In this document: piece after piece, positions 1-64,000 of the stretch
Layout of the letters: the number at the start of each line of letters is the position of its first letter
How positions within the stretch are numbered: position 1 is the first letter of the stretch
Assembly: GCA_036000965.1 (NCBI GenBank)
Contig: DASYUT010000166.1
Coordinates: forward strand, 1-64,000
Direction of reading: 5' to 3'
DNA length: 64,000 nucleotides
From: Actinomycetes bacterium
Lineage (GTDB): Bacteria; Actinomycetota; CALGFH01
Made by a program: the position numbers and the translations under genes
The notes under the pieces: model-generated
Database searches by the model: none
What the model saw: only the letters and a program-made list of their open reading frames with translations
Told to the model about the DNA's origin: nothing

Positions 1-1
1 C

Positions 2-274
2 TTCGGCCTGGTCATGGTCGAGGCGATGGCCTGCGGCACCCCGGTGGTGGCCCTGCGCCGCGGCTCGGTGCCCGAGGTGGTCGTCGACGGGGTGACCGGC
101 TGGGTCCGAGACGACCTGGCGGAGCTGCCCGAGGCGATCGACAGGGCGCACCTGCTCGACCCGAAGGCATGCCGCAAGCACGTCGCGGCCCGGTTCGACC
201 TGCCCCGCATGGCCGCCGGGTACGAGGCCGTCTACCGGCGCCTGCTCCGCGCCAGGCGCGCCAGGGCGAGCTGA
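2..274 (+). CDS. Glycosyltransferase family 4, C-terminal end (partial)
   Basis: The reading frame is open from the window edge, so only the last 90 or so residues of a glycosyltransferase are present. The visible part has the hallmark of the GT-B fold C-terminal domain: GLVMVEAMACGTPVVALRRG followed by SVPEVVVDGVTGW, the segment that binds the sugar-nucleotide donor in group 1 (GT4) enzymes. The end is a basic helix-rich tail (YEAVYRRLLRARRARAS). Donor and acceptor cannot be told from this fragment. The gene is followed by a short tandem repeat and then by a convergent gene. Confidence 0.85.
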   Translation, partial: FGLVMVEAMACGTPVVALRRGSVPEVVVDGVTGWVRDDLAELPEAIDRAHLLDPKACRKHVAARFDLPRMAAGYEAVYRRLLRARRARAS

Positions 275-305
275 GGCTGAGGCCGCCGCAAGGGACTGAG
301 GCCTG

Positions 306-427
306 CCCACGCGAGGCCGGGACGCGCCCACCGAGGGACTGGCGCCCCGCCCGCCCACGCGAGGCCGGGGACGCGCCCGCCCAGGGACTGGCGCCCCGCC
401 CACGCAAGGTCAGGGACGTGCCCGCCC
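306..427. repeat. GC-rich tandem repeat, about 47-bp unit
   Basis: Two full copies and one partial copy of a unit beginning CCCACGCGAGGCCGGG and containing AGGGACTGGCGCCCCG lie between two convergent genes. The third copy runs into the last codons of the FAH-family gene, so that protein's Pro/Arg-rich C-terminus is partly repeat-encoded. It is one of several minisatellites in this window. Confidence 0.75.
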
Positions 428-1195
428 GGGTGCCGGTGGCTCAGGCACGACCTGGTTGGCGAGCACGCCGACGCCCTCCACCTCGACCTCGACCCGGTCG
501 CCGACCGCGAGCGGGCCCACGCCGGCCGGGGTACCGGTGAGGACCACGTCGCCGGGCAGCAGCGTCATCACCGAGGAGATGAAGGCGAGCAGGCTGGCCA
601 CGCCCCGCTCCATCAGCGACGTGCGGCTCGACTGGCGCGGCTCGTCGTTGACCAGGGTGCGCAGGGCCAGGTCGCTCGAGTCCAGGTCGGTCTCGATCCA
701 CGGGCCGAGCGGGCAGAACGTGTCGAACCCCTTGGCCCGCGTCCACTGCCCGTCGGCGGTCTGCAGGTTGCGCGCGGTCACGTCGTTGGCGCAGGTGAAG
801 CCGAGCACTCCCTGGAGCGCGTCCGCCTCCCGCAGGCGGCGGCCGACCTTGCCGACGATCACCGCCAGCTCGCCCTCGAAGTCGACTCGGTCCACGCCGC
901 CCGGGTACACGATCGGGTCGTCCGGCCCGATCACCGCGGTCGACGGCTTGAGGAAGATGATCGGGGCGGACGGGACCTCGTTGCCCAGCTCCCGGGCGTG
1001 GGCCGCGTAGTTGCGGCCCACGCCGACCACCTTGGTCGGCAGCACCGGCGCGAGCAGCTTGGCGGCGCCGGCCGGGACCCGCTTGCCGGTGTAGTGGAAC
1101 GGCCCGAACGGGTGCGGGCTGATCGGCTCGATCTCCTCCCCTTCCAGGATCCCGAACTCGACCTGGTCGTCATGGCTGTAGCGGACGATTCGCAT
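410..1195 (-). CDS. Fumarylacetoacetate hydrolase (FAH) family protein
   Basis: A 261-residue protein of the FAH superfamily, which holds hydrolases, decarboxylases and isomerases acting on 2-oxo or acylpyruvate compounds with a divalent metal. The start ATG is preceded by AGGAGAGG. The N-terminal lid region (about 1-60) is followed by VVGVGRNYAAHARELG, IIFLKPSTAVIGPDDPI, the metal-binding VDFEGELAVIVGK, TCANDVTARNLQ, KGFDTFCPLGPW and GDVVLTGTPAGVGPL, in the order usual for the family. The length is normal for the short single-domain type. The substrate is not predictable. It lies 90 bp downstream of a HAD gene on the same strand and may be cotranscribed with the type III polyketide synthase genes, but no overlap proves that. 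Confidence 0.88.
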   Translation of the reverse strand: MRIVRYSHDDQVEFGILEGEEIEPISPHPFGPFHYTGKRVPAGAAKLLAPVLPTKVVGVGRNYAAHARELGNEVPSAPIIFLKPSTAVIGPDDPIVYPGGVDRVDFEGELAVIVGKVGRRLREADALQGVLGFTCANDVTARNLQTADGQWTRAKGFDTFCPLGPWIETDLDSSDLALRTLVNDEPRQSSRTSLMERGVASLLAFISSVMTLLPGDVVLTGTPAGVGPLAVGDRVEVEVEGVGVLANQVVPEPPAPGRARP

Positions 1196-1285
1196 CGACC
1201 TCTCCTGCGCGCTCGTAGTCGGCCACCGGCCGGGCCGCTGCTCCGGGCGGCCCGTTGCATCCTGCCTCCCCTGGCTCGCCGGCCG

Positions 1286-1945
1286 TCAATCGAGCAGGCC
1301 CAGGACCCGCTCCAGCCCGCGCGGCCGGCCGGGGTGGACCGGGGGGAGCAGCAGGCAGGCGAGCCCGGCGCCGACCGCACCGCCGTCGGTGAGCGGGTTG
1401 TCGCCCACCATCACGGTCGCCTCCGGCGCCACGCCAAGCTCCGCACAGGCCGTCTCGAACAGCACCCGGGCCGGCTTGGCCGCCCCGTGCTCGTACGACA
1501 GCACGAACGACCCGACCAGGTCGAGCAGCCCGCAGCGCTCGAAGAACGGCCGCAGGTCGAAGCCGACGTCGCTCACCACCCCGACCGGCACCTCCCGTTC
1601 GGCCAGAGCTTCGAGGGTGGGGGCGGCGTCGGGGAACGGCGACCAGTGGTCAGGTCCGATCTCCCGCTCGTACAACGCCCCGGCCAGGCCCTCGGCAAGC
1701 GCCTCGGCCGGCCGGTACAGGTCGGTCCAGGCCGAGCGGTGCGCCTCCGGCGACAGGTCGCGGCCCCTGGCCAGCTCCTCAGGGGTCCGGGCCCGGGCCT
1801 GGATGTCGCTCCACAGGGTCGCCGCGACCGCCCCGTCCACCCGGACACCAAGCTCCCGGGCCGCGTCGACGATCGCCCCGCTGCCACCGCGCCGCTCGAA
1901 CAGGGTGTCACCCACGTCGAACAGCACGGCCCGGAGCGGTTGCAT
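1286..1945 (-). CDS. HAD family hydrolase
   Basis: A 219-residue haloacid dehalogenase-type protein. Motif I is AVLFDVGDTLFE (the first Asp would be the nucleophile), a helical cap domain follows (about 20-95), motif II is VGVVSDVGFDL, a conserved Lys lies in YEHGAAKPARVLF, and motif IV is VMVGDNPLTDGGAVGAGL. This fits a phosphatase with a C1 cap. The natural substrate cannot be told. It begins 30 bp after the stop of the type III polyketide synthase on the same strand, so cotranscription is likely. Its extreme C-terminus (RPRGLERVLGLLD) is ordinary for the family. Confidence 0.85.
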   Translation of the reverse strand: MQPLRAVLFDVGDTLFERRGGSGAIVDAARELGVRVDGAVAATLWSDIQARARTPEELARGRDLSPEAHRSAWTDLYRPAEALAEGLAGALYEREIGPDHWSPFPDAAPTLEALAEREVPVGVVSDVGFDLRPFFERCGLLDLVGSFVLSYEHGAAKPARVLFETACAELGVAPEATVMVGDNPLTDGGAVGAGLACLLLPPVHPGRPRGLERVLGLLD

Positions 1946-1975
1946 GCCGCCCAGTATGCCGGACCACCCCGCGGG

Positions 1976-3013
1976 CTACGCCCGCAGCAGCAGGGCCTCC
2001 ATGGTGAGGCCGGTGCCGAAGCCGAGCACCACCACCCACTCCCCCACCCGCGGCACGCCCGAGTCGAGCAGCGACTCCAGGATGAACAGCACGGTCGCCG
2101 AGGAGCGGTTGCCGCCGTCGGCCAGCACCTCCCAGGACCGCGCGAGCTGCTCCTCGGCCAGCCCGAGGCGGCGCTGCACCCGCTCGAGGATCTCCGGGCC
2201 GCCCGGGTGGACCACCCAGTGGGGCACGTCGCCAGGCTTCAGGCCCCGGTTGGCCAGCAGCTGGTCCACGAGTCCGGCCAGCCCGCGCTCGACCAGCGCA
2301 GGCACCCGCGGGGAGAGCGACATGTGGAAGCCGTCGTCGTCGACCGTCCAGCCCATGCGGTTCTCGGTCCCGGGCACGGTCACCGTGCGGGCGCCAAGGA
2401 TCGCCGGGCCGGGCCCGTCCACGCCGACCACCGCGGCGCCTGCCCCGTCGCCGAACAGTGCCTGCGAGACCGCGTCCTCCCGGCTCCGAGCCGGCTGAAG
2501 GTGCAGGCTGCACAGCTCGACGCAGGCGACCAGGGCCTGGTCGCCGGACGCCCCGGCCAGGGCGGCCGCCGTCCGCAGCGCGGGCAGCGCCGCGTAGCAG
2601 CCCATGTGCCCGATCGCGAGCCGGCGCACGTTCGGGCCGAGCCCGAGGTCGGCGGCCAGGTGCACGTCCAGGCCGGGACCTGCGTAGCCGGTGCAGGAGA
2701 CCGCGAGCAGGTCGCCGACGCCGGCCAGGGCCTCCGGCCCGAGCCGGCCCAGGGCGCGCCGGGCGGCTTCGGCGCCGAGCCGGCGGGCGGCTGGCGGGAA
2801 CGCCCGCATCCGGTCCGCGGTCGTCGGCATGTTCGCGTAGAACGCGTCGACGTCGATGACGGCGGCCCGCCGTTCCACCCCGCTGGCCTCGAACACCTCC
2901 GCCCACGCCGGGTCCCAGCCGGGCAGCCGGGCGAAGAACGCGTCGACGATGTCGGCCTGCTTGTAGACGTGCTCGGGCACCACGGTGCCGACAGCCTGCA
3001 GCCGCGCGGTCAC
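1976..3013 (-). CDS. Type III polyketide synthase (chalcone/stilbene synthase family)
   Basis: A 345-residue type III polyketide synthase, which extends an acyl-CoA starter with malonyl-CoA on one active-site Cys. The whole catalytic triad is visible: Cys in GHMGCYAALPAL, His in VVHPGGPEILERV, Asn in DGGNRSSATVLFIL. The dimer/active-site segment VSCTGYAGPGLDVHL and the C-terminal VVVLGFGTGLTMEALLL also match. The GTG start overlaps the methyltransferase stop as GTGA, which decides it over a longer open frame. Bacterial relatives make alkylresorcinols, alkylpyrones or tetrahydroxynaphthalene; the upstream acyl-CoA dehydrogenase-like and methyltransferase genes suggest a fatty-acyl starter and an O- or C-methylated product, which is inference. 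Confidence 0.93.
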   Translation of the reverse strand: MTARLQAVGTVVPEHVYKQADIVDAFFARLPGWDPAWAEVFEASGVERRAAVIDVDAFYANMPTTADRMRAFPPAARRLGAEAARRALGRLGPEALAGVGDLLAVSCTGYAGPGLDVHLAADLGLGPNVRRLAIGHMGCYAALPALRTAAALAGASGDQALVACVELCSLHLQPARSREDAVSQALFGDGAGAAVVGVDGPGPAILGARTVTVPGTENRMGWTVDDDGFHMSLSPRVPALVERGLAGLVDQLLANRGLKPGDVPHWVVHPGGPEILERVQRRLGLAEEQLARSWEVLADGGNRSSATVLFILESLLDSGVPRVGEWVVVLGFGTGLTMEALLLRA

Positions 3014-3840
3014 GGAGCGCTCACTCCGGGTGGGTGCCCGCCCGCGTGCGCCTTGCGGTCGTGGCCTCGGTGCCCACCCGCGGGCGCCTTGCGGTAGTGG
3101 CCGAGGTAGGAGGCGCGCCGGTCGCGGCCGGTGGCGAACTCGGGCAGCGGGAGGCTGCGCCGGGTCAGGCCGCGGACGATGTCGGCCGGCCCGATCCGGG
3201 GAGCCAGCCCGGCGGTGGCCACCGCCTCGAAGCCGGCCCGGGTGAGCAGGCGGTCGAGCTCCCGGGGGCGGATGAACAGTCGCCAGTCGTGCGTGCCTCT
3301 GGGCACGAAGCCGAGCAGCCGCTCGGCCCCGAACAGGGCGGTGAACCAGGCCCAGGCGGTGCGGTTGATGGTGTCGAACAGGAAGCTCCCGCCCGGGCGG
3401 AGCACCCTGGCAACCTCCTCCACCACGGCGGGCAGGTCCGGGATGTGCTCGAGGACGTCGGCGGCCACCACCGCGTCGAAGCTGCCGGAGGCGAACGGCA
3501 GCCGCTCCATCCGCCCAGCGGCCGGCCGGAAGCCGTCCGGCACCGCCCGGCGCGCCACCAGCAGGCAGGCGGGTGACAGGTCCAGGCCGGTCACGACCGC
3601 CCCCGCCTCGGCCAGGCCCTTGGCGACCAGGCCGCCGCCGCAGCCGGCGTCGAGCACCTGGCGCCCGTCCGGGTCGCCCAGCTCGCGCAGGTAGAACTCG
3701 AGGCGCGGCCCGTTCATGGCGTGCAGCAGCCCGGCCGGGCCGTTGGGGTTCCACCACAGCTCGTGGAACTCGGCGTAGTGCTCGAGGTCGATCTCGTACC
3801 GGGCCGGCGGCACCGGGCGGGTCCGGTCGATCGTCCTCAC
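3010..3840 (-). CDS. SAM-dependent methyltransferase, UbiG-like
   Basis: A 276-residue class I methyltransferase. The SAM-binding motif VLDAGCGGGLVAKGLAEAG is followed by TGLDLSPACL, DAVVAADVLEHIPD and ARVLRPGGSFLFDTINRT, the pattern of UbiG-type O-methyltransferases. The GTG start overlaps the dehydrogenase stop (GTGA) and the stop overlaps the polyketide synthase start, so translation is probably coupled across all three genes. The likely role is methylation of the type III polyketide product. The C-terminus carries an odd near-duplication, HYRKAPAGGH then HDRKAHAGGH, encoded by a short tandem repeat at about 3020-3095 and lying outside the methyltransferase fold. Confidence 0.9.
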   Translation of the reverse strand: MRTIDRTRPVPPARYEIDLEHYAEFHELWWNPNGPAGLLHAMNGPRLEFYLRELGDPDGRQVLDAGCGGGLVAKGLAEAGAVVTGLDLSPACLLVARRAVPDGFRPAAGRMERLPFASGSFDAVVAADVLEHIPDLPAVVEEVARVLRPGGSFLFDTINRTAWAWFTALFGAERLLGFVPRGTHDWRLFIRPRELDRLLTRAGFEAVATAGLAPRIGPADIVRGLTRRSLPLPEFATGRDRRASYLGHYRKAPAGGHRGHDRKAHAGGHPPGVSAP

Positions 3841-5021
3841 GGAAGGGCTCCTCGCTCGCCTGAAGCGGGTGAGCCACCGCCGAGCTCGACCCGGCCCACC
3901 CATTGCAGGGTGGCGTCGTGGGAGGGCGGCAGCAGCAGTCCGGCGTGCGCGTCGCGCAGCAGCCGCTCGACGGGCCCGGACCGCAGGTACGCGGTGCCTC
4001 CGGCGGTCCGCAGGGCGAGCGAGCAGACGTGCACCGCCGCCTGGCAGACGAACAGCTTGGCGGCTGCCATCTCGCCGTAGTGGGCGACCGGGTCGGGGTT
4101 GGGCGCCCGGCCCACCGCCGCGTAGAGGGTCGCCCGGGCCGCGTCGAGGTGCATGCGCATCTCCCCGACCGCCTGCTGGACCCCGGGCAGCTCCGACAGG
4201 GTCTGGGCCAGCCCCTCGTTGCGCCGCCTGGGCAGGCCGTGCACGACATGCCGGTAGGACGCCTCGGCCGCGCCCAGGAACACGCTCGCGAACGACGGCC
4301 AGGACCAGTGCGAGCCGGTCAGGAAGCTGGCCGCCACCGCGAAGCCCTGATCCACCACGTGCTCGTCGGGGATGAACAGGTCGTCGATGGCGAGCACGTG
4401 GCTGCCGGTGGCCCGCATGCCCATCGCCTTCCAGTCCCCCACCACCCGTACGCCCTTGTCGGGCTTGGGGACCAGGAAGCCGATCGGCTCCCGGCCGGTC
4501 TCGGTCTCGACCGCGGCGGACAGGAACAGGTGGGTGGCCCGCGGGTACCCGGTGAAGAACGTCTTCATCCCCGACAGCCGGTAGCCGCCGTCCACCCGCA
4601 CCGCGGTCGACGCCTGGTACCACCAGTTCCCCCCGGACTCTGGCTCGGAGAACCCGCCCGCCAGCATCGCACCGTCGCTGGCGACCAGCTTGAGGAACGG
4701 CTCGACCCTGTCCCGCAGCCCCTCGGCGAGGATCCCGACCCCGTGCAGGTGCATGTTCACCGCCAGCGCGGTGGCCGGTGAGCCCTCGGCAAGCCGGCTC
4801 TGTGCGGCGACCAGGTCGAGGGCGCTCGCACCGAGGCCGCCCAGCTCGCGCGGGACCGTGATGGCGGTGTAGCCGCTGGCCACGAGCTCGTCGACGTCCT
4901 CGTGGGCGAACGCATCGGCCTCGTCGTAGCGGGCGGCCCGTTCGGCCAGGGCCGGCACCAGCCGCGCCGCGAGGTCGACGACCTCATGCCGGGGGGCTGC
5001 TGGACGGTCGGACTGGTCCAT
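3837..5021 (-). CDS. Acyl-CoA dehydrogenase-like flavoprotein
   Basis: A 394-residue protein of the acyl-CoA dehydrogenase fold: an N-terminal helical domain with ITVPRELGGLGASALDL, a central beta domain with LAGGFSEPESGGNWW and GMKTFFTGYPRATHLF, and a C-terminal helical domain with LALRTAGGTAYLRSGPVERLLRDA. Where many family members carry the catalytic Glu (EGT motif) this protein reads LPPSHDATLQ, so it may use a base elsewhere or be a flavin oxygenase-like branch rather than a true dehydrogenase. It is first in a three-gene block with 4-bp overlaps, upstream of a methyltransferase and a type III polyketide synthase. A role in preparing an unsaturated acyl-CoA starter or in tailoring is possible. 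Confidence 0.85.
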   Translation of the reverse strand: MDQSDRPAAPRHEVVDLAARLVPALAERAARYDEADAFAHEDVDELVASGYTAITVPRELGGLGASALDLVAAQSRLAEGSPATALAVNMHLHGVGILAEGLRDRVEPFLKLVASDGAMLAGGFSEPESGGNWWYQASTAVRVDGGYRLSGMKTFFTGYPRATHLFLSAAVETETGREPIGFLVPKPDKGVRVVGDWKAMGMRATGSHVLAIDDLFIPDEHVVDQGFAVAASFLTGSHWSWPSFASVFLGAAEASYRHVVHGLPRRRNEGLAQTLSELPGVQQAVGEMRMHLDAARATLYAAVGRAPNPDPVAHYGEMAAAKLFVCQAAVHVCSLALRTAGGTAYLRSGPVERLLRDAHAGLLLPPSHDATLQWVGRVELGGGSPASGERGALP

Positions 5022-5429
5022 TGGCGTTGGCTCCTCTGCGCTCCCGACGGCCGGTCAGGCGGATCCGGCCAGCCCTCCACGAATCAGCCGCGAACGCCTC
5101 GCCTCCTCGTCGGGCCCTGCCCGGCCCGCGAACCTGGACCGGCGTGCCGGCTGGCCGTCCAACCGCGAGGCAGCGGCGGTCAGAGGCCGAGAGACACGAG
5201 GTCCGATCTTACCGGTCTCCGGCACCAGTGCACGTCATGGCGCATCCAGGAGCTCCGCACAGGTCACGGCGGCGACCGGCCAGGTCAGCGGCGTGCCTGG
5301 TTCGAGCCGCTCGACGTAGGCGGAGCGTGAACGAGCGCCGCGCCACGCCGCCGTTCGCTGCTCGGGCCAGCCAGGGCGCTCGCAGCCGCGGCGCGCAGCC
5401 GGCGCGGCCGGCTCGCGGCCGGCCTGGGC
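5022..5429. other. Intergenic stretch without a recognisable gene
   Basis: About 400 bp between the start of the acyl-CoA dehydrogenase-like gene (minus strand) and a small membrane-protein gene (plus strand). It should hold promoters for both. I see no coding sequence with family features and no clear -35/-10 pair, repeat or hairpin. Confidence 0.5.
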
Positions 5430-5879
5430 ATGTTCCTGGTGACGTTCGGGATCCTGGGGTTCGTGGTGGGCGGCGTCCATCCGCTGCTGGGGGCCCGCGG
5501 CGGCATGCTCCTCGCCTTCCGGGTCGACGCCGCGCAGAGCATCATCCACCTGGTGCTTGGCGCGCTGCTGTTGCAGGCGGCCAGGACCGGTGCCGCGGTC
5601 AGGCCCGCACCATGGCTGCTGGCCGGGTCGGTCTGCGCGACGATCGCCTTGCGGGGCCTGCTCGGCCCGGAGGGCGCGCCGCTCGTCCCGCTCGCCGCCA
5701 ACGTGCCGGACGGCGTGCTCCACGCGGCCGTCGCCGTGCTCGCGCTGCTCGCCGCCGTGGCCGTACCGCGCACAGGCGAGGCAGGCCGCGACGTCCCCGG
5801 GCAGCCGCCTGGACGGGGTGCACCCCGGCCCGCCCGGGGGCAGACCGCAAGCGGTGTGGCATCCAGCTCGCCGCCGTGA
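5430..5879 (+). CDS. Small DUF4383-like membrane protein
   Basis: A 149-residue protein with about four hydrophobic segments. FLVTFGILGFVVGGVHPLLG opens it, then DAAQSIIHLVLGALLL, PWLLAGSVCATIALRGLL and NVPDGVLHAAVAVLALLAAV. The pair of SIIHLVLGALLL and VLHAAVAVLALL resembles the two 'LHLvLG' helices of DUF4383 proteins, common four-helix actinobacterial membrane proteins of unknown function. The first in-frame ATG is used; the frame stays open to 5331 upstream with hydrophobic residues just before the ATG, so the true start may be an earlier non-ATG codon. The last 35 residues are Pro/Gly-rich and probably disordered. Confidence 0.6.
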   Translation: MFLVTFGILGFVVGGVHPLLGARGGMLLAFRVDAAQSIIHLVLGALLLQAARTGAAVRPAPWLLAGSVCATIALRGLLGPEGAPLVPLAANVPDGVLHAAVAVLALLAAVAVPRTGEAGRDVPGQPPGRGAPRPARGQTASGVASSSPP

Positions 5880-5973
5880 CCGGCGAGCACGACTTGGCGA
5901 CACCCTCGAGCCGGCTGCGCTTCTGGATGCACGGACCGAGGCGACGGTCACGCGCGGGCTGGCGGTCCGTCGT

Positions 5974-6417
5974 CTACCGGGCCGAGTGCCGCTGGCGGAG
6001 GCGGGCCATGGCGCCCCAGGTCAGCCAGGTGCACCAGAACGCGAGCAGCACCATGAACGCGTGGAGCAAGGCGCGGCCGGAATGGCCTCGCCCGGCCGAG
6101 AGGCCGCTGAGCGCGGCGGCCGCGACCGACTCGCCCAGCCAGCAGGCCGACAGCCTGCGGAGCACCTTGGCCACCGGACCGGCGAGGTCGTCCGGGAGCA
6201 CGCCGGCCTGGACGTGGGTGACCAGCACCGAGGTCCACGGGGCCAGGATGAAGAACGGTCCCCACAGCAGCAGCGACGCCTCGGCCAAGGCGACGTTGCC
6301 GGCGGCCAGGCCGAACACCTCGAGCGGGGTGAGCACCAGGCCGGCGGCGGTCTGCACCCACAGCCACGTCCAGCGCCCACGCGGGACCGAGCCCCGCAGG
6401 TACTGCAGGACGCTCAT
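5974..6417 (-). CDS. Small hydrophobic membrane protein of unknown function
   Basis: A 147-residue protein with about four membrane-spanning segments (WTWLWVQTAAGLVLTPLEVF, ALAEASLLLWGPFFILAPWT, LSACWLGESVAAAALSGL and LLHAFMVLLAFWCTWLTWGA), converging with the DUF4383-like gene. ATG at 6417 (MSVLQYLRG) is preferred to an ATG 14 codons upstream because the first 14 residues are Gly/Asp-rich and look like non-coding sequence. I do not recognise a family. The aromatic- and small-residue-rich helices suggest a bundle without an obvious catalytic residue. Confidence 0.6.
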   Translation of the reverse strand: MSVLQYLRGSVPRGRWTWLWVQTAAGLVLTPLEVFGLAAGNVALAEASLLLWGPFFILAPWTSVLVTHVQAGVLPDDLAGPVAKVLRRLSACWLGESVAAAALSGLSAGRGHSGRALLHAFMVLLAFWCTWLTWGAMARLRQRHSAR

Positions 6418-6546
6418 CGCGCACCCGGCCGGTCCGCCCCTGTCATCACCGCCAAGCATACTGGCCGGACGGGTGTCGAGCCGTCACCGCGGGTTCGCAA
6501 GAACGTCCCGTGCCTGGCGCGCGCGACTCGGCTACGGTAGGGGACG

Positions 6547-7218
6547 ATGGACGGAGATGGCGCGCGCTCAGCGGACGGAACCCGTGACGACCAGAGGACC
6601 CACCCCGGCCGGTACCGGGGGCTCCTCGTGGACTTCGGCGGGGTGCTGACGAGCAGCGTGATCGGGTCGTTCCAAGCGTTCTGCGAGAGCGAGGGGCTGG
6701 CCGCGGACGCCATCTTCGAACGCCTGGTCGCCGATCCCGTCGCACGGAAGCTGGTCGTCGACCTCGAGTGCGGGCGGATCGACGAGGCGGCGTTCGAGCC
6801 GGGCCTGGCCACCGCCCTCGGCGTGCAGGCGAACGGCCTGATCGACCGGCTGTTCGCCGGTATGCTCCCGGAACCGGAGATGCCGGGTGTGGTGCTCGCG
6901 GCCAGGCGCGCGGGGATCCGCACCGGCCTGCTCTCCAACTCGTGGGGGGCCGGCCGCTACGACCGCGACCGGTTCGGCGAGCTGTTCGACGGCGTGGTCA
7001 TCTCCGGAGAGGTCGGGCTGCGCAAGCCCGACCCGGCCATCTACGCCCTGGGCGCCCGGTCGATCGGCGTGGAGCCGGATGCCTGCGTCTTCGTGGACGA
7101 CTTCCCCCACAACCTCGAGCCGGCGCGGACGCTCGGCATGGCCACCGTCCATCACACCGACCCGGCGCGGACCGCGGCAGCCCTGGAGATCCTGCTCGGC
7201 GTCCCGCTCCGGTCGTGA
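6547..7218 (+). CDS. HAD family hydrolase-like protein
   Basis: A 223-residue HAD-IA type protein. Motif I is GLLVDFGGVLTSS, a helical cap covers about 40-105, motif II is GIRTGLLSNSWG, the Lys is in GEVGLRKPDPAIYALG and motif IV is CVFVDDFPHNLEPARTLGM. In motif I the second acidic residue of the usual DxD is Gly, as in many epoxide-hydrolase-N-terminal-like and YihX-like HADs, so phosphatase activity is uncertain. The first 20 residues are polar and lie before the fold, and an internal start is possible. It stands alone, with a plus-strand methyltransferase 218 bp downstream. Confidence 0.82.
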   Translation: MDGDGARSADGTRDDQRTHPGRYRGLLVDFGGVLTSSVIGSFQAFCESEGLAADAIFERLVADPVARKLVVDLECGRIDEAAFEPGLATALGVQANGLIDRLFAGMLPEPEMPGVVLAARRAGIRTGLLSNSWGAGRYDRDRFGELFDGVVISGEVGLRKPDPAIYALGARSIGVEPDACVFVDDFPHNLEPARTLGMATVHHTDPARTAAALEILLGVPLRS

Positions 7219-7436
7219 CCCGGTGGCGGGCCGGCGTCGACGGCAGCGCCCGGGGACGGCCGGGTCCTCGGGCTGCTGCGGCGCGCCGCCGGGACCGCCC
7301 CGGCCGGGGACATCCCGCCGGGACACCCGCCCAGGAACCTCCGGGGCGACGGACCGGCCCGCCGGAAACACGCGCCCACCGACCGGGTCACCGAATCTCC
7401 CGTGACCTACTTGGGCGAACCTGCTCAAATACGAAG

Positions 7437-8174
7437 ATGGACGCGTATGGACCGGGGACCTACGGCGACCAGGTGGCCGACGTCTACGACGAGTGGCACG
7501 GAGACCTGCCCGACACGCAGGCCTGCGTCGAGCGGCTGGCCAAGCTGGCCGGCCCCGGGCCCGCCCTCGAGCTGGCCATCGGCACCGGCCGGGTCGCGCT
7601 GCCGCTGGCCGCCGCAGGCGTCGAGGTCCACGGCATCGACGCCAGCGAGCGCATGGTGGAGCGACTGCGAGCCAAGCCCGGGGGCCGGGACATCCCGGTC
7701 ACGATGGGCGACTTCGCCGAGGTCGCCGTCGAGGGCTCGTACCGGCTCGTGTTCCTGGTCTACAACACCCTGTTCATGCTGCTGTCGCAGGACGCCCAGG
7801 TCGCCTGCTTCGCCAACGTTGCTGCCCGGCTCGCCCCGGGCGGGGTGTTCGTGGTCGAGGCGTTCGTGCCCGACCTCGGGCGCTTCAGGCGGGGACAGGC
7901 GGTGTCGGTGGGGCAGCTCGGCACCGAGAAGGTCCGGCTCGACCTTGCCGTCCACGATCCGGTCGCGCAGCGGATCGACTCCCAGATCGTGCTGGTGTGG
8001 CCGGAGGGGATGCGGCTGCAGCCCACGTTCCTTCGCTATGCCTGGCCGGCCGAGCTGGACCTGATGGCCCGCCTGGCCGGCCTCCGCCTCCGCGACCGCT
8101 GGGCGGGCTGGCGGCGGGAGCCGTTCACGGCGTCCGCCGAGAAGCACGTGAGCGTCTACGAACGGTCGCCCTGA
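7437..8174 (+). CDS. Class I SAM-dependent methyltransferase
   Basis: A 245-residue protein that starts with GTYGDQVADVYDEWHGD, an opening shared by many small actinobacterial methyltransferases. The SAM motif I is ALELAIGTGRVALPLAAAG, followed by VHGIDASERMVERL, VTMGDFAEVAVEG, LVFLVYNTLFML and AARLAPGGVFVVEAFVPD. The C-terminal half has a beta-rich insert (RIDSQIVLVWPEGMRLQP) and ends with SAEKHVSVYERSP. The ATG at 7437 sits just before the conserved N-terminus, though the frame is open far upstream. The methyl acceptor cannot be predicted. Confidence 0.88.
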   Translation: MDAYGPGTYGDQVADVYDEWHGDLPDTQACVERLAKLAGPGPALELAIGTGRVALPLAAAGVEVHGIDASERMVERLRAKPGGRDIPVTMGDFAEVAVEGSYRLVFLVYNTLFMLLSQDAQVACFANVAARLAPGGVFVVEAFVPDLGRFRRGQAVSVGQLGTEKVRLDLAVHDPVAQRIDSQIVLVWPEGMRLQPTFLRYAWPAELDLMARLAGLRLRDRWAGWRREPFTASAEKHVSVYERSP

Positions 8175-8372
8175 CCGCCGGCGACATCATGCCCTTGGTC
8201 CGGGGGCTTGGCCAACGCAACACCGCCTCCAGCTCGCCCCATGGGGTCCACCTGGACCTCGTCCAGTCCCGGGTTGTCCACGCCTGGGAACTACGGGCCC
8301 GTAGGGAGAAGGAACTCAGATGAGCGCAGGCCACGGTAGCTTGGCGCGAGGCCCCGAGCAGAGGAGGCGGTC

Positions 8373-9008
8373 GTGGGCGGGACCCTGGAGCTGGCCGACT
8401 ACCGGGAGCGGGTCGCCCGGCTCTACCTGGCCGAGCCGTCGGAGGGGGAGGCCGGGTTGGCGGCGTTCCGGCGCGGCCGCGACCGCCTGTTCCTCGAGCA
8501 CCCCCAGTCGCCGCTCACCGTCGAGCAGCGCGAGGCCGTGCCCGGCCTGCCGTACTTCCCGTACGAGCCAGACGCCTGGCTGGTCTCCCGGCTCGGCCCG
8601 GTCGACGAGGGCGACGAGCTGGTGATCGACACCGGGAGCGAGGACGGGGTGGTGCGGTACCGCCGGGTCGGGCGCTTGGCCACGCCCTACGGCGGCCTCA
8701 CCTTGTTCTGGACGCTCGGCTATGGGGGCGGCCTGTTCCTGCCGTTCCGGGACGCGACCGCCGGCCAGGAGACCTACGGGGCCGGACGCTACCTGACCGA
8801 CACGATCAAGGGCACCTTCGGCCGCGGTCTCGCGGTCGACGGCGATCGCGTGGTGCTCGACTTCAACTACGCCTACAACCCTTCGTGCGCCTACAACCCG
8901 CGCTGGGCCTGCCCGCTGCCTCCGCCCGAGAACCGCCTGGACGCGCCGGTCCGGGCCGGGGAACTGGTCTTCCCCCATCCCGCGGGCCTCGATCGCCATC
9001 ACGGTTGA
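8373..9008 (+). CDS. DUF1684 domain-containing protein
   Basis: A 211-residue protein with the features of DUF1684: an N-terminal helix ADYRERVARLYLAEPSEGEAGLAAFRRGRDRLFLEHPQSPL leading into PGLPYFPYEPDAW, then DTGSEDGVVRYRRVGRL and the C-terminal FNYAYNPSCAYNPRWACPLPPPENRL block, the most conserved part of the family. The GTG start at 8373 is preceded by GAGGAGG at a good distance. The family's biochemical function is unknown to me; the conserved aromatic, Asn and Cys cluster hints at ligand or metal binding. No operon partner is evident. Confidence 0.88.
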   Translation: MGGTLELADYRERVARLYLAEPSEGEAGLAAFRRGRDRLFLEHPQSPLTVEQREAVPGLPYFPYEPDAWLVSRLGPVDEGDELVIDTGSEDGVVRYRRVGRLATPYGGLTLFWTLGYGGGLFLPFRDATAGQETYGAGRYLTDTIKGTFGRGLAVDGDRVVLDFNYAYNPSCAYNPRWACPLPPPENRLDAPVRAGELVFPHPAGLDRHHG

Positions 9009-9217
9009 GGCTGCCTCGCTGATCGTGATCCACCGCGATGCGCGCGTGTACCAGTGGGAGACGCTGGCGTCAGTTCCTCTTGGCGGACGGTGACGCAACC
9101 ATGACGCAGGCAGGTTCGCGCTGGCTCATCAGGGCGCGACTGTGGCGCCGGGCGAGGACCCGCGCCCGATCGGTTGCACCGGCCGGCCTCGGGCAGACCC
9201 GGCGAGCGCGGCCAAGG

Positions 9218-10462
9218 TCAGTGCAACGGCTCGACCCGGTAGCCGAGCTTCTCGAGGTCGGCGACGATCTCATCGCGGTGGATGGAGTTGCGCGTCTCGA
9301 GGGTGAGGCGAATCTCGACCTTGGCGACGTCGAGGTCCAGACCAGAGCGGTGGTGCTCCACCTGCAGGACGTTGAGGCCGAGGCGGGCGATCTCAGCGGT
9401 GAGGGTGGCCAGGCTGCCCGGCCGGTCGTCGACGATGACGCGCAGGACCACGTAGCGGCCGGCGGCCGACAGGCCGTGGTCGATGAGCTTGATGAGCAGG
9501 AGCGGGTCGACGTTGCCGCCGGAGAGCACGGTGACGACCGGCCCGGAGCCGGGCACCTTGCCGCTGAGGACCGCGGCGAGCGTGGCCGACCCGCTGGGCT
9601 CGACGACCGCCTTGGCCCGCTCGAGGAGCAGCACGACGGCCTGGCTGATCTCCTCCTCGGTCACCGTGACCATGTCGTCCACGTGCGCCTTGACGTGGGC
9701 CAGGGTGAGGGGGCAGGGCGACTTGAGGGCGATCCCGTCGGCCATGGTGGCCAGGCGGTCGAGGCGGACGCAGCGGTCGGCCTCGAGCGAGGCGCGCATG
9801 GAGGCGGCGCCGGCCGCTTCCACGCCGACCACCCGCACCTCGGGCCGGAGGCCGGCCAGGGCGGTGGCGATGCCCGAGATCAGGCCGCCGCCGCCGACCG
9901 ACACGACCACCGTCTCGGCCTCGGGCGCCTCCTCGGCGAGCTCCAGCCCGACCGTGCCCTGGCCGGCGATGATCAGCGGGTCGTCGAACGGGGGCACGAA
10001 CACGGCGCCCCGCTCCGCCGCGAACCGCTTCGCCCGCTCGATGCAGTCGTCGACCGCGTCGCCCCCGATCACCACCTCGGCGCCGTACGACTTGGTCGCC
10101 TCGACCTTGGGCAGGGGCGCGGAGGCGGGCATGAAGATGGTGGCATGGTGGCCGGTGAGCGAGGCGGCCAGGGCCACCCCCTGGGCGTGGTTGCCGGCCG
10201 AGCCGGCCACCACCGCGCAGCCCGGGTCGAGGCGGGAGATGCGGTTGTAGGCGCCGCGGATCTTGAACGAGCCGGTGCGTTGCAGGTGCTCAGGCTTGAG
10301 CAGGATCAGCCGGCCAGCGAGCCGGCTCAGCGTCTCTGAGCGGTCGACCGGCGTGGGGCGCAGGACGCCGGCCACCCGCCGGCCTGCCTCCTGGACCTCC
10401 TCCAGGGTGACCAGGACGGGGTCGCTTCCCGCCGGGCTGTGCTCCGGTGCACGCGATCGCAT
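9218..10462 (-). CDS. ilvA: Threonine ammonia-lyase (threonine deaminase)
   Basis: A 414-residue PLP enzyme converting L-threonine to 2-oxobutyrate, the precursor of isoleucine. The PLP lysine is in QRTGSFKIRGAYN, the substrate/phosphate loop in VVAGSAGNHAQGVALAA, and the Gly-rich phosphate-binding loop in VVSVGGGGLISGIATAL. A C-terminal ACT-like domain (about 335-414, VLRVIVDDRPGSLATLTAEIARLG) makes it the ACT-regulated type, also used for catabolic TdcB-like forms. ATG at 10462 is chosen because the 22 residues before it are low-complexity. It lies apart from the main branched-chain operon (12.9-24.3 kb) but close to it. cimA in that operon offers a second route to 2-oxobutyrate. Confidence 0.93.
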   Translation of the reverse strand: MRSRAPEHSPAGSDPVLVTLEEVQEAGRRVAGVLRPTPVDRSETLSRLAGRLILLKPEHLQRTGSFKIRGAYNRISRLDPGCAVVAGSAGNHAQGVALAASLTGHHATIFMPASAPLPKVEATKSYGAEVVIGGDAVDDCIERAKRFAAERGAVFVPPFDDPLIIAGQGTVGLELAEEAPEAETVVVSVGGGGLISGIATALAGLRPEVRVVGVEAAGAASMRASLEADRCVRLDRLATMADGIALKSPCPLTLAHVKAHVDDMVTVTEEEISQAVVLLLERAKAVVEPSGSATLAAVLSGKVPGSGPVVTVLSGGNVDPLLLIKLIDHGLSAAGRYVVLRVIVDDRPGSLATLTAEIARLGLNVLQVEHHRSGLDLDVAKVEIRLTLETRNSIHRDEIVADLEKLGYRVEPLH

Positions 10463-10596
10463 GCCCTGACGATAGCCGCTCGGACGGGCCGGCGCACCGG
10501 CCGAGCTCGGACGGGCCGGCGACCGCACTGGCAGTGCCCGACCATCGCGTTCGGCGGCGGCCGCGGCCAGCTCCCCGGGCAGGGCCCGGGGGCGGG

Positions 10597-11226
10597 TCAG
10601 CCGGTGGCCACCACCACCTCGACGCGGCGGTTGCGCTGCCGGCCGGCCGGGTCGTCGGTGCCGTCGACGCGCTGGTTGGGCGCGACCGGGCGGGTCTCGC
10701 CGAAGCCCGACGCGTCCAGGCGGCGCGGGTCGATCCCGCGAGCGGCGAGGGCGGCGGCGACCGCCTCGGCCCGGCGCTCGGACAGCCGCTGGTTGTACTC
10801 GGGCGCGCCCCGGCTGTCGGTATGCCCGCCGATCTTCACCGGGGCCTTGGCGTAGTAGCGGAGGACCCTGGCGATCTTGTCGAGGACGGGCCCGGCGTCG
10901 GGCCGGAGCTCGGCCTGGTCGAAGTCGAACAGCACCCGCTCTGGCAGGGTGATGACCACGCCCCGGGTGGTCTGCTCGGCCCCGAGCTCGGTGAGGACCG
11001 CGCGCACCTCGCGGAGCTTGGAGCTGGCCACGCCGGCCGACTCGAGCACCGAGACGGGCAGGTCGGTGGTGAACAGCTCCGAGACCGGCCTGGCCGGCGC
11101 CGCCGAGGGCGGGGGCGGCGCCGGCCGCGACGGCCCGGTGCAGGCCGCGAGGACGCCCACGGCGAGGGCCGCGGCCAGCAGGAGCGGCCGTCGCAGCACG
11201 CTGATGGCTTTACCCTCCTGCGTCAT
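10597..11226 (-). CDS. OmpA-family lipoprotein
   Basis: A 209-residue exported protein. An N-terminal signal (VLRRPLLLAAALAVGVLAAC) ends in the lipobox LAAC, so lipid anchoring to the outer face of the membrane is predicted. A Pro/Ala linker follows. The C-terminal OmpA domain (about 95-209) has the peptidoglycan-binding pattern: VLFDFDQAELRPDAGPVLDKIA, IGGHTDSRGAPEYNQRLSERRA and RRLDASGFGETRPVAPN ending in GRQRNRRVEVVV. The Asp and Arg that contact diaminopimelate are present. In a monoderm actinobacterium such proteins usually tether the envelope to peptidoglycan. ATG at 11226 is preferred to one 16 codons upstream because it sits closer to the signal peptide. Confidence 0.87.
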   Translation of the reverse strand: MTQEGKAISVLRRPLLLAAALAVGVLAACTGPSRPAPPPPSAAPARPVSELFTTDLPVSVLESAGVASSKLREVRAVLTELGAEQTTRGVVITLPERVLFDFDQAELRPDAGPVLDKIARVLRYYAKAPVKIGGHTDSRGAPEYNQRLSERRAEAVAAALAARGIDPRRLDASGFGETRPVAPNQRVDGTDDPAGRQRNRRVEVVVATG

Positions 11227-11267
11227 GCCTCCTGAGTCATGGGGTCGCCCCTTGGGGACGCTTCCCG

Positions 11268-11385
11268 GGCTCATCGCCGCACCTCGTGCCGCGCGCTGCG
11301 CTGGATGCGCCCGCCATGCTCATCGCCGCCGCCAGCCGTGCTCATCGCCGCCCGCCATGCTCATCGTCGCACTGGGATGCCGGGC
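11268..11385. repeat. Short dispersed/tandem repeat GCTCATCGCCGC
   Basis: The motif ATGCTCATCGCCGC or a one-base variant occurs four times (near 11271, 11315, 11338 and 11356) between the OmpA-like gene and the next lipoprotein gene. The last copy reaches the C-terminal codons of the DUF4352-like protein. It probably arose by slippage or local duplication. Confidence 0.6.
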
Positions 11386-11918
11386 AGCTCGATCTTCGGG
11401 TGGGCGGAGTACTTCGGGTCCCCCTGCGAGGTGGAGTTGGCCACCAGGGTGAGCGAGGTGGTCTCGGGGTCGAGCTGCCCGACGAACACGAGCCGGCCAC
11501 GCAGGGTGGTACCGCGGCGCACGGTCACCGCCCGGTTGTCGCCGGGCGGGGACACGGTGTACCTGGCGCCCCTGTCGTCGACGAGCACGAGGTCGTCGGC
11601 GTTGTTCAGGCTGAGGTCGAGCTTGGCACCATTGGTGACCACCACCTCGAGGCTGATCGAGTCTTCGGCGACCGCGATCGCGGTCAGCTTCAGCGACAGC
11701 CCGCTCGCGTGCCGGACAGAGCGGTCGAGGGGCGCGGTGAACCCGGTGGCCCGGGTGGACGGGGCCGGGGCGCTCGTGTCGGGCCCGCCCGGGGCGGGCG
11801 CCGCCGTGGTCGAGGGCGCCGGGGCGGGGCGCTCACCGGCCTGGCAGGCGGTGCTGGCCAACCCCAGCGCCACGGCGCAGAGCACCATGGCGGACCGACC
11901 CCAGCGGACCCGGGCCAC
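11361..11918 (-). CDS. Secreted lipoprotein, DUF4352-like
   Basis: A 185-residue predicted lipoprotein. The signal peptide (SAMVLCAVALGLASTACQAG) contains a lipobox ending at Cys25, and a Pro/Ala/Thr-rich linker (26-55) follows. The rest is a single beta-sandwich: LSLKLTAIAVAEDSISLEVV, VLVDDRGARYTVSPPGDNRA, TTLRGRLVFVGQLDPETTSL. This is the build of DUF4352/telokin-like immunoglobulin-type domains found in many Gram-positive lipoproteins of unknown role. It has a gene on the same strand on each side but no overlap. Confidence 0.75.
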   Translation of the reverse strand: MARVRWGRSAMVLCAVALGLASTACQAGERPAPAPSTTAAPAPGGPDTSAPAPSTRATGFTAPLDRSVRHASGLSLKLTAIAVAEDSISLEVVVTNGAKLDLSLNNADDLVLVDDRGARYTVSPPGDNRAVTVRRGTTLRGRLVFVGQLDPETTSLTLVANSTSQGDPKYSAHPKIELPGIPVRR

Positions 11919-12037
11919 GGGCGAGCACCTCCCCGGAGCGACAATGGCAGAGCGACGATTGTCGCGGCCCCACCCAACCTTGCCAACCCGCCGGCACGCC
12001 CGGTGCCGGGCTCTGGCTGCGCCAGCGCGGATCGACG

Positions 12038-12586
12038 CTAGGGGTTCCGCCTGGAGCCGCGCTCGGCGTCGGGAGCAGGCTTGGCCGCCTTGGTGGCATC
12101 CCCGCGCTTGGCCGCAACCCGGCGGGCTGTAGCGGCCGCCCGACCGGATGACGCGCGCTGGTTGGAGCCTGCGCGCCGCTTGTGGGAGTGCACGACCTGC
12201 TGGACTCGTTGGAAGCTCAAGTCCAGCAGGTCGCCAGCATCGCGGAGTCCCATGCCCAGCTCGTCGACCAGGACATGTGCGGCCTCCTCGGTGCTCCGAC
12301 TTGCCTCCTGCTGGTCACGTTCGAGCCGCGCCCGAGCGGCTTTGCACCGCTCGACCGCGGCAGCGACCGCACGGGGCAGCTCGACCCGGTCGGCGATCTC
12401 AGCCGTCGCGGCGTCGTCCACCCACAGGCTGAGCGCATCGCGAAGGTTCGAGCGGGCCTGGCGGAGTGTCTCGCCCCAGGTGTGGCAACCCGGCACCTCT
12501 GGCACGTGCACCGTCCAGACGCCCGACTCGTCGCGCTCGTAGACCGCCGTGTAGTGACCCTGGCCAACCTCAAGGCCCCCGCTCAT
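12038..12586 (-). CDS. hicB: HicB-family antitoxin with C-terminal HTH
   Basis: A 182-residue antitoxin of the HicAB type II toxin-antitoxin system. The N-terminal HicB/UPF0150 domain (about 8-60) reads YTAVYERDESGVWTVHVPEV then PGCHTWGETLRQARSNLRDA. The middle is a charged helix (CKAARARLERDQQEASRSTE). A probable helix-turn-helix follows (ELGMGLRDAGDLLDLSFQRV), and the tail is Arg/Lys/Ala-rich and likely binds nucleic acid. Its ATG overlaps the hicA stop as ATGA, which fixes the start although the frame is open upstream. The order hicA-hicB is usual. The HTH and basic tail suggest it also represses its own operon. Confidence 0.82.
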   Translation of the reverse strand: MSGGLEVGQGHYTAVYERDESGVWTVHVPEVPGCHTWGETLRQARSNLRDALSLWVDDAATAEIADRVELPRAVAAAVERCKAARARLERDQQEASRSTEEAAHVLVDELGMGLRDAGDLLDLSFQRVQQVVHSHKRRAGSNQRASSGRAAATARRVAAKRGDATKAAKPAPDAERGSRRNP

Positions 12587-12786
12587 GTCAACCACCTTGC
12601 CCTTCCGACGCATGGCGCGAGTTGCCGCTCGATCGCGCGCAGGGTGCCCGGTGGCAGATCCCGTCCGGCATGGACAGGAACAGTGGTTTGGCATGTGTCA
12701 AGGCGTATGCGCACGTGCGAGCCTGACTGTCTGAGCACCTCACCACCGAGGTCGCGGATTCTGCGGACCACGTCTTTGCCGGTCAT
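12583..12786 (-). CDS. hicA: HicA-family mRNA interferase toxin
   Basis: A 67-residue protein with the dsRBD-like HicA fold: an N-terminal helix (GKDVVRRIRDLGGEVLR), the strand with the catalytic His in QSGSHVRIRL, then TVPVHAGRDLPPGTLRAIERQL. His in the GSH motif is the residue needed for mRNA cleavage in known HicA toxins. Its size is normal. Its stop overlaps the start of hicB. It is the first gene of the pair, with an inverted repeat immediately upstream that could be the operator. The toxin is expected to cut mRNA when HicB is degraded. Confidence 0.82.
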   Translation of the reverse strand: MTGKDVVRRIRDLGGEVLRQSGSHVRIRLDTCQTTVPVHAGRDLPPGTLRAIERQLAPCVGRARWLT

Positions 12787-12793
12787 TCTGCCG

Positions 12794-12833
12794 GTCTAGG
12801 AAGCTAGACGCCAGACTGTCCAATCAACTAGAC
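12794..12833. promoter_or_regulatory. Palindrome upstream of hicAB, candidate operator
   Basis: The perfect inverted repeat GTCTAG-GAAG-CTAGAC lies 8-23 bp upstream of the hicA start, and a further CTAGAC copy stands 18 bp beyond it. The spot is AT-richer than its surroundings. HicB proteins with DNA-binding domains bind such palindromes to autoregulate; binding here is inferred. Confidence 0.5.
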
Positions 12834-12859
12834 AATCGAGAAGGACAGTGGTCGGAGGC

Positions 12860-14593
12860 TCAAGACGCTCCGATCTCCAGCCGCGGTTGAAGGGCGGGAA
12901 GGCGGACGTTCAGGAAGTAGAGGATGCCGTCGGCCAGGGCTTCCCAGGAGGCGGTGACGATGTCGTCGGAGACGCCGACCGTGGTCCACTCGCCGGCCGG
13001 GTCGGCCGAGGTGATGAGCACCCGGGTCACCGCCTTGGTGCCGGCCCGCCCGTCGAGGATGCGCACCTTGTAGTCGACCAGGTGGACGCCTTCCAGCTCG
13101 GGGTGGTCGTCGGCCAGCGCACGGCGCAGGGCCTGGTCCAGGGCGTGGACCGGCCCGACCCCCTCCCCTACCGCCACGGTACGGCGGTCCCCGACAGGGG
13201 CTCCGGAGGGCTCGAGGTCAGCCCCCTGGTCAGGGAGGAGCAACCGGACGGTCGCCTCGCTCACGTCGGTGCCGTCGGGGCGGCGCTCGACCAGGACCCG
13301 GTAGCCCTCGAGCTCGAACGGCGGCCGGAGCTGGCCTGCCTCTCGCCGGACGAGCAGCTCGAAGGAGGCGTCGGCGATCTCGAACGCGTAGCCCCGGTGC
13401 TCCAGCTCCTTGACCCGGTCGAGCACCCGGGCGCCCAGGGCGGTGTCGGCCTCGAGGTCGAGCCCGAGCTCCCCCGCCTTGGCCAGCACGTTGCTCCGCC
13501 CGGCGAGCTCGCTGACCAGCACCCGCATGCGGTTGCCGACCGCGGCCGGGTCGACGTGGGAGTAGGCATCGGGCCGCCGGGCGATCGCGGAGGCGTGCAG
13601 GCCGGCCTTGGTCGCGAAGGCTGACGAGCCGGCGTAGGCCTGGCGCGCGTCGGGCACGAAGTTGGCCAGCTCGGCGATGGCGTGGGCGGTGGTGGTGAGC
13701 GCGGCCAGCCGACCCGGTGGCAGCACCTTCCGTCCCTCCTTGAGCTCCAGCCCGGCCACCACCGCGAACAGGTCGGCGTTGCCGCACCGCTCCCCGTAGC
13801 CGTTGGCCGCGCCCTGGACCTGGCGGGCCCCGCCGGCGACCGCGACCAGAGAGTTCGCAACGGCGCAGGCCGCGTCGTCGTGGAAGTGCCCGCCCAGCCG
13901 GACCCAGGGGAGGGCGCGGGCGACCTCCGCGACCACCTGGGCGACGGTGGTCGGCAGGGTACCGCCGTTGGTGTCGCACAGGGCGACGGTGTCCGCGCCG
14001 GCCTCGGCGGCGGCCTGCACCACCGCCAGCGCGTAGGCGGGGTCGGCGGCCCACCCGTCGAAGAAGTGCTCGGCGTCGAACACGACCCGCCGCCCCTCGG
14101 CGGCCATGAGCGCGACCGAGTCGGCGACCATGGCCAGGTTCTCGTCCAGGGTGGTGCGCAGCGCCTCGGTGACGTGCAGGGTCCACGACTTGCCGACCAG
14201 CGCGACCACGGGCGCGCCCGAGTCGAGCAGGGCCAGCAGGTTGGGGTCGTCATCCACGCCCCGCCCGGGCCGCCGGGTCGCGCCGAAGGCCGACAGCACC
14301 GCGTGGCGCAGGCGCAGGTCGCGCACGCGCGTGAAGTACTCGGCGTCCTTGGGGTTGGAGCCCGGCCAGCCCCCTTCGACGACGTCGACGCCGAGGTCGT
14401 CGAGGAGCTGGGTGACGCGCAGCTTGTCGGCCACGGTGAAGCTGAGCCCGACCTGCTGGGAGCCGTCGCGCAGGGTCGTGTCGTAGGTCTCCACCCGCTC
14501 GGGGTCCCGGGCGGGCGCCGGTACGGAACCCGGGCCGGAGTCGGTCTCGGGGACACGCGGGCCGGAGTCGGTCTCTGGGATGTCGAAGGTCAC
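12860..14593 (-). CDS. cimA: (R)-citramalate synthase
   Basis: A 577-residue enzyme of the DRE-TIM metallolyase family. It has VETYDTTLRDGSQQVGLSFT at the N-terminus, GGWPGSNPKDAEYF, the metal-binding GHFHDDAACAVANSL, NGYGERCGNADL and a C-terminal allosteric (LeuA-dimer) domain. The SQQVGLSF variant and the GGWPGSNPKD segment mark citramalate synthase rather than isopropylmalate or homocitrate synthase. It condenses acetyl-CoA and pyruvate to citramalate, a threonine-independent entry to 2-oxobutyrate and isoleucine. The N-terminus holds a near-perfect duplication, PETDSGPRV then PETDSGPGS. It is the last gene of the branched-chain operon. Confidence 0.92.
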   Translation of the reverse strand: MTFDIPETDSGPRVPETDSGPGSVPAPARDPERVETYDTTLRDGSQQVGLSFTVADKLRVTQLLDDLGVDVVEGGWPGSNPKDAEYFTRVRDLRLRHAVLSAFGATRRPGRGVDDDPNLLALLDSGAPVVALVGKSWTLHVTEALRTTLDENLAMVADSVALMAAEGRRVVFDAEHFFDGWAADPAYALAVVQAAAEAGADTVALCDTNGGTLPTTVAQVVAEVARALPWVRLGGHFHDDAACAVANSLVAVAGGARQVQGAANGYGERCGNADLFAVVAGLELKEGRKVLPPGRLAALTTTAHAIAELANFVPDARQAYAGSSAFATKAGLHASAIARRPDAYSHVDPAAVGNRMRVLVSELAGRSNVLAKAGELGLDLEADTALGARVLDRVKELEHRGYAFEIADASFELLVRREAGQLRPPFELEGYRVLVERRPDGTDVSEATVRLLLPDQGADLEPSGAPVGDRRTVAVGEGVGPVHALDQALRRALADDHPELEGVHLVDYKVRILDGRAGTKAVTRVLITSADPAGEWTTVGVSDDIVTASWEALADGILYFLNVRLPALQPRLEIGAS

Positions 14594-14677
14594 GGGTAGC
14601 CCTCCAGGAGGCAGCGCATGGCCTGTCGCGTCTCAGGCGGCAGGCGGGCCTGTCGTACCACGGGCGACAGGGCAGGG

Positions 14678-14695
14678 ACCGGCGTCGGCGCCGGT
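14678..14695. other. Hairpin between ilvE and cimA
   Basis: ACCGGCG-TCGG-CGCCGGT forms a perfect 7-bp stem with a 4-nt loop in the 139-bp gap after ilvE. No T-tract follows on either strand, so it looks more like a processing or partial-termination hairpin than a strong terminator. Confidence 0.4.
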
Positions 14696-14732
14696 ACTGG
14701 CGGGAGGGGGTGCGGAAGGTCGGGGCTGCGGG

Positions 14733-15653
14733 CTACTCGACCAACTCGAGCCAGTCGGTGTAGCGCTCGTCCCGGCCGCGGGTGGCGGCGACGAAGACCT
14801 CCTGCACCCGGCGGGTAATCGGGCCCGGGTCGCCGAGGACCCGGTCGTCCACCTCCCGGATGGGCACGACCTCGGCGGCCGTCCCGGTGAAGAAGGCCTC
14901 GTCGGCCAGGTAGAGGTCGGTGCGCACGAGGTCGGTCTCGTGCACGTCGAGCCCCTCGTCGGCCGCGATGCGCATGATGCTGTCCCTGGTGATGCCGGCC
15001 AGGCACCCGGCCGCCAGCGGCGGGGTGCAGAGCGCGCCGTCACGCACGATGAACAGGTTCTCGCCCGAGCCGTCGGTCACGTAGCCGTTGGGGTTGAGCA
15101 GGACGCCCTCGTCGTACCCGGCCTTGATCGCCTCGGCCTTGGCCAGCGAGGAGTTCAGGTACTGGCCGGTGGCCTTGGCCGCGGGCGGGATGATGTTCGG
15201 GTCGAGCCGCCGCCACGAGCTCATCTTGACCCGCACGCCGGTCTCGAACGCGTCCTCGCCCAGGTAGGCGCCCCACGGCCAGCAGGCGATGGCCATGCGG
15301 ACCGTGGACACGAGCGGGTTGAGGCCGATCTCGCCGTAGCCGAGGTAGACGATCGGGCGGATGTAGCAGGTCCGGACCCCGTTCATCGCCACCAGGTCCT
15401 TGACCACCTTGACCGACCCCTCGAGCGAGATGGGCGGCTCCATGTGGTAGATCTTGGCGCTGCGGAACAGCCGCTTCATGTGGTCGGTGAGCCGGAACAC
15501 GGCCGAGTTCCCCGACACCGTCTCGTAGGCGCGGATCCCCTCGAACGCCCCCCACCCGTAGTGCAGGGACGGGGTCAGGACGTGGACGCGGGCGGCGTCC
15601 CAGTCGACGTACTCGCCGTCCATCCAGATCTTGCTGGTCGCCTCGATCGGCAT
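14733..15653 (-). CDS. ilvE: Branched-chain amino acid aminotransferase
   Basis: A 306-residue fold-type IV PLP aminotransferase catalysing the last step of valine, leucine and isoleucine synthesis. It has SLHYGWGAFEGIRAYET near the N-terminus, the PLP lysine in PPAAKATGQYLN, EGVLLNPNGYVTDGSGENLF, and the C-terminal EAFFTGTAAEVVPIREVDDR. The ATG at 15653 follows GGGAGGAA, so the seven extra residues of the longer frame are dismissed. It follows leuB on the same strand after 66 bp, within the branched-chain operon. Confidence 0.95.
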   Translation of the reverse strand: MPIEATSKIWMDGEYVDWDAARVHVLTPSLHYGWGAFEGIRAYETVSGNSAVFRLTDHMKRLFRSAKIYHMEPPISLEGSVKVVKDLVAMNGVRTCYIRPIVYLGYGEIGLNPLVSTVRMAIACWPWGAYLGEDAFETGVRVKMSSWRRLDPNIIPPAAKATGQYLNSSLAKAEAIKAGYDEGVLLNPNGYVTDGSGENLFIVRDGALCTPPLAAGCLAGITRDSIMRIAADEGLDVHETDLVRTDLYLADEAFFTGTAAEVVPIREVDDRVLGDPGPITRRVQEVFVAATRGRDERYTDWLELVE

Positions 15654-15719
15654 GGGTTCCTCCCTAAGAGCCAAAGGGCCTCGCGCGCTTCAGGCGACGC
15701 GACCCTGCATCGTTGCAGG

Positions 15720-17054
15720 TCACTGTGTCGTGGTCCGGATGGTCGGCTCTCGGGGAGCCTCCCGGTCACCGTTGCTGGGCGGGGCGGGTACCTCGCGCTC
15801 CACCGCCACGGCGATCTGGTCCCCAAGCTCTCGGGTCAAGTATCGCCCAGCACCTGGAAGGACCGCCACGGCCGCCGCCTCGACCGCGGCGGCTGCCTGC
15901 GCCTCGCCGAGGTGGTCGAGCAGCAGGGCGGCCGACAGCACGGCGGCGACCGGGTTGGCCCGGCCCGTCCCGGCGATGTCCGGGGCCGAGCCATGCACCG
16001 GCTCGAACAGCGACGGGCCCCGACCCTGCGGGGAGCCAGGCCCGAGCCCCCCGGACCCCCCTGATCCCACCGGGGAGCCAGGCTTGAGCCCCCCGGACCC
16101 CCCTGATCCCACCGGGGGGCTGTGCTTGAGTTCCTCGGACCCCGTGGCGGCCCTCCGCCCGGCCTCCCGATCGCCCGGATTGAGGTTGGCGCTGGCGGCG
16201 GTGCCGAGGCCCCCGGCGACGGCCGCGCCCAGGTCGGTGAGGATGTCGCCGAACAGGTTGTCGGTCACCACCACGTCGAAGCGGCCCGGGTCGGTAACCA
16301 GGTACAGGCAGGCCGCGTCGACGTGGGCATACTCGAGCCGCACCCCGGTCTCCCCGGCCACCTCGCGGGCCGTGCGCGCCCACAGCCCGCCCGCGTGGGT
16401 GAGCACGTTGGTCTTGTGCACCAGGGTGAGCACGCCGTCGCGCTCCAGGGCCCGGCCGGCCGCGTAGCGCAGGCAGCGCTCGACCCCGTAGCGGGTGTTC
16501 AGGGACTCCTCGGTGGCGACCTCGGCCGGGGTGCCCTGATGGACGGTGCCGCCAGCCCCGACGTAGGCGCCCTCGGTATTCTCGCGCACCACCAGCAGGT
16601 CGATGTCGTCCGGCCCGGCGCCGGCCAGTGGTGAGGCGACCCCTGGGTAGAGCTTTACCGGCCTGAGGTTCACGTAGAGGTCGAGCTCGAACCGGAGCCG
16701 CAGCAGCAGGCCACGCTCCAGCACCCCGGGCGGGACGTCGGGCCGGCCGACCGCGCCGAGGAGGATGGCGTCGACCTGCCCGAGCTCCTTGAGCACGGTG
16801 TCGGGGAGGACCTCGCCGGTGGCGAGGTACCGGTCGGCGCCCAGGTCGAACTCGACCCAGTCGACCCCGAAGCCGAGGCGCGCGCCGGCGGCGTCGACCG
16901 CCTTGCGCGCCTCGGCGACCACCTCGGGGCCGATGCCGTCCCCGGGCAGCACGGCCACCACATGGGAGCGCGACGGCCGGCTCAGGCCGTCGCCGTGGAT
17001 GCCTGGAGCGTCCCCCGCAGGCGGGCTCCATGCGGGTTCGCGCGAAGCGCCCAT
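15720..17054 (-). CDS. leuB: 3-isopropylmalate dehydrogenase with repeat insertion
   Basis: A 444-residue enzyme, about 80-90 residues longer than usual, oxidising 3-isopropylmalate in leucine synthesis. [38 protein letters not shown], the Lys in [28 protein letters not shown] and [20 protein letters not shown] are all present. Extra length comes from a 30-residue N-terminal extension, a C-terminal tail, and about 45 residues inserted between SANLNPG and SLFEPVHG, made of a 14-residue repeat ([14 protein letters not shown]). The insertion keeps the frame and lies in a surface loop next to the cofactor site. The ATG overlaps the previous stop as TGATG. Confidence 0.93.
16031..16135. repeat. 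42-bp tandem repeat inside leuB
   Basis: Two nearly identical copies and one decayed copy of a 42-bp unit containing GAGCCCCCCGGACCCCCCTG and ATCCCACCGGGG. The period is a multiple of three, so the reading frame of leuB is kept, and it encodes the Gly/Ser/Pro linker-like insertion. Confidence 0.85.
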
Positions 17055-17242
17055 CAGGCCTCCGTGCCGAACACGCGGCCGAGGGCGGCCCGGCGCTCGC
17101 GCTCCTCGTCGGCCGGGTCGGGAGCGGTCGAGTCGTGCGCGGCCGCGTCGGTGGGGCCGACGCGCACGGCGAACACGCGGGCCAGGGCGGCATGCGTCTC
17201 GCTCGCGGGCGCGTGCCGCGTGGCGATGGGCTGGCGGGTCAT
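17054..17242 (-). CDS. 62-residue protein between leuA and leuB
   Basis: A small ORF locked between leuA and leuB: its ATG overlaps the leuA stop (ATGA) and its stop overlaps the leuB start (TGATG). Such tight packing argues that it is translated. The product has two copies of one motif, [10 protein letters not shown] at about 17-26 and [10 protein letters not shown] at about 51-60, joined by an acidic linker (DPADEERER). The copies look like short amphipathic helices or docking peptides. I do not recognise the family. It could be a linker peptide holding LeuA and LeuB together, a regulator, or simply a translational bridge. Confidence 0.65.
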
Positions 17243-18789
17243 GCTGGCACTCCTTGGGTGCTGACCGGTTGGGGACGGGACGGGGCGGTGCGGGCGAGCC
17301 GGTTCACCGCCTGCAGGTAGGCGCGCGCCGAGGCCTCCACGATGTCGGTGGCCACGCCGCGCCCGGTTACTCGGTTCCCCTGCGGCGTCTCGACCTGCAC
17401 GGTGACGTCACCGAGGGCGTCGGTCCCCCCGGTCACGGCCGAGACGTGGAACTCGACCAGCACCGCGTCGATCCCGACCGCCTTGGCGATCGCGGCGCAG
17501 GCGGCGTCGACCATGCCGTCGCCCACGGCCGACTCCTCGGCCACCCGGCCGTCGTGGCTGAGCCGGACCGTCGCGGTCGGCGACATGACCGTGCCGCCCG
17601 CCACCTGGAGGCCGACGAAGCCCCACGCCTCCTCGTCGGCGAGCACCTCGTCGGCCACGATGGCTTCGAGGTCCACGTCGGTGATGCGGGTCTTGCGGTC
17701 GGCCGTCTCCTTGAAGCGGGCAAAGGCGCGGGCGAGCGCCTCGCGGTCCAGCTCGAACCCGAGCCGGCGCAGCGCGTCGTCGACCGCGTGGCGACCGGAG
17801 TGCTTGCCGAGCACGATCTGGCTGCCCTCCTGGCCGACGGCGGCCGCGTCGATGATCTCGTAGGTGCCTTTGTCGGCCAGCACGCCGTGCTGGTGGATGC
17901 CGGACTCGTGGGCGAACGCGTTCTTGCCCACGACCGCCTTGTTGTACTGGACCGGGTAGCCGGTCAGGCGGGACACGAGCCGGGAGGCCCGGGCCAGCTC
18001 CTCGGTGCGCACGCCGGTCTCCACCCCGGGGAACTGGTCGGGGCGGATGCGCAGCGCCATCACGACCTCCTCGAGCGCGGCGTTGCCGGCGCGCTCCCCG
18101 ATGCCGTTGACGCACACCTCGACCTGGCGGGCGCCGGCCTGCACGGCCGCGAGCGAGTTGGCGGTGGCCAGGCCCAGGTCGTTGTGGCAGTGGCAGGAGA
18201 CCACGTAGTCGCCGGCCACCTGCTCGCGTACGTGCCGGATGAGGGTGCCGAAGTCCCAGGGGATGCCGTAGCCGACCGTGTCGGGGATGTTCAGGGTGGT
18301 GGCGCCGGCGTCCACCGCCGCCTGCAGCACCTCGAGCATGAAGTCGACCGGGGTCCGGGTGGCGTCCTGGGGGCTGAACTCGACGTCGTCGGTGTGCTCC
18401 CGGGCCCGGCCCACGCCGCCCCGGGTCTCGGCCACCACCTGGGCCGGGGTCATGCGCAGCATGTGCTCCATGTGGCTCGGGCTGGTCGAGATGAACACGT
18501 GGATGCGCGCCTGCTGGGCGTCGCGCAGCGCCTCCCAGCAGCGGTCCACATCGGCCAGCTGGGTGCGCGAGAGCGCGGCCACAGTCGACCCCTTGACCGT
18601 GCGGGCGATGCCCCGTACGGCCTCGAAGTCGCCCTGGCTCGCGACCGGGAACCCGGCCTCGATGACGTCCACGCCGAGCCGTGCCAGCTGCTCGGCGATC
18701 TCCAGCTTCGCCTTGGCGTTGAGGTTGATGCCCGGGGACTGCTCGCCGTCCCTCAGGGTCGTGTCGAAGATCGTGATCCGCTCGGCCAC
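17239..18789 (-). CDS. leuA: 2-isopropylmalate synthase
   Basis: A 516-residue enzyme condensing acetyl-CoA with 2-oxoisovalerate, the committed step of leucine synthesis. [50 protein letters not shown], the metal-binding [15 protein letters not shown] and the C-terminal leucine-binding regulatory domain are seen. This is the long bacterial (E. coli/Bacillus-type) form, not the shorter-homology actinobacterial LeuA of Mycobacterium. GTG at 18789 follows GGAGGG, so the Arg-rich upstream residues are rejected as start. Its stop overlaps the 62-residue ORF. Confidence 0.94.
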
Positions 18790-18925
18790 TGCCGAATCCC
18801 TCCAGTGCGTGCTCCGCTTCCGTCTCCTGTCGCGCCGTGGGGGTCTCCGTGAGGCAGCCGGCACAAGGCCGCCCCACGGCAGCGAAGGATGAGGAGGCTG
18901 CGGCTGTGCACGGAGGTCGTCCGGA

Positions 18926-20551
18926 TCACGCCCCTGCTCCTGGTTCGGCTGGGAGGTGGATGAAGGTGCCGTCGTGGGCGCCGATCTCGTCCACCACCCG
19001 TTCCAGGACGCCGGTGGGTATGCCAGCGTCCACGGTGAGCGCCATCAGGGCTTCGCCGCCCTGCTTGCGTCGTCCAACTTGCATGCTTGCGATGTTCACG
19101 CCGGCCGCGCCGAGGATCGTGCCGACCCGGCCGATGACACCCGGGCGGTCCTCGTAGAACAGGAACGCCATGTGCTCGCTGGGGGCCATGTCGAGCTCGA
19201 TGCCGTTGACCGAGACCAAGCGCTCGGCGTCCCGCGGGCCGACCGTGGTCCCGGCCACGCTCACCGGGCCCCTGGGGCCGTCGCCGGAGAGCGTGACCAG
19301 GTTGACCCAGTCGCGGCTCTGGCCGGTGCGCATCTCGGCCACCTCGATGCCGCGCTCGGCCGCCAGCAGCGGAGCGTTCACGTAGGTCACCGGTTCGTGC
19401 ACGACCGGGGTGAACATGCCCTTGAGCGCGGCCAGGTTGAGCACCCGGGTGTCGTGGTCGGCGAGCTTGCCGACGTACTCGACGGTGACCCGGCCGCCGC
19501 CGACGACCAGGGCCCGGCCCCCGGGGCCCCCGCCGGTGAAGGCGGTGTAGAGGCGGCCCAGCTTCTCCACCAGCGGCAGGAACGGGCGCAGGGCGTCGGG
19601 CACCGGTCCCGCGTCCACGTTGACCGCATTGGGCACGAACTGGCCCGACAGCGCGAGGATGAGCTGCTCGGCGATTGCCAGGCCGGCCTTGTCCTGCGCC
19701 TCGGCGGTGGACGCCCCGAGATGGGGCGTGACCACCACCTCGTCGACCTCGAACAGCGGGCTCTGGGTGGTCGGCTCCTCCACGAACACGTCCAGGGCGG
19801 CGCCGGCCAGGTGGCCGGCCTCCACCGTCTTGGCCAGCGCCAGCTCGTCGACGATCCCGCCCCGGGCCGTGTTGACCAGGCGCGCGCCCGGCTTCATGGC
19901 GGCCAGCTCGCGGTCGCCGATCAGCCCGGTCGTCTCCGGGGTCTTGGGCAGGTGGATGGTCACGATGTCGGCCCGGGCCAGCACCTCGGCCAGGCTGGCC
20001 AGCTCCACCCCCATCTGGGCGGCCCGGTCGCGCGAGACGTACGGGTCATAGGCGATCAGTCGCATGCCGAAGGCGTTCAGGCGCTGGGCGACCAGCGCGC
20101 CGACCCGTCCCAGGCCGACGATCCCGAGCGTCTTGCCGTACAGCTCGGCGCCCTGGAAGCGCGACCGCTCCCAGTGGCCCTCACGCAGCCGGGCGTGGGC
20201 CTGAGGGATGTTGCGGGCCTGGGCCAGCACCAGCGCGACGGTGTGCTCGGCAGCCGAGATCACGTTGGACTGGGGCGCGTTGACCACCAGCACCCCGAGG
20301 CGGGTGGCCGCAGCCACATCGACGTTGTCCAGGCCGATCCCGGCCCTGCCGACCACCTTGAGGTTGCGGCCCGCCTCGAGCACCTCGGCGTCGACCCGGG
20401 TGGCCGAGCGCACCACCAGCGCGTCGGCACCGGCGACCTCGCCGAGCAACTCCTCCCGGGTCATGGCCGCCCGGACGTCCACCTCGTAGTGGGCGCGCAG
20501 CAACTCGACGCCGGCCTCGGCCAGCGGTTCGGCGATCAGGATCCGGACCAT
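18926..20551 (-). CDS. serA: D-3-phosphoglycerate dehydrogenase
   Basis: A 541-residue enzyme, first step of serine synthesis. It is the long Mycobacterium-type form: substrate and nucleotide domains (1-300) with LVVRSATRVDAEVL, GRAGIGLDNVDVAAA, TLGIVGLGRVGALVAQRL, LVNTARGGIVDE and the catalytic His in VVVTPHLGASTAEAQ. An intervening ASB domain (about 320-450) and a C-terminal ACT domain (LFYEDRPGVIGRVGTILGAAG) follow. It lies between ilvC (9 bp away) and leuA, a common arrangement in actinobacteria that links serine and branched-chain supply. Confidence 0.95.
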   Translation of the reverse strand: MVRILIAEPLAEAGVELLRAHYEVDVRAAMTREELLGEVAGADALVVRSATRVDAEVLEAGRNLKVVGRAGIGLDNVDVAAATRLGVLVVNAPQSNVISAAEHTVALVLAQARNIPQAHARLREGHWERSRFQGAELYGKTLGIVGLGRVGALVAQRLNAFGMRLIAYDPYVSRDRAAQMGVELASLAEVLARADIVTIHLPKTPETTGLIGDRELAAMKPGARLVNTARGGIVDELALAKTVEAGHLAGAALDVFVEEPTTQSPLFEVDEVVVTPHLGASTAEAQDKAGLAIAEQLILALSGQFVPNAVNVDAGPVPDALRPFLPLVEKLGRLYTAFTGGGPGGRALVVGGGRVTVEYVGKLADHDTRVLNLAALKGMFTPVVHEPVTYVNAPLLAAERGIEVAEMRTGQSRDWVNLVTLSGDGPRGPVSVAGTTVGPRDAERLVSVNGIELDMAPSEHMAFLFYEDRPGVIGRVGTILGAAGVNIASMQVGRRKQGGEALMALTVDAGIPTGVLERVVDEIGAHDGTFIHLPAEPGAGA

Positions 20552-20560
20552 CGAGTCAGA

Positions 20561-21616
20561 CTACCCCGAATCCCCGACCCGGGGGCTACCGCCTTCGGCT
20601 CCTTGGGCCCCCGGACCCTCCTCGGGCCGCCGCAGCCAGGACATCATGCCCCTGAGGGGCCGGCCGGTCCGCTCGATCTGGTGGTCGCGGCCGGCCTCGC
20701 GCAGGCGGGTGAAGTTGGGCCGGCCCTGGTCGTCCTCTGCGATCCACTCGCGGGCGAACTCGCCCGAGCGGACCTCGGCCAGGATGCGGCCCATCTCGGC
20801 CCTGGTCTCGTCGGTGACGATCCGCGGCCCGCGGGTGTAGTCGCCGTACTCGGCGGTGTCGGAGACGGAGTGGCGCATCCACGACAGCCCGCCCTCGTAG
20901 AGCAGGTCGACGATCAGCTTCAGCTCGTGCAGGCACTCGAAGTAGGCGACCTCGGGCTGGTAGCCGGCCTTGACCAGGGTCTCGAACCCGGCCTGGACGA
21001 GCGCGGAGGTGCCGCCGCAGAGCACCGCCTGCTCGCCGAACAGGTCGGTCTCGGTCTCCTCCTGGAAGGTGGTGACCAGCGCGCCGGCCTTGGTGCCGCC
21101 GATGGCGCGCGCGTAGCTCTTGGCCACGTCCCACGCCTTGCCGCTGGCGTCCTGGGCCACCGCCACCAGCACCGGGGTGCCCTGGCCCTCCTCGAACTGG
21201 CGGCGGACCAGGTGCCCGGGCGCCTTGGGAGCGACCATGGCCACGTCGACCCCGGGTGGCGGGGTGATGTAGCCGAAGTGGACGTTGAACCCGTGGGCGA
21301 AGAACAGCGCGTCGCCCTGCTTGAGGTTGGGGGCGATGTCGGTCTCGTAGAGGTGGCGCTGGACGGTGTCGGGCACCAGCACCATCACGAGGTCGGCCCA
21401 GGCGGCCGCCTCGGCCGGGGAGGTGACCGCGAGCCCGGCCGCCTCCGCCTTGGGCCTGGATGCCGACCGCTCGCCGAGCCCGACCCGGACCTCGCAGCCG
21501 GAGTCCCGCAGCGAGAGGGCGTGCGCATGGCCCTGGGAGCCGTAGCCGAGGACCGCGACCTTGCGGCCCTGCACCAGGCCGAGGTCGGCGTCGTCGTCGT
21601 AGTAGATGGTGGCCAT
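20561..21616 (-). CDS. ilvC: Ketol-acid reductoisomerase
   Basis: A 351-residue class I enzyme converting acetolactate or acetohydroxybutyrate to the dihydroxy acid with NADPH and Mg2+. The Rossmann motif [48 protein letters not shown], the metal ligands in [16 protein letters not shown] and [12 protein letters not shown] are present. ATG at 21616 ([12 protein letters not shown]) with GGAGG upstream is the true start; the longer frame reads through a repeat. The C-terminus ([15 protein letters not shown]) is a low-complexity tail. It follows ilvN after 151 bp. Confidence 0.96.
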
Positions 21617-21629
21617 CAGTGAACCTCCG

Positions 21630-21690
21630 GGTGTTCGTCGGGTGGGTTCGGGTGCTCGCCGGGTGGGTTCGGGTGCTCGCTCGGGGGTCC
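21630..21690. repeat. 21-bp tandem repeat upstream of ilvC
   Basis: Three copies of a 21-bp unit, CGGGTGCTCGCCGGGTGGGTT with small changes, stand between ilvN and the ilvC ribosome-binding site. The repeat is adjacent to a G-run (GGGGGTCCGGGGGGG) and a partial duplication of CCCCCGATCACAC. It could affect ilvC translation by forming structure in the mRNA, or be neutral. Confidence 0.7.
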
Positions 21691-21767
21691 GGGGGGGCTT
21701 TCTGCCCCCGATCACACGTTCTGCCCCCCGATCACACGGCGACGACAGGAAGTGCATGCCGCTCGCA

Positions 21768-22289
21768 TCATGCCGACCGGGGCACGCGGAGGACTCGGTC
21801 GGTGATGCCGCGGTTGCCGCGAGCGAGGGCCACGCGGCCGGTGCGGACCAGCTCGCGCACGCCGTACGGCTCGAGCATCTCGAGCATGGCCGCCACCTTG
21901 GCGGGGCTGCCAGTCGCCTCGATCGTGAGCGACTCCGGAGCGACGTCGACGATCTTGCCCCGGAACACCTCGGCCAGCTCGATGATCTGGTAGCGGACGG
22001 CCGGGTCGGCCTTGACCTTGATGAGCAGCAGCTCGCGCTCGACCGCGCGGCCGGGCTCCAGCTCGACGATCTTGAGCACGCTGACGAGCTTGTTGAGCTG
22101 CTTGACGACCTGCTCGAGGGGGCGCTCGGCGCAGTCGACCACGATCGTCATCCGGCTCACCGAGTCGTCCTCGGTCGGGCCGACCGCCAGCGACTCGATG
22201 TTGAAGCCGCGCCGGCTGAACAGGCCGGCGACCCGGGCCAGCACCCCGGGCTTGTTCTCGACCAGCACGGACAGGGTATGGAAGCTCAT
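21768..22289 (-). CDS. ilvN: Acetolactate synthase regulatory (small) subunit
   Basis: A 173-residue ACT-domain protein that activates the catalytic subunit and confers valine feedback inhibition. [20 protein letters not shown] and [18 protein letters not shown] form the first ACT domain (1-75), and the second domain has [20 protein letters not shown]. Size is normal. Its start codon is the third in a row of three identical ribosome-binding/start units created by a 62-bp duplication (22282-22434), so it is probably translated by coupling through two mini-ORFs from ilvB. Confidence 0.95.
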
Positions 22290-22351
22290 GCGGTGCGCAC
22301 CTCCCGGCCTGTCGACTCGTCGGCCTGCGACTTGCGCTGCTGCAAGCTCAT
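22286..22351 (-). CDS. Mini-ORF 2, 21 codons, coupled to ilvN
   Basis: A 21-residue [18 protein letters not shown] then REVRTA, created by the tandem duplication. The ATG overlaps the stop of mini-ORF 1 (ATGA) and its stop overlaps the ilvN start (ATGA). A Shine-Dalgarno-like GGGAGG precedes the ATG. Whether the peptide has a role is unknown; it may be only a translation bridge. Confidence 0.45.
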   Translation of the reverse strand: MSLQQRKSQADESTGREVRTA

Positions 22352-22413
22352 GCGGTGCGCACCTCCCGGCCTGTCGACTCGTCGGGCTGCGACTTGCGCT
22401 GCTGCAAGCTCAT
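22348..22413 (-). CDS. Mini-ORF 1, 21 codons, coupled to ilvB
   Basis: A 21-residue [18 protein letters not shown] then REVRTA, differing from mini-ORF 2 by Pro for Ala at residue 10. Its ATG overlaps the ilvB stop (ATGA) and its stop overlaps the mini-ORF 2 start. The last six residues equal the C-terminus of IlvB, which shows how the unit arose. Confidence 0.45.
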
Positions 22414-24164
22414 GCGGTGCGCACCTCCCGGCGGGTTGCGGCGGCCTGCTCCTCGGGGGAGAACTCGGGGCCGAGGATGATCTCGTCGTTGGGGCGACCA
22501 GCCGGGACCATCGGGAACACGCCCTCGTGGGCGTCCACCCGGAAGTCGACCACGGTGGGCACGCCCTCCACCCCGAGCGCCTTCTCGAGGGTCGCGTCGA
22601 CGTCCTCGGCCCGGTCGCAGCGCAGCCCGACCCCGCCGTATGCCTCGGTCAGCTTCACGTAGTCGGGCACGTCGAAGCCGAGGGCGACCTCGGAGTAGCG
22701 CTCGTCGTAGAACAGCTCCTGCCATTGGCGGACCATGCCGAGGTGGCCGTTGTTGAGGATGAAGACCTTGATCGGGATGCGCTCCACGGTGCAGGTGGCC
22801 AGCTCCTGGGCGGTCATCTGGAAGCAGCCGTCGCCGTCGATGGCGACCACCAGCTCGCCGGGCCGGCCCACCTGGGCGCCCATCGCAGCCGGGACCGCGA
22901 ACCCCATCGTGCCCAGCCCGCCCGAGTTGATCCACGAGCGGGGACGCGAGAAGCGGAAGAACTGCGACGCGTACATCTGGTGCTGGCCCACGCCGGCCAC
23001 GACGACCGCGTCCCCGCTGGTCAGGGCCGAGACCCGCTCGACCACGTACTGGGGCTTGAGCGGGCCGTCGGGCCGCTGGTCATACCGGTACGGGAAGCGC
23101 TCCTTCCAGTCGGCCATGGCCCTGCGCCAGCCGCCGGTGTCGCCCGGCCCCTCCTCGGCCACGACGGCCCGGTAGGCGGCCACCAGCTCCTCGAGCACGA
23201 GTTTGACGTCGCCCACGATGGGCACGTCGGCCGCGCGGTTCTTGCCGATCTCGGCTGGGTCGATGTCGGCGTGGACGATCCGCGCCTTGGGCGCGAACGT
23301 GGCCAGGTTGCCGGTCACCCGGTCGTCGAAGCGGGCGGCCAGGGCCACGATCAGGTCGGCCTCCTGCAGGGCGGCGACCGCGGCGTAGTTGCCGTGCATG
23401 CCCGGCATGCCAAGCGCCAGGGGATGGGTGTCGGGGAACGCGCCCCTGGCCATCAGCGTCGTGGTGACCGGGGCCTGGGCCGCCTCGGCCAGCTCGCGCA
23501 GGGGCTCGTGAGCGCCCGCCTTGATCACGCCGCCGCCCACGTACAGGACGGGCCGGCGCGCCTGGCGGAGCATGGCGGCCGCCTCGCGCACCCGCTTAGC
23601 GTGCGGACGGACGGTGGGCCGGTAGCCGGGCAGGTCGATGGACTCCGGCCAGGTGAACTCAGTGCTGGCCTGCAGCACGTCCTTGGGCAGGTCGACCAGG
23701 ACCGGTCCGGGCCGCCCGGTCGAGGCGATGTAGAACGCCTCGGCAACCGCCCCCGGGATGCGGGCCGGGTCGGTCACCAGCTCGTTGTGCTTGGTCACCG
23801 GGATGGTGATGCCGGTGATGTCGGCCTCTTGGAACGCGTCCGAGCCGATGTTGCCGCTCGGCACCTGCCCGGTGATCGCCACCAGCGGCACCGAGTCCAT
23901 GTAGGCGTCGCAGAGCGCAGTCACCAGGTTGGTCGCGCCCGGCCCGCTGGTGGCCATGCAGACCCCGACCCGCCCGGTCGCCCAGGCGTACCCCTCGGCG
24001 GCGTGGCCTGCGCCCTGCTCGTGGCGGACCAGGATGTGGCGGACCGAGGACTCGCGCAGCGGGTCGTAGGCGGGGAGGATGGCGCCCCCGGGAAGCCCGA
24101 ACACGACGTCGACGTCGCATCGTTCCAGGCTGCGGATGAGGGCCTGTGCTCCGGTGACCTTCAC
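22410..24164 (-). CDS. ilvB: Acetolactate synthase catalytic (large) subunit
   Basis: A 584-residue ThDP enzyme making acetolactate or acetohydroxybutyrate. The catalytic Glu is in [20 protein letters not shown], with [16 protein letters not shown] before it. The central FAD/DHAP domain and the ThDP-binding [19 protein letters not shown] with [13 protein letters not shown] complete it. GTG at 24164 ([10 protein letters not shown]) with GGAG upstream is taken as start, because an upstream extension would run through the attenuator. The C-terminus REVRTA is repeated in the following mini-ORFs. It is the first structural gene of the branched-chain operon and lies behind a leader-peptide attenuator. 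Confidence 0.96.
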
Positions 24165-24206
24165 TGCTCGACTCCAGTCGCTGGTGGGACGGCTTCCTTG
24201 GGCAAG

Positions 24207-24239
24207 AAAAAAACCTCCTGCCACATTGGCGTAGGAGGC
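24207..24239 (-). terminator. Intrinsic terminator (attenuator) before ilvB
   Basis: Read on the minus strand, GCCTCCT and AGGAGG arms pair across an inner GCCA/TGGC stem (bulge AC, loop ATG) and are followed directly by seven T. It lies between the leader peptide and ilvB, 43 nt before the GTG start, which is the layout of transcription attenuation. Confidence 0.88.
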
Positions 24240-24242
24240 TTC

Positions 24243-24268
24243 GCGCGGACCCGGCGTTGGGTCCGCGC
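24243..24268 (-). promoter_or_regulatory. Leader hairpin downstream of the ilv leader peptide
   Basis: A perfect 10-bp stem, GCGCGGACCC / GGGTCCGCGC with a 6-nt loop, begins within the stop codon region of the leader peptide and ends a few bases before the terminator stem. It should act as the pause hairpin or as part of the protector/antiterminator switch. The alternative pairing that would open the terminator was not resolved with certainty; GAGGC upstream of the leader could pair with GCCTC of the terminator arm. Confidence 0.7.
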
Positions 24269-24303
24269 TAGGTGATAAGTACGAGGTTCAGCTGACAGGG
24301 CAT
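24268..24303 (-). CDS. ilv operon leader peptide
   Basis: An 11-residue [14 protein letters not shown], followed by TAG. Five of the residues are Leu, Val or Ile, including the run L-V-L-I, and AGAGG stands 5 nt before the ATG. It precedes a stable hairpin and an intrinsic terminator. The ribosome is expected to stall here when branched-chain aminoacyl-tRNA is scarce and so prevent termination. Leader peptides of this type are known before ilvB in Streptomyces and Corynebacterium. Confidence 0.85.
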
Positions 24304-24550
24304 CCGGGCCTCTGCACTGGTCGGCGGCACTGCTTGGCATGGTACCTGACCTGTCAACCTCGTGGGGACCCAGGCCGCTGGCGCTGGCGTGAACTCTTGG
24401 GCACGATTGGGCACGATCTGGAGCCCCGGGGTCCCAGCCACGCAGGCCAGGACGCCGCCCCCCATGCCGTACGGCCGACCCCGCCCCACCGACCCGCCGA
24501 TCCGCCGTCCTGCCGACCTCCCGTCCCGCCCGCCTCAAAGGAGCCGCCCG

Positions 24551-25507
24551 ATGCGCGCACTGGTCGCCGATCCCTCCGCCTCCCCCGCGCTCAAGCTCGA
24601 CGACGTGCCCGAGCCGTCCCCGGGCCCGGGCCAGGTCCTGGTCAGGATGGAGGCCGCCTCGATCAACCGGGGCGAGATCCGCAGCGCCCGCCGGCAGCCG
24701 CCCGGCACCGTGATCGGCTGGGACGTGGCCGGGACGGTGGCCGCGCTCGGCGAAGGCGTGCGCGAGTTCGACGTCGGCCAGCGGGTCGTCGGCCTCAACG
24801 AGCGTGGCGGCGCGTTCGCTGAGCTCGTCCCGCTCCCCGCCGAGTGGACCGCGCCGCTACCCGACGCGTGCGACCCGGTGCTCGCGTCGACCCTGCCGGT
24901 GGCCGGAATCACCGCCGTAGGCATCCTCCGCCTGGCCCGTGTGCACGCCGGCGACCGGGTGCTGATCACCGGCGCGGCCGGCGGAGTCGGTCAGCTCGCC
25001 GTACAACTCGCCCGCGAGGCCAAGGCGACCGTCACCGGCCAGGCCGGGAGCGAGGAGCGCGCCGCGGCGGTCCGCAAGGCCGGCGCCGAGACGCTCGTCC
25101 ACCCGGGCGACGGGTCGGACGTGGACGGCCAGTTCGACGTCGTGCTCGACGGCATCGGCGGGCCGATGCTCGGCCCGCTGCTGCGCGCGACCGCGCCCAG
25201 GGGTCGGGTGGTGGTCTACGGCAACTCAGCCGACGCCGAGTCCACCTTCCGGGTCGAGGACTTCTACGGCAAGGGGGTCGTGATCTCCGGCTTCCGGATC
25301 TTCGCCAGCGTCGCGCCCGACCAGGCCGTGCGGGACCTGGCCAACCTGGCCGACCAGGTGGTCGCCGGCAAGCTCGACGTGCGCGTGCAGGCGACCGCGC
25401 CGCTGGCCGACGCGCTCGGTCTGGTACGCGACCTCTACGACCGCAAGGTGACCGGCAAGGTGGTCATCACCGGAAACCCCTCAACCGGCAGTCCTCCGTC
25501 CATGTGA
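24551..25507 (+). CDS. NAD(P)H-dependent quinone oxidoreductase-like protein (MDR family)
   Basis: A 318-residue medium-chain dehydrogenase/reductase. The GroES-like N-terminal domain has PGPGQVLVRMEAASINRGEI and GTVIGWDVAGTVAALGEGV; the Rossmann domain has RVLITGAAGGVGQLAVQLA. The Zn-binding Cys/His residues of alcohol dehydrogenases are absent, so this is the zinc-free quinone reductase/enoyl reductase type. The end, DRKVTGKVVITG, is usual. ATG at 24551 follows AAAGGAG. It diverges from the ilv leader and has no operon partner. Confidence 0.88.
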   Translation: MRALVADPSASPALKLDDVPEPSPGPGQVLVRMEAASINRGEIRSARRQPPGTVIGWDVAGTVAALGEGVREFDVGQRVVGLNERGGAFAELVPLPAEWTAPLPDACDPVLASTLPVAGITAVGILRLARVHAGDRVLITGAAGGVGQLAVQLAREAKATVTGQAGSEERAAAVRKAGAETLVHPGDGSDVDGQFDVVLDGIGGPMLGPLLRATAPRGRVVVYGNSADAESTFRVEDFYGKGVVISGFRIFASVAPDQAVRDLANLADQVVAGKLDVRVQATAPLADALGLVRDLYDRKVTGKVVITGNPSTGSPPSM

Positions 25508-25914
25508 GGGTAGCTCGGCGTCGCCGACCTGCAGGCTCCGAGGTCCAGACGGTCGCCGTCCTGCCGCCGTCGCTCACCAGCGGTGGCAAGCCTTGCAGCT
25601 GGTCAATCCGGGTCCAGCGAGCCCCCTCCTCGTGCAGCGGCCGTTTCGCGTAGGCCCGAAGGCCATTGAGCAACTTCGCCGAGCCCTCGCCGCATGCGAC
25701 CTGTCATTCGCCAGAAGGAGTTGAATCCGTACGCACAGGGATCCCCGAACGGACGCGCTCACCGCCCCGCCCTCTCACCGCCGGCTAGGCCAATCGTGGA
25801 TTTGCGCTGGAAGCTACGGGGAGGCCTCCTCCATTGCGCTGCCATGGCGCCGGACCACCCGAGCGTCCCTCGCCCCAGGAACACGTGCCGGGCGGGATCG
25901 GTTGCAGGCCGCGG
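25508..25914. other. Stretch without a recognisable intact gene
   Basis: About 400 bp between the oxidoreductase and the broken CoA-transferase. Short open frames exist on both strands but none shows family features. It may hold decayed 3' sequence of the neighbouring pseudogene. Confidence 0.5.
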
Positions 25915-27054
25915 TCAGGAGGGCGACGGCCCCGCAGCGGTGCCAGACGGGCTGCCCCGTCCCGGCTCGGTGGTGCCGCCCCGTCCCGGCTCAGGGTCGC
26001 CGCGTCCCGGCCCGCGCTCGAGCATGCGGGCGAGCCGGTCCCCGGTGTAGCCGAGCTCGGCCAGCACGGCCTCGGTGTGCTCGCCGAGCAGGGCGGCGGC
26101 AGCCCCAGGGCGGCCGGGGTGGCCGACAGCGTGACCGGGGAGCGAACCAGGGGCAGCGGGCCGGTCGGGTGGTCGACCTCGGCGACCAGCCCGACCTCGC
26201 GGACGTGGGCGTCGGCGAAGACCTGGTCGACGGTGTTGACCGGGGCCACGGGCACGCCTTGGCGCTCGAGCTCGGCCTGCCAGTGCGCCGCCGGCTCTGC
26301 CGCGAGGGCCTCCTCGAGCGCTCGGGTGAGCTGGACGGCGTGGCCGACCCTGCTCGCATTGTCGGCGAAGCGCGGGTCGTCGGCCAGGTCGTCCCGACCG
26401 AGCACGGCGCAGAGGCGGCGGAACTGGGCGTCGTTGCCGGCGCCGATCATCATCGCCCCGTCGGCGCACGCGTAGGCGCCGTACGGGGCGATGTTGGGAT
26501 GGTGGTTGCCCATCGGCTCCGGTACCGAGCCGCCGATCAGGTAGTTGGCGGCCTGGTTGGCGAGCAGGGCGATGGTGGTCTCCAGCAGCGGCACCTAGGT
26601 CGGCGCTCGGCCCGCCCGACCCCGCGCCGCGGATCGACGCCCAGACCAGGCCGGGGTGCCGCTCGAGGGCCACGTCCGGGTCGAGCCCGAGCCGCTCGAG
26701 GTGGCGGGGCAGGAAGTTCTCGACCACCACGTCGGCGCCGGCCAGCAAGCGGTCGAGCGCCTCCCGGTGGTCGGGTCGGCCAAGGTCGAGCACGACCGAC
26801 CGCCGGCCGCGGTTGACGCTGAGGAAGTAGGCGGCGTCGTCGCCCCGGAACGGCGGCCCCCACCTGCGGGTGTCGTCACCGGTCCCGGGCCGTTCGACCT
26901 TGATGACGTCGGCACCGAGGTCGGCGAGCACCATCGTTGCGTACGGCCCGGCCAGCACCCGGGACAAGTCGAGCACGCGCACCCCGTCGAGCGCCCGGGG
27001 TGCCGCCGGCGGTGCTGGCGGCGGCGCCGGCCAGGCGGGACGCTCGTCGCTCAC
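25915..27054 (-). pseudogene. Broken CaiB/BaiF-type (family III) CoA-transferase
   Basis: The N-terminal part (26600-27054) reads like a normal CoA-transferase: GVRVLDLSRVLAGPYATMVL, ADLGADVIKVERPGTGDDTRRWGPPF, VVLDLGRPDHREAL, HPGLVWASIRGAGSGGP. The sequence then jumps, past an in-frame TAG in the next frame, to LLETTIALLANQAANYLIGG, so roughly 60 residues that normally include the catalytic Asp are missing. The middle continues in a second frame to ATPAALGLPPP, where a one-base loss near 26093 returns it to the first frame (LLGEHTEAVLAELGYTGDRL). The 3' end is a Gly/Arg/Pro repeat. Deletion plus two frame changes make function very unlikely. Confidence 0.85.
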
Positions 27055-27070
27055 GGTGATCCTCCTGTGG

Positions 27071-27200
27071 TCGGACGGGACCGGCCTGCCGGGCGGACGG
27101 GACCGGGCCGCCAGCGGACGGGACGGCCTGCCGGCGGACGGGACCGGGCCGCCAGCGGACGGGACGGCCTGCCGGCGGACAGGACCGGCCTGCCGGCGGG
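27071..27200. repeat. 41-bp tandem repeat, GGACGGGAC family
   Basis: About three copies of a unit built from GGACGGGACCGGGCCGCCAGC and GGACGGGACGGCCTGCCGGC stand between the haloperoxidase gene and the CoA-transferase pseudogene. The copies differ by few bases. Confidence 0.8.
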
Positions 27201-27267
27201 CAGCCCTTGTCCCGCGGTGCCGATCGGTCCTCGGCCCGCCGGGCTGGCCTCCGCCAGCCCGGCGGCG

Positions 27268-28629
27268 TCACCGTACGCGCTGTCGCTCCCGAGGTATCCC
27301 GTTGACGTAGGACGAGGCCGCCCGCCAGGCTCGGGCGGCCACCAGGCGGCCGAGCACCCTGCCGACGAGGTCGCCGTCCCGGAAGTGGATGCCGCCGTAA
27401 CGGCGTGACCGTCCGGCCTGGTCGGCGGCGTCGGTGAAGGTGGGCCAGGACAGGGTGACGGGGGCGGCCGGCACCAGGCCGGGCTCGACCCGGGAGCTGC
27501 CGGCCAGGACCGTCACCGACGCGTCGAACACGTCGCGGCCAGTGAACCTGGCCAGGATCTCGGCTCCGGCCGCGCTGTAGGTGCTATGCCCGGACACGTA
27601 CTCGGCGAACGGGGGCGTGTCCAGGTAGGGCTGCCACTCCTCGCCCTTGACCAGCCGGGTGCCCTGGCCGGGACCGGCCCAGGCGGCCACCTTCTCTCCC
27701 GCGAACAGGAACTGCACGGCGGTGATCGGGCGGACGGAGTCGAACCTCCGCTTGGCGTCCCAGGCCGCGATGCCGGCGTCGAGGAGCGCGCCGGTGAGCG
27801 AGAAGAACAACACCACGTCGTCGCCGAGCCCGTGCCCGTCCCGCTCCGACACGTACTGGGCGAACAGGCACCAGTGCCCGGGCGGCAGCTCGGAGCCGGG
27901 ACCGTCCGCCCAGTACTCGGCGATCACCTTGGTCTCGTCGTGGAGCTCCGCGCTGTCGGCCAGGATCTGCTCGGCCTGGCGGAGGAAGCCGGGACCAGGA
28001 TGCTGCTTGGGGCCGAGCCGTGGGCGGAGCTCGGCGCCCGAGGCGAGCGCGAACGGGGTGATCAGGGCCCAGTGGGGAGCGAGGTGGCGTTGCACCACGA
28101 TCCCGCCCCGTCCGTCGCTCACCCGGAGCGGCTGCCACCGGTTGGGGTCACGGACGACGTCCGGGTCGTTGACCGGCCGGTAGCCGGTCCAGTCGCCGTA
28201 CGGCTCAGGGTGCAGGTCGCCGAGCTGGTTGGTGCCGTCGCCGTGGCGGAAGCCGAGCACCGTGCGCGCCGCCAAGTCGCCGATGCCGCTCGGCGTGGTG
28301 TCGTCGTCGACCTGGGCCGGGTCGTGGCCGAGCCGGGCCATCAGCTCGTCGAAGGTTGGCGCCTCGGACGGGAACAGGTCGACCAGGACGCGGTGGGCGG
28401 CGAAGCTGAGCGCCTGCTCGCGGCTGGCGTCGGTCCGCTCCGCGTCGGGCCGACGCAGCAAGCCCCCCAGGCGGGTGCCCACCGCGACGTCGTCGTAGCA
28501 GGCCCAGGCGTCGTAGATGGCCGTGTGCAGGATGGCGAGGGCGCGGGCGGCGATCGGCGGGCCGGGCCGGGTGGCGCGGATCGCGCGCAGGGCAGCACGG
28601 TTCCATGCCACGACCGTGGTTCGGCTCAT
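27268..28629 (-). CDS. Vanadium-dependent haloperoxidase (PAP2 superfamily)
   Basis: A 453-residue protein with the vanadate/phosphate pocket motifs of vanadium haloperoxidases and type 2 acid phosphatases: AWDAKRRFDSVRPITA (Lys, Arg), PFAEYVSGHSTYSAAGAEIL (Ser-Gly-His) and SRRYGGIHFRDGDLVGRVLG (Arg, His). The N-terminal half is helical (AARALAILHTAIYDAWACYD). No signal peptide is seen, so a cytoplasmic location is likely. ATG at 28629 follows GAAGGAG. Such bacterial proteins may oxidise halides with peroxide or act as phosphatases; which one cannot be told from sequence. It sits alone between pseudogenes. Confidence 0.88.
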   Translation of the reverse strand: MSRTTVVAWNRAALRAIRATRPGPPIAARALAILHTAIYDAWACYDDVAVGTRLGGLLRRPDAERTDASREQALSFAAHRVLVDLFPSEAPTFDELMARLGHDPAQVDDDTTPSGIGDLAARTVLGFRHGDGTNQLGDLHPEPYGDWTGYRPVNDPDVVRDPNRWQPLRVSDGRGGIVVQRHLAPHWALITPFALASGAELRPRLGPKQHPGPGFLRQAEQILADSAELHDETKVIAEYWADGPGSELPPGHWCLFAQYVSERDGHGLGDDVVLFFSLTGALLDAGIAAWDAKRRFDSVRPITAVQFLFAGEKVAAWAGPGQGTRLVKGEEWQPYLDTPPFAEYVSGHSTYSAAGAEILARFTGRDVFDASVTVLAGSSRVEPGLVPAAPVTLSWPTFTDAADQAGRSRRYGGIHFRDGDLVGRVLGRLVAARAWRAASSYVNGIPRERQRVR

Positions 28630-28825
28630 CGTCAGCTCCTTCGAGGAGCGGCAACGCCAAGGCCGCCCGCGCGACGCGGGCGGGGCAAGGAAGGCGGCTT
28701 GGCCGCACGGGTGGCGGCAGGGCCGCTTCAGGTCGTGCCGGCAGGCGTTGCCAGCCGGATGGGAGTAGGACCGGGGCAACCGACGCTCGGTTGCTACTCA
28801 ACCTCCTTGCACTGCTGATCGACGT

Positions 28826-28845
28826 CTGCGGGACGGCTCCCGCAG
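28826..28845. terminator. Hairpin upstream of the haloperoxidase gene
   Basis: CTGCGGGA-CGGC-TCCCGCAG is a perfect 8-bp stem with a 4-nt loop in the 330-bp gap between the haloperoxidase start and a VOC fragment. No T-tract follows. It may be a relic terminator of a lost gene. Confidence 0.4.
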
Positions 28846-28965
28846 GAACCCATACTCTTGCAGTCGAACGACTGCTGCAGCCGCAACCCTACCCCCTGGA
28901 CGGTTACGGCCCCAAACAGCTCAACGATCACGATTGGGTGTCATGCGACCGGGCACGGCCACGTC

Positions 28966-29166
28966 CGGCACCAGCGCGCGCACGTGGCCTTCGCCGCCCC
29001 CGGCCGGGACGCGGTCGACGCCTTCTACGCGGCAGCCCTGGCCAACGGCGGCCGCGACAACGGCCCGCCCGGCCTGCGCCCCGAGTACCACCCGGGCTAC
29101 TACGCCGCCTTCGTGCTCGACCCCGACGGCAACAACGTCGAGGCTGTCCACCACGACCGGAGCTGA
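28966..29166 (+). pseudogene. C-terminal fragment of a VOC/glyoxalase family protein
   Basis: About 65 residues match the second half of a vicinal-oxygen-chelate protein: HVAFAAPGRDAVDAFYAAAL, then PGLRPEYHPGYYAAFVLDPD and GNNVEAVHHDRS, including the metal-site Glu of the final NNVEAV strand. The first half of the fold is absent; sequence upstream in the frame is unrelated. A truncated, probably dead gene. Confidence 0.75.
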
Positions 29167-29173
29167 CTGGGCG

Positions 29174-29293
29174 ATGCCGAGCTTCCTTCCCGGGACTGCG
29201 CTGGCCAGGGCGACCTACGAGGCGGCGGTGCGGCCGATCCTGGACCGCGAGCTTCCCGGGCTGCCGCACGCGGCGGCGCTGATCGGCCGCGGG
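29174..29293 (+). pseudogene. N-terminal fragment of a DUF4037-like protein
   Basis: The first 39 or so codons, SFLPGTALARATYEAAVRPI then LDRELPGLPHAAALIGRGS, look like the start of DUF4037 (nucleotidyltransferase-like) proteins, where GxGS leads into the catalytic region. Here the sequence breaks off at GRGSG and runs into the 3' end of the convergent DUF998 gene. It is likely a deletion remnant. Confidence 0.55.
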
Positions 29294-29953
29294 TCAGGCC
29301 GGTGTCTTGGCCGGCGGCGCCGAGGGTCTGGCCAGCAGCCGCCCGGCCAGGACGGCCGTGAACACCAACGGCACGGTCACCGCGACCCGCTGCACGATGC
29401 CGTTCCAGGGCTCGAGCACCTCCGACCAGAACACGGCCAGCAGCGCGGCGGTGGCCAGCGAGGCGGCCACCGCCGGGCCGCGAAGATGCGACCAGTCCGG
29501 GTCGCCGGCGAAGCGTCTGGCCAGCAGCAGCGGGGCGGCCAGGAGCGCCGCGTACACGATCCCGCTGGCCAGGTCGTGCCCGTGGTTGTGCCAGGACTGC
29601 CCGGCGGCGGCGCCGGGCGGGTGGAGCAGCATGCGGTCCCGGCGCAGCAGCCCGGCCGCGACCGTGCCCAGCCCGGCGCAGCGGACCAGCCAAGGTCCGG
29701 GCCCGGACCGCCCGGGCCCGCCGAGCGCCTCCGCGAGGGCGGAGCCGAATGCGGTCGTGCAGGCGCCGAGGGCGAGGAAGCCGGCAAGCATGATCTCCGG
29801 GTCACGGGCGTCGGGCGCGGCCAGCCCGCTCAGGTGCTCCCCGGCGATGGAGTAGCCACTCTGACGGAGCGTGCTGGTGACCCAGGCCGCGGTGAAGGCC
29901 ACCGGCCCGGCGATCCCGCAGGCGGCTCGGAGGCGGAACCCGGCGGCGTCCAT
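29294..29953 (-). CDS. DUF998 family membrane protein
   Basis: A 219-residue membrane protein with six likely helices, among them CGIAGPVAFTAAWVTSTLR, IMLAGFLALGACTTAFGSAL, LGTVAAGLLRRDRMLLHPPG, GIVYAALLAAPLLLARRF and VAVTVPLVFTAVLAGRLL. The first helix followed by GYSIAGEHLSGLAAPDAR and the later HNHGHDLAS motif are typical of DUF998, an integral membrane family of unknown function. Its 3' end touches the DUF4037 fragment. A degenerate GCCGCGGGCGCGGGAT repeat follows the start codon side (29960-30030). Confidence 0.82.
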   Translation of the reverse strand: MDAAGFRLRAACGIAGPVAFTAAWVTSTLRQSGYSIAGEHLSGLAAPDARDPEIMLAGFLALGACTTAFGSALAEALGGPGRSGPGPWLVRCAGLGTVAAGLLRRDRMLLHPPGAAAGQSWHNHGHDLASGIVYAALLAAPLLLARRFAGDPDWSHLRGPAVAASLATAALLAVFWSEVLEPWNGIVQRVAVTVPLVFTAVLAGRLLARPSAPPAKTPA

Positions 29954-30030
29954 ACCGGGATGCTACCGCGGGACCGGGATGCCGCCGCGGGCGCGGGATG
30001 CCGCCGCGGGCGCGGCACGCGCCCGCGGCC

Positions 30031-30102
30031 TGGTCAGGGTGCGGGGACTCGAACCCCTGACGCGCTGGCTGGATGCCGACGCGGCCGCCTCGGCACACCC
30101 TG
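30031..30102 (-). other. Probable tRNA remnant
   Basis: On the minus strand, CAGGGTG at one end pairs perfectly with CACCCTG at the other, followed by discriminator A and an encoded CCA. In between is a classic T-arm, GGGGTTCGAGTCCCC. The region between the arms is only about 69 nt in total and has no proper anticodon stem-loop and variable loop, and the fifth T-stem pair is mismatched. A decayed or recombined tRNA gene is the best reading. Confidence 0.5.
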
Positions 30103-30298
30103 TCCGATGACACCCTGTTCGGTCACACCCGCCCAGAGCTGGACAACCGAGCCTGAACGGAGCAATCTCGCCTGTCAAGAGCTTGCTGTGGTTCTTCCTG
30201 CGCCACTTGATCCATGTTCGGCGCAGCGCCGCGGGCGACCGCCTCGGCACTTGAAGACGTCGGCCCTCCCAGATTCATGTCCAACGGGAGTCATCCGG

Positions 30299-30456
30299 CC
30301 GGCCGGCACCCGCCCTACCTGCAGGACCGGGTGAGGCAACGTCGAGAGGCCCACGCCCCGGCCTATGATCGGTTCGTGACCGGCACCCGCCCACCTGCAG
30401 CAGCCGAGTGAGGTAGCGTCGAGAGACTTGTGCCCGGCCTATGATCGCTTTTTGAA
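30299..30456. repeat. Imperfect tandem duplication of about 78 bp downstream of pnkp
   Basis: Two copies of a unit containing CCGGCACCCGCCC, then GTGAGGCAACGTCGAGAG (GTGAGGTAGCGTCGAGAG in the second), then CCGGCCTATGATCG. The copies differ at about one base in six, so this is an older duplication than the others here. It ends 90 bp from the pnkp stop codon. The rest of 30103-30545 shows no gene. Confidence 0.75.
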
Positions 30457-30545
30457 GCGTCCTGCACCCTCCACCACTGACGCCCAGGACCTGTCGGCGT
30501 CGCAGACCGACCGGCGGGGTCCCTGGCTGCGGCCAGGATGCAGGG

Positions 30546-33428
30546 CTAGAGGCGCGGGTCGACCGGCTCGCTCTCGAGGGCGAGGACGCCGAAGACGCAC
30601 TCGTGGACCCGGTGGAGGGGCTCGTGGCGCACGAAGCGCTCGAGGGCCTCGATACCCAGGGCGAACTCGCGCAGGGCCAGGGAGCGCTTGTGGCCGAGGC
30701 TGCGGGCCCGGAGGCGGTCGAGGTTGGCAGGCACCGAGTACTCGGGGCCGTAGACGATCCGCAGGTACTCGGGCCCGCGGCACTTCACGCCGGGCTGCGC
30801 GAGGCCGCGGCGACCGCGGACGATGCCGTCGAACGGCTTGACCACCATGCCCTCGCCGCCCGCCGCGGTCAGCTCCTCCCAGAACGCGACGCCTCGGGAC
30901 TGCGACGACGGGTCGGTGGTGTCGACCACGAGCGCGCGGGTGGGCACCACGACCCGCCCGTCCGCGGCGGCGAGACGGCCAAGCACGTCGAGGTGCCAGC
31001 CGTGGTCGCGCTGGGCGTGGAGCCGGCCCTCGCCGGCCAGGACTTGGAACGGCGCAAGCCGCAGGTCGTCCACTGACGCCACCGGCCAGCAGTACCGGCC
31101 GTACGCGTCCACGAAGCGCCCGGCCAGGGCCACCCGCTCGCGCTGGCGGCCGAGCAGCCCGGCGACCGCCTCGGCCTCCGGCCCGGCGACCGGGCCCGGC
31201 GGCCCGTCCCGTGGGGCGCTCGCGCGCCGTTCCGCCGCGGGCTCGTCCCGTGAGGCGGTCGCGAGCCGGTCCGCCGTCGCCTCGAGCGCCTCGACGCTGG
31301 CTGCGAGGCCGGCCGTGGCGGCGGCTCCGACCGCAGCGTACTGGCGGCGGAGCAGCTCCTCGGCCTTGACCGACCACGGCATCAGCTCCGCGTCCAGGCA
31401 GACCCAGTCGGTGCTGAGCTCGTCCCACAGGCCGCTCGCAGTGAGCGCGGCCCGGACCCGTTCGAGCAGCGCGGCCTCGAGCGCCTGGTCGGCGAAGAAC
31501 GGGCGACCCGTGCGGGTGTGGACGATGCCGGCCCGGTCCCACTCCGCCTGAAGCGCGGGAGGCCCGTCTGGCTGAAGCGCGGGAGGCCCGCTTGCCTGAA
31601 GCGCGGGAGGCCCGGCGACCCCGAAGCGGCGGCGGGCGGCCTCGGGGTCCCGGCAGCAGACGACCACGGCCCGCGAGCCCATGTGCTTCTCCTCGCACAC
31701 CACCTTGGCCACCCCGTCGTGCCGGTAGGCGGCGAACGCCTGGGCCGGGTGCTCGAGCAGCCCGGGAGCCTGGCTGGTGGCGGTCGGGGCCATGGTCGGC
31801 GGCAGGTAGACGAGCCAGCGCGGGTCGGCGGCGAAGCGGCTCATCACCTCCAGGGCGGCGCGGGCGTGCTCCTCCCGGACGGTCACCGAGCTGATCAGGC
31901 GGGTGGTCACGATCCGCTTGCCGAGCACGTCCCCGAGCCGGAGCAGGGGGCCGGCGCTCACGCTGCCTGAAGCGCGCCAGGCCGGCCCGCCGGCATCGCC
32001 GGAGGCCGGGCTGCCGGAAGCGCGCGAGGCCACGCTGCCGGAAGCGCGGGAGACTGGGCTGCCGGAAGCGCCGGAGGCCGGGCTGCTTGAAGCGCGCCAG
32101 GCCGGCTCCGGCGCGACCGCCCGGGGGTCGCCCGGGTCCGCCACTCCGGGCGGGAGCAGCGGCCGGACCGGCTCGTACCAGGTGCGGGCGGCCGGGACGT
32201 CGACCAGCTCGCGCTCGGGCCAGCGCAGGGCGGTCAGCCGGCCACCGAATACGCAGCCGGTGTCCAGGCAGATCGTGTTGTTGTGGAACCGGGCCTCGGG
32301 GACCGGGGTGTGGCCGTAGGCGACGAGCGCCCGGCCGCGGTAGTCGTCAGCCCACGGGTAGCGGACGGGCAGGCCGTACTCGTCGGTCTCCCCGGTGGTC
32401 TCGCCGTAGAGGGCGAACGAGCGGACCGCGGCCGATGCCCGGCCCTGCATCTCCGCACGCATGCCTGCGTGGGCGGCGACCAGGCTGCCGCCGTCCAGCA
32501 CGAGGTGGCTGACCAGCCCGTCAAGGAACGCCTTGACCTGCTCGACGAACTCCGGCGGCTCGGCCTCGAGCTGGGCCAGGGACTCGGCCAGGCCGTGGGT
32601 CTTCTGCACGTCCCGGCCCTGCAGGGCGCGCAGCAGCTTGCTCTCGTGGTTGCCGGGCACACACAGGGCGTCGCCGGCGGCGACCATGCCCATGACCAGC
32701 CGGAGCACCCCCGGCGTGTCGGGGCCGCGGTCGACCAGGTCGCCGAGGAACACCGCACGGCGGCCATGCGGGTGGCTGGCGCCGGTCGCTGCGCCGCCGG
32801 GCCCGGCGGCCAGCTCGTAGCCGAGCTTGGCGAGCAGGGCGGCGAGCTCTCCGACGCACCCGTGCACGTCGCCGATGAGGTCGAACGGCCCGCGCTCGTC
32901 TCGCCGGTCGCTCCAGGACCGTTCCCGCTCGACCACGGCCTGCTCGGCGTCCTCGGGGCTGCGGAGCACGAACACCCGCCGGATGCCCTCCCGCTGGAGG
33001 GAGCCGAGGGAGCGGCGCAGCACGGCCCGCTGCCGGCGGATCACCCGGGCCGGCAGGTCGCGGTCGGGCCGGGCCGCGTTGCGCTCCACGCACACCCGCT
33101 CGGGGAGGTCGAAGACGATCGCGACGGGCAGGACGTGGTGCTCGCGCGCGAGCCTGACCAGCGAGCGGCGCGCCTCGGGCTCGACGTTGGTGGCGTCCAC
33201 CACGGTGAGCCGGCCGCCGGCCAGCCGCTTGCCTGCGACGTAGTGGAGCACGTCGAACGCGTCCGGGGTGGCGGCCTGGTCGTTCTGGTCGTCGGCCACG
33301 AGCGCCCGGCAGGCGTCGGAGGAGAGCACCTCGGTGGGCTTGAAGTGCCGCGCCGCAAAGGTCGACTTCCCGGACCCGGAGGCGCCCACCAGCAGTACGA
33401 GCGACAGCTCGGGCACGGCGATCCTCAC
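30546..33428 (-). CDS. pnkp: Polynucleotide kinase-phosphatase-ligase of bacterial RNA repair (Pnkp)
   Basis: A 960-residue three-domain RNA-repair enzyme that heals and seals cut RNA with Hen1. The N-terminal kinase has the P-loop LVGASGSGKST (15-23). The phosphatase is a calcineurin-like domain with FDLIGDVHGC, VFLGDLVDRGPDT, CVPGNHESK and AYGHTPVPEARFHN. The C-terminal adenylyltransferase has the nucleotidyl Lys in VCEEKHMGSRAVVV and EGMVVKPFDGIV. It is roughly 100 residues longer than known Pnkp because of two repeat-encoded insertions: ASGSPASR-type repeats between phosphatase and ligase, and three GPPALQ repeats inside the ligase. The GTG start overlaps the hen1 stop (GTGA). Confidence 0.94.
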   Translation of the reverse strand: MRIAVPELSLVLLVGASGSGKSTFAARHFKPTEVLSSDACRALVADDQNDQAATPDAFDVLHYVAGKRLAGGRLTVVDATNVEPEARRSLVRLAREHHVLPVAIVFDLPERVCVERNAARPDRDLPARVIRRQRAVLRRSLGSLQREGIRRVFVLRSPEDAEQAVVERERSWSDRRDERGPFDLIGDVHGCVGELAALLAKLGYELAAGPGGAATGASHPHGRRAVFLGDLVDRGPDTPGVLRLVMGMVAAGDALCVPGNHESKLLRALQGRDVQKTHGLAESLAQLEAEPPEFVEQVKAFLDGLVSHLVLDGGSLVAAHAGMRAEMQGRASAAVRSFALYGETTGETDEYGLPVRYPWADDYRGRALVAYGHTPVPEARFHNNTICLDTGCVFGGRLTALRWPERELVDVPAARTWYEPVRPLLPPGVADPGDPRAVAPEPAWRASSSPASGASGSPVSRASGSVASRASGSPASGDAGGPAWRASGSVSAGPLLRLGDVLGKRIVTTRLISSVTVREEHARAALEVMSRFAADPRWLVYLPPTMAPTATSQAPGLLEHPAQAFAAYRHDGVAKVVCEEKHMGSRAVVVCCRDPEAARRRFGVAGPPALQASGPPALQPDGPPALQAEWDRAGIVHTRTGRPFFADQALEAALLERVRAALTASGLWDELSTDWVCLDAELMPWSVKAEELLRRQYAAVGAAATAGLAASVEALEATADRLATASRDEPAAERRASAPRDGPPGPVAGPEAEAVAGLLGRQRERVALAGRFVDAYGRYCWPVASVDDLRLAPFQVLAGEGRLHAQRDHGWHLDVLGRLAAADGRVVVPTRALVVDTTDPSSQSRGVAFWEELTAAGGEGMVVKPFDGIVRGRRGLAQPGVKCRGPEYLRIVYGPEYSVPANLDRLRARSLGHKRSLALREFALGIEALERFVRHEPLHRVHECVFGVLALESEPVDPRL
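31546..31618. repeat. 24-bp tandem repeat inside the Pnkp ligase domain
   Basis: Three copies of CTGAAGCGCGGGAGGCCCG plus a few variable bases encode three GPPALQ units in frame. The core CTGAAGCGCG.GAGGCC is shared with the longer repeat at 31967-32110 in the same gene. Confidence 0.85.
31967..32110. repeat. 24-bp tandem repeat in the Pnkp interdomain linker
   Basis: About six copies of a unit like CTGCCGGAAGCGCGCGAGGC encode Ala/Ser/Gly-rich octapeptides (ASGSPASR, ASGSVASR and relatives) between the phosphatase and ligase domains. The period keeps the frame. Confidence 0.85.
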
Positions 33429-34822
33429 CGCTGGAACACCCCCATCTGGGTGGGCGGGCCGGCCTCCGGGTCCTCGGGACCGACGGGCAGGAAGCGGACC
33501 GCGTAGCCGTGCCCGGCGGCGACGGCCTCGGCCCAGGCGCGGAACTCCGCCCTGGTCCACTCGAAGCGGTGGTCGCGGTGGCGCAGGGTGCCGGCTGGCA
33601 GCCCGAAGCGGGGGTTGTACTCGACGTTGGGGGTGGTCACGACCACGGTGGGTGGCCGGGCGGCGCCGAACAGGACCTGCTCGAAGGTGGCGAGCCGGCC
33701 CGGGTCGAGGTGCTCGACGACCTCGACCACGGCGGCGGCGTCCCAGCCGGCCAGCCGCTCGTCCTGGTAGGTGAGCGAGCCTTGCTCGAGCCGGACCCGC
33801 GCCCGCTGGGCTGGCGCCATCCGGTCCAGGTGCAGGCGCCTGGCGGCCGCCTCGAGCGCCCTGAACGACACGTCGACGCCGAGGACCTCGGTGAACTGCC
33901 CGTCGCGGAGCAGCGCGGCCAGCAGCTTGCCCGAGCCGCAGCCGAGGTCGAGGATCCGGTGGGCGCCGGCGGCCCTGAGCACGGCCACGACGCTGCCGAG
34001 CCGCTGCTCGGCCAGGCTGATGCGCTCCTCGACCTCCTCCTCGGCGCGGTCGTGCTGGGCCTCGACCCGGTCCGGGTCGGCCTGGTCCTCGTCGGTGATG
34101 CGGGCCAGGGCCTCCCGGGTCAGGCGCCGGTCGTGGACGAGGTAGCGCCGCACCACCAGGTCGCGCTCCGGGTGGGCGGCGAGCCACTCGCCACCCCGCC
34201 GCTGCAGCTTGTCGATCTCGTCCGCGCCGACCCAGTAGTGCTTGTCGTCGTCGAGCACCGGCAGCAGCACGTACAGGTGGGCGAGCAGGTCGGCCAGGCG
34301 GACCGTGGCCTGGCAGGCCAGGCGCACGTAGCTGCTCGCACCCCAGGCCGGGAAGCGCGGGTCGAGTGGGAGCGGCTTGGCGCTGACGGCGTAGCCGAGC
34401 GGCTCGAACAAGCGGCGCACCAGGCCTTCGCCGCCCCGGCAGGGCACCACGGGCAGCTCGGCCCGGAGCGGGATGGGGGTGGCGGCCAGCTCCGGGCGCT
34501 CCTTGCTGCGCCCACCCATGGCGGTGCCGAACGCCCGCGCGAGCGCGACGCTCATGAACGACGAGGCCACGTAGGGCCGGTCGTTGACGTACCTGGCCAG
34601 CAGCAGGTCGTTGCCTGCCGGCCCGGTCCGGTCCCGCACCAGGCCGACCGGGTCGACGTCGAGCAGGAGCGCGGCCGTGCACCGCCCGGGCTCCGCCTCC
34701 GGGTAGAACACGTGGGCGGCGCCGAAGGACAGCTCGACCGACTGCACCCTGGCCGGGTTCTTGTGCAGCAGGTAGCCGAGGTCGGTCGCCGGCCGATGGG
34801 TCGTCGTGAGGGTGAGCAGCAT
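33425..34822 (-). CDS. hen1: Hen1, RNA 3'-terminal ribose 2'-O-methyltransferase
   Basis: A 465-residue protein that methylates the 3'-terminal ribose of damaged RNA during Pnkp repair. The N-terminal half (1-240, starting LLTLTTTHRPATDLGYLLHK) is the bacterial Hen1-L domain that activates Pnkp ligase. The C-terminal half is the methyltransferase, with HRILDLGCGSGKLLAALL, the metal ligands in AVVEVVEHLDPGR, and VTTPNVEYNPRFG followed by HRDHRFEWTRAEF (His). The first 21 codons and the promoter lie inside the 101-bp attachment repeat of the AICE, so the 5' end here was supplied or rebuilt by integration. The start is the ATG just downstream of a -10-like TAGGAT. Confidence 0.95.
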   Translation of the reverse strand: MLLTLTTTHRPATDLGYLLHKNPARVQSVELSFGAAHVFYPEAEPGRCTAALLLDVDPVGLVRDRTGPAGNDLLLARYVNDRPYVASSFMSVALARAFGTAMGGRSKERPELAATPIPLRAELPVVPCRGGEGLVRRLFEPLGYAVSAKPLPLDPRFPAWGASSYVRLACQATVRLADLLAHLYVLLPVLDDDKHYWVGADEIDKLQRRGGEWLAAHPERDLVVRRYLVHDRRLTREALARITDEDQADPDRVEAQHDRAEEEVEERISLAEQRLGSVVAVLRAAGAHRILDLGCGSGKLLAALLRDGQFTEVLGVDVSFRALEAAARRLHLDRMAPAQRARVRLEQGSLTYQDERLAGWDAAAVVEVVEHLDPGRLATFEQVLFGAARPPTVVVTTPNVEYNPRFGLPAGTLRHRDHRFEWTRAEFRAWAEAVAAGHGYAVRFLPVGPEDPEAGPPTQMGVFQR

Positions 34823-34860
34823 TTGGCCTGATCCTAGCCCTGCCAAGCACGCTGGCAACG
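34760..34860. repeat. attL: 101-bp perfect direct repeat, left end of the AICE
   Basis: The segment from CTTGTGCAGCAGG to CGCTGGCAACG is identical, base for base over 101 positions, to 44054-44154. It covers hen1 codons 1-21, the start codon and the upstream promoter. The integrase gene begins four bases further on. This is the attachment core expected for a site-specific integrative element. Confidence 0.95.
34831..34858 (-). promoter_or_regulatory. Probable leaderless hen1 promoter inside the att repeat
   Basis: TTGCCA (34858-34853) and TAGGAT (34836-34831) are separated by 16 bp; the hen1 ATG begins 8 bp after the -10 box, so the transcript would start at or within two bases of the ATG. 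The whole promoter is inside the 101-bp repeat and therefore exists again at 44125-44152. Confidence 0.6.
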
Positions 34861-34863
34861 AGA

Positions 34864-36048
34864 TTACGCGCTCCGCCCACGTCGCCGTCGTGCCACCCCC
34901 GTGCCACTACGCCCGGCCGCCGGATCCTCTGGGCCGAGCGCAGCCGCCTCGACCAACCGATCCAGGGCTGCCGCGATGGCCGCGTCCCGACCGCCCATCA
35001 CATGCTGGTAGCGCAGGGCCACGGTGACCGACGTGTGACCCATGCGCTCCATCAGCTCCCGGGTGTTCGCCCCAGCGGCGATCGCGAGCGTCGCGGCGGT
35101 GTGGCGGAGATCGTGGAAGCGCAGCCCCGGCACGCCGGCCGCCAGCGTCGCGGGCATCCAGACCCGGTTGTAGAAGTGGCTGTGATCGAGGAACCCGCCG
35201 GTGGAGTTCGTGAACACGAGCCCGTCAGGATTCGGCTGGGCGTGGTGGTCAAGGTGCTCGGCGAGGGCGGCGGCGGCCACGTCGGGCAGGGTCACGGTGC
35301 GCCTGCCGGCCTGGGTCTTCGGCGGACCGACGATGAAATGGCCGTTGACCTCGGTGACCTGCTCGGCCACGGTGACGGTCCGGTGCAGCAGGTCGGCGCG
35401 CTGGACACGCAGGCCGACCAGCTCGCCCCAGCGGAGCCCGCCGTAGGCAGCCAGCAGGACCAGCGCCCGGAAGCGCGGAGCAACCACGTCAGCCAGCTTC
35501 GCCACCTGCGCCACCGTGGCGAACTTCATCTCCGGAGCGCGCTCGCTGCCCGCGCCCCTGATGACACAGGGGTTGTGCGGGAGATACCCGCCCTGCACCG
35601 CGCTTGCGAGGATGCGGCTCAGCAGCCGGTACGCCTTGGCGATTGTGTTGGGGCTCAACTTGCCGGCGACCCGCAGCTCGGCCAGCCAGGTCTGGACCGC
35701 CATCAGGTCGATGCTGGCCAGCGATGTCGCCCCGAACGTGGGTAGCAGGAAGCGACGCAGCAGGTAGGCGTACAGGTCGCGGGTGGTCGGGCGCAGCGTG
35801 GTGATGGTCTGCTCCCACCGTTCGGCCCACTCGGCGAAGGTGACCCGGCCGAGCTTCGGGTCGGCCCAGGCGCCCCGGGTCAGGTCAGCCTCGACCAGCG
35901 CAAGGTAGCGGGTGGCGTCGGCCTTGGTGGTGAACGTGTTCGGGCCGGTATGCGGCGTGCCGTGCAGGTCGCGGTAGCGGACCTGCCAGCGCCCGGAGGC
36001 CAGCCGGCGGACCGAGCCGAACACTCGGCGCTCGCGCTTGGCGGCCAT
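34864..36048 (-). CDS. int: Tyrosine recombinase, AICE integrase
   Basis: A 394-residue site-specific integrase. An N-terminal arm-binding region (FGSVRRLASGRWQVRYRD), a SAM-like core-binding domain (FAEWAERWEQTITTLRPTTR) and the catalytic domain are present. The catalytic residues are Arg in AAYGGLRWGELVGL, His-x-x-Arg in FHDLRHTAATLAIAAG, His in MGHTSVTVALRYQH and Tyr in ALRYQH. The basic C-terminal tail (VARRRRGRSA) ends beside attL. xis lies 2 bp upstream. It should catalyse integration into hen1 and, with Xis, excision. The gene reads toward hen1, so read-through transcription into hen1-pnkp is possible. Confidence 0.95.
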   Translation of the reverse strand: MAAKRERRVFGSVRRLASGRWQVRYRDLHGTPHTGPNTFTTKADATRYLALVEADLTRGAWADPKLGRVTFAEWAERWEQTITTLRPTTRDLYAYLLRRFLLPTFGATSLASIDLMAVQTWLAELRVAGKLSPNTIAKAYRLLSRILASAVQGGYLPHNPCVIRGAGSERAPEMKFATVAQVAKLADVVAPRFRALVLLAAYGGLRWGELVGLRVQRADLLHRTVTVAEQVTEVNGHFIVGPPKTQAGRRTVTLPDVAAAALAEHLDHHAQPNPDGLVFTNSTGGFLDHSHFYNRVWMPATLAAGVPGLRFHDLRHTAATLAIAAGANTRELMERMGHTSVTVALRYQHVMGGRDAAIAAALDRLVEAAALGPEDPAAGRSGTGVARRRRGRSA

Positions 36049-36050
36049 TG

Positions 36051-36266
36051 CTAGGCTCCCCGACGCCAGGAGCGGGCCGGCGCTGGCAGCACCATCCGCT
36101 CAACGCGGCCGGCGGCGACGTAGTTGATGAGGTCGTGCTCGGCGATGCGGACGTGGCGGCCGAGCTTGGCGTAGGCGATGCGCCGCTCAAAGATCAGGCG
36201 GCGGACGAAGCGCGTCGAGGTCCCCAGGCGCTCGGCGGCCTGCTCGACGGTCAACAGCGTGTCCAA
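36051..36266 (-). CDS. xis: Excisionase, MerR-like HTH protein
   Basis: A 71-residue DNA-binding protein: LLTVEQAAERLGTSTRFVRR then LIFERRIAYAKLGRHVRIAE form the winged-helix of the excisionase/DNA-binding (MerR-type helix-turn-helix) family. The gene ends 2 bp before int and follows rep after 30 bp, the order found in pSAM2-like elements. It is expected to bend DNA at the attachment sites and steer the integrase to excision. Confidence 0.9.
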   Translation of the reverse strand: MDTLLTVEQAAERLGTSTRFVRRLIFERRIAYAKLGRHVRIAEHDLINYVAAGRVERMVLPAPARSWRRGA

Positions 36267-36296
36267 CTTCGGTGTCCTCCCCCGGCGGGCGAACGG

Positions 36297-37769
36297 TCAG
36301 GCGGCGGTCGGCGTGGTGGTGTACAGCTCCTCGCGGGCGATGCGGCGCCGCTCCCTGGCGCGGGCGGCGGCCGACAGGGCGAGCCAGGTCTCGCCTTCGG
36401 TGGCGTAGCCCGCACCGACGTAGGCCCAGGTCGCCAGCACCACCACGGCGGCATCCTCGGCGGCGTCCTGGTCGTGGTCGCCGAGGGGGGTGAGGTCGCG
36501 CCGGCGCCGGCGGAGCGCGTAGGCAACGCGGGCGCGGCGGATGGCGGTCATCGTGGTGGAGTAGCGGCGGCTCTTGGTCGCGAAGTGGCCGCCGAAGCCG
36601 AGCAGGTGCGCCCACTGGCGAAGGCGGAGCTTCGCCAGGCCGGGGCGGTCGCCGAGGCGCCAGGCGGCGTGGACGAGCTCGGCGACGTGGGCGGGCGCGT
36701 CGAGGCGGTCGAGGTCGTCGGGGCCGAGGCGGCGGTCTAGGCGGGCGCCGAGGGCCTCGGTGCTCTTGGTGACGTACTTGGCGAGGTAGCCGGCGACCGT
36801 CTCGGCGCTGGTCTCCCCCGGCTTCGGCGCGGGTAGCCGCCGGAGGTCGAGCTGGTCGCCCCACACGGCCGCCCGCATGGGGGTGGCGGAGTCATCGCCG
36901 AGGGGCGGCACAGGCGCGAACACCCGCGCGGCGGCCTGCCTGACGGCCTGCTCGAGCAGGTCGGCGGTGAATCCGGGTGGGGGTGGGGCGACCCGCCCGG
37001 GGTCGTCCTCCGGGGGCGCGGCGTCCAGGCGGATGACGGCGTGCAGGTGGATCGCCCCGCGGCGCTGGAACTCGGCCACCTTCACGAACGCCGGTCGGAC
37101 GGTGGCGTTGCACTCAGCCAGGGTGAGCCCCGCGAGCTGGGCCAGGGCGCGGCGGAGGTACTCGGTGGTGCGCCGCCACAGCTCCGGGGCGAGCGCGTTC
37201 CACAGCACCTGCCCCTCCCCGTCGTAGCACTGCGGGCAGATCGGCTCGCCGAGGGCCTGGTCCTCGGCCTCGTGACGGTGCCAGCAGCCCGCCCGCCGGC
37301 CGTGGGCGCAGACCCGGCCCTGCCGGTAGGGGTGGCAGGGCAGTACGAGCCGGCCCTGGGTCTGCCGGGTGTGGACCCGCCCGAAGCTGGGGGCGGTGAA
37401 GGTCACGAACAGCCGGGGATGCGCCGCGACGGTGGCGGGGACGCCCTTGCCGCCGGCCAGGCCGGCGCTCACCAGGTGGTAGGTGTCGGCCTGATGGACC
37501 GCCGAGCAGGAGGGGCAGCGGGAGGCGAGCCGGTTCCCGCACGCCTTGAGCAGCACCCCGTCCGGCTCGGCATCGGTGGAGTAGACCTGGCGGACCTCGC
37601 CGGTCTGCTGGTCGGCGTGCTCGACCCGGCCGGCCAGGCGGATGGGATGCGAGCAGTAGCCGGCCTGGGCGACCAGCTCGGCCCACCGCTGGTAGCCCGG
37701 CCCGGCCCGGTCGATGACCTCAGCGAGCACCCCAGGCAGGACCTCGCCCATCGCGACCGGCTCGGTCAT
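36297..37769 (-). CDS. RepSA-like rolling-circle replication initiator
   Basis: A 490-residue replication initiator like RepSA of pSAM2. Cys/His-rich segments in the first half could bind zinc (CPSCSAVHQADTYH, CWHRHEAEDQALGEPICPQC). The HUH metal motif is RRGAIHLHAVIRLD, and the presumed nicking Tyr lies in VAGYLAKYVTKSTE. The C-terminus is basic and helical. The ATG at 37769 overlaps the stop of the transfer gene (ATGA), which fixes the start. The protein should nick a double-strand origin after excision; the origin was not located with certainty. Confidence 0.88.
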   Translation of the reverse strand: MTEPVAMGEVLPGVLAEVIDRAGPGYQRWAELVAQAGYCSHPIRLAGRVEHADQQTGEVRQVYSTDAEPDGVLLKACGNRLASRCPSCSAVHQADTYHLVSAGLAGGKGVPATVAAHPRLFVTFTAPSFGRVHTRQTQGRLVLPCHPYRQGRVCAHGRRAGCWHRHEAEDQALGEPICPQCYDGEGQVLWNALAPELWRRTTEYLRRALAQLAGLTLAECNATVRPAFVKVAEFQRRGAIHLHAVIRLDAAPPEDDPGRVAPPPPGFTADLLEQAVRQAAARVFAPVPPLGDDSATPMRAAVWGDQLDLRRLPAPKPGETSAETVAGYLAKYVTKSTEALGARLDRRLGPDDLDRLDAPAHVAELVHAAWRLGDRPGLAKLRLRQWAHLLGFGGHFATKSRRYSTTMTAIRRARVAYALRRRRRDLTPLGDHDQDAAEDAAVVVLATWAYVGAGYATEGETWLALSAAARARERRRIAREELYTTTPTAA

Positions 37770-39193
37770 GCGGGCTCGTCCACGATCCGCAGCGTCGGCC
37801 GCTCCGCCGGCCGAGGCGCGCGGAGGGCTTCGGCGCGGCGGGCGATGGTGGCGAGCTGCTCGTCGTCGAGGTAGCAGGCCCGCAGCCGGGTCGGCACGCC
37901 GCCCTCCTGCAGCAGGTAGCCCACCCCGCGGATCGCCGGGTCGATCGTCGCCGCCGAGTAGCCCTGGCTCGCCCAGCCGCGCCCGAGGATGGTGTCGGAG
38001 GCGTCGGGGGTCGAGCAGCGCAGCGCCCAGCGGAACCCGAACAGGTCCCGCAGGTAGCTCGGCACCACATCCGCCGAGGGCTTCTGCGTCGTCGCCACCG
38101 CGACCATGCCGCCGGCGCGGCCCCGGGCCACGAAGTCGCGCAGCAGGACCGAGAACTCCGCGTTGGCCTTGCGGTTGGGGCCGTTGGTGTAGAAGGCCAG
38201 CTCCTCCACCCCGACCAGGTGCAGCGCCAGCCCGTCGCCCTCGGTGACCTTGCGCGCCTGGTTGGCGAGCAAGGTCAGGTAGCGGTCGTCCAGCTCGGCC
38301 AGCAGCGCGCGCAGCACGTCGATCGCCTCGTCGACGTTGGGCCCCACCAGCCGGGCGGTGCAGCCCTGCCACACCGCCAGCTCCACGAGCTTCGGGTCAA
38401 ACAGCGTCAGCCGCACGCCAGGGTCCAGCGCGCCGACCGCGATCAGGAGTTGGAGGATGGAGGACTTGCCGGCGTCGGGCTCCCCGCCGAGGAGCAGGTT
38501 GCGGTAGGGCAGGGTGACGGTGACCTGGGTGCCGTCCTCGTCCAGCCCGACCGGGACCGGCGCCCACAGCGAGCACGACTCGCGAGCCGTCCAGGGCCAG
38601 GGGATCGGGCGGGGGTCGGCGAGCGGGTCGCGGCGCAGCACCACCACCCGGGCGTAGCGGGCGCTCTCCGGCGCCCGGGTGACCCGGACCTCCCGCACCG
38701 ACAGGAACGCCGCGATCCGCTCGGCGGCCTGCTCCACGTCGGGGACCTGGCTGCCGGCGGGGATGCGGACGCGGAGCTGCTCGCCGGCGCGGGTGAGCGT
38801 GCAGCCGGTGACGCGGGGGACGCGGTCGTTGCGGGTAGCGAGGTCGGCGTGGCGGCAGGCCAGCGCCCAGCGGCGGCGCAGGTGGGCGCGGTACAGCAGC
38901 CGGGCCAGGTGCTCCCGCGTCCACGGCACGGCCGCCACGATGACGGCGGCGGCCAGGATGATCGCGTCGGCGGCCCAGCCGACGCGGCCGACCAGCCAGA
39001 AGTAGGCGACCGCGAGCAGGCCGATCAGGGTCAGCTCGACCCGATAGGCCCAGGCGGGGCGCGCCAGGCCGGTGAACAGCCAGTCCGCCGGGCGGTGGCG
39101 GATGACCGGTTCGGTGATGACCGGGGGTGTCTCGGTCCAGGCGCCCCAGCCCACCGGATGCCGATAGCGGTCGTTGGGGTGGCCCCAGGTCAC
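37766..39193 (-). CDS. FtsK/SpoIIIE-type DNA translocase, AICE transfer protein (TraSA-like)
   Basis: A 475-residue protein with two N-terminal membrane helices (VELTLIGLLAVAYFWLVGRV and AADAIILAAAVIVAAVPW), a small domain, and an FtsK-type ATPase. Walker A is LLLGGEPDAGKSSILQLL, Walker B LHLVGVEELAFY, followed by ARGRAGGMVAVATTQKPSAD. The C-terminal DNA-recognition part is short. Proteins of this class form hexamers at the mycelial tip and pump double-stranded DNA to the recipient, which alone suffices for AICE transfer. The GTG start overlaps the preceding stop (GTGA) and the stop overlaps rep. Confidence 0.92.
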   Translation of the reverse strand: MTWGHPNDRYRHPVGWGAWTETPPVITEPVIRHRPADWLFTGLARPAWAYRVELTLIGLLAVAYFWLVGRVGWAADAIILAAAVIVAAVPWTREHLARLLYRAHLRRRWALACRHADLATRNDRVPRVTGCTLTRAGEQLRVRIPAGSQVPDVEQAAERIAAFLSVREVRVTRAPESARYARVVVLRRDPLADPRPIPWPWTARESCSLWAPVPVGLDEDGTQVTVTLPYRNLLLGGEPDAGKSSILQLLIAVGALDPGVRLTLFDPKLVELAVWQGCTARLVGPNVDEAIDVLRALLAELDDRYLTLLANQARKVTEGDGLALHLVGVEELAFYTNGPNRKANAEFSVLLRDFVARGRAGGMVAVATTQKPSADVVPSYLRDLFGFRWALRCSTPDASDTILGRGWASQGYSAATIDPAIRGVGYLLQEGGVPTRLRACYLDDEQLATIARRAEALRAPRPAERPTLRIVDEPA

Positions 39194-39483
39194 GATGCCA
39201 CCCCCTCGGGCATCGGGTCCGGGTCGTCGGTCGCGGGCGCAGCAGGAGGGGTGGCGGTGTGCTGGTCGGCCTGGTCGGCGGCAGCCACCAGGGCGGCGGC
39301 CAGCTCCCGCAGCGCAGCCGAGGGACCTTGCACGGTGACATACAGCGGGCCGGCGTCGTAGCGGACCGAGCCCTGCCAGGTCCCATCGTGGGCCGGCCAG
39401 GCGTCGGGCTGGTAGTCGGTGCCGGGCTGGGCGAGGAGGGTGGCGTGCAGCGCCGAGGGTCGGCGAGGATGGGCGGGCGTCAT
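39190..39483 (-). CDS. 97-residue AICE protein of unknown function
   Basis: A small protein starting MTPAHPRRPSALHATLLAQP, with a central strand-rich part (DGTWQGSVRYDAGPLYVTVQ) and a helix (AALRELAAALVAAADQADQH) before a Pro/Asp tail. ATG at 39483 is preceded by AAGGAGTGG. Its stop overlaps the start of the transfer gene (GTGA), so it is translated with it. Small accessory proteins in this position are common in AICEs; I do not recognise a domain. Confidence 0.7.
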   Translation of the reverse strand: MTPAHPRRPSALHATLLAQPGTDYQPDAWPAHDGTWQGSVRYDAGPLYVTVQGPSAALRELAAALVAAADQADQHTATPPAAPATDDPDPMPEGVAS

Positions 39484-39507
39484 GGGGCTCCACTCCTTGA
39501 TGCGAAG

Positions 39508-39585
39508 GCCGGGCGTTAGCAGCGCCCGGCTGTGTGTGGGTGGAGGGGACCGGGCCGTGTCCACGCGGTGTCGCCGGTCCCCTCC
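39508..39585. other. Two large inverted repeats, candidate origin or transfer locus
   Basis: GCCGGGCG-(7 nt)-CGCCCGGC is an 8-bp perfect stem; immediately after it GGAGGGGACCGG-(20 nt)-CCGGTCCCCTCC is a 12-bp perfect stem. They fill the gap between the 97-residue ORF and the SCO3933-family gene. No T-tract follows. Candidates are a rolling-circle origin, the cis-acting transfer locus bound by the FtsK-like protein, or an attenuating structure. Confidence 0.6.
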
Positions 39586-39621
39586 CTCGCGCGAAGCGTC
39601 TAGGGCATCCCTCCCTTCTGG

Positions 39622-39945
39622 TCAGCTCGCGCGTGCGGCCTGGGCGGCGACGGGCTCGACGCGCTGGGCGCGGAACGCCACGCCGGAGCGGTCGCCCATC
39701 GTCCAGGGCTGGGCGACCAGCCCCACGACCTTGACCGGCTGGCCCTGGCGCACCGCTGGGGCGGTCCCGGCGGTCTTGACCGCGATGATCTCGGCCGAGC
39801 CCTCGGCCAGGGCGACCAGCTGCACGGCGAACAGGGGTTCGCCGTTGTCGTCGGCCCTTGGGCGCTTGGTCTCGAAGTCGATCACCGGCTCGGGCGGCAT
39901 CGCGCACAGGAACGCGATCGCCGAGGTGTCCACGGGGAGCTTCAC
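39622..39945 (-). CDS. SCO3933-family AICE regulatory protein
   Basis: A 107-residue protein resembling the SCO3933 family known from SLP1-type elements: KLPVDTSAIAFLCAMPPEPV, then FETKRPRADDNGEPLFAVQL, QGQPVKVVGLVAQPWTMGDR and SGVAFRAQRVEP. The fold may be OB-like; the molecular role is not established as far as I know. GTG at 39945 has GGAGG just upstream. It is the first gene of the leftward element operon and lies behind a promoter that overlaps direct repeats. Confidence 0.82.
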   Translation of the reverse strand: MKLPVDTSAIAFLCAMPPEPVIDFETKRPRADDNGEPLFAVQLVALAEGSAEIIAVKTAGTAPAVRQGQPVKVVGLVAQPWTMGDRSGVAFRAQRVEPVAAQAARAS

Positions 39946-39975
39946 GAGGCTCCTCCTCTCAGGTAGGGTGGAGGC

Positions 39976-40004
39976 ACGGTACTACGTTCCTACGTTCCTG
40001 TCCA
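39976..40004 (-). promoter_or_regulatory. Promoter of the leftward AICE operon with operator repeats
   Basis: On the minus strand TGGACA and TACCGT stand 17 bp apart, 30 bp before the SCO3933-family start. The spacer is made almost wholly of two direct 8-bp repeats, TACGTTCC TACGTTCC (plus-strand reading). A GntR regulator gene diverges from here, so these repeats are the likely operator by which it represses transfer genes. Confidence 0.65.
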
Positions 40005-40073
40005 CCAGGTTCCGAACCCGCTAGGATCACGCCCGAGCCGGTCCCGCTTTGAACTCCCTTGGGAGGCGACTTC

Positions 40074-40928
40074 GTGCCCTTTTCCCGGCAGACGGCCTAC
40101 GGCCAGATCGCCGATGCCATCCGCGCCGACATCCTCGCTGGCGCCTACGAGCCCAGCCCCGACGACCCCACCCGCGACGAGCTACCCGGCGCCACCGAAC
40201 TCGGCAGCCAGTACGGCGTCAGCGACAAGACCGCCGCCCGTGCCGTCCAACAGCTCATCAGCGAAGGGCTTGTGATCGGCCGACCCGGCCTACGCCCGGT
40301 GGTCGTGCCCCGCGCCCAGCGTCCGGACCGCTGGCCCATGAACCGCCGCTACGCCCGCGCCCGCGAGGCCCGCGGCCTAGTGTTCGGCGGCGACATGCAA
40401 GGCCGCCAGGTCCTCAAGCGAACCGTCCATGCCGGCTGGACCGGCGCGCCCGAGCCGGTCGCGGCGCTGCTACGCCTGGACCCAGGCGACCGGGTCTGGG
40501 CGCGGGCGCGGGAGCTGCTGATCGACGGCCGGGTCGCCGAGCTGAGCATCAGCTACTTCCCGGCCGCCGTCGCCGAGGGCACCGCCCTGATGGCGCCAGG
40601 CGACTTCCCGCCTGGTGGGGTGGTGGGCGTCCTGGAAGGCGCCGGCTATCGCGTGCTGCGGACCTACAACGAGGCCCGCTCGCGCCTGGCCGCCGACGAG
40701 GAGCTGCGCGCCTTCGGCCCCGACCCGGGCCTGCAACCGCTTGACGGCCGGGTCGTCATCGAGATCACGCACGGTACCTACGGCGCCCAGGACGAAGCGC
40801 TGGAGGCCCTGGTCAGCGTCCGGCCGGCCACCGGTAACGTGATCGTGTTCGAGACCTACGAAGGGTCGGACGGCGACGACGACGAGCCTGCCGGCGTGTC
40901 TGGTGCCGCCACGGCTGCCGGCGTGTGA
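40074..40928 (+). CDS. GntR/UTRA-type transcriptional regulator, KorSA-like
   Basis: A 284-residue regulator. The winged helix (residues about 5-80) reads AYGQIADAIRADILAGAYEP and ELGSQYGVSDKTAARAVQQL followed by ISEGLVIGRPGLRPVVV. A UTRA ligand-binding domain follows, with VWARARELLIDGRVAELSIS and YFPAAVAEGTALM. The GTG at 40074 has GGGAGG 7 nt upstream; a TTG 15 bp earlier is less likely. In pSAM2 the homologous KorSA represses the gene that activates transfer. It diverges from the SCO3933-family gene and is followed by a methyltransferase after 12 bp. The ligand is unknown. Confidence 0.9.
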   Translation: MPFSRQTAYGQIADAIRADILAGAYEPSPDDPTRDELPGATELGSQYGVSDKTAARAVQQLISEGLVIGRPGLRPVVVPRAQRPDRWPMNRRYARAREARGLVFGGDMQGRQVLKRTVHAGWTGAPEPVAALLRLDPGDRVWARARELLIDGRVAELSISYFPAAVAEGTALMAPGDFPPGGVVGVLEGAGYRVLRTYNEARSRLAADEELRAFGPDPGLQPLDGRVVIEITHGTYGAQDEALEALVSVRPATGNVIVFETYEGSDGDDDEPAGVSGAATAAGV

Positions 40929-40940
40929 GAGGGAGCCGCC

Positions 40941-41732
40941 ATGACCGCCGAGTCCGTGTTCGATGCCACCGCCTCCCGCAAGCTCGAAGCCGCCTACCTG
41001 ACTCCGGACGTGGTCGAGCAGCGACGCGCGACCCTGCGGGCGCTGGCGCTGCGGCCAGGCGAGCGCGTCCTCGATGTCGGCTCCGGGCCGGGCCTGCTGG
41101 CCACCGAGATGGCCCAGGAGGTCGGCCCGGCCGGGAACGTCACCGGCCTCGATGTCAGCGATGCCATGCTCGCCCTCGGACAACGCCGCAGCGCCGACCT
41201 GGCTGGGGCCGGGCGGGTGAGCTTCGTCAAGGCCGACGCCACCGCCCTGCCATTTGGCGATGCGACCTTCGACGTGGCGGTGTCCACCCAGGTCTACGAG
41301 TACGTCGGCGACCTGCCCACGGCGCTGGCCGAGCTTCATCGGGTGCTGCGGCCTGGGGGGCGGGCGCTGATCCTCGACACCGACTGGGACTCCATCGTCT
41401 GGCACGCCACCGACGCCGAGCGGATGGGGCGGCTCCTGGCTGCGTGGATGGAGCGGTTCGCCGACCCGCACCTGCCCCGTACCCTGGCCCGCCGGCTCCG
41501 TGACGCCGGGTTCCAGGTCGACCACCCCGAGGTGCTGGTGCTGCTCAACCCCGAGTACGACCCCAACACCTACAGCGTGGCCAACGGCGAAATCATGGCC
41601 GACTTCGCCGTCGCCCGGGGCAGCCTCACCCGCGACGAAGCCGACGCCTGGACCCAGGACCTCCACTGGCTCGGGTGGGAAGGGCGGTACTTCTTCAGCC
41701 TCAACCGCTACCTGTTCCTCGCAAGCCGGTAG
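40941..41732 (+). CDS. AICE-borne class I SAM methyltransferase
   Basis: A 263-residue methyltransferase of the UbiE/MenG-like group: RVLDVGSGPGLLATEMAQEV, VTGLDVSDAMLALGQRR, VKADATALPFGDATFDVAVS and LHRVLRPGGRALILDTDWD. The C-terminal region (EYDPNTYSVANGEIMADFAV, YFFSLNRYLFLASR) is the substrate side. It starts 12 bp after the GntR gene on the same strand and is probably cotranscribed with it, so it is regulated with the element rather than with host metabolism. Substrate unknown; it is the clearest cargo gene of the element. Confidence 0.87.
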   Translation: MTAESVFDATASRKLEAAYLTPDVVEQRRATLRALALRPGERVLDVGSGPGLLATEMAQEVGPAGNVTGLDVSDAMLALGQRRSADLAGAGRVSFVKADATALPFGDATFDVAVSTQVYEYVGDLPTALAELHRVLRPGGRALILDTDWDSIVWHATDAERMGRLLAAWMERFADPHLPRTLARRLRDAGFQVDHPEVLVLLNPEYDPNTYSVANGEIMADFAVARGSLTRDEADAWTQDLHWLGWEGRYFFSLNRYLFLASR

Positions 41733-42043
41733 CCGCATCCAGCACGGCGCCTGGGACGGGCCGCGAGCGGCTCTCGCGATGTGAGCCTCGATCTCCCACC
41801 GCGCCCAGGGTGGAGGGATCTGGCCGGACGATAGATGGCATGCCCGACCCGCCAGCCGCAAGCCGCTCCCCGAACCAACCCGGCACCCGAGCGGCCACGG
41901 GCCGGCAGCCTCGATCGAGCGGGCCGGGTTCGTTCGCTCCGCGGCTTGCCCCTGGCGGCCTTCGGCATGCCTCGGTAGCCACCGTGCCCCCGTTCCAAGG
42001 GCAGGGCAGCACCGCCCGGCCAGGAGCACAGAGGAGGCACAGC

Positions 42044-42414
42044 ATGGCCGAGACGAGCGTGGCGCTTGCCGGCAACCTGACCGACGATCCCGAGCTGCGG
42101 TACACCCCCAGCGGCACGGCCAAGGCGACGTTCCGGGTGGCGGTGACTGGCCAGGTCCGCGACGGTGATAGGTGGAAGGACGGGGAGCCGTCGTCCTACG
42201 CGGTCGTTGTGTGGCGTGAGCAGGCCGAGCATGCGGCCGAGTCGCTGGCAGGGGCAGCCGGGTCGTGGTCGTGGGCCGGCTGGTGCAGCGGTCGTGGCAG
42301 GCCGAGGACCGCAGCGCCCGGTCGGTGGTCGAGGTCGTGGCCGAGGAGCTGGGGCCGAGCCTGCGGTGGGCGACGGCGACCATGACCAGGGCGACGAGGA
42401 GCACGAGCAGGTAG
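42044..42414 (+). pseudogene. ssb: Single-stranded DNA-binding protein gene with a one-base frameshift
   Basis: The first 68 codons give a good SSB OB-fold: SVALAGNLTDDPELRYTPSG, KATFRVAVTGQVRDGDRWKD, SYAVVVWREQAEHAAESLA. At about 42250 one base is missing (CTGGCAGGGG where CTGGCCAGGGG would give LARGS); in the next frame the fold continues as GSRVVVVGRLVQRSWQAEDR, SARSVVEVVAEELGPSLRWA, ending at TAG 42412. GAGGAGG precedes the ATG. Either a real inactivating mutation or a sequencing error. AICEs often carry their own ssb next to the replication functions. Confidence 0.85.
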
Positions 42415-42778
42415 CCACGTCGAGCAGCGATGCGGCGGAGCAGGGACGCTGGTGGGCGAGCAGCATGCCGGCGTCCCGCTCCGTCGTGTCCGTGCTGGTG
42501 AGGGTGGCTGTGAGTACTTTCTCTACCCCCTCAAGGCCGGCCCTGCGGGCGGCCGCCTGCGGCGGCCGTCCTCGGCCGGCAGCACAGCGACGGGAGCTGC
42601 GACCTGCCCTCCTGCCATCTGCGCCGCAGGGGCTGGCCGGCGCTTCATCCGGACCGCGCGCCTGTCGTCAGGATCAACGTCGGGGTGGTGGCGCGAGTAT
42701 GGGGGGTGAGATCCTGTAAGGCAAGCAGCCGGCCCGACCCTTGGGCGGTGCTGGCGGGGCGGCTGAGGAAGGATCACC
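42415..42778. other. AICE stretch without a recognisable gene
   Basis: About 360 bp between the broken ssb and the DUF3592 gene. It has a GCGGGCGGCCGCCTGCGGCG run rich in self-complementarity but no ORF with family features on either strand. Confidence 0.5.
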
Positions 42779-43246
42779 ATGAAGCCGCGGGTGAGGTGGG
42801 GCGACCTGAGCGTGCTGCGGGTCGTCCTGATCGCGATGATGCTGCTTGGTGTGGTCCTGGTGGGCTTCGGCTTCAAGATGTGGGCCGATACCCGGCGCTT
42901 CCTGGCAACCGCCGAACCCGCAAAGGGCGTCGTTGTCAGGGTCGACGAAGCCGTTGTAAGCGAGCGGAGGGGGTCAGGCGACAACGCCCGCTGGGTCGAT
43001 GTGACTCGGCGCTTTCCGATCGTCGAGTTCCGCACCGCCTACGAGCAAGTCGCGCGATTCCAGGCCGACGACGGCTCGCTCCGAGTCGGCGATTCAGTCA
43101 ACGTCGTCTACGACCCGGCCAACCCGCGACATGCGCGACTGGACAAGTGGGGCAACCGCTGGGCCGGACCTCTCGCCTTGTGGGGTGCCGGACTCGGGAT
43201 ACTCGTCATGAGTGGCGCGGTATATCTGCTGTTACGCCCTTGGTAA
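42779..43246 (+). CDS. DUF3592 family membrane protein
   Basis: A 155-residue protein with an N-terminal membrane helix (VVLIAMMLLGVVLVGFGFKM), an extracytoplasmic beta domain (AKGVVVRVDEAVVSERR, RRFPIVEFRTAYEQVARFQ, LRVGDSVNVVYDPANPRHAR) and a C-terminal helix (PLALWGAGLGILVMSGAVYL). The VxVxYxPxxP signature and topology are those of DUF3592. GAGGAAGG stands upstream of the ATG (GAGGAAGGATCACCATG). Function unknown; a cargo or maintenance role in the element is possible. Base use is less extreme in GC than in flanking genes. Confidence 0.82.
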   Translation: MKPRVRWGDLSVLRVVLIAMMLLGVVLVGFGFKMWADTRRFLATAEPAKGVVVRVDEAVVSERRGSGDNARWVDVTRRFPIVEFRTAYEQVARFQADDGSLRVGDSVNVVYDPANPRHARLDKWGNRWAGPLALWGAGLGILVMSGAVYLLLRPW

Positions 43247-43293
43247 GTAGGGCACCTACCCAACTGCTGCAGCCTTCGGCAGATCGCCAACAA

Positions 43294-44015
43294 GGCAGGT
43301 GGTCGCCCTCGGCGGGCCTCGCCCCGCACGCGAGCTGATGCTGCCGCCGACAGGCCCGAACCACGTTCGTCCTCGCCGGCCGTGCCACCCGCGTGCCACA
43401 ACGGACGGGCAAACCTGGTATCGAGCGGACAACCACGGTCACATCCGCCCCACCGCTGAGCTGGCCTCACCCGCTCTCGCAGCATTGACCGCATGACCGG
43501 AACACACCTGATAAGGATGAGGTCCGGGCTGCCGCGCCACCTCCGGCGGCTTGCCAAACGAGGCAGTGGTCGCCAGGACGAACCCCACCGCCACGCGAGC
43601 TGGTGACCATCGCTACCAGGTCCGAGCCACGTTCGTCCTCGCCGGCCGTGCCCTTGGCGTGCCCCCAAGCAGCGGTTCGCAACGGTCACCGACGGTCAAC
43701 CGCGGTCAGCCGTTCGGCCCGCTGAGCTTCGCCGCCGGCCGCTGATGGGCAGCCCGACAGTGCTTCCCAAGCTCGTGGTTCTCCGGGCTTTGATCGGCCT
43801 TGCCGTGCCCGGCCGGCCGATCCGGTCCCTGGTCGCGGAGGACCGGAGCGCCAAGAGGCGTCCGCGCCCGGACGGGACCGGATACCCAACGCTGCCGGGG
43901 CCCGAGGCACGTTCGTGTTCTCGCTGGCCGTGCCATCGGCGTGCCAGTCGCAGCAGCCTTCAGCAGTCCGTCACGGACAACGGCGGTCACCGGGACGCCG
44001 CCTGAGCTGGTCATC
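43294..44015. repeat. Three diverged repeats at the right end of the AICE
   Basis: The motif CACGTTCGTCCTCGCCGGCC followed by GTGCC and, a few bases on, GTGCC again occurs at 43363-43397, 43629-43663 and (diverged) 43908-43945. Copies 1 and 2 share about 100 bp upstream, and all three share a further segment resembling GGACAACCACGGTCA before GCTGAGCT. The tail of the integrase gene beside attL (34876-34905) has a similar CCACGT..CGTGCCACCCCCGTGCC sequence. They could be integrase arm-type sites or remnants of earlier integrase 3' ends. No gene is seen in 43247-44032. Confidence 0.6.
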
Positions 44016-44032
44016 CCACGATCTCCCCAAGG

Positions 44033-44116
44033 TCATCTCCCTCCTCCGGGGTGCTTGTGCAGCAGGTAGCCGAGGTCGGTCGCCGGCCGATGGGTCGTCG
44101 TGAGGGTGAGCAGCAT
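44033..44116 (-). pseudogene. 5' stub of hen1 at the right end of the AICE
   Basis: The displaced original start of hen1: 21 codons identical to hen1 (LLTLTTTHRPATDLGYLLHK after the Met), then HPGGGR and a stop. It keeps the promoter copy inside attR. It shows that the element split hen1 and replaced its 5' end. Confidence 0.85.
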
Positions 44117-44154
44117 TTGGCCTGATCCTAGCCCTGCCAAGCACGCTGGCAACG
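44054..44154. repeat. attR: 101-bp perfect direct repeat, right end of the AICE
   Basis: Identical over 101 bp to 34760-34860. Outside the repeat the two flanks diverge at once (the base after the repeat is A at the left copy, C at the right copy). Confidence 0.95.
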
Positions 44155-44274
44155 CGATTTGCGGTCCCACCGGTGCCCGAGCGCCAGGCGGCCGCGGTAT
44201 GACCGGCGCTGTCCGGGCCGTCGAACAGCGGGGCGTACAGTGTGGGACAGCGACGAGCCAGCCAAGAGCCCGCC

Positions 44275-44379
44275 ATGGACTATGAAGGCTTCATCACGGT
44301 CGTGGAGCGAGCGGCCGCTGTCCGGGGGGAGGCCGCCGAGCGCGCCACCCGCGTCACGCTGCAGACCCTGGCCGAGCGG
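44275..44379 (+). pseudogene. 5' fragment of a DUF2267 gene
   Basis: ATG is followed by DYEGFITVVERAAAVRGEAA and ERATRVTLQTLAER, which is the beginning of a DUF2267 domain. The remainder of the domain (about 100 residues) is missing; the frame passes into a 14-bp tandem repeat and then toward rsgA. The deletion may have arisen through the repeat. Confidence 0.7.
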
Positions 44380-44432
44380 ACCCGGACGACCGGACCCGGC
44401 CGACCGGACCCGGACGACCGGACCCGGACGAC
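44377..44432. repeat. 14-bp tandem repeat CGGACCCGGACGAC
   Basis: Four exact-length units (one with a C for A change) between the DUF2267 fragment and rsgA. Confidence 0.9.
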
Positions 44433-44452
44433 GTGGGCGCGTGGAAAATCGC

Positions 44453-45583
44453 ATGCGCCCGGCCACCGTGGCGGCCACACTGGCGGGGATCACGCAGCGG
44501 CACAGGAGGAACTTCACGCCAGGACTTGAGGCGCTCGGTTGGGGCCCGTTCTTCGCGACCAGCTTCGAGCCGTACGCTCGCGAGGGACACCGGCCCGGCC
44601 GGGTCGTCGCCGCCCACCGGGGCGCCTACGTGGTTGCCATCGGGGACGGCGAGGTGACCGCCGCGGTCACCGGCCGGCTCCGCCACCAGGCGGCCGGGCC
44701 GGCCGACCTCCCCGCCGTGGGCGACTGGGTCTGCCTGCAGGGCGGCGCGGACGGCGGCCGGGCCTCGGTCGTGGCCGTGCTCCCCCGCCGGTCCGCGTTC
44801 TCGCGCCACCAGGCCGGCAAGGCCACCCAGGAGCAGGTGGTGGCCGCCAACGTGGACGTCGTGTTCCTGGTCGTCGCGCTCACCGGCGACCTGAAGCCGC
44901 GCTGGCTCGAGCGGTACCTCACGATGGCCTGGGAGAGCGGCGCCACCCCGGTGGTGGTCCTGACCAAGGCCGACCTGAGCGACGCGGTCGACGAGCAGCT
45001 GACCGAGGCGGCCCAGGTCGCCCCCGGCGTCGACGTCCACGCCGTCAGCGCGGTCACCGGCCAGGGTCTCGACGAGCTGGCCGGCCACCTCGAGGGCGGC
45101 CAGACCGTCGCCCTGCTCGGCTCGTCCGGCGTGGGCAAGTCGACGCTGGTCAACCACTTCCTCGGACGGGAGGTGCTGGCCACCGCGGAGGTCAGAGCGG
45201 ACGGAAGGGGCAGGCACACCACCACCCACCGCGAGCTGTTCCGCCTGCCCGGCGGCGGCATGCTCGTCGACACCCCTGGCATGCGCGAGCTGCAGCTCTG
45301 GTCGGCGGAGGAGGGCGCCCGGGAGGCGTTCGACGACATCGACACCCTGGCCGCCGGCTGCCGCTTCTCAGACTGCCGGCACGAGGCCGAGCCGGGCTGC
45401 GCGGTGCGCCGGGCGGTCGAGGACGGCGAGCTGCCCGCCGACCGGCTCGCCGGCTGGCACAAGCTGCAGCGCGAGCTGCGCGCCCTGGAGATCCGCCACG
45501 ACCAGCGGGCCCGGGCCGAGCAGCGCCGCCGCTGGCGGGTGGTGAACAAGGCCATGCGGGACCACGCCAAGCGGACCCAGTAG
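44453..45583 (+). CDS. rsgA: Ribosome small-subunit-dependent GTPase A
   Basis: A 376-residue circularly permuted GTPase that helps mature the 30S subunit. An N-terminal OB domain (about 40-105) precedes the GTPase, in which G4 (VVVLTKADL) comes before G1 (ALLGSSGVGKSTLVNHFLG) and G3 (MLVDTPGMRELQL). A C-terminal zinc-knuckle follows, CRFSDCRHEAEPGC, then a basic helical tail. ATG at 44453 is the first plausible start after the repeat; a slightly later GTG is possible. Confidence 0.92.
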   Translation: MRPATVAATLAGITQRHRRNFTPGLEALGWGPFFATSFEPYAREGHRPGRVVAAHRGAYVVAIGDGEVTAAVTGRLRHQAAGPADLPAVGDWVCLQGGADGGRASVVAVLPRRSAFSRHQAGKATQEQVVAANVDVVFLVVALTGDLKPRWLERYLTMAWESGATPVVVLTKADLSDAVDEQLTEAAQVAPGVDVHAVSAVTGQGLDELAGHLEGGQTVALLGSSGVGKSTLVNHFLGREVLATAEVRADGRGRHTTTHRELFRLPGGGMLVDTPGMRELQLWSAEEGAREAFDDIDTLAAGCRFSDCRHEAEPGCAVRRAVEDGELPADRLAGWHKLQRELRALEIRHDQRARAEQRRRWRVVNKAMRDHAKRTQ

Positions 45584-45659
45584 GCGACCCGCCCCAGCAA
45601 GTCGAGCGGCGGCCGAGCCGTTGGCACCGCTCCCGCCGCCTGAGCCTCGGATCCCCTGC

Positions 45660-46973
45660 TCAGGTGGCGGCGACCCGGTCGAGCAGGGGGAGCACCCGCT
45701 CGCGCACGGTCGCGTAGGAGAAGTGGCGCTGGCAGGCCTCGTAGTTGGCCTCGACCGTCTCACGCCAGCGCTGCGGGTCGGCCAGTAGCCTCCGCACCCG
45801 CCCGACCGTCTCGGGCGTCAGGCCGCCGTCCAGCTCGATGCAGCGCACGCCGGCCGGGGCGATGTCGGCGACGTAGACCGCGTAGCGGTTGACCAGCACC
45901 GGCCGCCGGTGGAAGAACGCCTCGAGCAGCGCGTTGCCGAACCCCTCCCAGGTCGAGGGGTAGCAGACCAGGTCGGCGGCGGCGTAGGCGCCGGCCAGAG
46001 CGCTGGTCAGGTATTGGCGTCGCGGTCGAGCACGCCGGGCCGGCAGGGAGCCGGACAGCCGCGCGACCTGGGTCCTTGACCGGGGCGCCGACCGGGGCTC
46101 CGGGGCAGGCCCGTCTGCGCCCCCAGCCTCGACGGGGACGAAGCGGAGGTCGACCCCGAGCCGCTCGGCCTGCTCCCGGAGCCGGGCGCCGTACTCGACT
46201 CCCTCGTCGCCCTCGGCGTGGGTCACCACCACCCTGACCGGGCCGTCCAGGGCGGCGGCCAGGTCGATGGTGGTCTCGATGCCCTTGCGGGGCACCACCC
46301 TGGTCGGCTGCAGGAGCAGCACGTCGTCGCCGGCCAGGCCGGCCGCCCGGCGGAAGCGGTCGGGGTCGCCCGGGCGTTCCGGGCCGCGCTCGAAGTCCAT
46401 GACGTTCGGGAGCACGGTGGCGGCCACCCCGCGCCGCCGGGTCAGCTCGGCCGCTGCCAGCGAGTTGATGACCAGGTGCTCCATGCCGGGCAGGATGGGC
46501 GGGAACGCGGCCCCGAGGACGTCGGCGGCGGCGTTGGGCGCGAACCGCTCCCGCTCCCACCAGAAGTCGTGGTGGTGGGCGAGCGCCGGCATGTCCTGCT
46601 CGACCAGCACCTCGGTCAGGGCGAGTCCGAGCGGGAGCTGCATCGGCAGGCAGAGGACGTTCTGGGCGACTACCACCTCGACCCCGTGGCCGGCCAGGAA
46701 CGCCCGCAGGGCCGTCTTGAGGTCCTCGGTGCGCTCGCGGATCGTGGCCGTGGTTGCCGGCGAGCGGGTGCGCACCCCGAAGCAGGCAGCTTCGAGGGCC
46801 CGGTTGGCGGGCGTCTCGAAGTGCGCCGGCGGGTGCAGCAGGCCAGGCTGGAAGCGCTCGCCCAGCTCGCCCGCGAACCAGGCGACCCGGTGACCGGCCG
46901 CCTCCAGCACCTCGGCCAGCTTGGCCGCCTCCAGGGTGACGCCGTCGGTCCCGGCGAACCGGGTCGACACCAT
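45660..46973 (-). CDS. Glycosyltransferase family 4 protein
   Basis: A 437-residue GT-B glycosyltransferase. The N-terminal half begins MVSTRFAGTDGVTLEAAKLA, and the C-terminal half has LLQPTRVVPRKGIETTIDLA, AYAAADLVCYPSTWEGFGNA and LLEAFFHRRPVLVNRY with the donor-binding Glu-x7-Glu region. A 30-residue Arg/Pro/Ser-rich stretch (about 300-330) looks like an insertion. The ATG at 46973 is used; related proteins usually have six more residues (IAVVG type), and those codons are in frame upstream but without a standard start codon. It follows gatB by 11 bp on the same strand, without known functional link. Substrate not predictable. Confidence 0.85.
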   Translation of the reverse strand: MVSTRFAGTDGVTLEAAKLAEVLEAAGHRVAWFAGELGERFQPGLLHPPAHFETPANRALEAACFGVRTRSPATTATIRERTEDLKTALRAFLAGHGVEVVVAQNVLCLPMQLPLGLALTEVLVEQDMPALAHHHDFWWERERFAPNAAADVLGAAFPPILPGMEHLVINSLAAAELTRRRGVAATVLPNVMDFERGPERPGDPDRFRRAAGLAGDDVLLLQPTRVVPRKGIETTIDLAAALDGPVRVVVTHAEGDEGVEYGARLREQAERLGVDLRFVPVEAGGADGPAPEPRSAPRSRTQVARLSGSLPARRARPRRQYLTSALAGAYAAADLVCYPSTWEGFGNALLEAFFHRRPVLVNRYAVYVADIAPAGVRCIELDGGLTPETVGRVRRLLADPQRWRETVEANYEACQRHFSYATVRERVLPLLDRVAAT

Positions 46974-46984
46974 CCCGACGACGG

Positions 46985-48474
46985 CTATGGCCGCTCCCCC
47001 GTCGTGGTGATGGCGCGCCGCAGCAGCTCGTTGGCCAGCTTGGGGTTCGCCCGGCCCCGGGTCTCGCGCATGACCTGCCCGACCAGCGCGCCGAGCACGC
47101 CCTGCTTGCCGCCCCGGTACCTCTCGGCCAGGTCGGGGTTGGCCGCCACCACCGCCGCGACGGCCGCCTCCAGCTCGCCGGTGTCGGAGATCTGGGCCAG
47201 GCCCTTGCGCTCGACGATGGTCGCCGGGCCGGCCTCGGAGGTGAACATCTCGGCCAGCACCTCCTTGGCCGCGGTGGCCGAGACCGTCCCCGCCGCGACC
47301 AGGTCGAGCAGCTCGCCGAGGCGCTCCGGGCCCACCGGGTTGTCGGCCATGGCCCGCTCGAACTCGCGCAGGTTGCGTTGCAGCTCTCCCATCACCCAGG
47401 CGGCCACCACCCCCGGGTCCCTCCCCTTGGCCACCCGCTCGAAGTAGGTGAGCACCTCGGTGTCGCGGGCCAGCCAGCCGACCTCCTTGGGGCCGAGGCC
47501 GGTCGCCTCGGCCAGGCGGCGCCGGCGCTCGGCGGGCAGCTCGGGCAGGATCTCGCGGATCCCGTCGACCCAGTCGGCGGTCGCCTCGACCGGCACCAGG
47601 TCGGGCTCTGGGAAGTAGCGGTAGTCGGTGGCGAACTCCTTGGAGCGCATCGGCTCGGTGCGGCCCGTGCCCTCGTCCCAGTGCCGGGTCTCCTGCACCA
47701 GCCGGCCGCCGTCGGCCAGGACCCGGCGCTGCCGCTCGGCCTCGTAGCCGACCGCGCGGTACAGGCTGCGGAGGGAGTTGAGGTTCTTCAGCTCGACCTT
47801 GGTGCCGAGCTGGGCGTGCCCGACCGGCCGCAGCGAGATGTTGACGTCGAAGCGCATCGAGCCCTCTTCGAGCTTGGCGTCCGAGACCTCGAGGGCGAGC
47901 AGCACCGCCCGCAGCTCCTCGGCGTAGGCGCGGGCCTCCTCGGCGCTGCGCAGGTCCGGCTCGGAGACGATCTCGACCAGCGGGATGCCGGCCCGGTTGT
48001 AGTCGACCAGCGAGTAGTCGGCCCCGTGGATGCGGCCGGTGGTGCCGACGTGCAGGGTCTTGCCGGTGTCCTCCTCGAGGTGCACGCGGGTGATGCCGAT
48101 CCGCCGCAGCTCGCCGTCGACTTCCACATCGAGGTGCCCGCCGGTGCACAACGGCTCGTCGTACTGGCTGATCTGGTAGTTCTTGGGCATGTCGGGATAG
48201 AAGTAGTTCTTGCGGTGGAACTGGGAGCGCTCGGCGATGCGGCAGTTCAGGGCTAGGCCGATGCGGGCGGCGAACTCGACGGCCCGCCCGTTCACCACCG
48301 GCAGCGAGCCCGGCTCGCCCAGGCAGACCGGGCAGACCTGGGTGTTCGGCCCGGCCCCGAACGCGGTCGGGCAGGCGCAGAACATCTTGGTGGCGGTGGC
48401 CAGCTCGCAGTGGGTCTCGATCCCGATGACGGTCTCGTAGTGACGGGCGGTGGTCTCCTCGGCCACGGAGGACG

Positions 48475-48478
<4 letters not shown>
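46985..48478 (-). CDS. gatB: Asp-tRNA(Asn)/Glu-tRNA(Gln) amidotransferase subunit B
   Basis: A 497-residue GatB that phosphorylates mischarged Glu-tRNA(Gln) or Asp-tRNA(Asn) before amidation. [40 protein letters not shown] (zinc-binding Cys), [50 protein letters not shown] and the C-terminal YqeY-like tRNA-binding tail are present. The GTG start overlaps the gatA stop (GTGA). Presence of GatCAB implies indirect Gln-tRNA (and perhaps Asn-tRNA) synthesis. Confidence 0.96.
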
Positions 48479-50009
<1,531 letters not shown>

Positions 50010-50013
<4 letters not shown>

Positions 50014-50306
50014 GGCCCCTCCTCGATGATGCGGGGCACCATGAAGCGGTCCTGCTCCACCTCGGGTGCCGTGGACAGCGCGTCCTCCCGGCTGAGGCAC
50101 TCCCCCACCGTGTCGTCGCGCCACACGTTCACCCGCGGCAGCGGATGCGAGGTGGGCGGCACGCCCTCGGTGGGCAGCCGCTTCACCTTCTCGGCCTCGT
50201 CGAGGATCACCGAGAGCTGGGGCTGGAAGCGGTCGAGCTCCTCGTCGGTGAGGGCGAGGCGGGCGAGGCGGGCGACGTGCTGCACGTCGGCGCGGCTGAT
50301 CGGCAT
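50010..50306 (-). CDS. gatC: Asp-tRNA(Asn)/Glu-tRNA(Gln) amidotransferase subunit C
   Basis: A 98-residue GatC, the small subunit that wraps around GatA and stabilises the complex. [20 protein letters not shown] and [20 protein letters not shown] then [10 protein letters not shown] are family features. It is the first gene of gatCAB; the gene starts 240 bp from the neighbouring membrane-protein gene, so the operon promoter should lie in 50307-50460. Confidence 0.95.
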
Positions 50307-50545
50307 GCTGCTCCTTCGGGGATGCCGCCCGGCACGGCCTCGGGTGTTCCCGGCGCCCGGTGCGGGGCGGCCAGGGTGCGGGCGGCACCTGGCGAGCGGT
50401 TCGGCGGACAGCCGAGTCTACCCAAGCCGGACGGGCGTTCGCCTCCGCATTTGCGACCTTGCCGGTGCCCGGACGTCAAAGGGTGGGTCATGGTGGTCGG
50501 CCGGCCGGCACGCCTCATGACACTGGCGTCACGCCTGATGGCCGG

Positions 50546-51127
50546 TCACCTCGGACCGTAGGTGGCCCGCAGCTCCGGGTCGTCCACGGCCAGGCGAACC
50601 GCGTCGCTCACCTCGCGCTGGAACACGAACCCCGAGAGCAGGCTCATCCCGGCGAACGCGAGCAGCTCCCAGCTGTGGCCGTGCAGCGACTCGAGGATCA
50701 GGCCCACCACGACCGGCAGGAAGCCGAGCACCATGGCCTGGCCGGCCCAGGTCATCGCGAGCCCACGGAAGCCCATGGCCCGGGCCCGTTCGGCCCGGGG
50801 CCGCCGCTCCCGCGGGTCTGGCGCGTCCAGGGCGCGCTTGCCCACCACCAGCAGGCGGGCCGGGCGCAGCGCCCACACCGCAACGCCCATGGCCGCCAGC
50901 ACGACCGCACCGGCGATCCCGGTCACGATCAGGCTCGGCCCCAGGCCCGCATCGCCACGGACCCCGTGCAGCCCGGCGTTGACCATGGCGGCCACCATCA
51001 CCCCGGCGAGCAGGAAGCCGACCCGGACCGAGCGCACGATCGGCTCGGGGTCGGGCCCCTGCTCGTCCCCTGCCGCGCCGGGCGGGCGGAAACCCTCCGG
51101 GTCCCAGGGATCCAGGAACTGCGTCAT
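50546..51127 (-). CDS. Integral membrane protein of unknown function
   Basis: A 193-residue protein with four likely membrane segments: VGFLLAGVMVAAMVNAGLHG, SLIVTGIAGAVVLAAMGVAV, MTWAGQAMVLGFLPVVVGLI and LLAFAGMSLLSGFVF. The N-terminal 30 residues are polar (FLDPWDPEGFRPPGAAGDEQ). The start at 51127 is chosen because the sequence before it is a repeat-rich non-coding stretch. No family recognised; similar small proteins occur beside amidotransferase genes in actinobacteria by chance. Confidence 0.65.
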   Translation of the reverse strand: MTQFLDPWDPEGFRPPGAAGDEQGPDPEPIVRSVRVGFLLAGVMVAAMVNAGLHGVRGDAGLGPSLIVTGIAGAVVLAAMGVAVWALRPARLLVVGKRALDAPDPRERRPRAERARAMGFRGLAMTWAGQAMVLGFLPVVVGLILESLHGHSWELLAFAGMSLLSGFVFQREVSDAVRLAVDDPELRATYGPR

Positions 51128-51159
51128 CTCGATCGACGGTAGCACGGCCGGACCCGGAG

Positions 51160-51280
51160 GCCGGGCGCGACCCCGGACCCGCAGCTGGAGGCCGGATCCG
51201 CCGTTGTGGGCCGGGCGCGACCCTGGGCCCGCAGCTGGGAGGCCGGCCCGGTCCCGGACCCGCAGCTGGGCGGGCCCGGG
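51160..51280. repeat. Tandem repeat of about 40 bp with GACCCGCAGCTGG core
   Basis: Three imperfect copies of a unit with GGGCGCGACCC and GACCCGCAGCTGGGAGGCCGG stand between the membrane-protein gene and the substrate-binding lipoprotein gene, where a terminator of the betaine operon would be expected. No T-tract hairpin is seen. Confidence 0.75.
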
Positions 51281-51300
51281 ACGCGTCGCCGCAGGGTGGC

Positions 51301-52266
51301 TCAGCTCGTGGGGATCCAGGCTTGCCAGACGTCCTTGTGGGCGTCGACCCACTTCTTGGCCGCCTGCTCGGCCGGGAGCTTGTCGTTGGTCATGGCGTTG
51401 GCGACTTCGTTCTGGTTCTCGTTCGTCCACTTGAAGTTCTTGATCAGCTGGTAGGCCTTCCCGCCGGTGTCGGCGAACTTCTTGCTGGCGATCTTGTCGA
51501 GCACGTACGGCGGGTAGTCGCAGGCGACCTTCTTGGGGTCGGCGTCACACCCGGTCTTGTAGGCGGGCAGGTCGATCTTGACGAACTTCTCCTGCGAGTG
51601 GATCCAGTGCGGCTCCCAGAAGTAGAACAGCAGCGGCTTGCGCTGCCTGGCGGCCTGCTCGGCGGTCTTGATCGACGCGGCCTCGCCACCCGAGTACACG
51701 ACCTTGTACTTCAGGCTGAGGTTGTTGACGATCGCCTGGTCGTTGGTGACGAACGACGGGTCGCCGTCCAGGAGCTGGCCCTTGCCGCTCGACTCCGAGG
51801 TCTTGAACAGGTCGGCGTACTTGTTGAGGCTCTGCCACTTGGTGATGTCGGGGTACTGCTCGGCCATCCAGCCGGGCACGTACCAGCCGATGATGCCCTG
51901 GTTGCCGGTCGGCCCCACCTCGACGGCGACCTTCTTCTCCTCGATGTACTTCTTCTTGAGGTCGTCGTGGCCCCAGTTCTCGAGGATCACGTCGACCTCG
52001 CCGGTCTCGAAGCCCTGCCAGGAGACCTCCTCCTTGAGGTTCTTGTTCTCGACCTTGTAGCCGAGCTCCTTCTCTAGGAGGTAGCCGACCACGGCGGCGT
52101 TCGCCTCGTACCCCACCCACGGGTTGATGGCGATCTTGACCGTGCCCTTGGCACCCCCGGCCGACCCGCCACCGCCGGTCTCGGTCTTCGCCCCGCTGCA
52201 CGCGGCGAGGAGCAGGCCCAGCGCGGCCATGCCCGCGACGACGCGTGCCCTGGTGCTGCCCTTCAT
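51301..52266 (-). CDS. Glycine betaine/choline ABC transporter substrate-binding lipoprotein
   Basis: A 321-residue exported lipoprotein of the OpuAC/ProX group. Signal peptide with lipobox ALGLLLAACSG, a Gly/Ser/Thr spacer, then VKIAINPWVGYEANAAVVGY, VDVILENWGHDD, WYVPGWMAEQYPD and LFYFWEPHWIHSQEKFV. The several Trp and Tyr residues fit an aromatic box for a quaternary ammonium ligand. It is last in the uptake operon, 62 bp after the permease. Glycine betaine, choline or a related trimethylammonium compound is the expected ligand. Confidence 0.92.
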   Translation of the reverse strand: MKGSTRARVVAGMAALGLLLAACSGAKTETGGGGSAGGAKGTVKIAINPWVGYEANAAVVGYLLEKELGYKVENKNLKEEVSWQGFETGEVDVILENWGHDDLKKKYIEEKKVAVEVGPTGNQGIIGWYVPGWMAEQYPDITKWQSLNKYADLFKTSESSGKGQLLDGDPSFVTNDQAIVNNLSLKYKVVYSGGEAASIKTAEQAARQRKPLLFYFWEPHWIHSQEKFVKIDLPAYKTGCDADPKKVACDYPPYVLDKIASKKFADTGGKAYQLIKNFKWTNENQNEVANAMTNDKLPAEQAAKKWVDAHKDVWQAWIPTS

Positions 52267-52328
52267 CCCATCCCTCCCTCTCCTTCGTGACCGGCCCGCC
52301 GCCAGAGGGGCAACGGGCCACCTGCACC

Positions 52329-54280
52329 TCACCCGGTGTGCCGCGCGGCCTGCTCGGCCGCGGAGCGCCCACCGGCGCCCTGCGTGATCCGGTCGAGCAT
52401 GACCCCGAGCAGCACGATCGCGATGCCCGCGGCAAGGCCCTTGCCGAAGTCCTCGCGCTGCGCGAAGCCGGCCACGACGTCGTAGCCGAGCGCACCCGCG
52501 CCCACCAGCCCACCCACCACCACCATCGCGAGGACCATGATGATGCCCTGGTTGGCCGCGAGCAGCAGCGCATGCCGGGCCATGGGGAGCTGCACCTTCC
52601 ACAGCAGCTGGCCCTTTGTCGAGCCGGCGGCGGTGGCCGCCTCGACCACCGTGGGCGGCACCCCGCGGATGCCTTCCTCGACCAGCCGGATCACGGGCGG
52701 CGCCGCGTAGATCACCGATGCGACGATCGCGGTGAACCGGGTGGCGCCGAACAGCGCGACCGCCGGCAGCAGGTAGACGAACGACGGCATGGTCTGGGCC
52801 GCGTCCAGGAACGGGCGCTGGACCGCGGCGTACCGGGAGGACCGGCCCGCGACGACGCCGAGGACGATCCCGACGGCAAGGGTGATCGCGGCGGCGACCA
52901 GTACGGTGGTGAGCGTCTCCATGCCGTGCTGCCACAGGCCGAGCGCGGCCACCGCGGTCAGGCAGGCAGCGGCGGTCAAGGCCGGCCCCAGCCCGCTCAC
53001 CCGCAGCCCCAGGCCGAAGACGACCGCGACCACGAGCCACCAAGGGGCGGTCGTGAGCAGGTGCTGCATCGGGTTGAGCAGCCACGCGGTGAGCGCGTTC
53101 TTGACCGCGTCGGTCACCGCGAACAGGTTGGTCTCGACCCAGTCGACCACGGTGTTGACCGGCTGCGCGAACGAGAAGAACCACGACTCGGGGAAGTCCC
53201 GGCCCTGCGGGGTGGCCGCGCCGGCGGCGATGGCGAGGCCGGCCCCGGCCGTGGCGCCCAGCACCAGCGCCCGGCGGCGCGTCACCGACGAGCTTCGTCC
53301 CTCCTGATTGCGCGTGTCGACCCGCTGGCTGGCCCGCACGGTCAGCCGGTCAAGCACGATCGCCATGATCACGATGGCGAGGCCGGCGTCGAACGCGCCG
53401 CCGACGTTGACCCGCTCGAGCGCCTGGATGATGGGCTCTCCCAGCCCGGGGGCGTCGATCAGCGCGGTGATGACGACCATGGCCAGCGCCATCATGATGG
53501 TCTGGTTGACCGCGAGCACGATCGTGCGCTTGGCCATCGGGAGCTGGACCTTGCGCAGCAGCTGCCAGCGGGTCGAGCCCATCGACGTGGCCGCCTCGAC
53601 CGAGGCGTGGGGCACCTCCCGGATGCCGAGCGCGGTGATCCGGATCGCCGGCGGGATCGCATAGATGAGCGTGGCGATCGCCGCCGCGGGAGCCCCGATG
53701 AGGAAGAACAACGCCATCGGGGCCAGGTAGGCGAACGTCGGCATGATCTGCATGACGTCGAGCACCGGGGTGATCAGCCGCCGGAACCGGGCCGAGCGGC
53801 CGGCGAGGATCCCGAGCGGCACGCCGATGGCCAGCGAGAGCAGCACCGCGGTAAGGGTCAGGGCCAGGGTGTCGATGCTCTCCTCCCACAGGCCGAGGAT
53901 GCCGAAGGCGAGGAAGCCGGCCACGGCCAGGAGCGCGGTGCGCCAGCCGGCGAGCACCAGCGCGAGCGCGCCGACGGCCCCGGTGACGCCGAGCCAGCCG
54001 ATGCCCTGCAGGACCGCCTGCAAGGTGTCGAAGAGCACGGCGACGCCGAGCCGGATCTGGTTGACGAAGAACAGGAACACCGGGCTCGAGTTGCGGTTGT
54101 CGTCCACCCAGTCGCGCACGGTGTTCAACGCCCGGAACACGCCGGCGTCGTCGTCGTGGGGCAGCACGTACTGCCCGCGGAAGGCGAGGTACAACACGGC
54201 GACGCCGAGGACCGTGGCCGCGGCCGCGACCCGCTGCCACGGCCACGCGAACCGCCGGCCGACGGCGACCGGGACCGCGC

Positions 54281-54284
<4 letters not shown>
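52329..54284 (-). CDS. Glycine betaine/proline-type ABC permease, two fused permease domains
   Basis: A 651-residue membrane protein made of two ProW-like permease domains in tandem. Domain 1 has [20 protein letters not shown] then [20 protein letters not shown] and the EAA loop [20 protein letters not shown]. Domain 2 repeats it: [61 protein letters not shown] linker with a possible signal-like helix ([20 protein letters not shown]) joins them at about 325-360. One polypeptide may thus replace the usual permease dimer. Its ATG overlaps the ATPase stop (ATGA). Confidence 0.93.
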
Positions 54285-55464
<1,180 letters not shown>

Positions 55465-55477
<13 letters not shown>

Positions 55478-57048
55478 GCGTCCGCCCTCCTGGGCTCGGC
55501 GTCTGCGGACAGGTCGGCGGCGGCCAGCTGCGCGGCCCGCTCGCCGATCAGGAGCACGGTGACCATGGGGTTCACCGTGGTCATTGCTGGGAACACCGCG
55601 GCGTCGGCCACCCGCAGGCGCCCGACGCCGCGCACGCGCAGGCGCGGGTCGACCACGGCCAGCGGGTCGCGCTCCGGGCCCATCCGGCAGGTGCCCGCCG
55701 GATGGAAGACCGTGTGGTGGGCTGCCCGTCCGTAGGCCGACAGCTCCTCGTCGCTGGTGACGTGCGGGCCGGGCGCCACCTCGCGGACGAGCCACTGCGA
55801 GAGCGGCACGGCCGCGGCGACCTCGCGGGCGATGCGCAGGCCGTCGACGATCGTCTGCTCGTCGTAGCCGCCCGGGTCGGTGAAGTAGCCGAAGTCGAGC
55901 GCGGGCTTGGCGTCCGGGTCCGCGCTGCGCAGCCACAGCCGGCCCACGCTGCGGGGGCGAGGGACGTTGGGGGTCAGGCAGACGCCGTGCTCGGGCACGG
56001 GGTAGCCGAGCCGCTCGGTGTTGACGCAGAACGGCACCTGGTAGAAGTGGAACATCAGGTCCGGCCGGGGATCGGCGGTGTCGCGGCGGACGAACAGGCC
56101 GGCGTCGGAGTCCATCGCCGACATGGGCGGCAGCGGCCCCGTGGTCTCCCAGACGATCACCGACTCGGGATGGTCGAGCAGATGCTCCCCCACCCCGGGG
56201 ACGTCGGCCGCCACCTCGATGCCGAGCCGGCGCAGGTCGCCGGCCGGCCCGATGCCGGAGAGCAGCAGGAGCCGCGGGGTGTCCACCGCGCCGGCGCACA
56301 GCACCACCTCGTGCCTGGCCCGGATCACCTGCGTGGTCCCGTCGGCCCGGCGCACGGCCACGCCACGGGCGTCGCCCCTGGCGTCCACCAGGACGCGGTA
56401 GGCCCAGGTCTCGAGCAGCAGCGTGAGGTTGGGGCGGCCCAGGTTGGGGTGGAGGTAGGCCACCGACGACGAGGAGCGGTGGCCGGTGTCCGGGTCGTAG
56501 CCGACCGGCAGGAAGCCGGCGCCGGCGCCGAACGGCTTGGCGTTGAAGTCGTCGACCACCGGCACGCCCAGGGCGGCGCTCGCAGCCGCCACGAAGTCCA
56601 TGGCCACGGGGTTGCGGTCCCGCTCGGCGACCGGGGCGATGCGGCACTCGACCCGGTCCCAGAGGCCGGTCACGGCGTCGTAGCCCCAGCCGGTGCAGCC
56701 GAGCGCCTCCCACTCGTCGAGGTCGTCGGGCAGCGGCAGCAGGCTGATCATGGTGTTGTGGGAGGAGCAGCCGCCGAGCACGCGGGCCCGGGCATGGCGG
56801 ATGTGGGAGTTGCCGCGGGGCTGCGGGACGGTCGGGTAGTCGTAGTCGAGCTCGGAGCCGAGCAGGTTGATCCAGTTGCGCAGCCGCAGCACGCGCTCGT
56901 CACCGACGTCGCTCGGCCCGCCCTCGATCAGGCAGACGGTGAGGTCCGGGTCCTCGGTCAAGCGGGCGGCCACGACCGCGCCCGCGGTGCCCCCGCCCAC
57001 GACCACGACGTCGTGCTCGGGGACTGGCCCGTCCCTGTCGTCTGCCAT
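55465..57048 (-). CDS. GMC-family oxidoreductase, probable choline dehydrogenase/oxidase
   Basis: A 527-residue flavoenzyme. The ADP-binding motif is [20 protein letters not shown], followed by [20 protein letters not shown] (GMC signature 1) and [20 protein letters not shown] (signature 2). The C-terminal end has the active-site His in [16 protein letters not shown] and Asn in [20 protein letters not shown]. Between betaine-aldehyde dehydrogenase and a betaine transporter, oxidation of choline to betaine aldehyde is the best reading, though GMC enzymes vary in substrate. No signal peptide. Confidence 0.88.
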
Positions 57049-57071
57049 GAGGAGCCTCCTCGCGGCTGCGG

Positions 57072-58541
57072 TCAGCCCGCGAACCAGCGCAGCGGCTTCG
57101 GGTCGATGTTCTGGTAGATGTGCTTGGCGTCCCGGTACTCCCCGAGACCGGTCAGCCCCAGCTCGCGCCCGACGCCCGACTGCTTGAACCCGCCCCACTC
57201 GGCCTGGGGCAGGTAGGGGTGGTAGTCGTTGATCCACACGGTGCCGTGCCGCAGGCGGTTGGCGACCCGCTGGGCCCGGCCGGCGTCGCCGGTCCACACG
57301 GCGCCCGCCAGGCCGTAGACGGTGTCGTTTCCCAACGCCACCGCTTCGGGCTCGTCGCGGAAGCGCTCGGCGGTGAGGATCGGGCCGAAGGTCTCCTCCT
57401 GGACGACCCGCATGTCGCGCCGGCAGTCGGCGAAGACGGTGGGGCGGTAGAAGAACCCTGCCTGCAGCTCGGGCTCGTCCGGGCGGCGCCCGCCGGCGAG
57501 CAGCCGGGCGCCCTCGGCCAGGCCGGTCTCGACGTACCGCTCGACCTTGGCCCGGTGCTCGGCGGAGACCAGCGGGCCGGACTCGGTGCCCTCGTCGAGC
57601 CCGTTGCCGAGCCGGATGCGGTCGGCCCGGCGGGCCACCTCGGCCACGAAGTCGTCGTAGACCTCGTCCTGCACCAGCAGCCTGGCCCCGGCCGAGCAGA
57701 CCTGGCCGGCGTGGAGGAACACCGCGGTGAGGGCGTAGTCGAGCGCGGTGTCGAGGTCGGCGTCGGCGAACACGATGTTGGGGTTCTTGCCGCCGAGCTC
57801 AAGGGCGACCTTCTTCACGGTCGCGGCGGCCGCCTGCATGATCCGGCGGCCGGTGGCCAGCCCGCCGGTGAAGGAGACCATGTCCACGCCCGGGTGCTCG
57901 ACCAGGCGCGCCCCCACCCGCGGCCCCAGGCCCAGCACGAGGTTGACCACCCCGGCCGGCGCGCCCGCCTCGGCCAGCAGCTCGACGAGCCTGATCGTGG
58001 TGAGCGGGGTCACCTCGCTCGGCTTGGCCACGACGGTGTCGCCCGCGGCCAGGGCGGGCGCGACCTTCCAGGCCATCTGCAGCAGCGGGTAGTTCCACGG
58101 CGCGATGAGCGCGCACACCCCGACCGGCTCGTACACGATCCGGCTGACCGCGCCCGGGTTGCCGGTGTCCACCACGCGCCCGGCCTCCTTGTCGGCCAGG
58201 CCCGCGTAGTAGCGAAAGACCCGCACCACGTCGTCGACGTCCGCGCCGCTCTCGGTGAGCGTCTTGCCGGTGTCCAGGGTCTCGGTGCGGGCGAGCTGCT
58301 CGCGGTCCCGGACGAGCAGGTCGGCCACCCGGTCGAGGACGGCGGCGCGCTCGGCCGCCGGGGTCCCGGGCCAGTCGCCGGCGTCGAACGCCCGGCGGGC
58401 CGCGGCGACCGCGCGGTCGACGTCGGCCGGCGCCGCCTCGTCGACCTTGGCGATCACGCTCTGGTCGAACGGGTTGACGACGTCGGTCTCCAGGGCGGCC
58501 GATGAGGCCACCCACGCCCCGTCGATGAAGAGGTTCGGCAC
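57072..58541 (-). CDS. betB: Betaine-aldehyde dehydrogenase
   Basis: A 489-residue NAD(P)-dependent aldehyde dehydrogenase. PWNYPLLQMAWKVAPALAAG, the general base Glu in KKVALELGGKNPNIVFADAD, the catalytic Cys in FLHAGQVCSAGARLLVQDE and ETFGPILTAERF are present, and the sequence ends with GLGEYRDAKHIYQNIDPKPL. The last block resembles aldehyde dehydrogenases of choline oxidation. GTG at 58541 is used as start; there is no strong ribosome-binding site, so an in-frame upstream TTG cannot be ruled out. First gene of the leftward betaine operon. Confidence 0.93.
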   Translation of the reverse strand: MPNLFIDGAWVASSAALETDVVNPFDQSVIAKVDEAAPADVDRAVAAARRAFDAGDWPGTPAAERAAVLDRVADLLVRDREQLARTETLDTGKTLTESGADVDDVVRVFRYYAGLADKEAGRVVDTGNPGAVSRIVYEPVGVCALIAPWNYPLLQMAWKVAPALAAGDTVVAKPSEVTPLTTIRLVELLAEAGAPAGVVNLVLGLGPRVGARLVEHPGVDMVSFTGGLATGRRIMQAAAATVKKVALELGGKNPNIVFADADLDTALDYALTAVFLHAGQVCSAGARLLVQDEVYDDFVAEVARRADRIRLGNGLDEGTESGPLVSAEHRAKVERYVETGLAEGARLLAGGRRPDEPELQAGFFYRPTVFADCRRDMRVVQEETFGPILTAERFRDEPEAVALGNDTVYGLAGAVWTGDAGRAQRVANRLRHGTVWINDYHPYLPQAEWGGFKQSGVGRELGLTGLGEYRDAKHIYQNIDPKPLRWFAG

Positions 58542-58646
58542 GATGACCCCGCGCGTTGCCGTATCCGCAACACGATCCGCAGTTCGCAACAACGAAAGAA
58601 AATAGGCTTCTCCTCCGCCCGTCAAGACCGGCCTTGTTCCGGACCC

Positions 58647-58677
58647 TTGACCGGGCCGGTTCGGCCCGTCGTACAAT
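58647..58677 (+). promoter_or_regulatory. Candidate promoter/operator of the demethylation operon
   Basis: TTGACC (58647-58652) and TACAAT (58672-58677) are separated by 19 bp, a little long. The spacer begins with the inverted repeat GGGCCG-GTT-CGGCCC, which could be an operator. The ATG of the FAD/GcvT gene is 27 bp downstream of the -10 box. On the other side, upstream of betB, TTGCGAACTGCGGATCGTG plus TTGCGGATAC forms a partial direct repeat. Confidence 0.5.
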
Positions 58678-58703
58678 CCGGTTCCCTTCTGCGAAACGAA
58701 TGC

Positions 58704-61148
58704 ATGATGCGCAACAGCCGCGCCACCGTCATCGTCGGCGCCGGGATCGTCGGCTGCAGCGTCGCCGACCACCTGACCCGGCTTGGCGGCCATGACGTGA
58801 CCGTCGTGGACCAGGGAAGCCTGTTCGCGACCGGTGGCTCGACCTCCCACGCACCCGGCCTGGTCTTCCAGACCAACCCGTCGCAGACGATGACCCGGTT
58901 CGCGGCCTACTCGGTGCGGCGCTACAGCGAGCTGCGCCACGGCGGCCAGCCCTGCTTCCGGCCGGTCGGCAGCATCGAGGTGGCCCGCACCCCCGCGCGC
59001 TGGAAGGACCTCCACCGCAAGCAGGGGCTGGCCGCCTCCTGGGGAGTGGCGTCGCGGCTGCTGTCGCCCCGGGAGGTCGCCGAGCTGGTGCCGCTGCTGG
59101 ACCCGGCCAGGATCCACGGCGGCTTCCACGTCCCCTCCGACGGCATCGCCAAGGCCGTGTGGGCGGCCGAGGCCATGGCCGAGCAGGCGGCCGACCGGGG
59201 CGCCCGGTTCGTCGGCGACGCCCCGGTCACCGGCATCCGGGTCGAGGGGGGCCGCGTCCGGGCCGTGACCACCACCCAGGGCGAGCTCGAGGCCGACCTG
59301 GTCGTGTGCTGCGCCGGGATCTGGGGGCCGCTCATCGGTCGGATGGCCGGCGTGCCCGTGCCGCTGGTGCCGTTCCAGCACCAGTACGTCCGCACCGCGC
59401 CCCTGCCGCCGCTGGCCGGGGAGACCGAGGAGGTCGCCCACCCGATCCTGCGCGACCAGGACAGCGCGATGTACTTCCGCCAGCACCAGGACCGCTACGG
59501 CGTCGGCTCCTACCAGCACGCCCCGCTGCCGGTCCGGCCCTCAGACATCCTCGCTCCCGGGGACGCGCCGGTGATGCCGTCGCTCATGGCCTTCACCCCG
59601 AGCGACTTCAAGCAGGCCTGGGCCGACGCGCAAGAGCTCCTCCCGCCGCTGCGCGGGGCCGAGATCGAGGAGTCCCTGAACGGGATGTTCTCGTTCACGC
59701 CCGACGCCCTGCCGCTGATCGGGGAGTCGCGCGAGGTGCGCGGGTTCTGGACGGCCGAGGCGGTCTGGATCACCCACGCGGCCGGGGTCGGCAAGGCCGC
59801 CGCCGAGTGGATCGCGCAGGGCACGCCAGGCGTGGACCTGCGCGAGTGCGACCTGCACCGCTTCGAGCCGTGGGCGCGCAGCCCCGCCTACCTGGCCCGG
59901 CGCGCGGCGCAGCAGTACGACGAGGTCTACGACGTCATCCACCCGCTCCAGCCGATGGAGGAGCCCCGGCCGCTGCGGGTCAGCCCGTTCCACCGCCGGC
60001 AGGAGGAGCTCGGCGCGTACTTCCTGGAGTCCGCCGGCTGGGAGCGGCCCCACTGGTTCGAGGCCAACGCGACCCTGGTCGCCGGCCGCACCATCCCCGG
60101 GCGCGAGGAGTGGGCCGCCCGCTACTGGTCGCCGGTGGTCGGTGCGGAGCACCAGGCGACCCGCGAGCGCGCCGCCATGTACGACATGACCTCGCTGAAG
60201 CGGCTGACCGTCAGCGGCCCGGGCGCGCTCGGGTTGCTGGAGCGGCTCACCACCGGCGAGCTCGACCGCCCGCCCGGCTACGTCACCTACACCCTCATGC
60301 TCGACGACCGGGGCGGGATCCGCAGCGACGTCACCGTGGCCCGGCTCGGCGAGGACCGCTTCCAGGTCGGCTGCAACGGGCCCCGCGACCTCGACTGGCT
60401 GCTCCGCAACCTCCCCGCCGGCGGCTCGGCCCACGTGGAGGACGCCACCGGCGCCACCTGCTGCGTCGGGCTGTGGGGGCCGCTGGCCCGCGAGGTGGTC
60501 CAGGCGTGCAGCGACGACGACTTCTCCGACCAGGGCTTCGGCTTCTTCCGGGCCCGCGAGGTGTACGTCGGCGAGGTGCCGGTGGTGGCGCTGCGGCTGT
60601 CGTATGTGGGCGAGCTCGGCTGGGAGCTGTACGCCCCGGCCGACCTCGGCCTGCGCCTGTGGGACCTGCTGTGGCGGGCCGGCCGCCCGCACGGCGTGAT
60701 CGCCGGCGGCAGGGGCGCCTTCAACGGCCTGCGGCTCGAGAAGGGCTACCGGATGTGGGGCACCGACATGTGGAGCGACCACGACCCCTACGAGGCCGGC
60801 CTCGGCTTCGCGGCCAGGCCCGGCAAGCACGCCGACTTCGTCGGCCGGGCCGCGTGCGAGCGGCGCAGGGCGGCCCGCCCGGCCAGGCGCCTGGCCTGCC
60901 TCACGGTCGACGACGGCACCGTGCTCATGGGCAAGGAGCCGGTCTGGGCCGGGGGCCGGCCGGTCGGCTTCGTGACCAGCGCCGCCTACGGCTACTCGGT
61001 CGGGGCGAGCATCGCCTACGCCTGGCTCCCGGCCGAGCTGGCCGGTGAGGGCACGGCCGTGGAGGTGGAGTACTTCGGGGCGCGGCACGCGGCCACGGTC
61101 GCCCCCGACCCGCTGTTCGACCCGGGCATGGCCCGGATGCGAGGCTGA
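58704..61148 (+). CDS. FAD-dependent dimethylglycine/sarcosine dehydrogenase-like protein with GcvT domain
   Basis: An 814-residue two-part enzyme. The N-terminal DAO domain has ATVIVGAGIVGCSVADHLTR and the FAD segment ATGGSTSHAPGLVFQ, whose His is at the place of the covalent FAD link in mammalian dimethylglycine dehydrogenase. The middle linker (about 375-430) precedes a GcvT folate-binding domain (430-815) with MYDMTSLKRLTVSGPGALGL, ALRLSYVGELGWELYAPADL and LRLEKGYRMWGTDMWSDHDP. It should oxidise an N-methyl group and hand the carbon to tetrahydrofolate. It heads an operon of four genes. Dimethylglycine or sarcosine are the likely substrates. Confidence 0.92.
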   Translation: MMRNSRATVIVGAGIVGCSVADHLTRLGGHDVTVVDQGSLFATGGSTSHAPGLVFQTNPSQTMTRFAAYSVRRYSELRHGGQPCFRPVGSIEVARTPARWKDLHRKQGLAASWGVASRLLSPREVAELVPLLDPARIHGGFHVPSDGIAKAVWAAEAMAEQAADRGARFVGDAPVTGIRVEGGRVRAVTTTQGELEADLVVCCAGIWGPLIGRMAGVPVPLVPFQHQYVRTAPLPPLAGETEEVAHPILRDQDSAMYFRQHQDRYGVGSYQHAPLPVRPSDILAPGDAPVMPSLMAFTPSDFKQAWADAQELLPPLRGAEIEESLNGMFSFTPDALPLIGESREVRGFWTAEAVWITHAAGVGKAAAEWIAQGTPGVDLRECDLHRFEPWARSPAYLARRAAQQYDEVYDVIHPLQPMEEPRPLRVSPFHRRQEELGAYFLESAGWERPHWFEANATLVAGRTIPGREEWAARYWSPVVGAEHQATRERAAMYDMTSLKRLTVSGPGALGLLERLTTGELDRPPGYVTYTLMLDDRGGIRSDVTVARLGEDRFQVGCNGPRDLDWLLRNLPAGGSAHVEDATGATCCVGLWGPLAREVVQACSDDDFSDQGFGFFRAREVYVGEVPVVALRLSYVGELGWELYAPADLGLRLWDLLWRAGRPHGVIAGGRGAFNGLRLEKGYRMWGTDMWSDHDPYEAGLGFAARPGKHADFVGRAACERRRAARPARRLACLTVDDGTVLMGKEPVWAGGRPVGFVTSAAYGYSVGASIAYAWLPAELAGEGTAVEVEYFGARHAATVAPDPLFDPGMARMRG

Positions 61149-61172
61149 CCACGACGAGAGAAGGAGCCCCCG

Positions 61173-62366
61173 ATGGCAGACATCATCGAGCGCCCTGCGG
61201 TGCTGCTGTACACCCGGATCAGGCGGTCCCCGTTCTTCCACGCGTCCCGCCGCCACGGGGTCACCCTCTACAGCGTCTACAACCACACCTACCACCCCCG
61301 CCACTACGGCGACCCGGTCGAGGAGTACTGGAAGCTGCTCGAGGGCGTGACCTTGTGGGACGTGGGCGTGGAGAAGCAGGTCGAGATCACCGGGCCCGAC
61401 GCGTTCGAGTTCACCAACATGCTCGTGCCCCGCGACCTGAGCAAGTGCGCCGTGGGCCAGTGCAAGTACGTGTTCGTCACCGCCGAGGACGGCGGCATCG
61501 TCAACGACCCGGTCCTGCTGCGGCTGGGCGAGAACCACTTCTGGCTGTCGCTGGCCGACAGCGACGTGCTGCTGTGGGCCAGGGGCCTGGCCTACAACTC
61601 CAAGTTCAACGTGACCATCCGCGAGGCCGACGTCGGCCCGGTGCAGATCCAGGGCCCCAAGTCCAAGAACGTCATGGTCGACCTGTTCGGCGACAAGGTG
61701 CTGGAGATCCCCTACTACTTCCTGGCCGAGTTCCAGCTCGGCGGGATGGACGTGGTCGTGTCCCGCACCGGCTACACCGCCGAGCTCGGCTACGAGATCT
61801 ACCTGCACGACGCCGCAGCCAACGGCCAGCGGCTGTGGGACCTCGTCCTCGAGGCCGGCAAGCCCCACGACCTGGCCGTGATCGGCCCGTCCCACATCCG
61901 CCGCATCGAGGGCGGGATCCTCGCCTACGGCGCCGACATGTGGCTGGACGACAACCCCTTCGAGGTCGGCATCGGCTACCCGTGGATGGTCGACCTGGAC
62001 CAGGAGGCCGACTTCGTCGGCAAGCAGGCGCTCAAGCGCATCAAGGAGCAGGGCATCAGCCGCAAGCTGGTCGGCGTCGAGCTCGGCGGCGACCCGCTCG
62101 GCTCCTACAGCGACGGCTCGATGGTCGACTTCTTCCCGGTCCGCCACGACGGCGAGCTGGTGGGCAAGGTGACCTCGGCGTGCTGGTCGCCCCGGTTGGA
62201 GAAGAACATCGGCTACGCGATGCTGCCGATCGGCCTCACCGGCCTCGGCACCGAGGTCGAGGCCGAGACGCCGAAGGGGCGGACCACGGCCAAGGTGGTG
62301 GAGAAGCCCTTCGTCGACCCCACCAAGGAGACCCCCAAGCAGCAGGTCAGCCGGGCCACGGCCTGA
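61173..62366 (+). CDS. GcvT/DmdA-family tetrahydrofolate-dependent demethylase-like protein
   Basis: A 397-residue GcvT-fold protein. VTLYSVYNHTYHPRHYGDPV near the start, then WDVGVEKQVEITGPDAFEFT, MLVPRDLSKCAVGQCKYVFV, WLSLADSDVLLWARGLAYNS and VSRTGYTAELGYEIYL. The VYNH start and the SDVLLWA segment are closer to dimethylsulfoniopropionate demethylase (DmdA) relatives than to the glycine-cleavage T protein. Folate-dependent removal of a methyl group from glycine betaine or a similar onium compound would fit this place in the locus. AAGGAG precedes the ATG; 24 bp after the dehydrogenase. Confidence 0.88.
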   Translation: MADIIERPAVLLYTRIRRSPFFHASRRHGVTLYSVYNHTYHPRHYGDPVEEYWKLLEGVTLWDVGVEKQVEITGPDAFEFTNMLVPRDLSKCAVGQCKYVFVTAEDGGIVNDPVLLRLGENHFWLSLADSDVLLWARGLAYNSKFNVTIREADVGPVQIQGPKSKNVMVDLFGDKVLEIPYYFLAEFQLGGMDVVVSRTGYTAELGYEIYLHDAAANGQRLWDLVLEAGKPHDLAVIGPSHIRRIEGGILAYGADMWLDDNPFEVGIGYPWMVDLDQEADFVGKQALKRIKEQGISRKLVGVELGGDPLGSYSDGSMVDFFPVRHDGELVGKVTSACWSPRLEKNIGYAMLPIGLTGLGTEVEAETPKGRTTAKVVEKPFVDPTKETPKQQVSRATA

Positions 62367-62399
62367 CCCGACGGCCGCCGGGGCTCGGGGAGCGGCGCG

Positions 62400-63257
62400 A
62401 TGAAGCAGGAGCACGCGCAGGCCGTGGCCGAGGCCCTGCGCCGGCCGCGGTACGAGGTGATCCCGCTCGAGGGCGTGGTCGACCGGGTGGCCGAGCACGT
62501 CCCCAGGGACGCCAAGCTCGCGGTGACCGCCTCGCCCAGGAAGGGGATCGGGCGCACCCTGGACGTGGCCGCGGCCCTGGCCGAGCTGGGCTACCGGGTC
62601 GTGCCCCACCTCTCGGCCCGCCTGGTCGCCGACGAGACCCACCTGAAGGACGTGATGCAGCGCCTCAGCGACCTCGGCATCCGCGAGGCGTTCGTGATCG
62701 CGGGCGACGTGGACGAGCCCCACGGCGCGTTCGCGAGCGCGCTCGACCTGCTGGAAGCCATGGCCGGCAGCGGCCACCCGCTCGACGAGATCGGCATCGC
62801 CGGCTACCCGGAGAGCCACCCGGTCATCGACGACGACATCACCATCCAGGCCATGTGGGACAAGCGGCGCTTCGCCACCTACATCGTCAGCCAGCTCTGC
62901 TTCGACCCCAAGGTGGTCGCCGGCTGGGTCCGCCGCGTCCGGCGGCGCGGGGTCGACCTGCCGGTCCACGTCGGGGTGCCCGGGCCCGTGGAGGTGGTCA
63001 GGCTCCTGCGGGTCTCGTCCACCATCGGCCTCGGCGAGTCGGCCCGGTTCATCCGGCGGCACCGGGGCTGGCTGCCGTACCTGCTCCGCCCGGGCGGCTA
63101 CCGCCCCGACCGGCTGGTCGAGGGCCTGGCCGAGACGCTGGCCGACCCGGCCGACCGGGTCGCCGGCTTCCACGTGTACACCTTCAACGAGGTCGAGCGG
63201 ACCGAGCGGTGGCGGCGGGCGCTGCTCGACCGCCTGGCTGCGACGGCGACGGGGTGA
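62400..63257 (+). CDS. Methylenetetrahydrofolate reductase-like protein
   Basis: A 285-residue protein of the MTHFR TIM-barrel family: LAVTASPRKGIGRTLDVAAA, GYRVVPHLSARLVADETHLK, AFVIAGDVDEPHGAFASALD, DEIGIAGYPESHPVID and SQLCFDPKVVAGWVRRVRRR. In place of the usual early EFFPP-type start it has VTASPRKG, typical of the MTHFR-like proteins found with demethylating GcvT genes. It likely interconverts methyl- and methylene-tetrahydrofolate formed by the neighbouring demethylases. Starts 33 bp after the DmdA-like gene. Confidence 0.88.
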   Translation: MKQEHAQAVAEALRRPRYEVIPLEGVVDRVAEHVPRDAKLAVTASPRKGIGRTLDVAAALAELGYRVVPHLSARLVADETHLKDVMQRLSDLGIREAFVIAGDVDEPHGAFASALDLLEAMAGSGHPLDEIGIAGYPESHPVIDDDITIQAMWDKRRFATYIVSQLCFDPKVVAGWVRRVRRRGVDLPVHVGVPGPVEVVRLLRVSSTIGLGESARFIRRHRGWLPYLLRPGGYRPDRLVEGLAETLADPADRVAGFHVYTFNEVERTERWRRALLDRLAATATG

Positions 63258-63261
63258 GGGC

Positions 63262-64000
63262 CATGGCAGAGCGCAGGTCTCCCTTCTACGAGATCCACCG
63301 GCGCCTCGGTGGCGAGCTGATCAGGGCCGGCGGGGACTACCTGCTGCCGGTGTCGTATCTGTCGCCGGTCGAGGAGCACGTCAACACCCGCACCAACGTC
63401 GGGATGCAGGACCTGTCGTCGATGGGCGAGATCGACGTGAAGGGTCCGGGCGCGGAGCGGCTGCTCAACCACCTGCTGGTCAACGAGGTCCGCGACATGG
63501 AGCCCGGCCGGCTGCGCTACTCCACCGTCTGCAACGACGACGGCGGCGTGGTCGACGACGTCACCGTCTACAAGTTCCACGACGAGCACTTCATGGTCGT
63601 GGCCAGCTCCGGCCCGCGCAAGAAGACGTTCCGGTGGATCAGGGAGCACGCGGCTGGCGCGAGCGCCTACGCGACCGACGTGTCGGGCGCGGTCGCACTG
63701 CTCGTGGTGCAGGGCCCGCGCTCGCGCGACCTGCTCAAGACGGTGGTGGAGGACGCCGACCTCGACGCGCTCCGGTGGTTCCGGTTCACCCCGGGCCGCA
63801 TCGGCGAGACCGAGCTGACCCTGTCGCGCTCCGGCTACACCGGCGAGCTCGGCTACGAGCTGTACCTGCCGGCCGAGGAGGCGGCCGGGCTCTGGGAGCA
63901 CCTGGCCGCCAAGGGCCGCGACTTCGGCCTGCTGCCCTACGGCGTGGCGGCGATGCAGTCGCTGCGCATCGAGAAGGGCTACCCCCTGTACGGCAACGAC
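63262..64000 (+). CDS. GcvT-family aminomethyltransferase (partial, runs off the window)
   Basis: The first 246 codons are present, with no stop before the window end. RSPFYEIHRRLGGELIRAGG opens it, then VGMQDLSSMGEIDVKGPGAE, YSTVCNDDGGVVDDVTVYKF, ALLVVQGPRSRDL and LSRSGYTGELGYELYLPAEE, a standard GcvT order. The ATG follows the MTHFR-like stop by 4 bp, so translation is probably coupled. It is the third folate-dependent GcvT-type unit in this operon, and may act in sarcosine/glycine cleavage or in another demethylation step. Confidence 0.88.

Follow-up and report, generated by a model that had tools for sequence, protein, structure and literature searches.

A conserved flavoenzyme, methyltransferase and type III polyketide synthase cassette in an actinobacterial class and its proposed role in the synthesis of methoxylated phenolic lipids

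Analysis of a 64,000-nucleotide stretch of Actinomycetota DNA (contig DASYUT010000166.1; hereafter, the window) identified a minus-strand cassette encoding, in this order, an acyl-CoA dehydrogenase (ACAD)-fold flavoenzyme, a UbiG-type methyltransferase (MT) and a type III polyketide synthase (PKS). We consider it likely, with a probability of about 0.7, that the trio builds a phenolic lipid by formation of an alkylresorcinol, O-methylation and ring hydroxylation, leading to an alkyl-methoxy-(hydro)quinone. Cassettes combining a PKS, a methyltransferase and a flavin oxidoreductase are already known, and we do not assign this one as an agq cluster.

The three-gene cassette put forward in the original prediction was confirmed by open reading frames, Pfam domains and recurrence in relatives, and the 4-bp overlaps between its genes were found to read GTGA at both junctions (Table 1). 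The order of the trio and both overlaps are kept in all three genomes of the class that were examined, including that of the window, and their recurrence in both relatives indicates that the arrangement is more than chance; a trio lacking such conservation was part of what the original prediction had named as speaking against it. The overlaps suggest that the trio forms a single operon, and scans for promoters, terminators and Rfam families around it returned no matches in any of the three cases. A search for the trio in other genomes, also proposed at the outset, located nine further Actinomycetota loci in which a type III PKS gene is accompanied by genes for a methyltransferase and an ACAD-like protein; genes in the compared loci were called with home-made open reading frame callers and by extension of tblastn matches, with some starts (L066, L074) unsure. 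Among the best 80 of 437 flavoenzyme relatives in a named-genome scan, no other named organism with the trio was found: one of the 80 was a class relative, and the fetched flanks of the remaining 79, a non-exhaustive set with some short contigs, yielded no PKS matches at E <= 1e-7. A flavoenzyme search at E <= 1e-45, a cut-off too strict for AgqC-like proteins and uninformative on the frequency of the trio, matched four of 396 phylum genomes, three of them the class members, window's genome included, and the fourth (G117) a genome in which the flavoenzyme gene lies about 450 kb away from its PKS.

Table 1. Location of the cassette genes, neighbouring genes and sequence features within the window.
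Feature	Position	Strand	Basis
Conserved neighbour of the FAA-hydrolase family with Rv2993c-like N-terminus	410..1195	-	Pfam
HAD-family hydrolase, separating the PKS and FAA-hydrolase genes in the window only	1286..1945	-	Pfam
Proposed alkylresorcinol synthase (type III PKS; 345 aa, GTG start)	1976..3013	-	Pfam PF00195/PF02797
PKS Thr334, GFGPG loop	2012..2014	-	Alignment; Pro in 33/33 other synthases with a letter there
PKS Asn302, catalytic triad	2108..2110	-	Alignment
PKS His269, catalytic triad	2207..2209	-	Alignment
PKS Trp222, aligned with Leu266 of PKS18 and Gly of a stilbene synthase	2348..2350	-	Alignment; would match ArsB Trp281
PKS Cys139, catalytic triad	2597..2599	-	Alignment
GTGA overlap, MT stop/PKS start	3010..3013	-	Same in both class relatives
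UbiG-type SAM methyltransferase, 276 aa, GTG start	3010..3840	-	NCBIfam UbiG above cut-off
36-bp unit, 1.9 copies, 3' end of MT gene	3033..3102	.	Repeat in coding sequence
GTGA overlap, flavoenzyme stop/MT start	3837..3840	-	Same in both class relatives
ACAD-fold flavoenzyme, 394 aa, ATG start, proposed ring hydroxylase using reduced flavin from a separate reductase	3837..5021	-	Pfam, PDB sequence and fold matches, Glu absent
Flavoenzyme Pro365 codon, column of catalytic Glu (IYEGT) in true ACADs	3927..3929	-	MAFFT alignment with three true ACADs

The PKS was assigned to the type III enzymes on the basis of both Chal_sti_synt_N and Chal_sti_synt_C domains, above cut-off, and of an intact Cys-His-Asn triad in the alignment, and it is the sole PF02797 match in the window's genome at E <= 0.001. 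Its Trp222 would correspond in position to Trp281 of ArsB and, by analogy, would favour resorcinol closure: ArsB Trp281 has been described as favouring resorcinols, with a Gly mutant yielding pyrones, and an ArsB/ArsC swap has also been described (PMC6274091). Tryptophan occupies this column in 34 of the 37 synthases, including some without MT or ACAD neighbours, and therefore does not single out the cassette. In the GFGPG loop, Thr334 replaces in all three class members the proline of the other synthases (one of which is gapped there); this proline is usual in type III PKSs, was not used as a defining residue, and its substitution could alter the product. In a careful tree rooted on stilbene synthase, for which L080, L054 and PKS18 were left out of 37 rows, the PKS joins, at 96/96 support, the synthases found in MT/ACAD-like cassettes as well as a group represented by L078 and L079, its two members viewed, in which the PKS lies beside MT and FAD-monooxygenase genes.

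The methyltransferase matches the NCBIfam UbiG model with 159.2 bits (cut-off 102.95), as well as Pfam Methyltransf_11 and others above cut-off, and it is 67-72% identical to its counterparts in the two class relatives and 31-38% identical to nine methyltransferases adjoining related PKSs. The 36-bp repeat in its gene encodes a C-terminal tail that is absent from both class relatives.

Four Acyl-CoA_dh domain models match the flavoenzyme above cut-off, and no listed NCBIfam model passed for either this protein or the PKS. The anticipated absence of the EGT catalytic glutamate was borne out by alignment with three IYEGT-bearing true ACADs, in which Pro365 occupies the corresponding column, and proline is also present there in the nine cassette flavoenzymes compared. 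Ser240 falls in the column of an ACAD Thr/Ser that we take to be the alternative glutamate site (T255 of MCAD; cf. the title of PDB 1ege). The structure model (pLDDT 91.5) predicts an ACAD fold with 5z8t, titled flavin-containing monooxygenase, as its top match (Z 46.4, rmsd 2.4, 369 aligned); 5z8t and 5gj7 are also the closest PDB chains by sequence, and a literature search on both entries returned one paper, which was unrelated. True ACADs rank close behind (Z 44-45), level with 5gj7, and the fold by itself therefore does not distinguish an oxygenase from a dehydrogenase. The ACAD fold, the absent glutamate and a nearest structure titled monooxygenase are together consistent with an ACAD-fold flavin monooxygenase. 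The tailoring oxygenase role originally suggested stands as likely.

In the pathway we propose, the PKS would extend a long-chain acyl starter with three malonyl units to a tetraketide, and aldol condensation and decarboxylation of this intermediate would give a 5-alkylresorcinol. The UbiG-type methyltransferase would O-methylate a ring hydroxyl, and the flavoenzyme, having lost the dehydrogenase catalytic base, would receive reduced flavin supplied by a reductase whose gene lies elsewhere, form a C4a-hydroperoxyflavin and hydroxylate the ring, producing an alkyl-methoxy-hydroquinone that could be oxidised to the quinone; the order of methylation and hydroxylation may be reversed. A genome search found two Flavin_Reduct genes in the window's genome, neither of them on the window's contig.

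MenD is above cut-off in two of the three class genomes, including that of the window, where a UbiA gene judged by eye to be MenA-like shares its contig; the third genome shows a partial copy at the edge of a contig, scoring below cut-off. The futalosine-pathway family PF02621 is absent from all three, and on these grounds a role for the lipid as menaquinone replacement was set aside. Since MenD is encoded in the window's genome, the lipid probably serves as an accessory to menaquinone. The occurrence of the trio in all three class genomes and in the same neighbourhood is more in keeping with a standing cell function, for instance as a membrane or redox lipid, than with a sporadic antibiotic.

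Several other readings of the cassette were weighed. It is very unlikely that the flavoenzyme is a genuine dehydrogenase or desaturase that would supply the PKS with an unsaturated acyl starter: true ACADs almost equal the monooxygenase 5z8t in fold score, but the EGT column holds proline, the presumed alternative glutamate column holds serine, and the top match by both sequence and fold carries a monooxygenase title. We also regard as unlikely, although less so, that the PKS makes alkylpyrones, which the methyltransferase would convert to a methoxy-pyrone while the flavoenzyme oxidised the alkyl chain or the ring. The best PDB sequence match of the PKS is PKS18, an alkylpyrone synthase, a quick tree including PKS18 joined the class synthases to it and ten others with weak support (83), and the altered GFGPG loop would also accord with this outcome. 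Against it, Trp222 stands in place of the PKS18 leucine, and the published loseolamycin locus, which has genes of these three kinds, yields alkylresorcinols (PMC7587189). The genes beyond the PKS, where the window's contig ends after 1975 bp, suggest a further candidate enzyme: the FAA-hydrolase gene, whose product is 74-77% identical in the two class relatives, starts 3 and 9 bp past the PKS stop codon in these genomes and lies near the PKS in the window. That it encodes a fourth pathway enzyme, cleaving a beta-diketone or a ring-opened product, nevertheless seems quite improbable. In L062, the PKS-distal side continues for 4.8 kb with FAA-hydrolase, glycosyltransferase and glutamyl-type tRNA synthetase genes, an order that we take to fit the Rv2993c-gltX neighbourhood of actinobacteria, and the idea was downgraded because of this tRNA synthetase gene. 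Moreover, none of 18 other neighbourhoods (some on short contigs) has an FAA-hydrolase match, and in the window the HAD gene separates the FAA gene from the PKS. The FAA hydrolase is thus probably a bystander, and the HAD hydrolase probably lies outside the pathway.

A separate question concerns the origin of the flavoenzyme, which may tentatively be envisaged as recruited independently of AgqC-like enzymes, with two ACAD-fold lineages converging on the same cassette. The gene order (ACAD-MT-PKS here, MT-ACAD-PKS in agq-like loci), the 28-34% identity to the nine cassette flavoenzymes and the long separate branches in the flavoenzyme tree (67 rows, without the fragment L093 and three in four loci above L122) argue for such recruitment. 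Independent recruitment is kept as a rival because the trees and AU tests neither establish nor reject one clade with the agq-like proteins of the compared loci (AU p 0.48 for flavoenzymes, 0.54 for synthases); the careful flavoenzyme tree comprised 38 rows, with true ACADs left out. The 5z8t score had at first made independent recruitment look likely. More doubtful still is that the class keeps an unprenylated alkyl-methoxy-quinone lipid beside menaquinone, its remodelled-loop synthase and separately recruited ACAD-fold hydroxylase forming a third independent route from alkylresorcinol to quinone.

Among known systems, the agq locus of Actinoplanes missouriensis reportedly carries methyltransferase, ACAD-like, type III PKS and UbiA prenyltransferase genes, and hydroxylation of the ring is ascribed there to AgqC, a homologue of ACADs. 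Its type III PKS AgqA, together with agqB to agqD, leads to alkyl-O-dihydrogeranyl-methoxyhydroquinones (Awakawa 2011, doi 10.1002/cbic.201000628). The agq product is prenylated, whereas no UbiA gene was found on the window's contig (C166), all four in the genome lying elsewhere; although this contig stops 1975 bp past the PKS, the 4.8 kb available on that side in L062 hold FAA-hydrolase, glycosyltransferase and tRNA synthetase genes. The likeness is one of description, not of agq sequences. The window presents PKS, MT and ACAD-like genes in one putative operon, as in agq/los-type clusters, with no linked UbiA found. In the loseolamycin locus (losA) of Micromonospora endolithica, UbiA, MT, ACAD and PKS occupy consecutive rows of the gene table, and the PKS product is an alkylresorcinol (PMC7587189). 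That locus shares MT, ACAD and type III PKS with the trio, but has an adjoining UbiA and the table order MT-ACAD-PKS. In that work, the activating promoter was placed before losA, the scheme depicts losA only, and MT and ACAD are named in the gene table only, so that it does not establish their role.

The srsABC/pkqABC systems combine an alkylresorcinol synthase, with Trp at ArsB position 281, with a methyltransferase and an oxidoreductase/hydroxylase to make an alkyl benzoquinone (PMC9927152), their MT and oxidoreductase genes lying downstream of the PKS and not upstream as in the trio. On reading, L078 and L079 resemble this format, their oxidoreductase starting with a GxGxxG FAD motif and not being ACAD-like. 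The hidABC and planctomycetal trios are likewise described as MT/oxidoreductase/type III PKS operons for alkylresorcinol-derived lipids (PMC10896814), in other phyla, with another gene order and with an oxidoreductase termed FAD-dependent. Against this background, the methylated alkylresorcinol or quinone lipid foreseen in the original prediction remains likely, whereas its suggestion of a product not seen before is not supported, since genes of these kinds, with an alkylresorcinol product, are listed for the loseolamycin locus and the agq locus is also known. The cassette extends ACAD-type alkylresorcinol tailoring to an actinobacterial class, in three of three genomes, and provides a natural test case both for the role of the ACAD-like gene, to which the loseolamycin text assigns none (PMC7587189), and for the effect of the GFGPG Pro-to-Thr change on a type III PKS. 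The gene set itself is not new; the cassette is most likely a divergent, rearranged form of a format known in other actinobacteria, from which it differs in gene order, in having no prenyltransferase on its contig and in the class-specific Pro-to-Thr change of its synthase.

The putative acyl-CoA dehydrogenase (ACAD)-like flavoenzyme, UbiG-type methyltransferase (MT) and type III polyketide synthase (PKS) genes form a real cassette in the window genome (6.47 Mb in 358 contigs), as the original prediction had proposed, along with their 4-bp overlaps. The ACAD/MT and MT/PKS junctions each consist of a GTGA overlap, and the ACAD-MT-PKS order and both overlaps recur identically in the two class relatives (loci L061 and L062). 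The methyltransferase exceeds the NCBIfam UbiG cut-off (159.2 vs 102.95 bits), and the synthase is the sole PF02797 match in the window genome at E <= 0.001. Within the 3' end of the window MT gene, a 36-bp unit repeated 1.9 times encodes a His/Gly-rich tail that is absent from both relatives.

Coordinates of the cassette genes and of associated features
Feature	Locus	Position	Strand	Remark
ACAD-like gene	window	3837-5021	-	Pfam family confirmed
Methyltransferase gene	window	3010-3840	-	GTG start; Pfam family confirmed
Type III PKS gene	window	1976-3013	-	GTG start; Pfam family confirmed
36-bp repeat in MT gene	window	3033-3102
HAD-family hydrolase gene	window	1286-1945
DUF1684 gene upstream of trio	window	8373-9008		by similarity
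DUF1684 gene upstream of trio	L061	7818-8429		Pfam
DUF1684 gene upstream of trio	L062	9499-10119		Pfam
Pyridine-nucleotide-disulphide oxidoreductase gene	L074	6682-7719

Family and class searches returned the same three genomes, all of which (3/3) carry the ACAD-like gene; identities of the trio proteins between the window and the two relatives are 79-80%, 68-70% and 70-71%. The flanks are also common to the class, with a DUF1684 gene upstream and an FAA hydrolase gene downstream, the latter starting 3 and 9 bp past the PKS stop codon in the relatives. In the window genome only, a HAD-family hydrolase gene separates the PKS and FAA hydrolase genes. In L062 the FAA hydrolase gene is followed by genes for a glycosyltransferase and a glutamyl-type tRNA synthetase, in keeping with the Rv2993c-gltX neighbourhood of actinobacteria, so the FAA hydrolase was taken as a housekeeping neighbour.

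Alignment against three true ACADs bearing IYEGT bore out the claim that the dehydrogenase-like protein lacks the EGT catalytic glutamate: Pro365 occupies the Glu column, as does a proline in nine cassette ACADs from other Actinomycetota, and Ser240 falls in the ACAD Thr/Ser column taken as the alternative Glu site. The closest PDB chains by sequence are 5z8t and 5gj7. An AlphaFold2 model (pLDDT 91.5) matched best to 5z8t, titled as a flavin-containing monooxygenase (Z 46.4, rmsd 2.4, 369 aligned); 5gj7 and true ACADs followed at Z 44-45, so that the fold by itself is not decisive. Foldseek ranked 5gj7, 5z8t and KijD3, a sugar N-oxygenase, at the top. Class flavoenzymes and the AgqC-like ones occupy separate long branches on the inferred trees, but their union as one clade was not rejected (AU p 0.48). 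The two Flavin_Reduct and four UbiA genes of the window genome all lie off the trio's contig.

Among the synthases aligned, Cys139 and His269 are kept in 37/37 and Asn302 in all 36 with a letter at that column. Trp222 is common to 34/37, with Leu in L080 and PKS18 and Gly in stilbene synthase. According to a review (PMC6274091), ArsB Trp281 steers cyclisation to resorcinol, its Gly mutant yields pyrones, and Leu266 is a PKS18 tunnel residue. PKS18 Leu266 aligns with Trp222, and Trp222 is inferred, by way of PKS18, to occupy the ArsB Trp281 position. Synthases with neither an MT nor an ACAD gene nearby carry Trp222 as well, so the residue is no marker of this cassette. In the GFGPG loop, every class member (3/3) has Thr334 in place of Pro, a change seen in 0/33 other synthases with a letter there. 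On a careful tree rooted on stilbene synthase, class synthases group (96/96) with 15 agq-like synthases, including L076 and L077, for which neither MT nor ACAD was matched, and five of the L078/L079 group; class synthases and the 15 as one clade were not rejected (AU p 0.54). A quick tree retaining PKS18 placed them with PKS18 and ten others, with weak support (83).

Across the phylum, 78/396 genomes, the window's included, contained a PKS match at E <= 1e-40. Outside the window genome, 20 of the 22 top-scoring genomes had their neighbourhoods searched with the window's proteins, which revealed complete trios in 11 (both relatives, L064, L066-L068 and L071-L075), MT and PKS without ACAD in four (L063, L065, L069, L070), a weak MT match in one (L079) and PKS by itself in four (L076-L078, L080). 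L078 and L079, on reading, encode a PKS, a methyltransferase and a FAD monooxygenase of the GxGxxG kind. The nine trios outside the class are ordered MT-ACAD-PKS, six with a 7-bp ACAD/PKS overlap; four of these have exact 4- and 7-bp overlaps, and starts are unsure in the other two. Gaps measure 44 and 58 bp in L073, where a UbiA gene adjoins MT on the opposite strand, and about 0.8-1.1 kb separates the genes in L068 and L075. The oxidoreductase encoded ahead of the L074 cassette might be a reductase partner. Twelve further neighbourhoods, picked from lower-scoring synthases, yielded no ACAD match and no adjacent MT match (a weak one lies >4 kb off in L164). UbiA matches were found in five (L164, L166, L167, L170, L171), a possible PKS-prenyltransferase pair.

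The gene set, residues and conservation of the trio are direct observations, and the reading with most support is a pathway that makes an alkylresorcinol, O-methylates it and hydroxylates its ring. By analogy with the enzyme families and with work on loseolamycin, agq and polyketide quinones, from which substrate, step order and product are predicted, the PKS would form an alkylresorcinol, the methyltransferase would O-methylate it, and ring hydroxylation would give an alkyl-methoxy-hydroquinone, oxidisable to the quinone. Since MenD is present in the window genome, this lipid would probably be an addition to menaquinone, not a replacement.

No report of this class's cassette was found in a search of open-licence literature. 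Its kind is already known from agq, whose AgqC is an ACAD homologue that hydroxylates the ring, and three other systems. For loseolamycin, four successive rows of Table 1 in PMC7587189 name UbiA, a putative methyltransferase, an acyl-CoA dehydrogenase and losA; the paper reports alkylresorcinols upon losA activation, and its text assigns no role to either the MT or the ACAD. PkQ/srs combines PKS, methyltransferase and oxidoreductase to make alkyl benzoquinones (PMC9927152), and a methyltransferase-oxidoreductase-PKS operon is described in Planctomycetes and cyanobacteria (PMC10896814). The loseolamycin locus shares MT, ACAD and PKS with the window and lists UbiA alongside, whereas no prenyltransferase was found on the trio's contig, which ends 1975 bp past the PKS. 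The trio is real, conserved and largely explained, and represents a new, divergent example among the PKS/methyltransferase/flavin-oxidoreductase cassettes of the ACAD type, also set apart from the known systems by its gene order and the GFGPG loop change.
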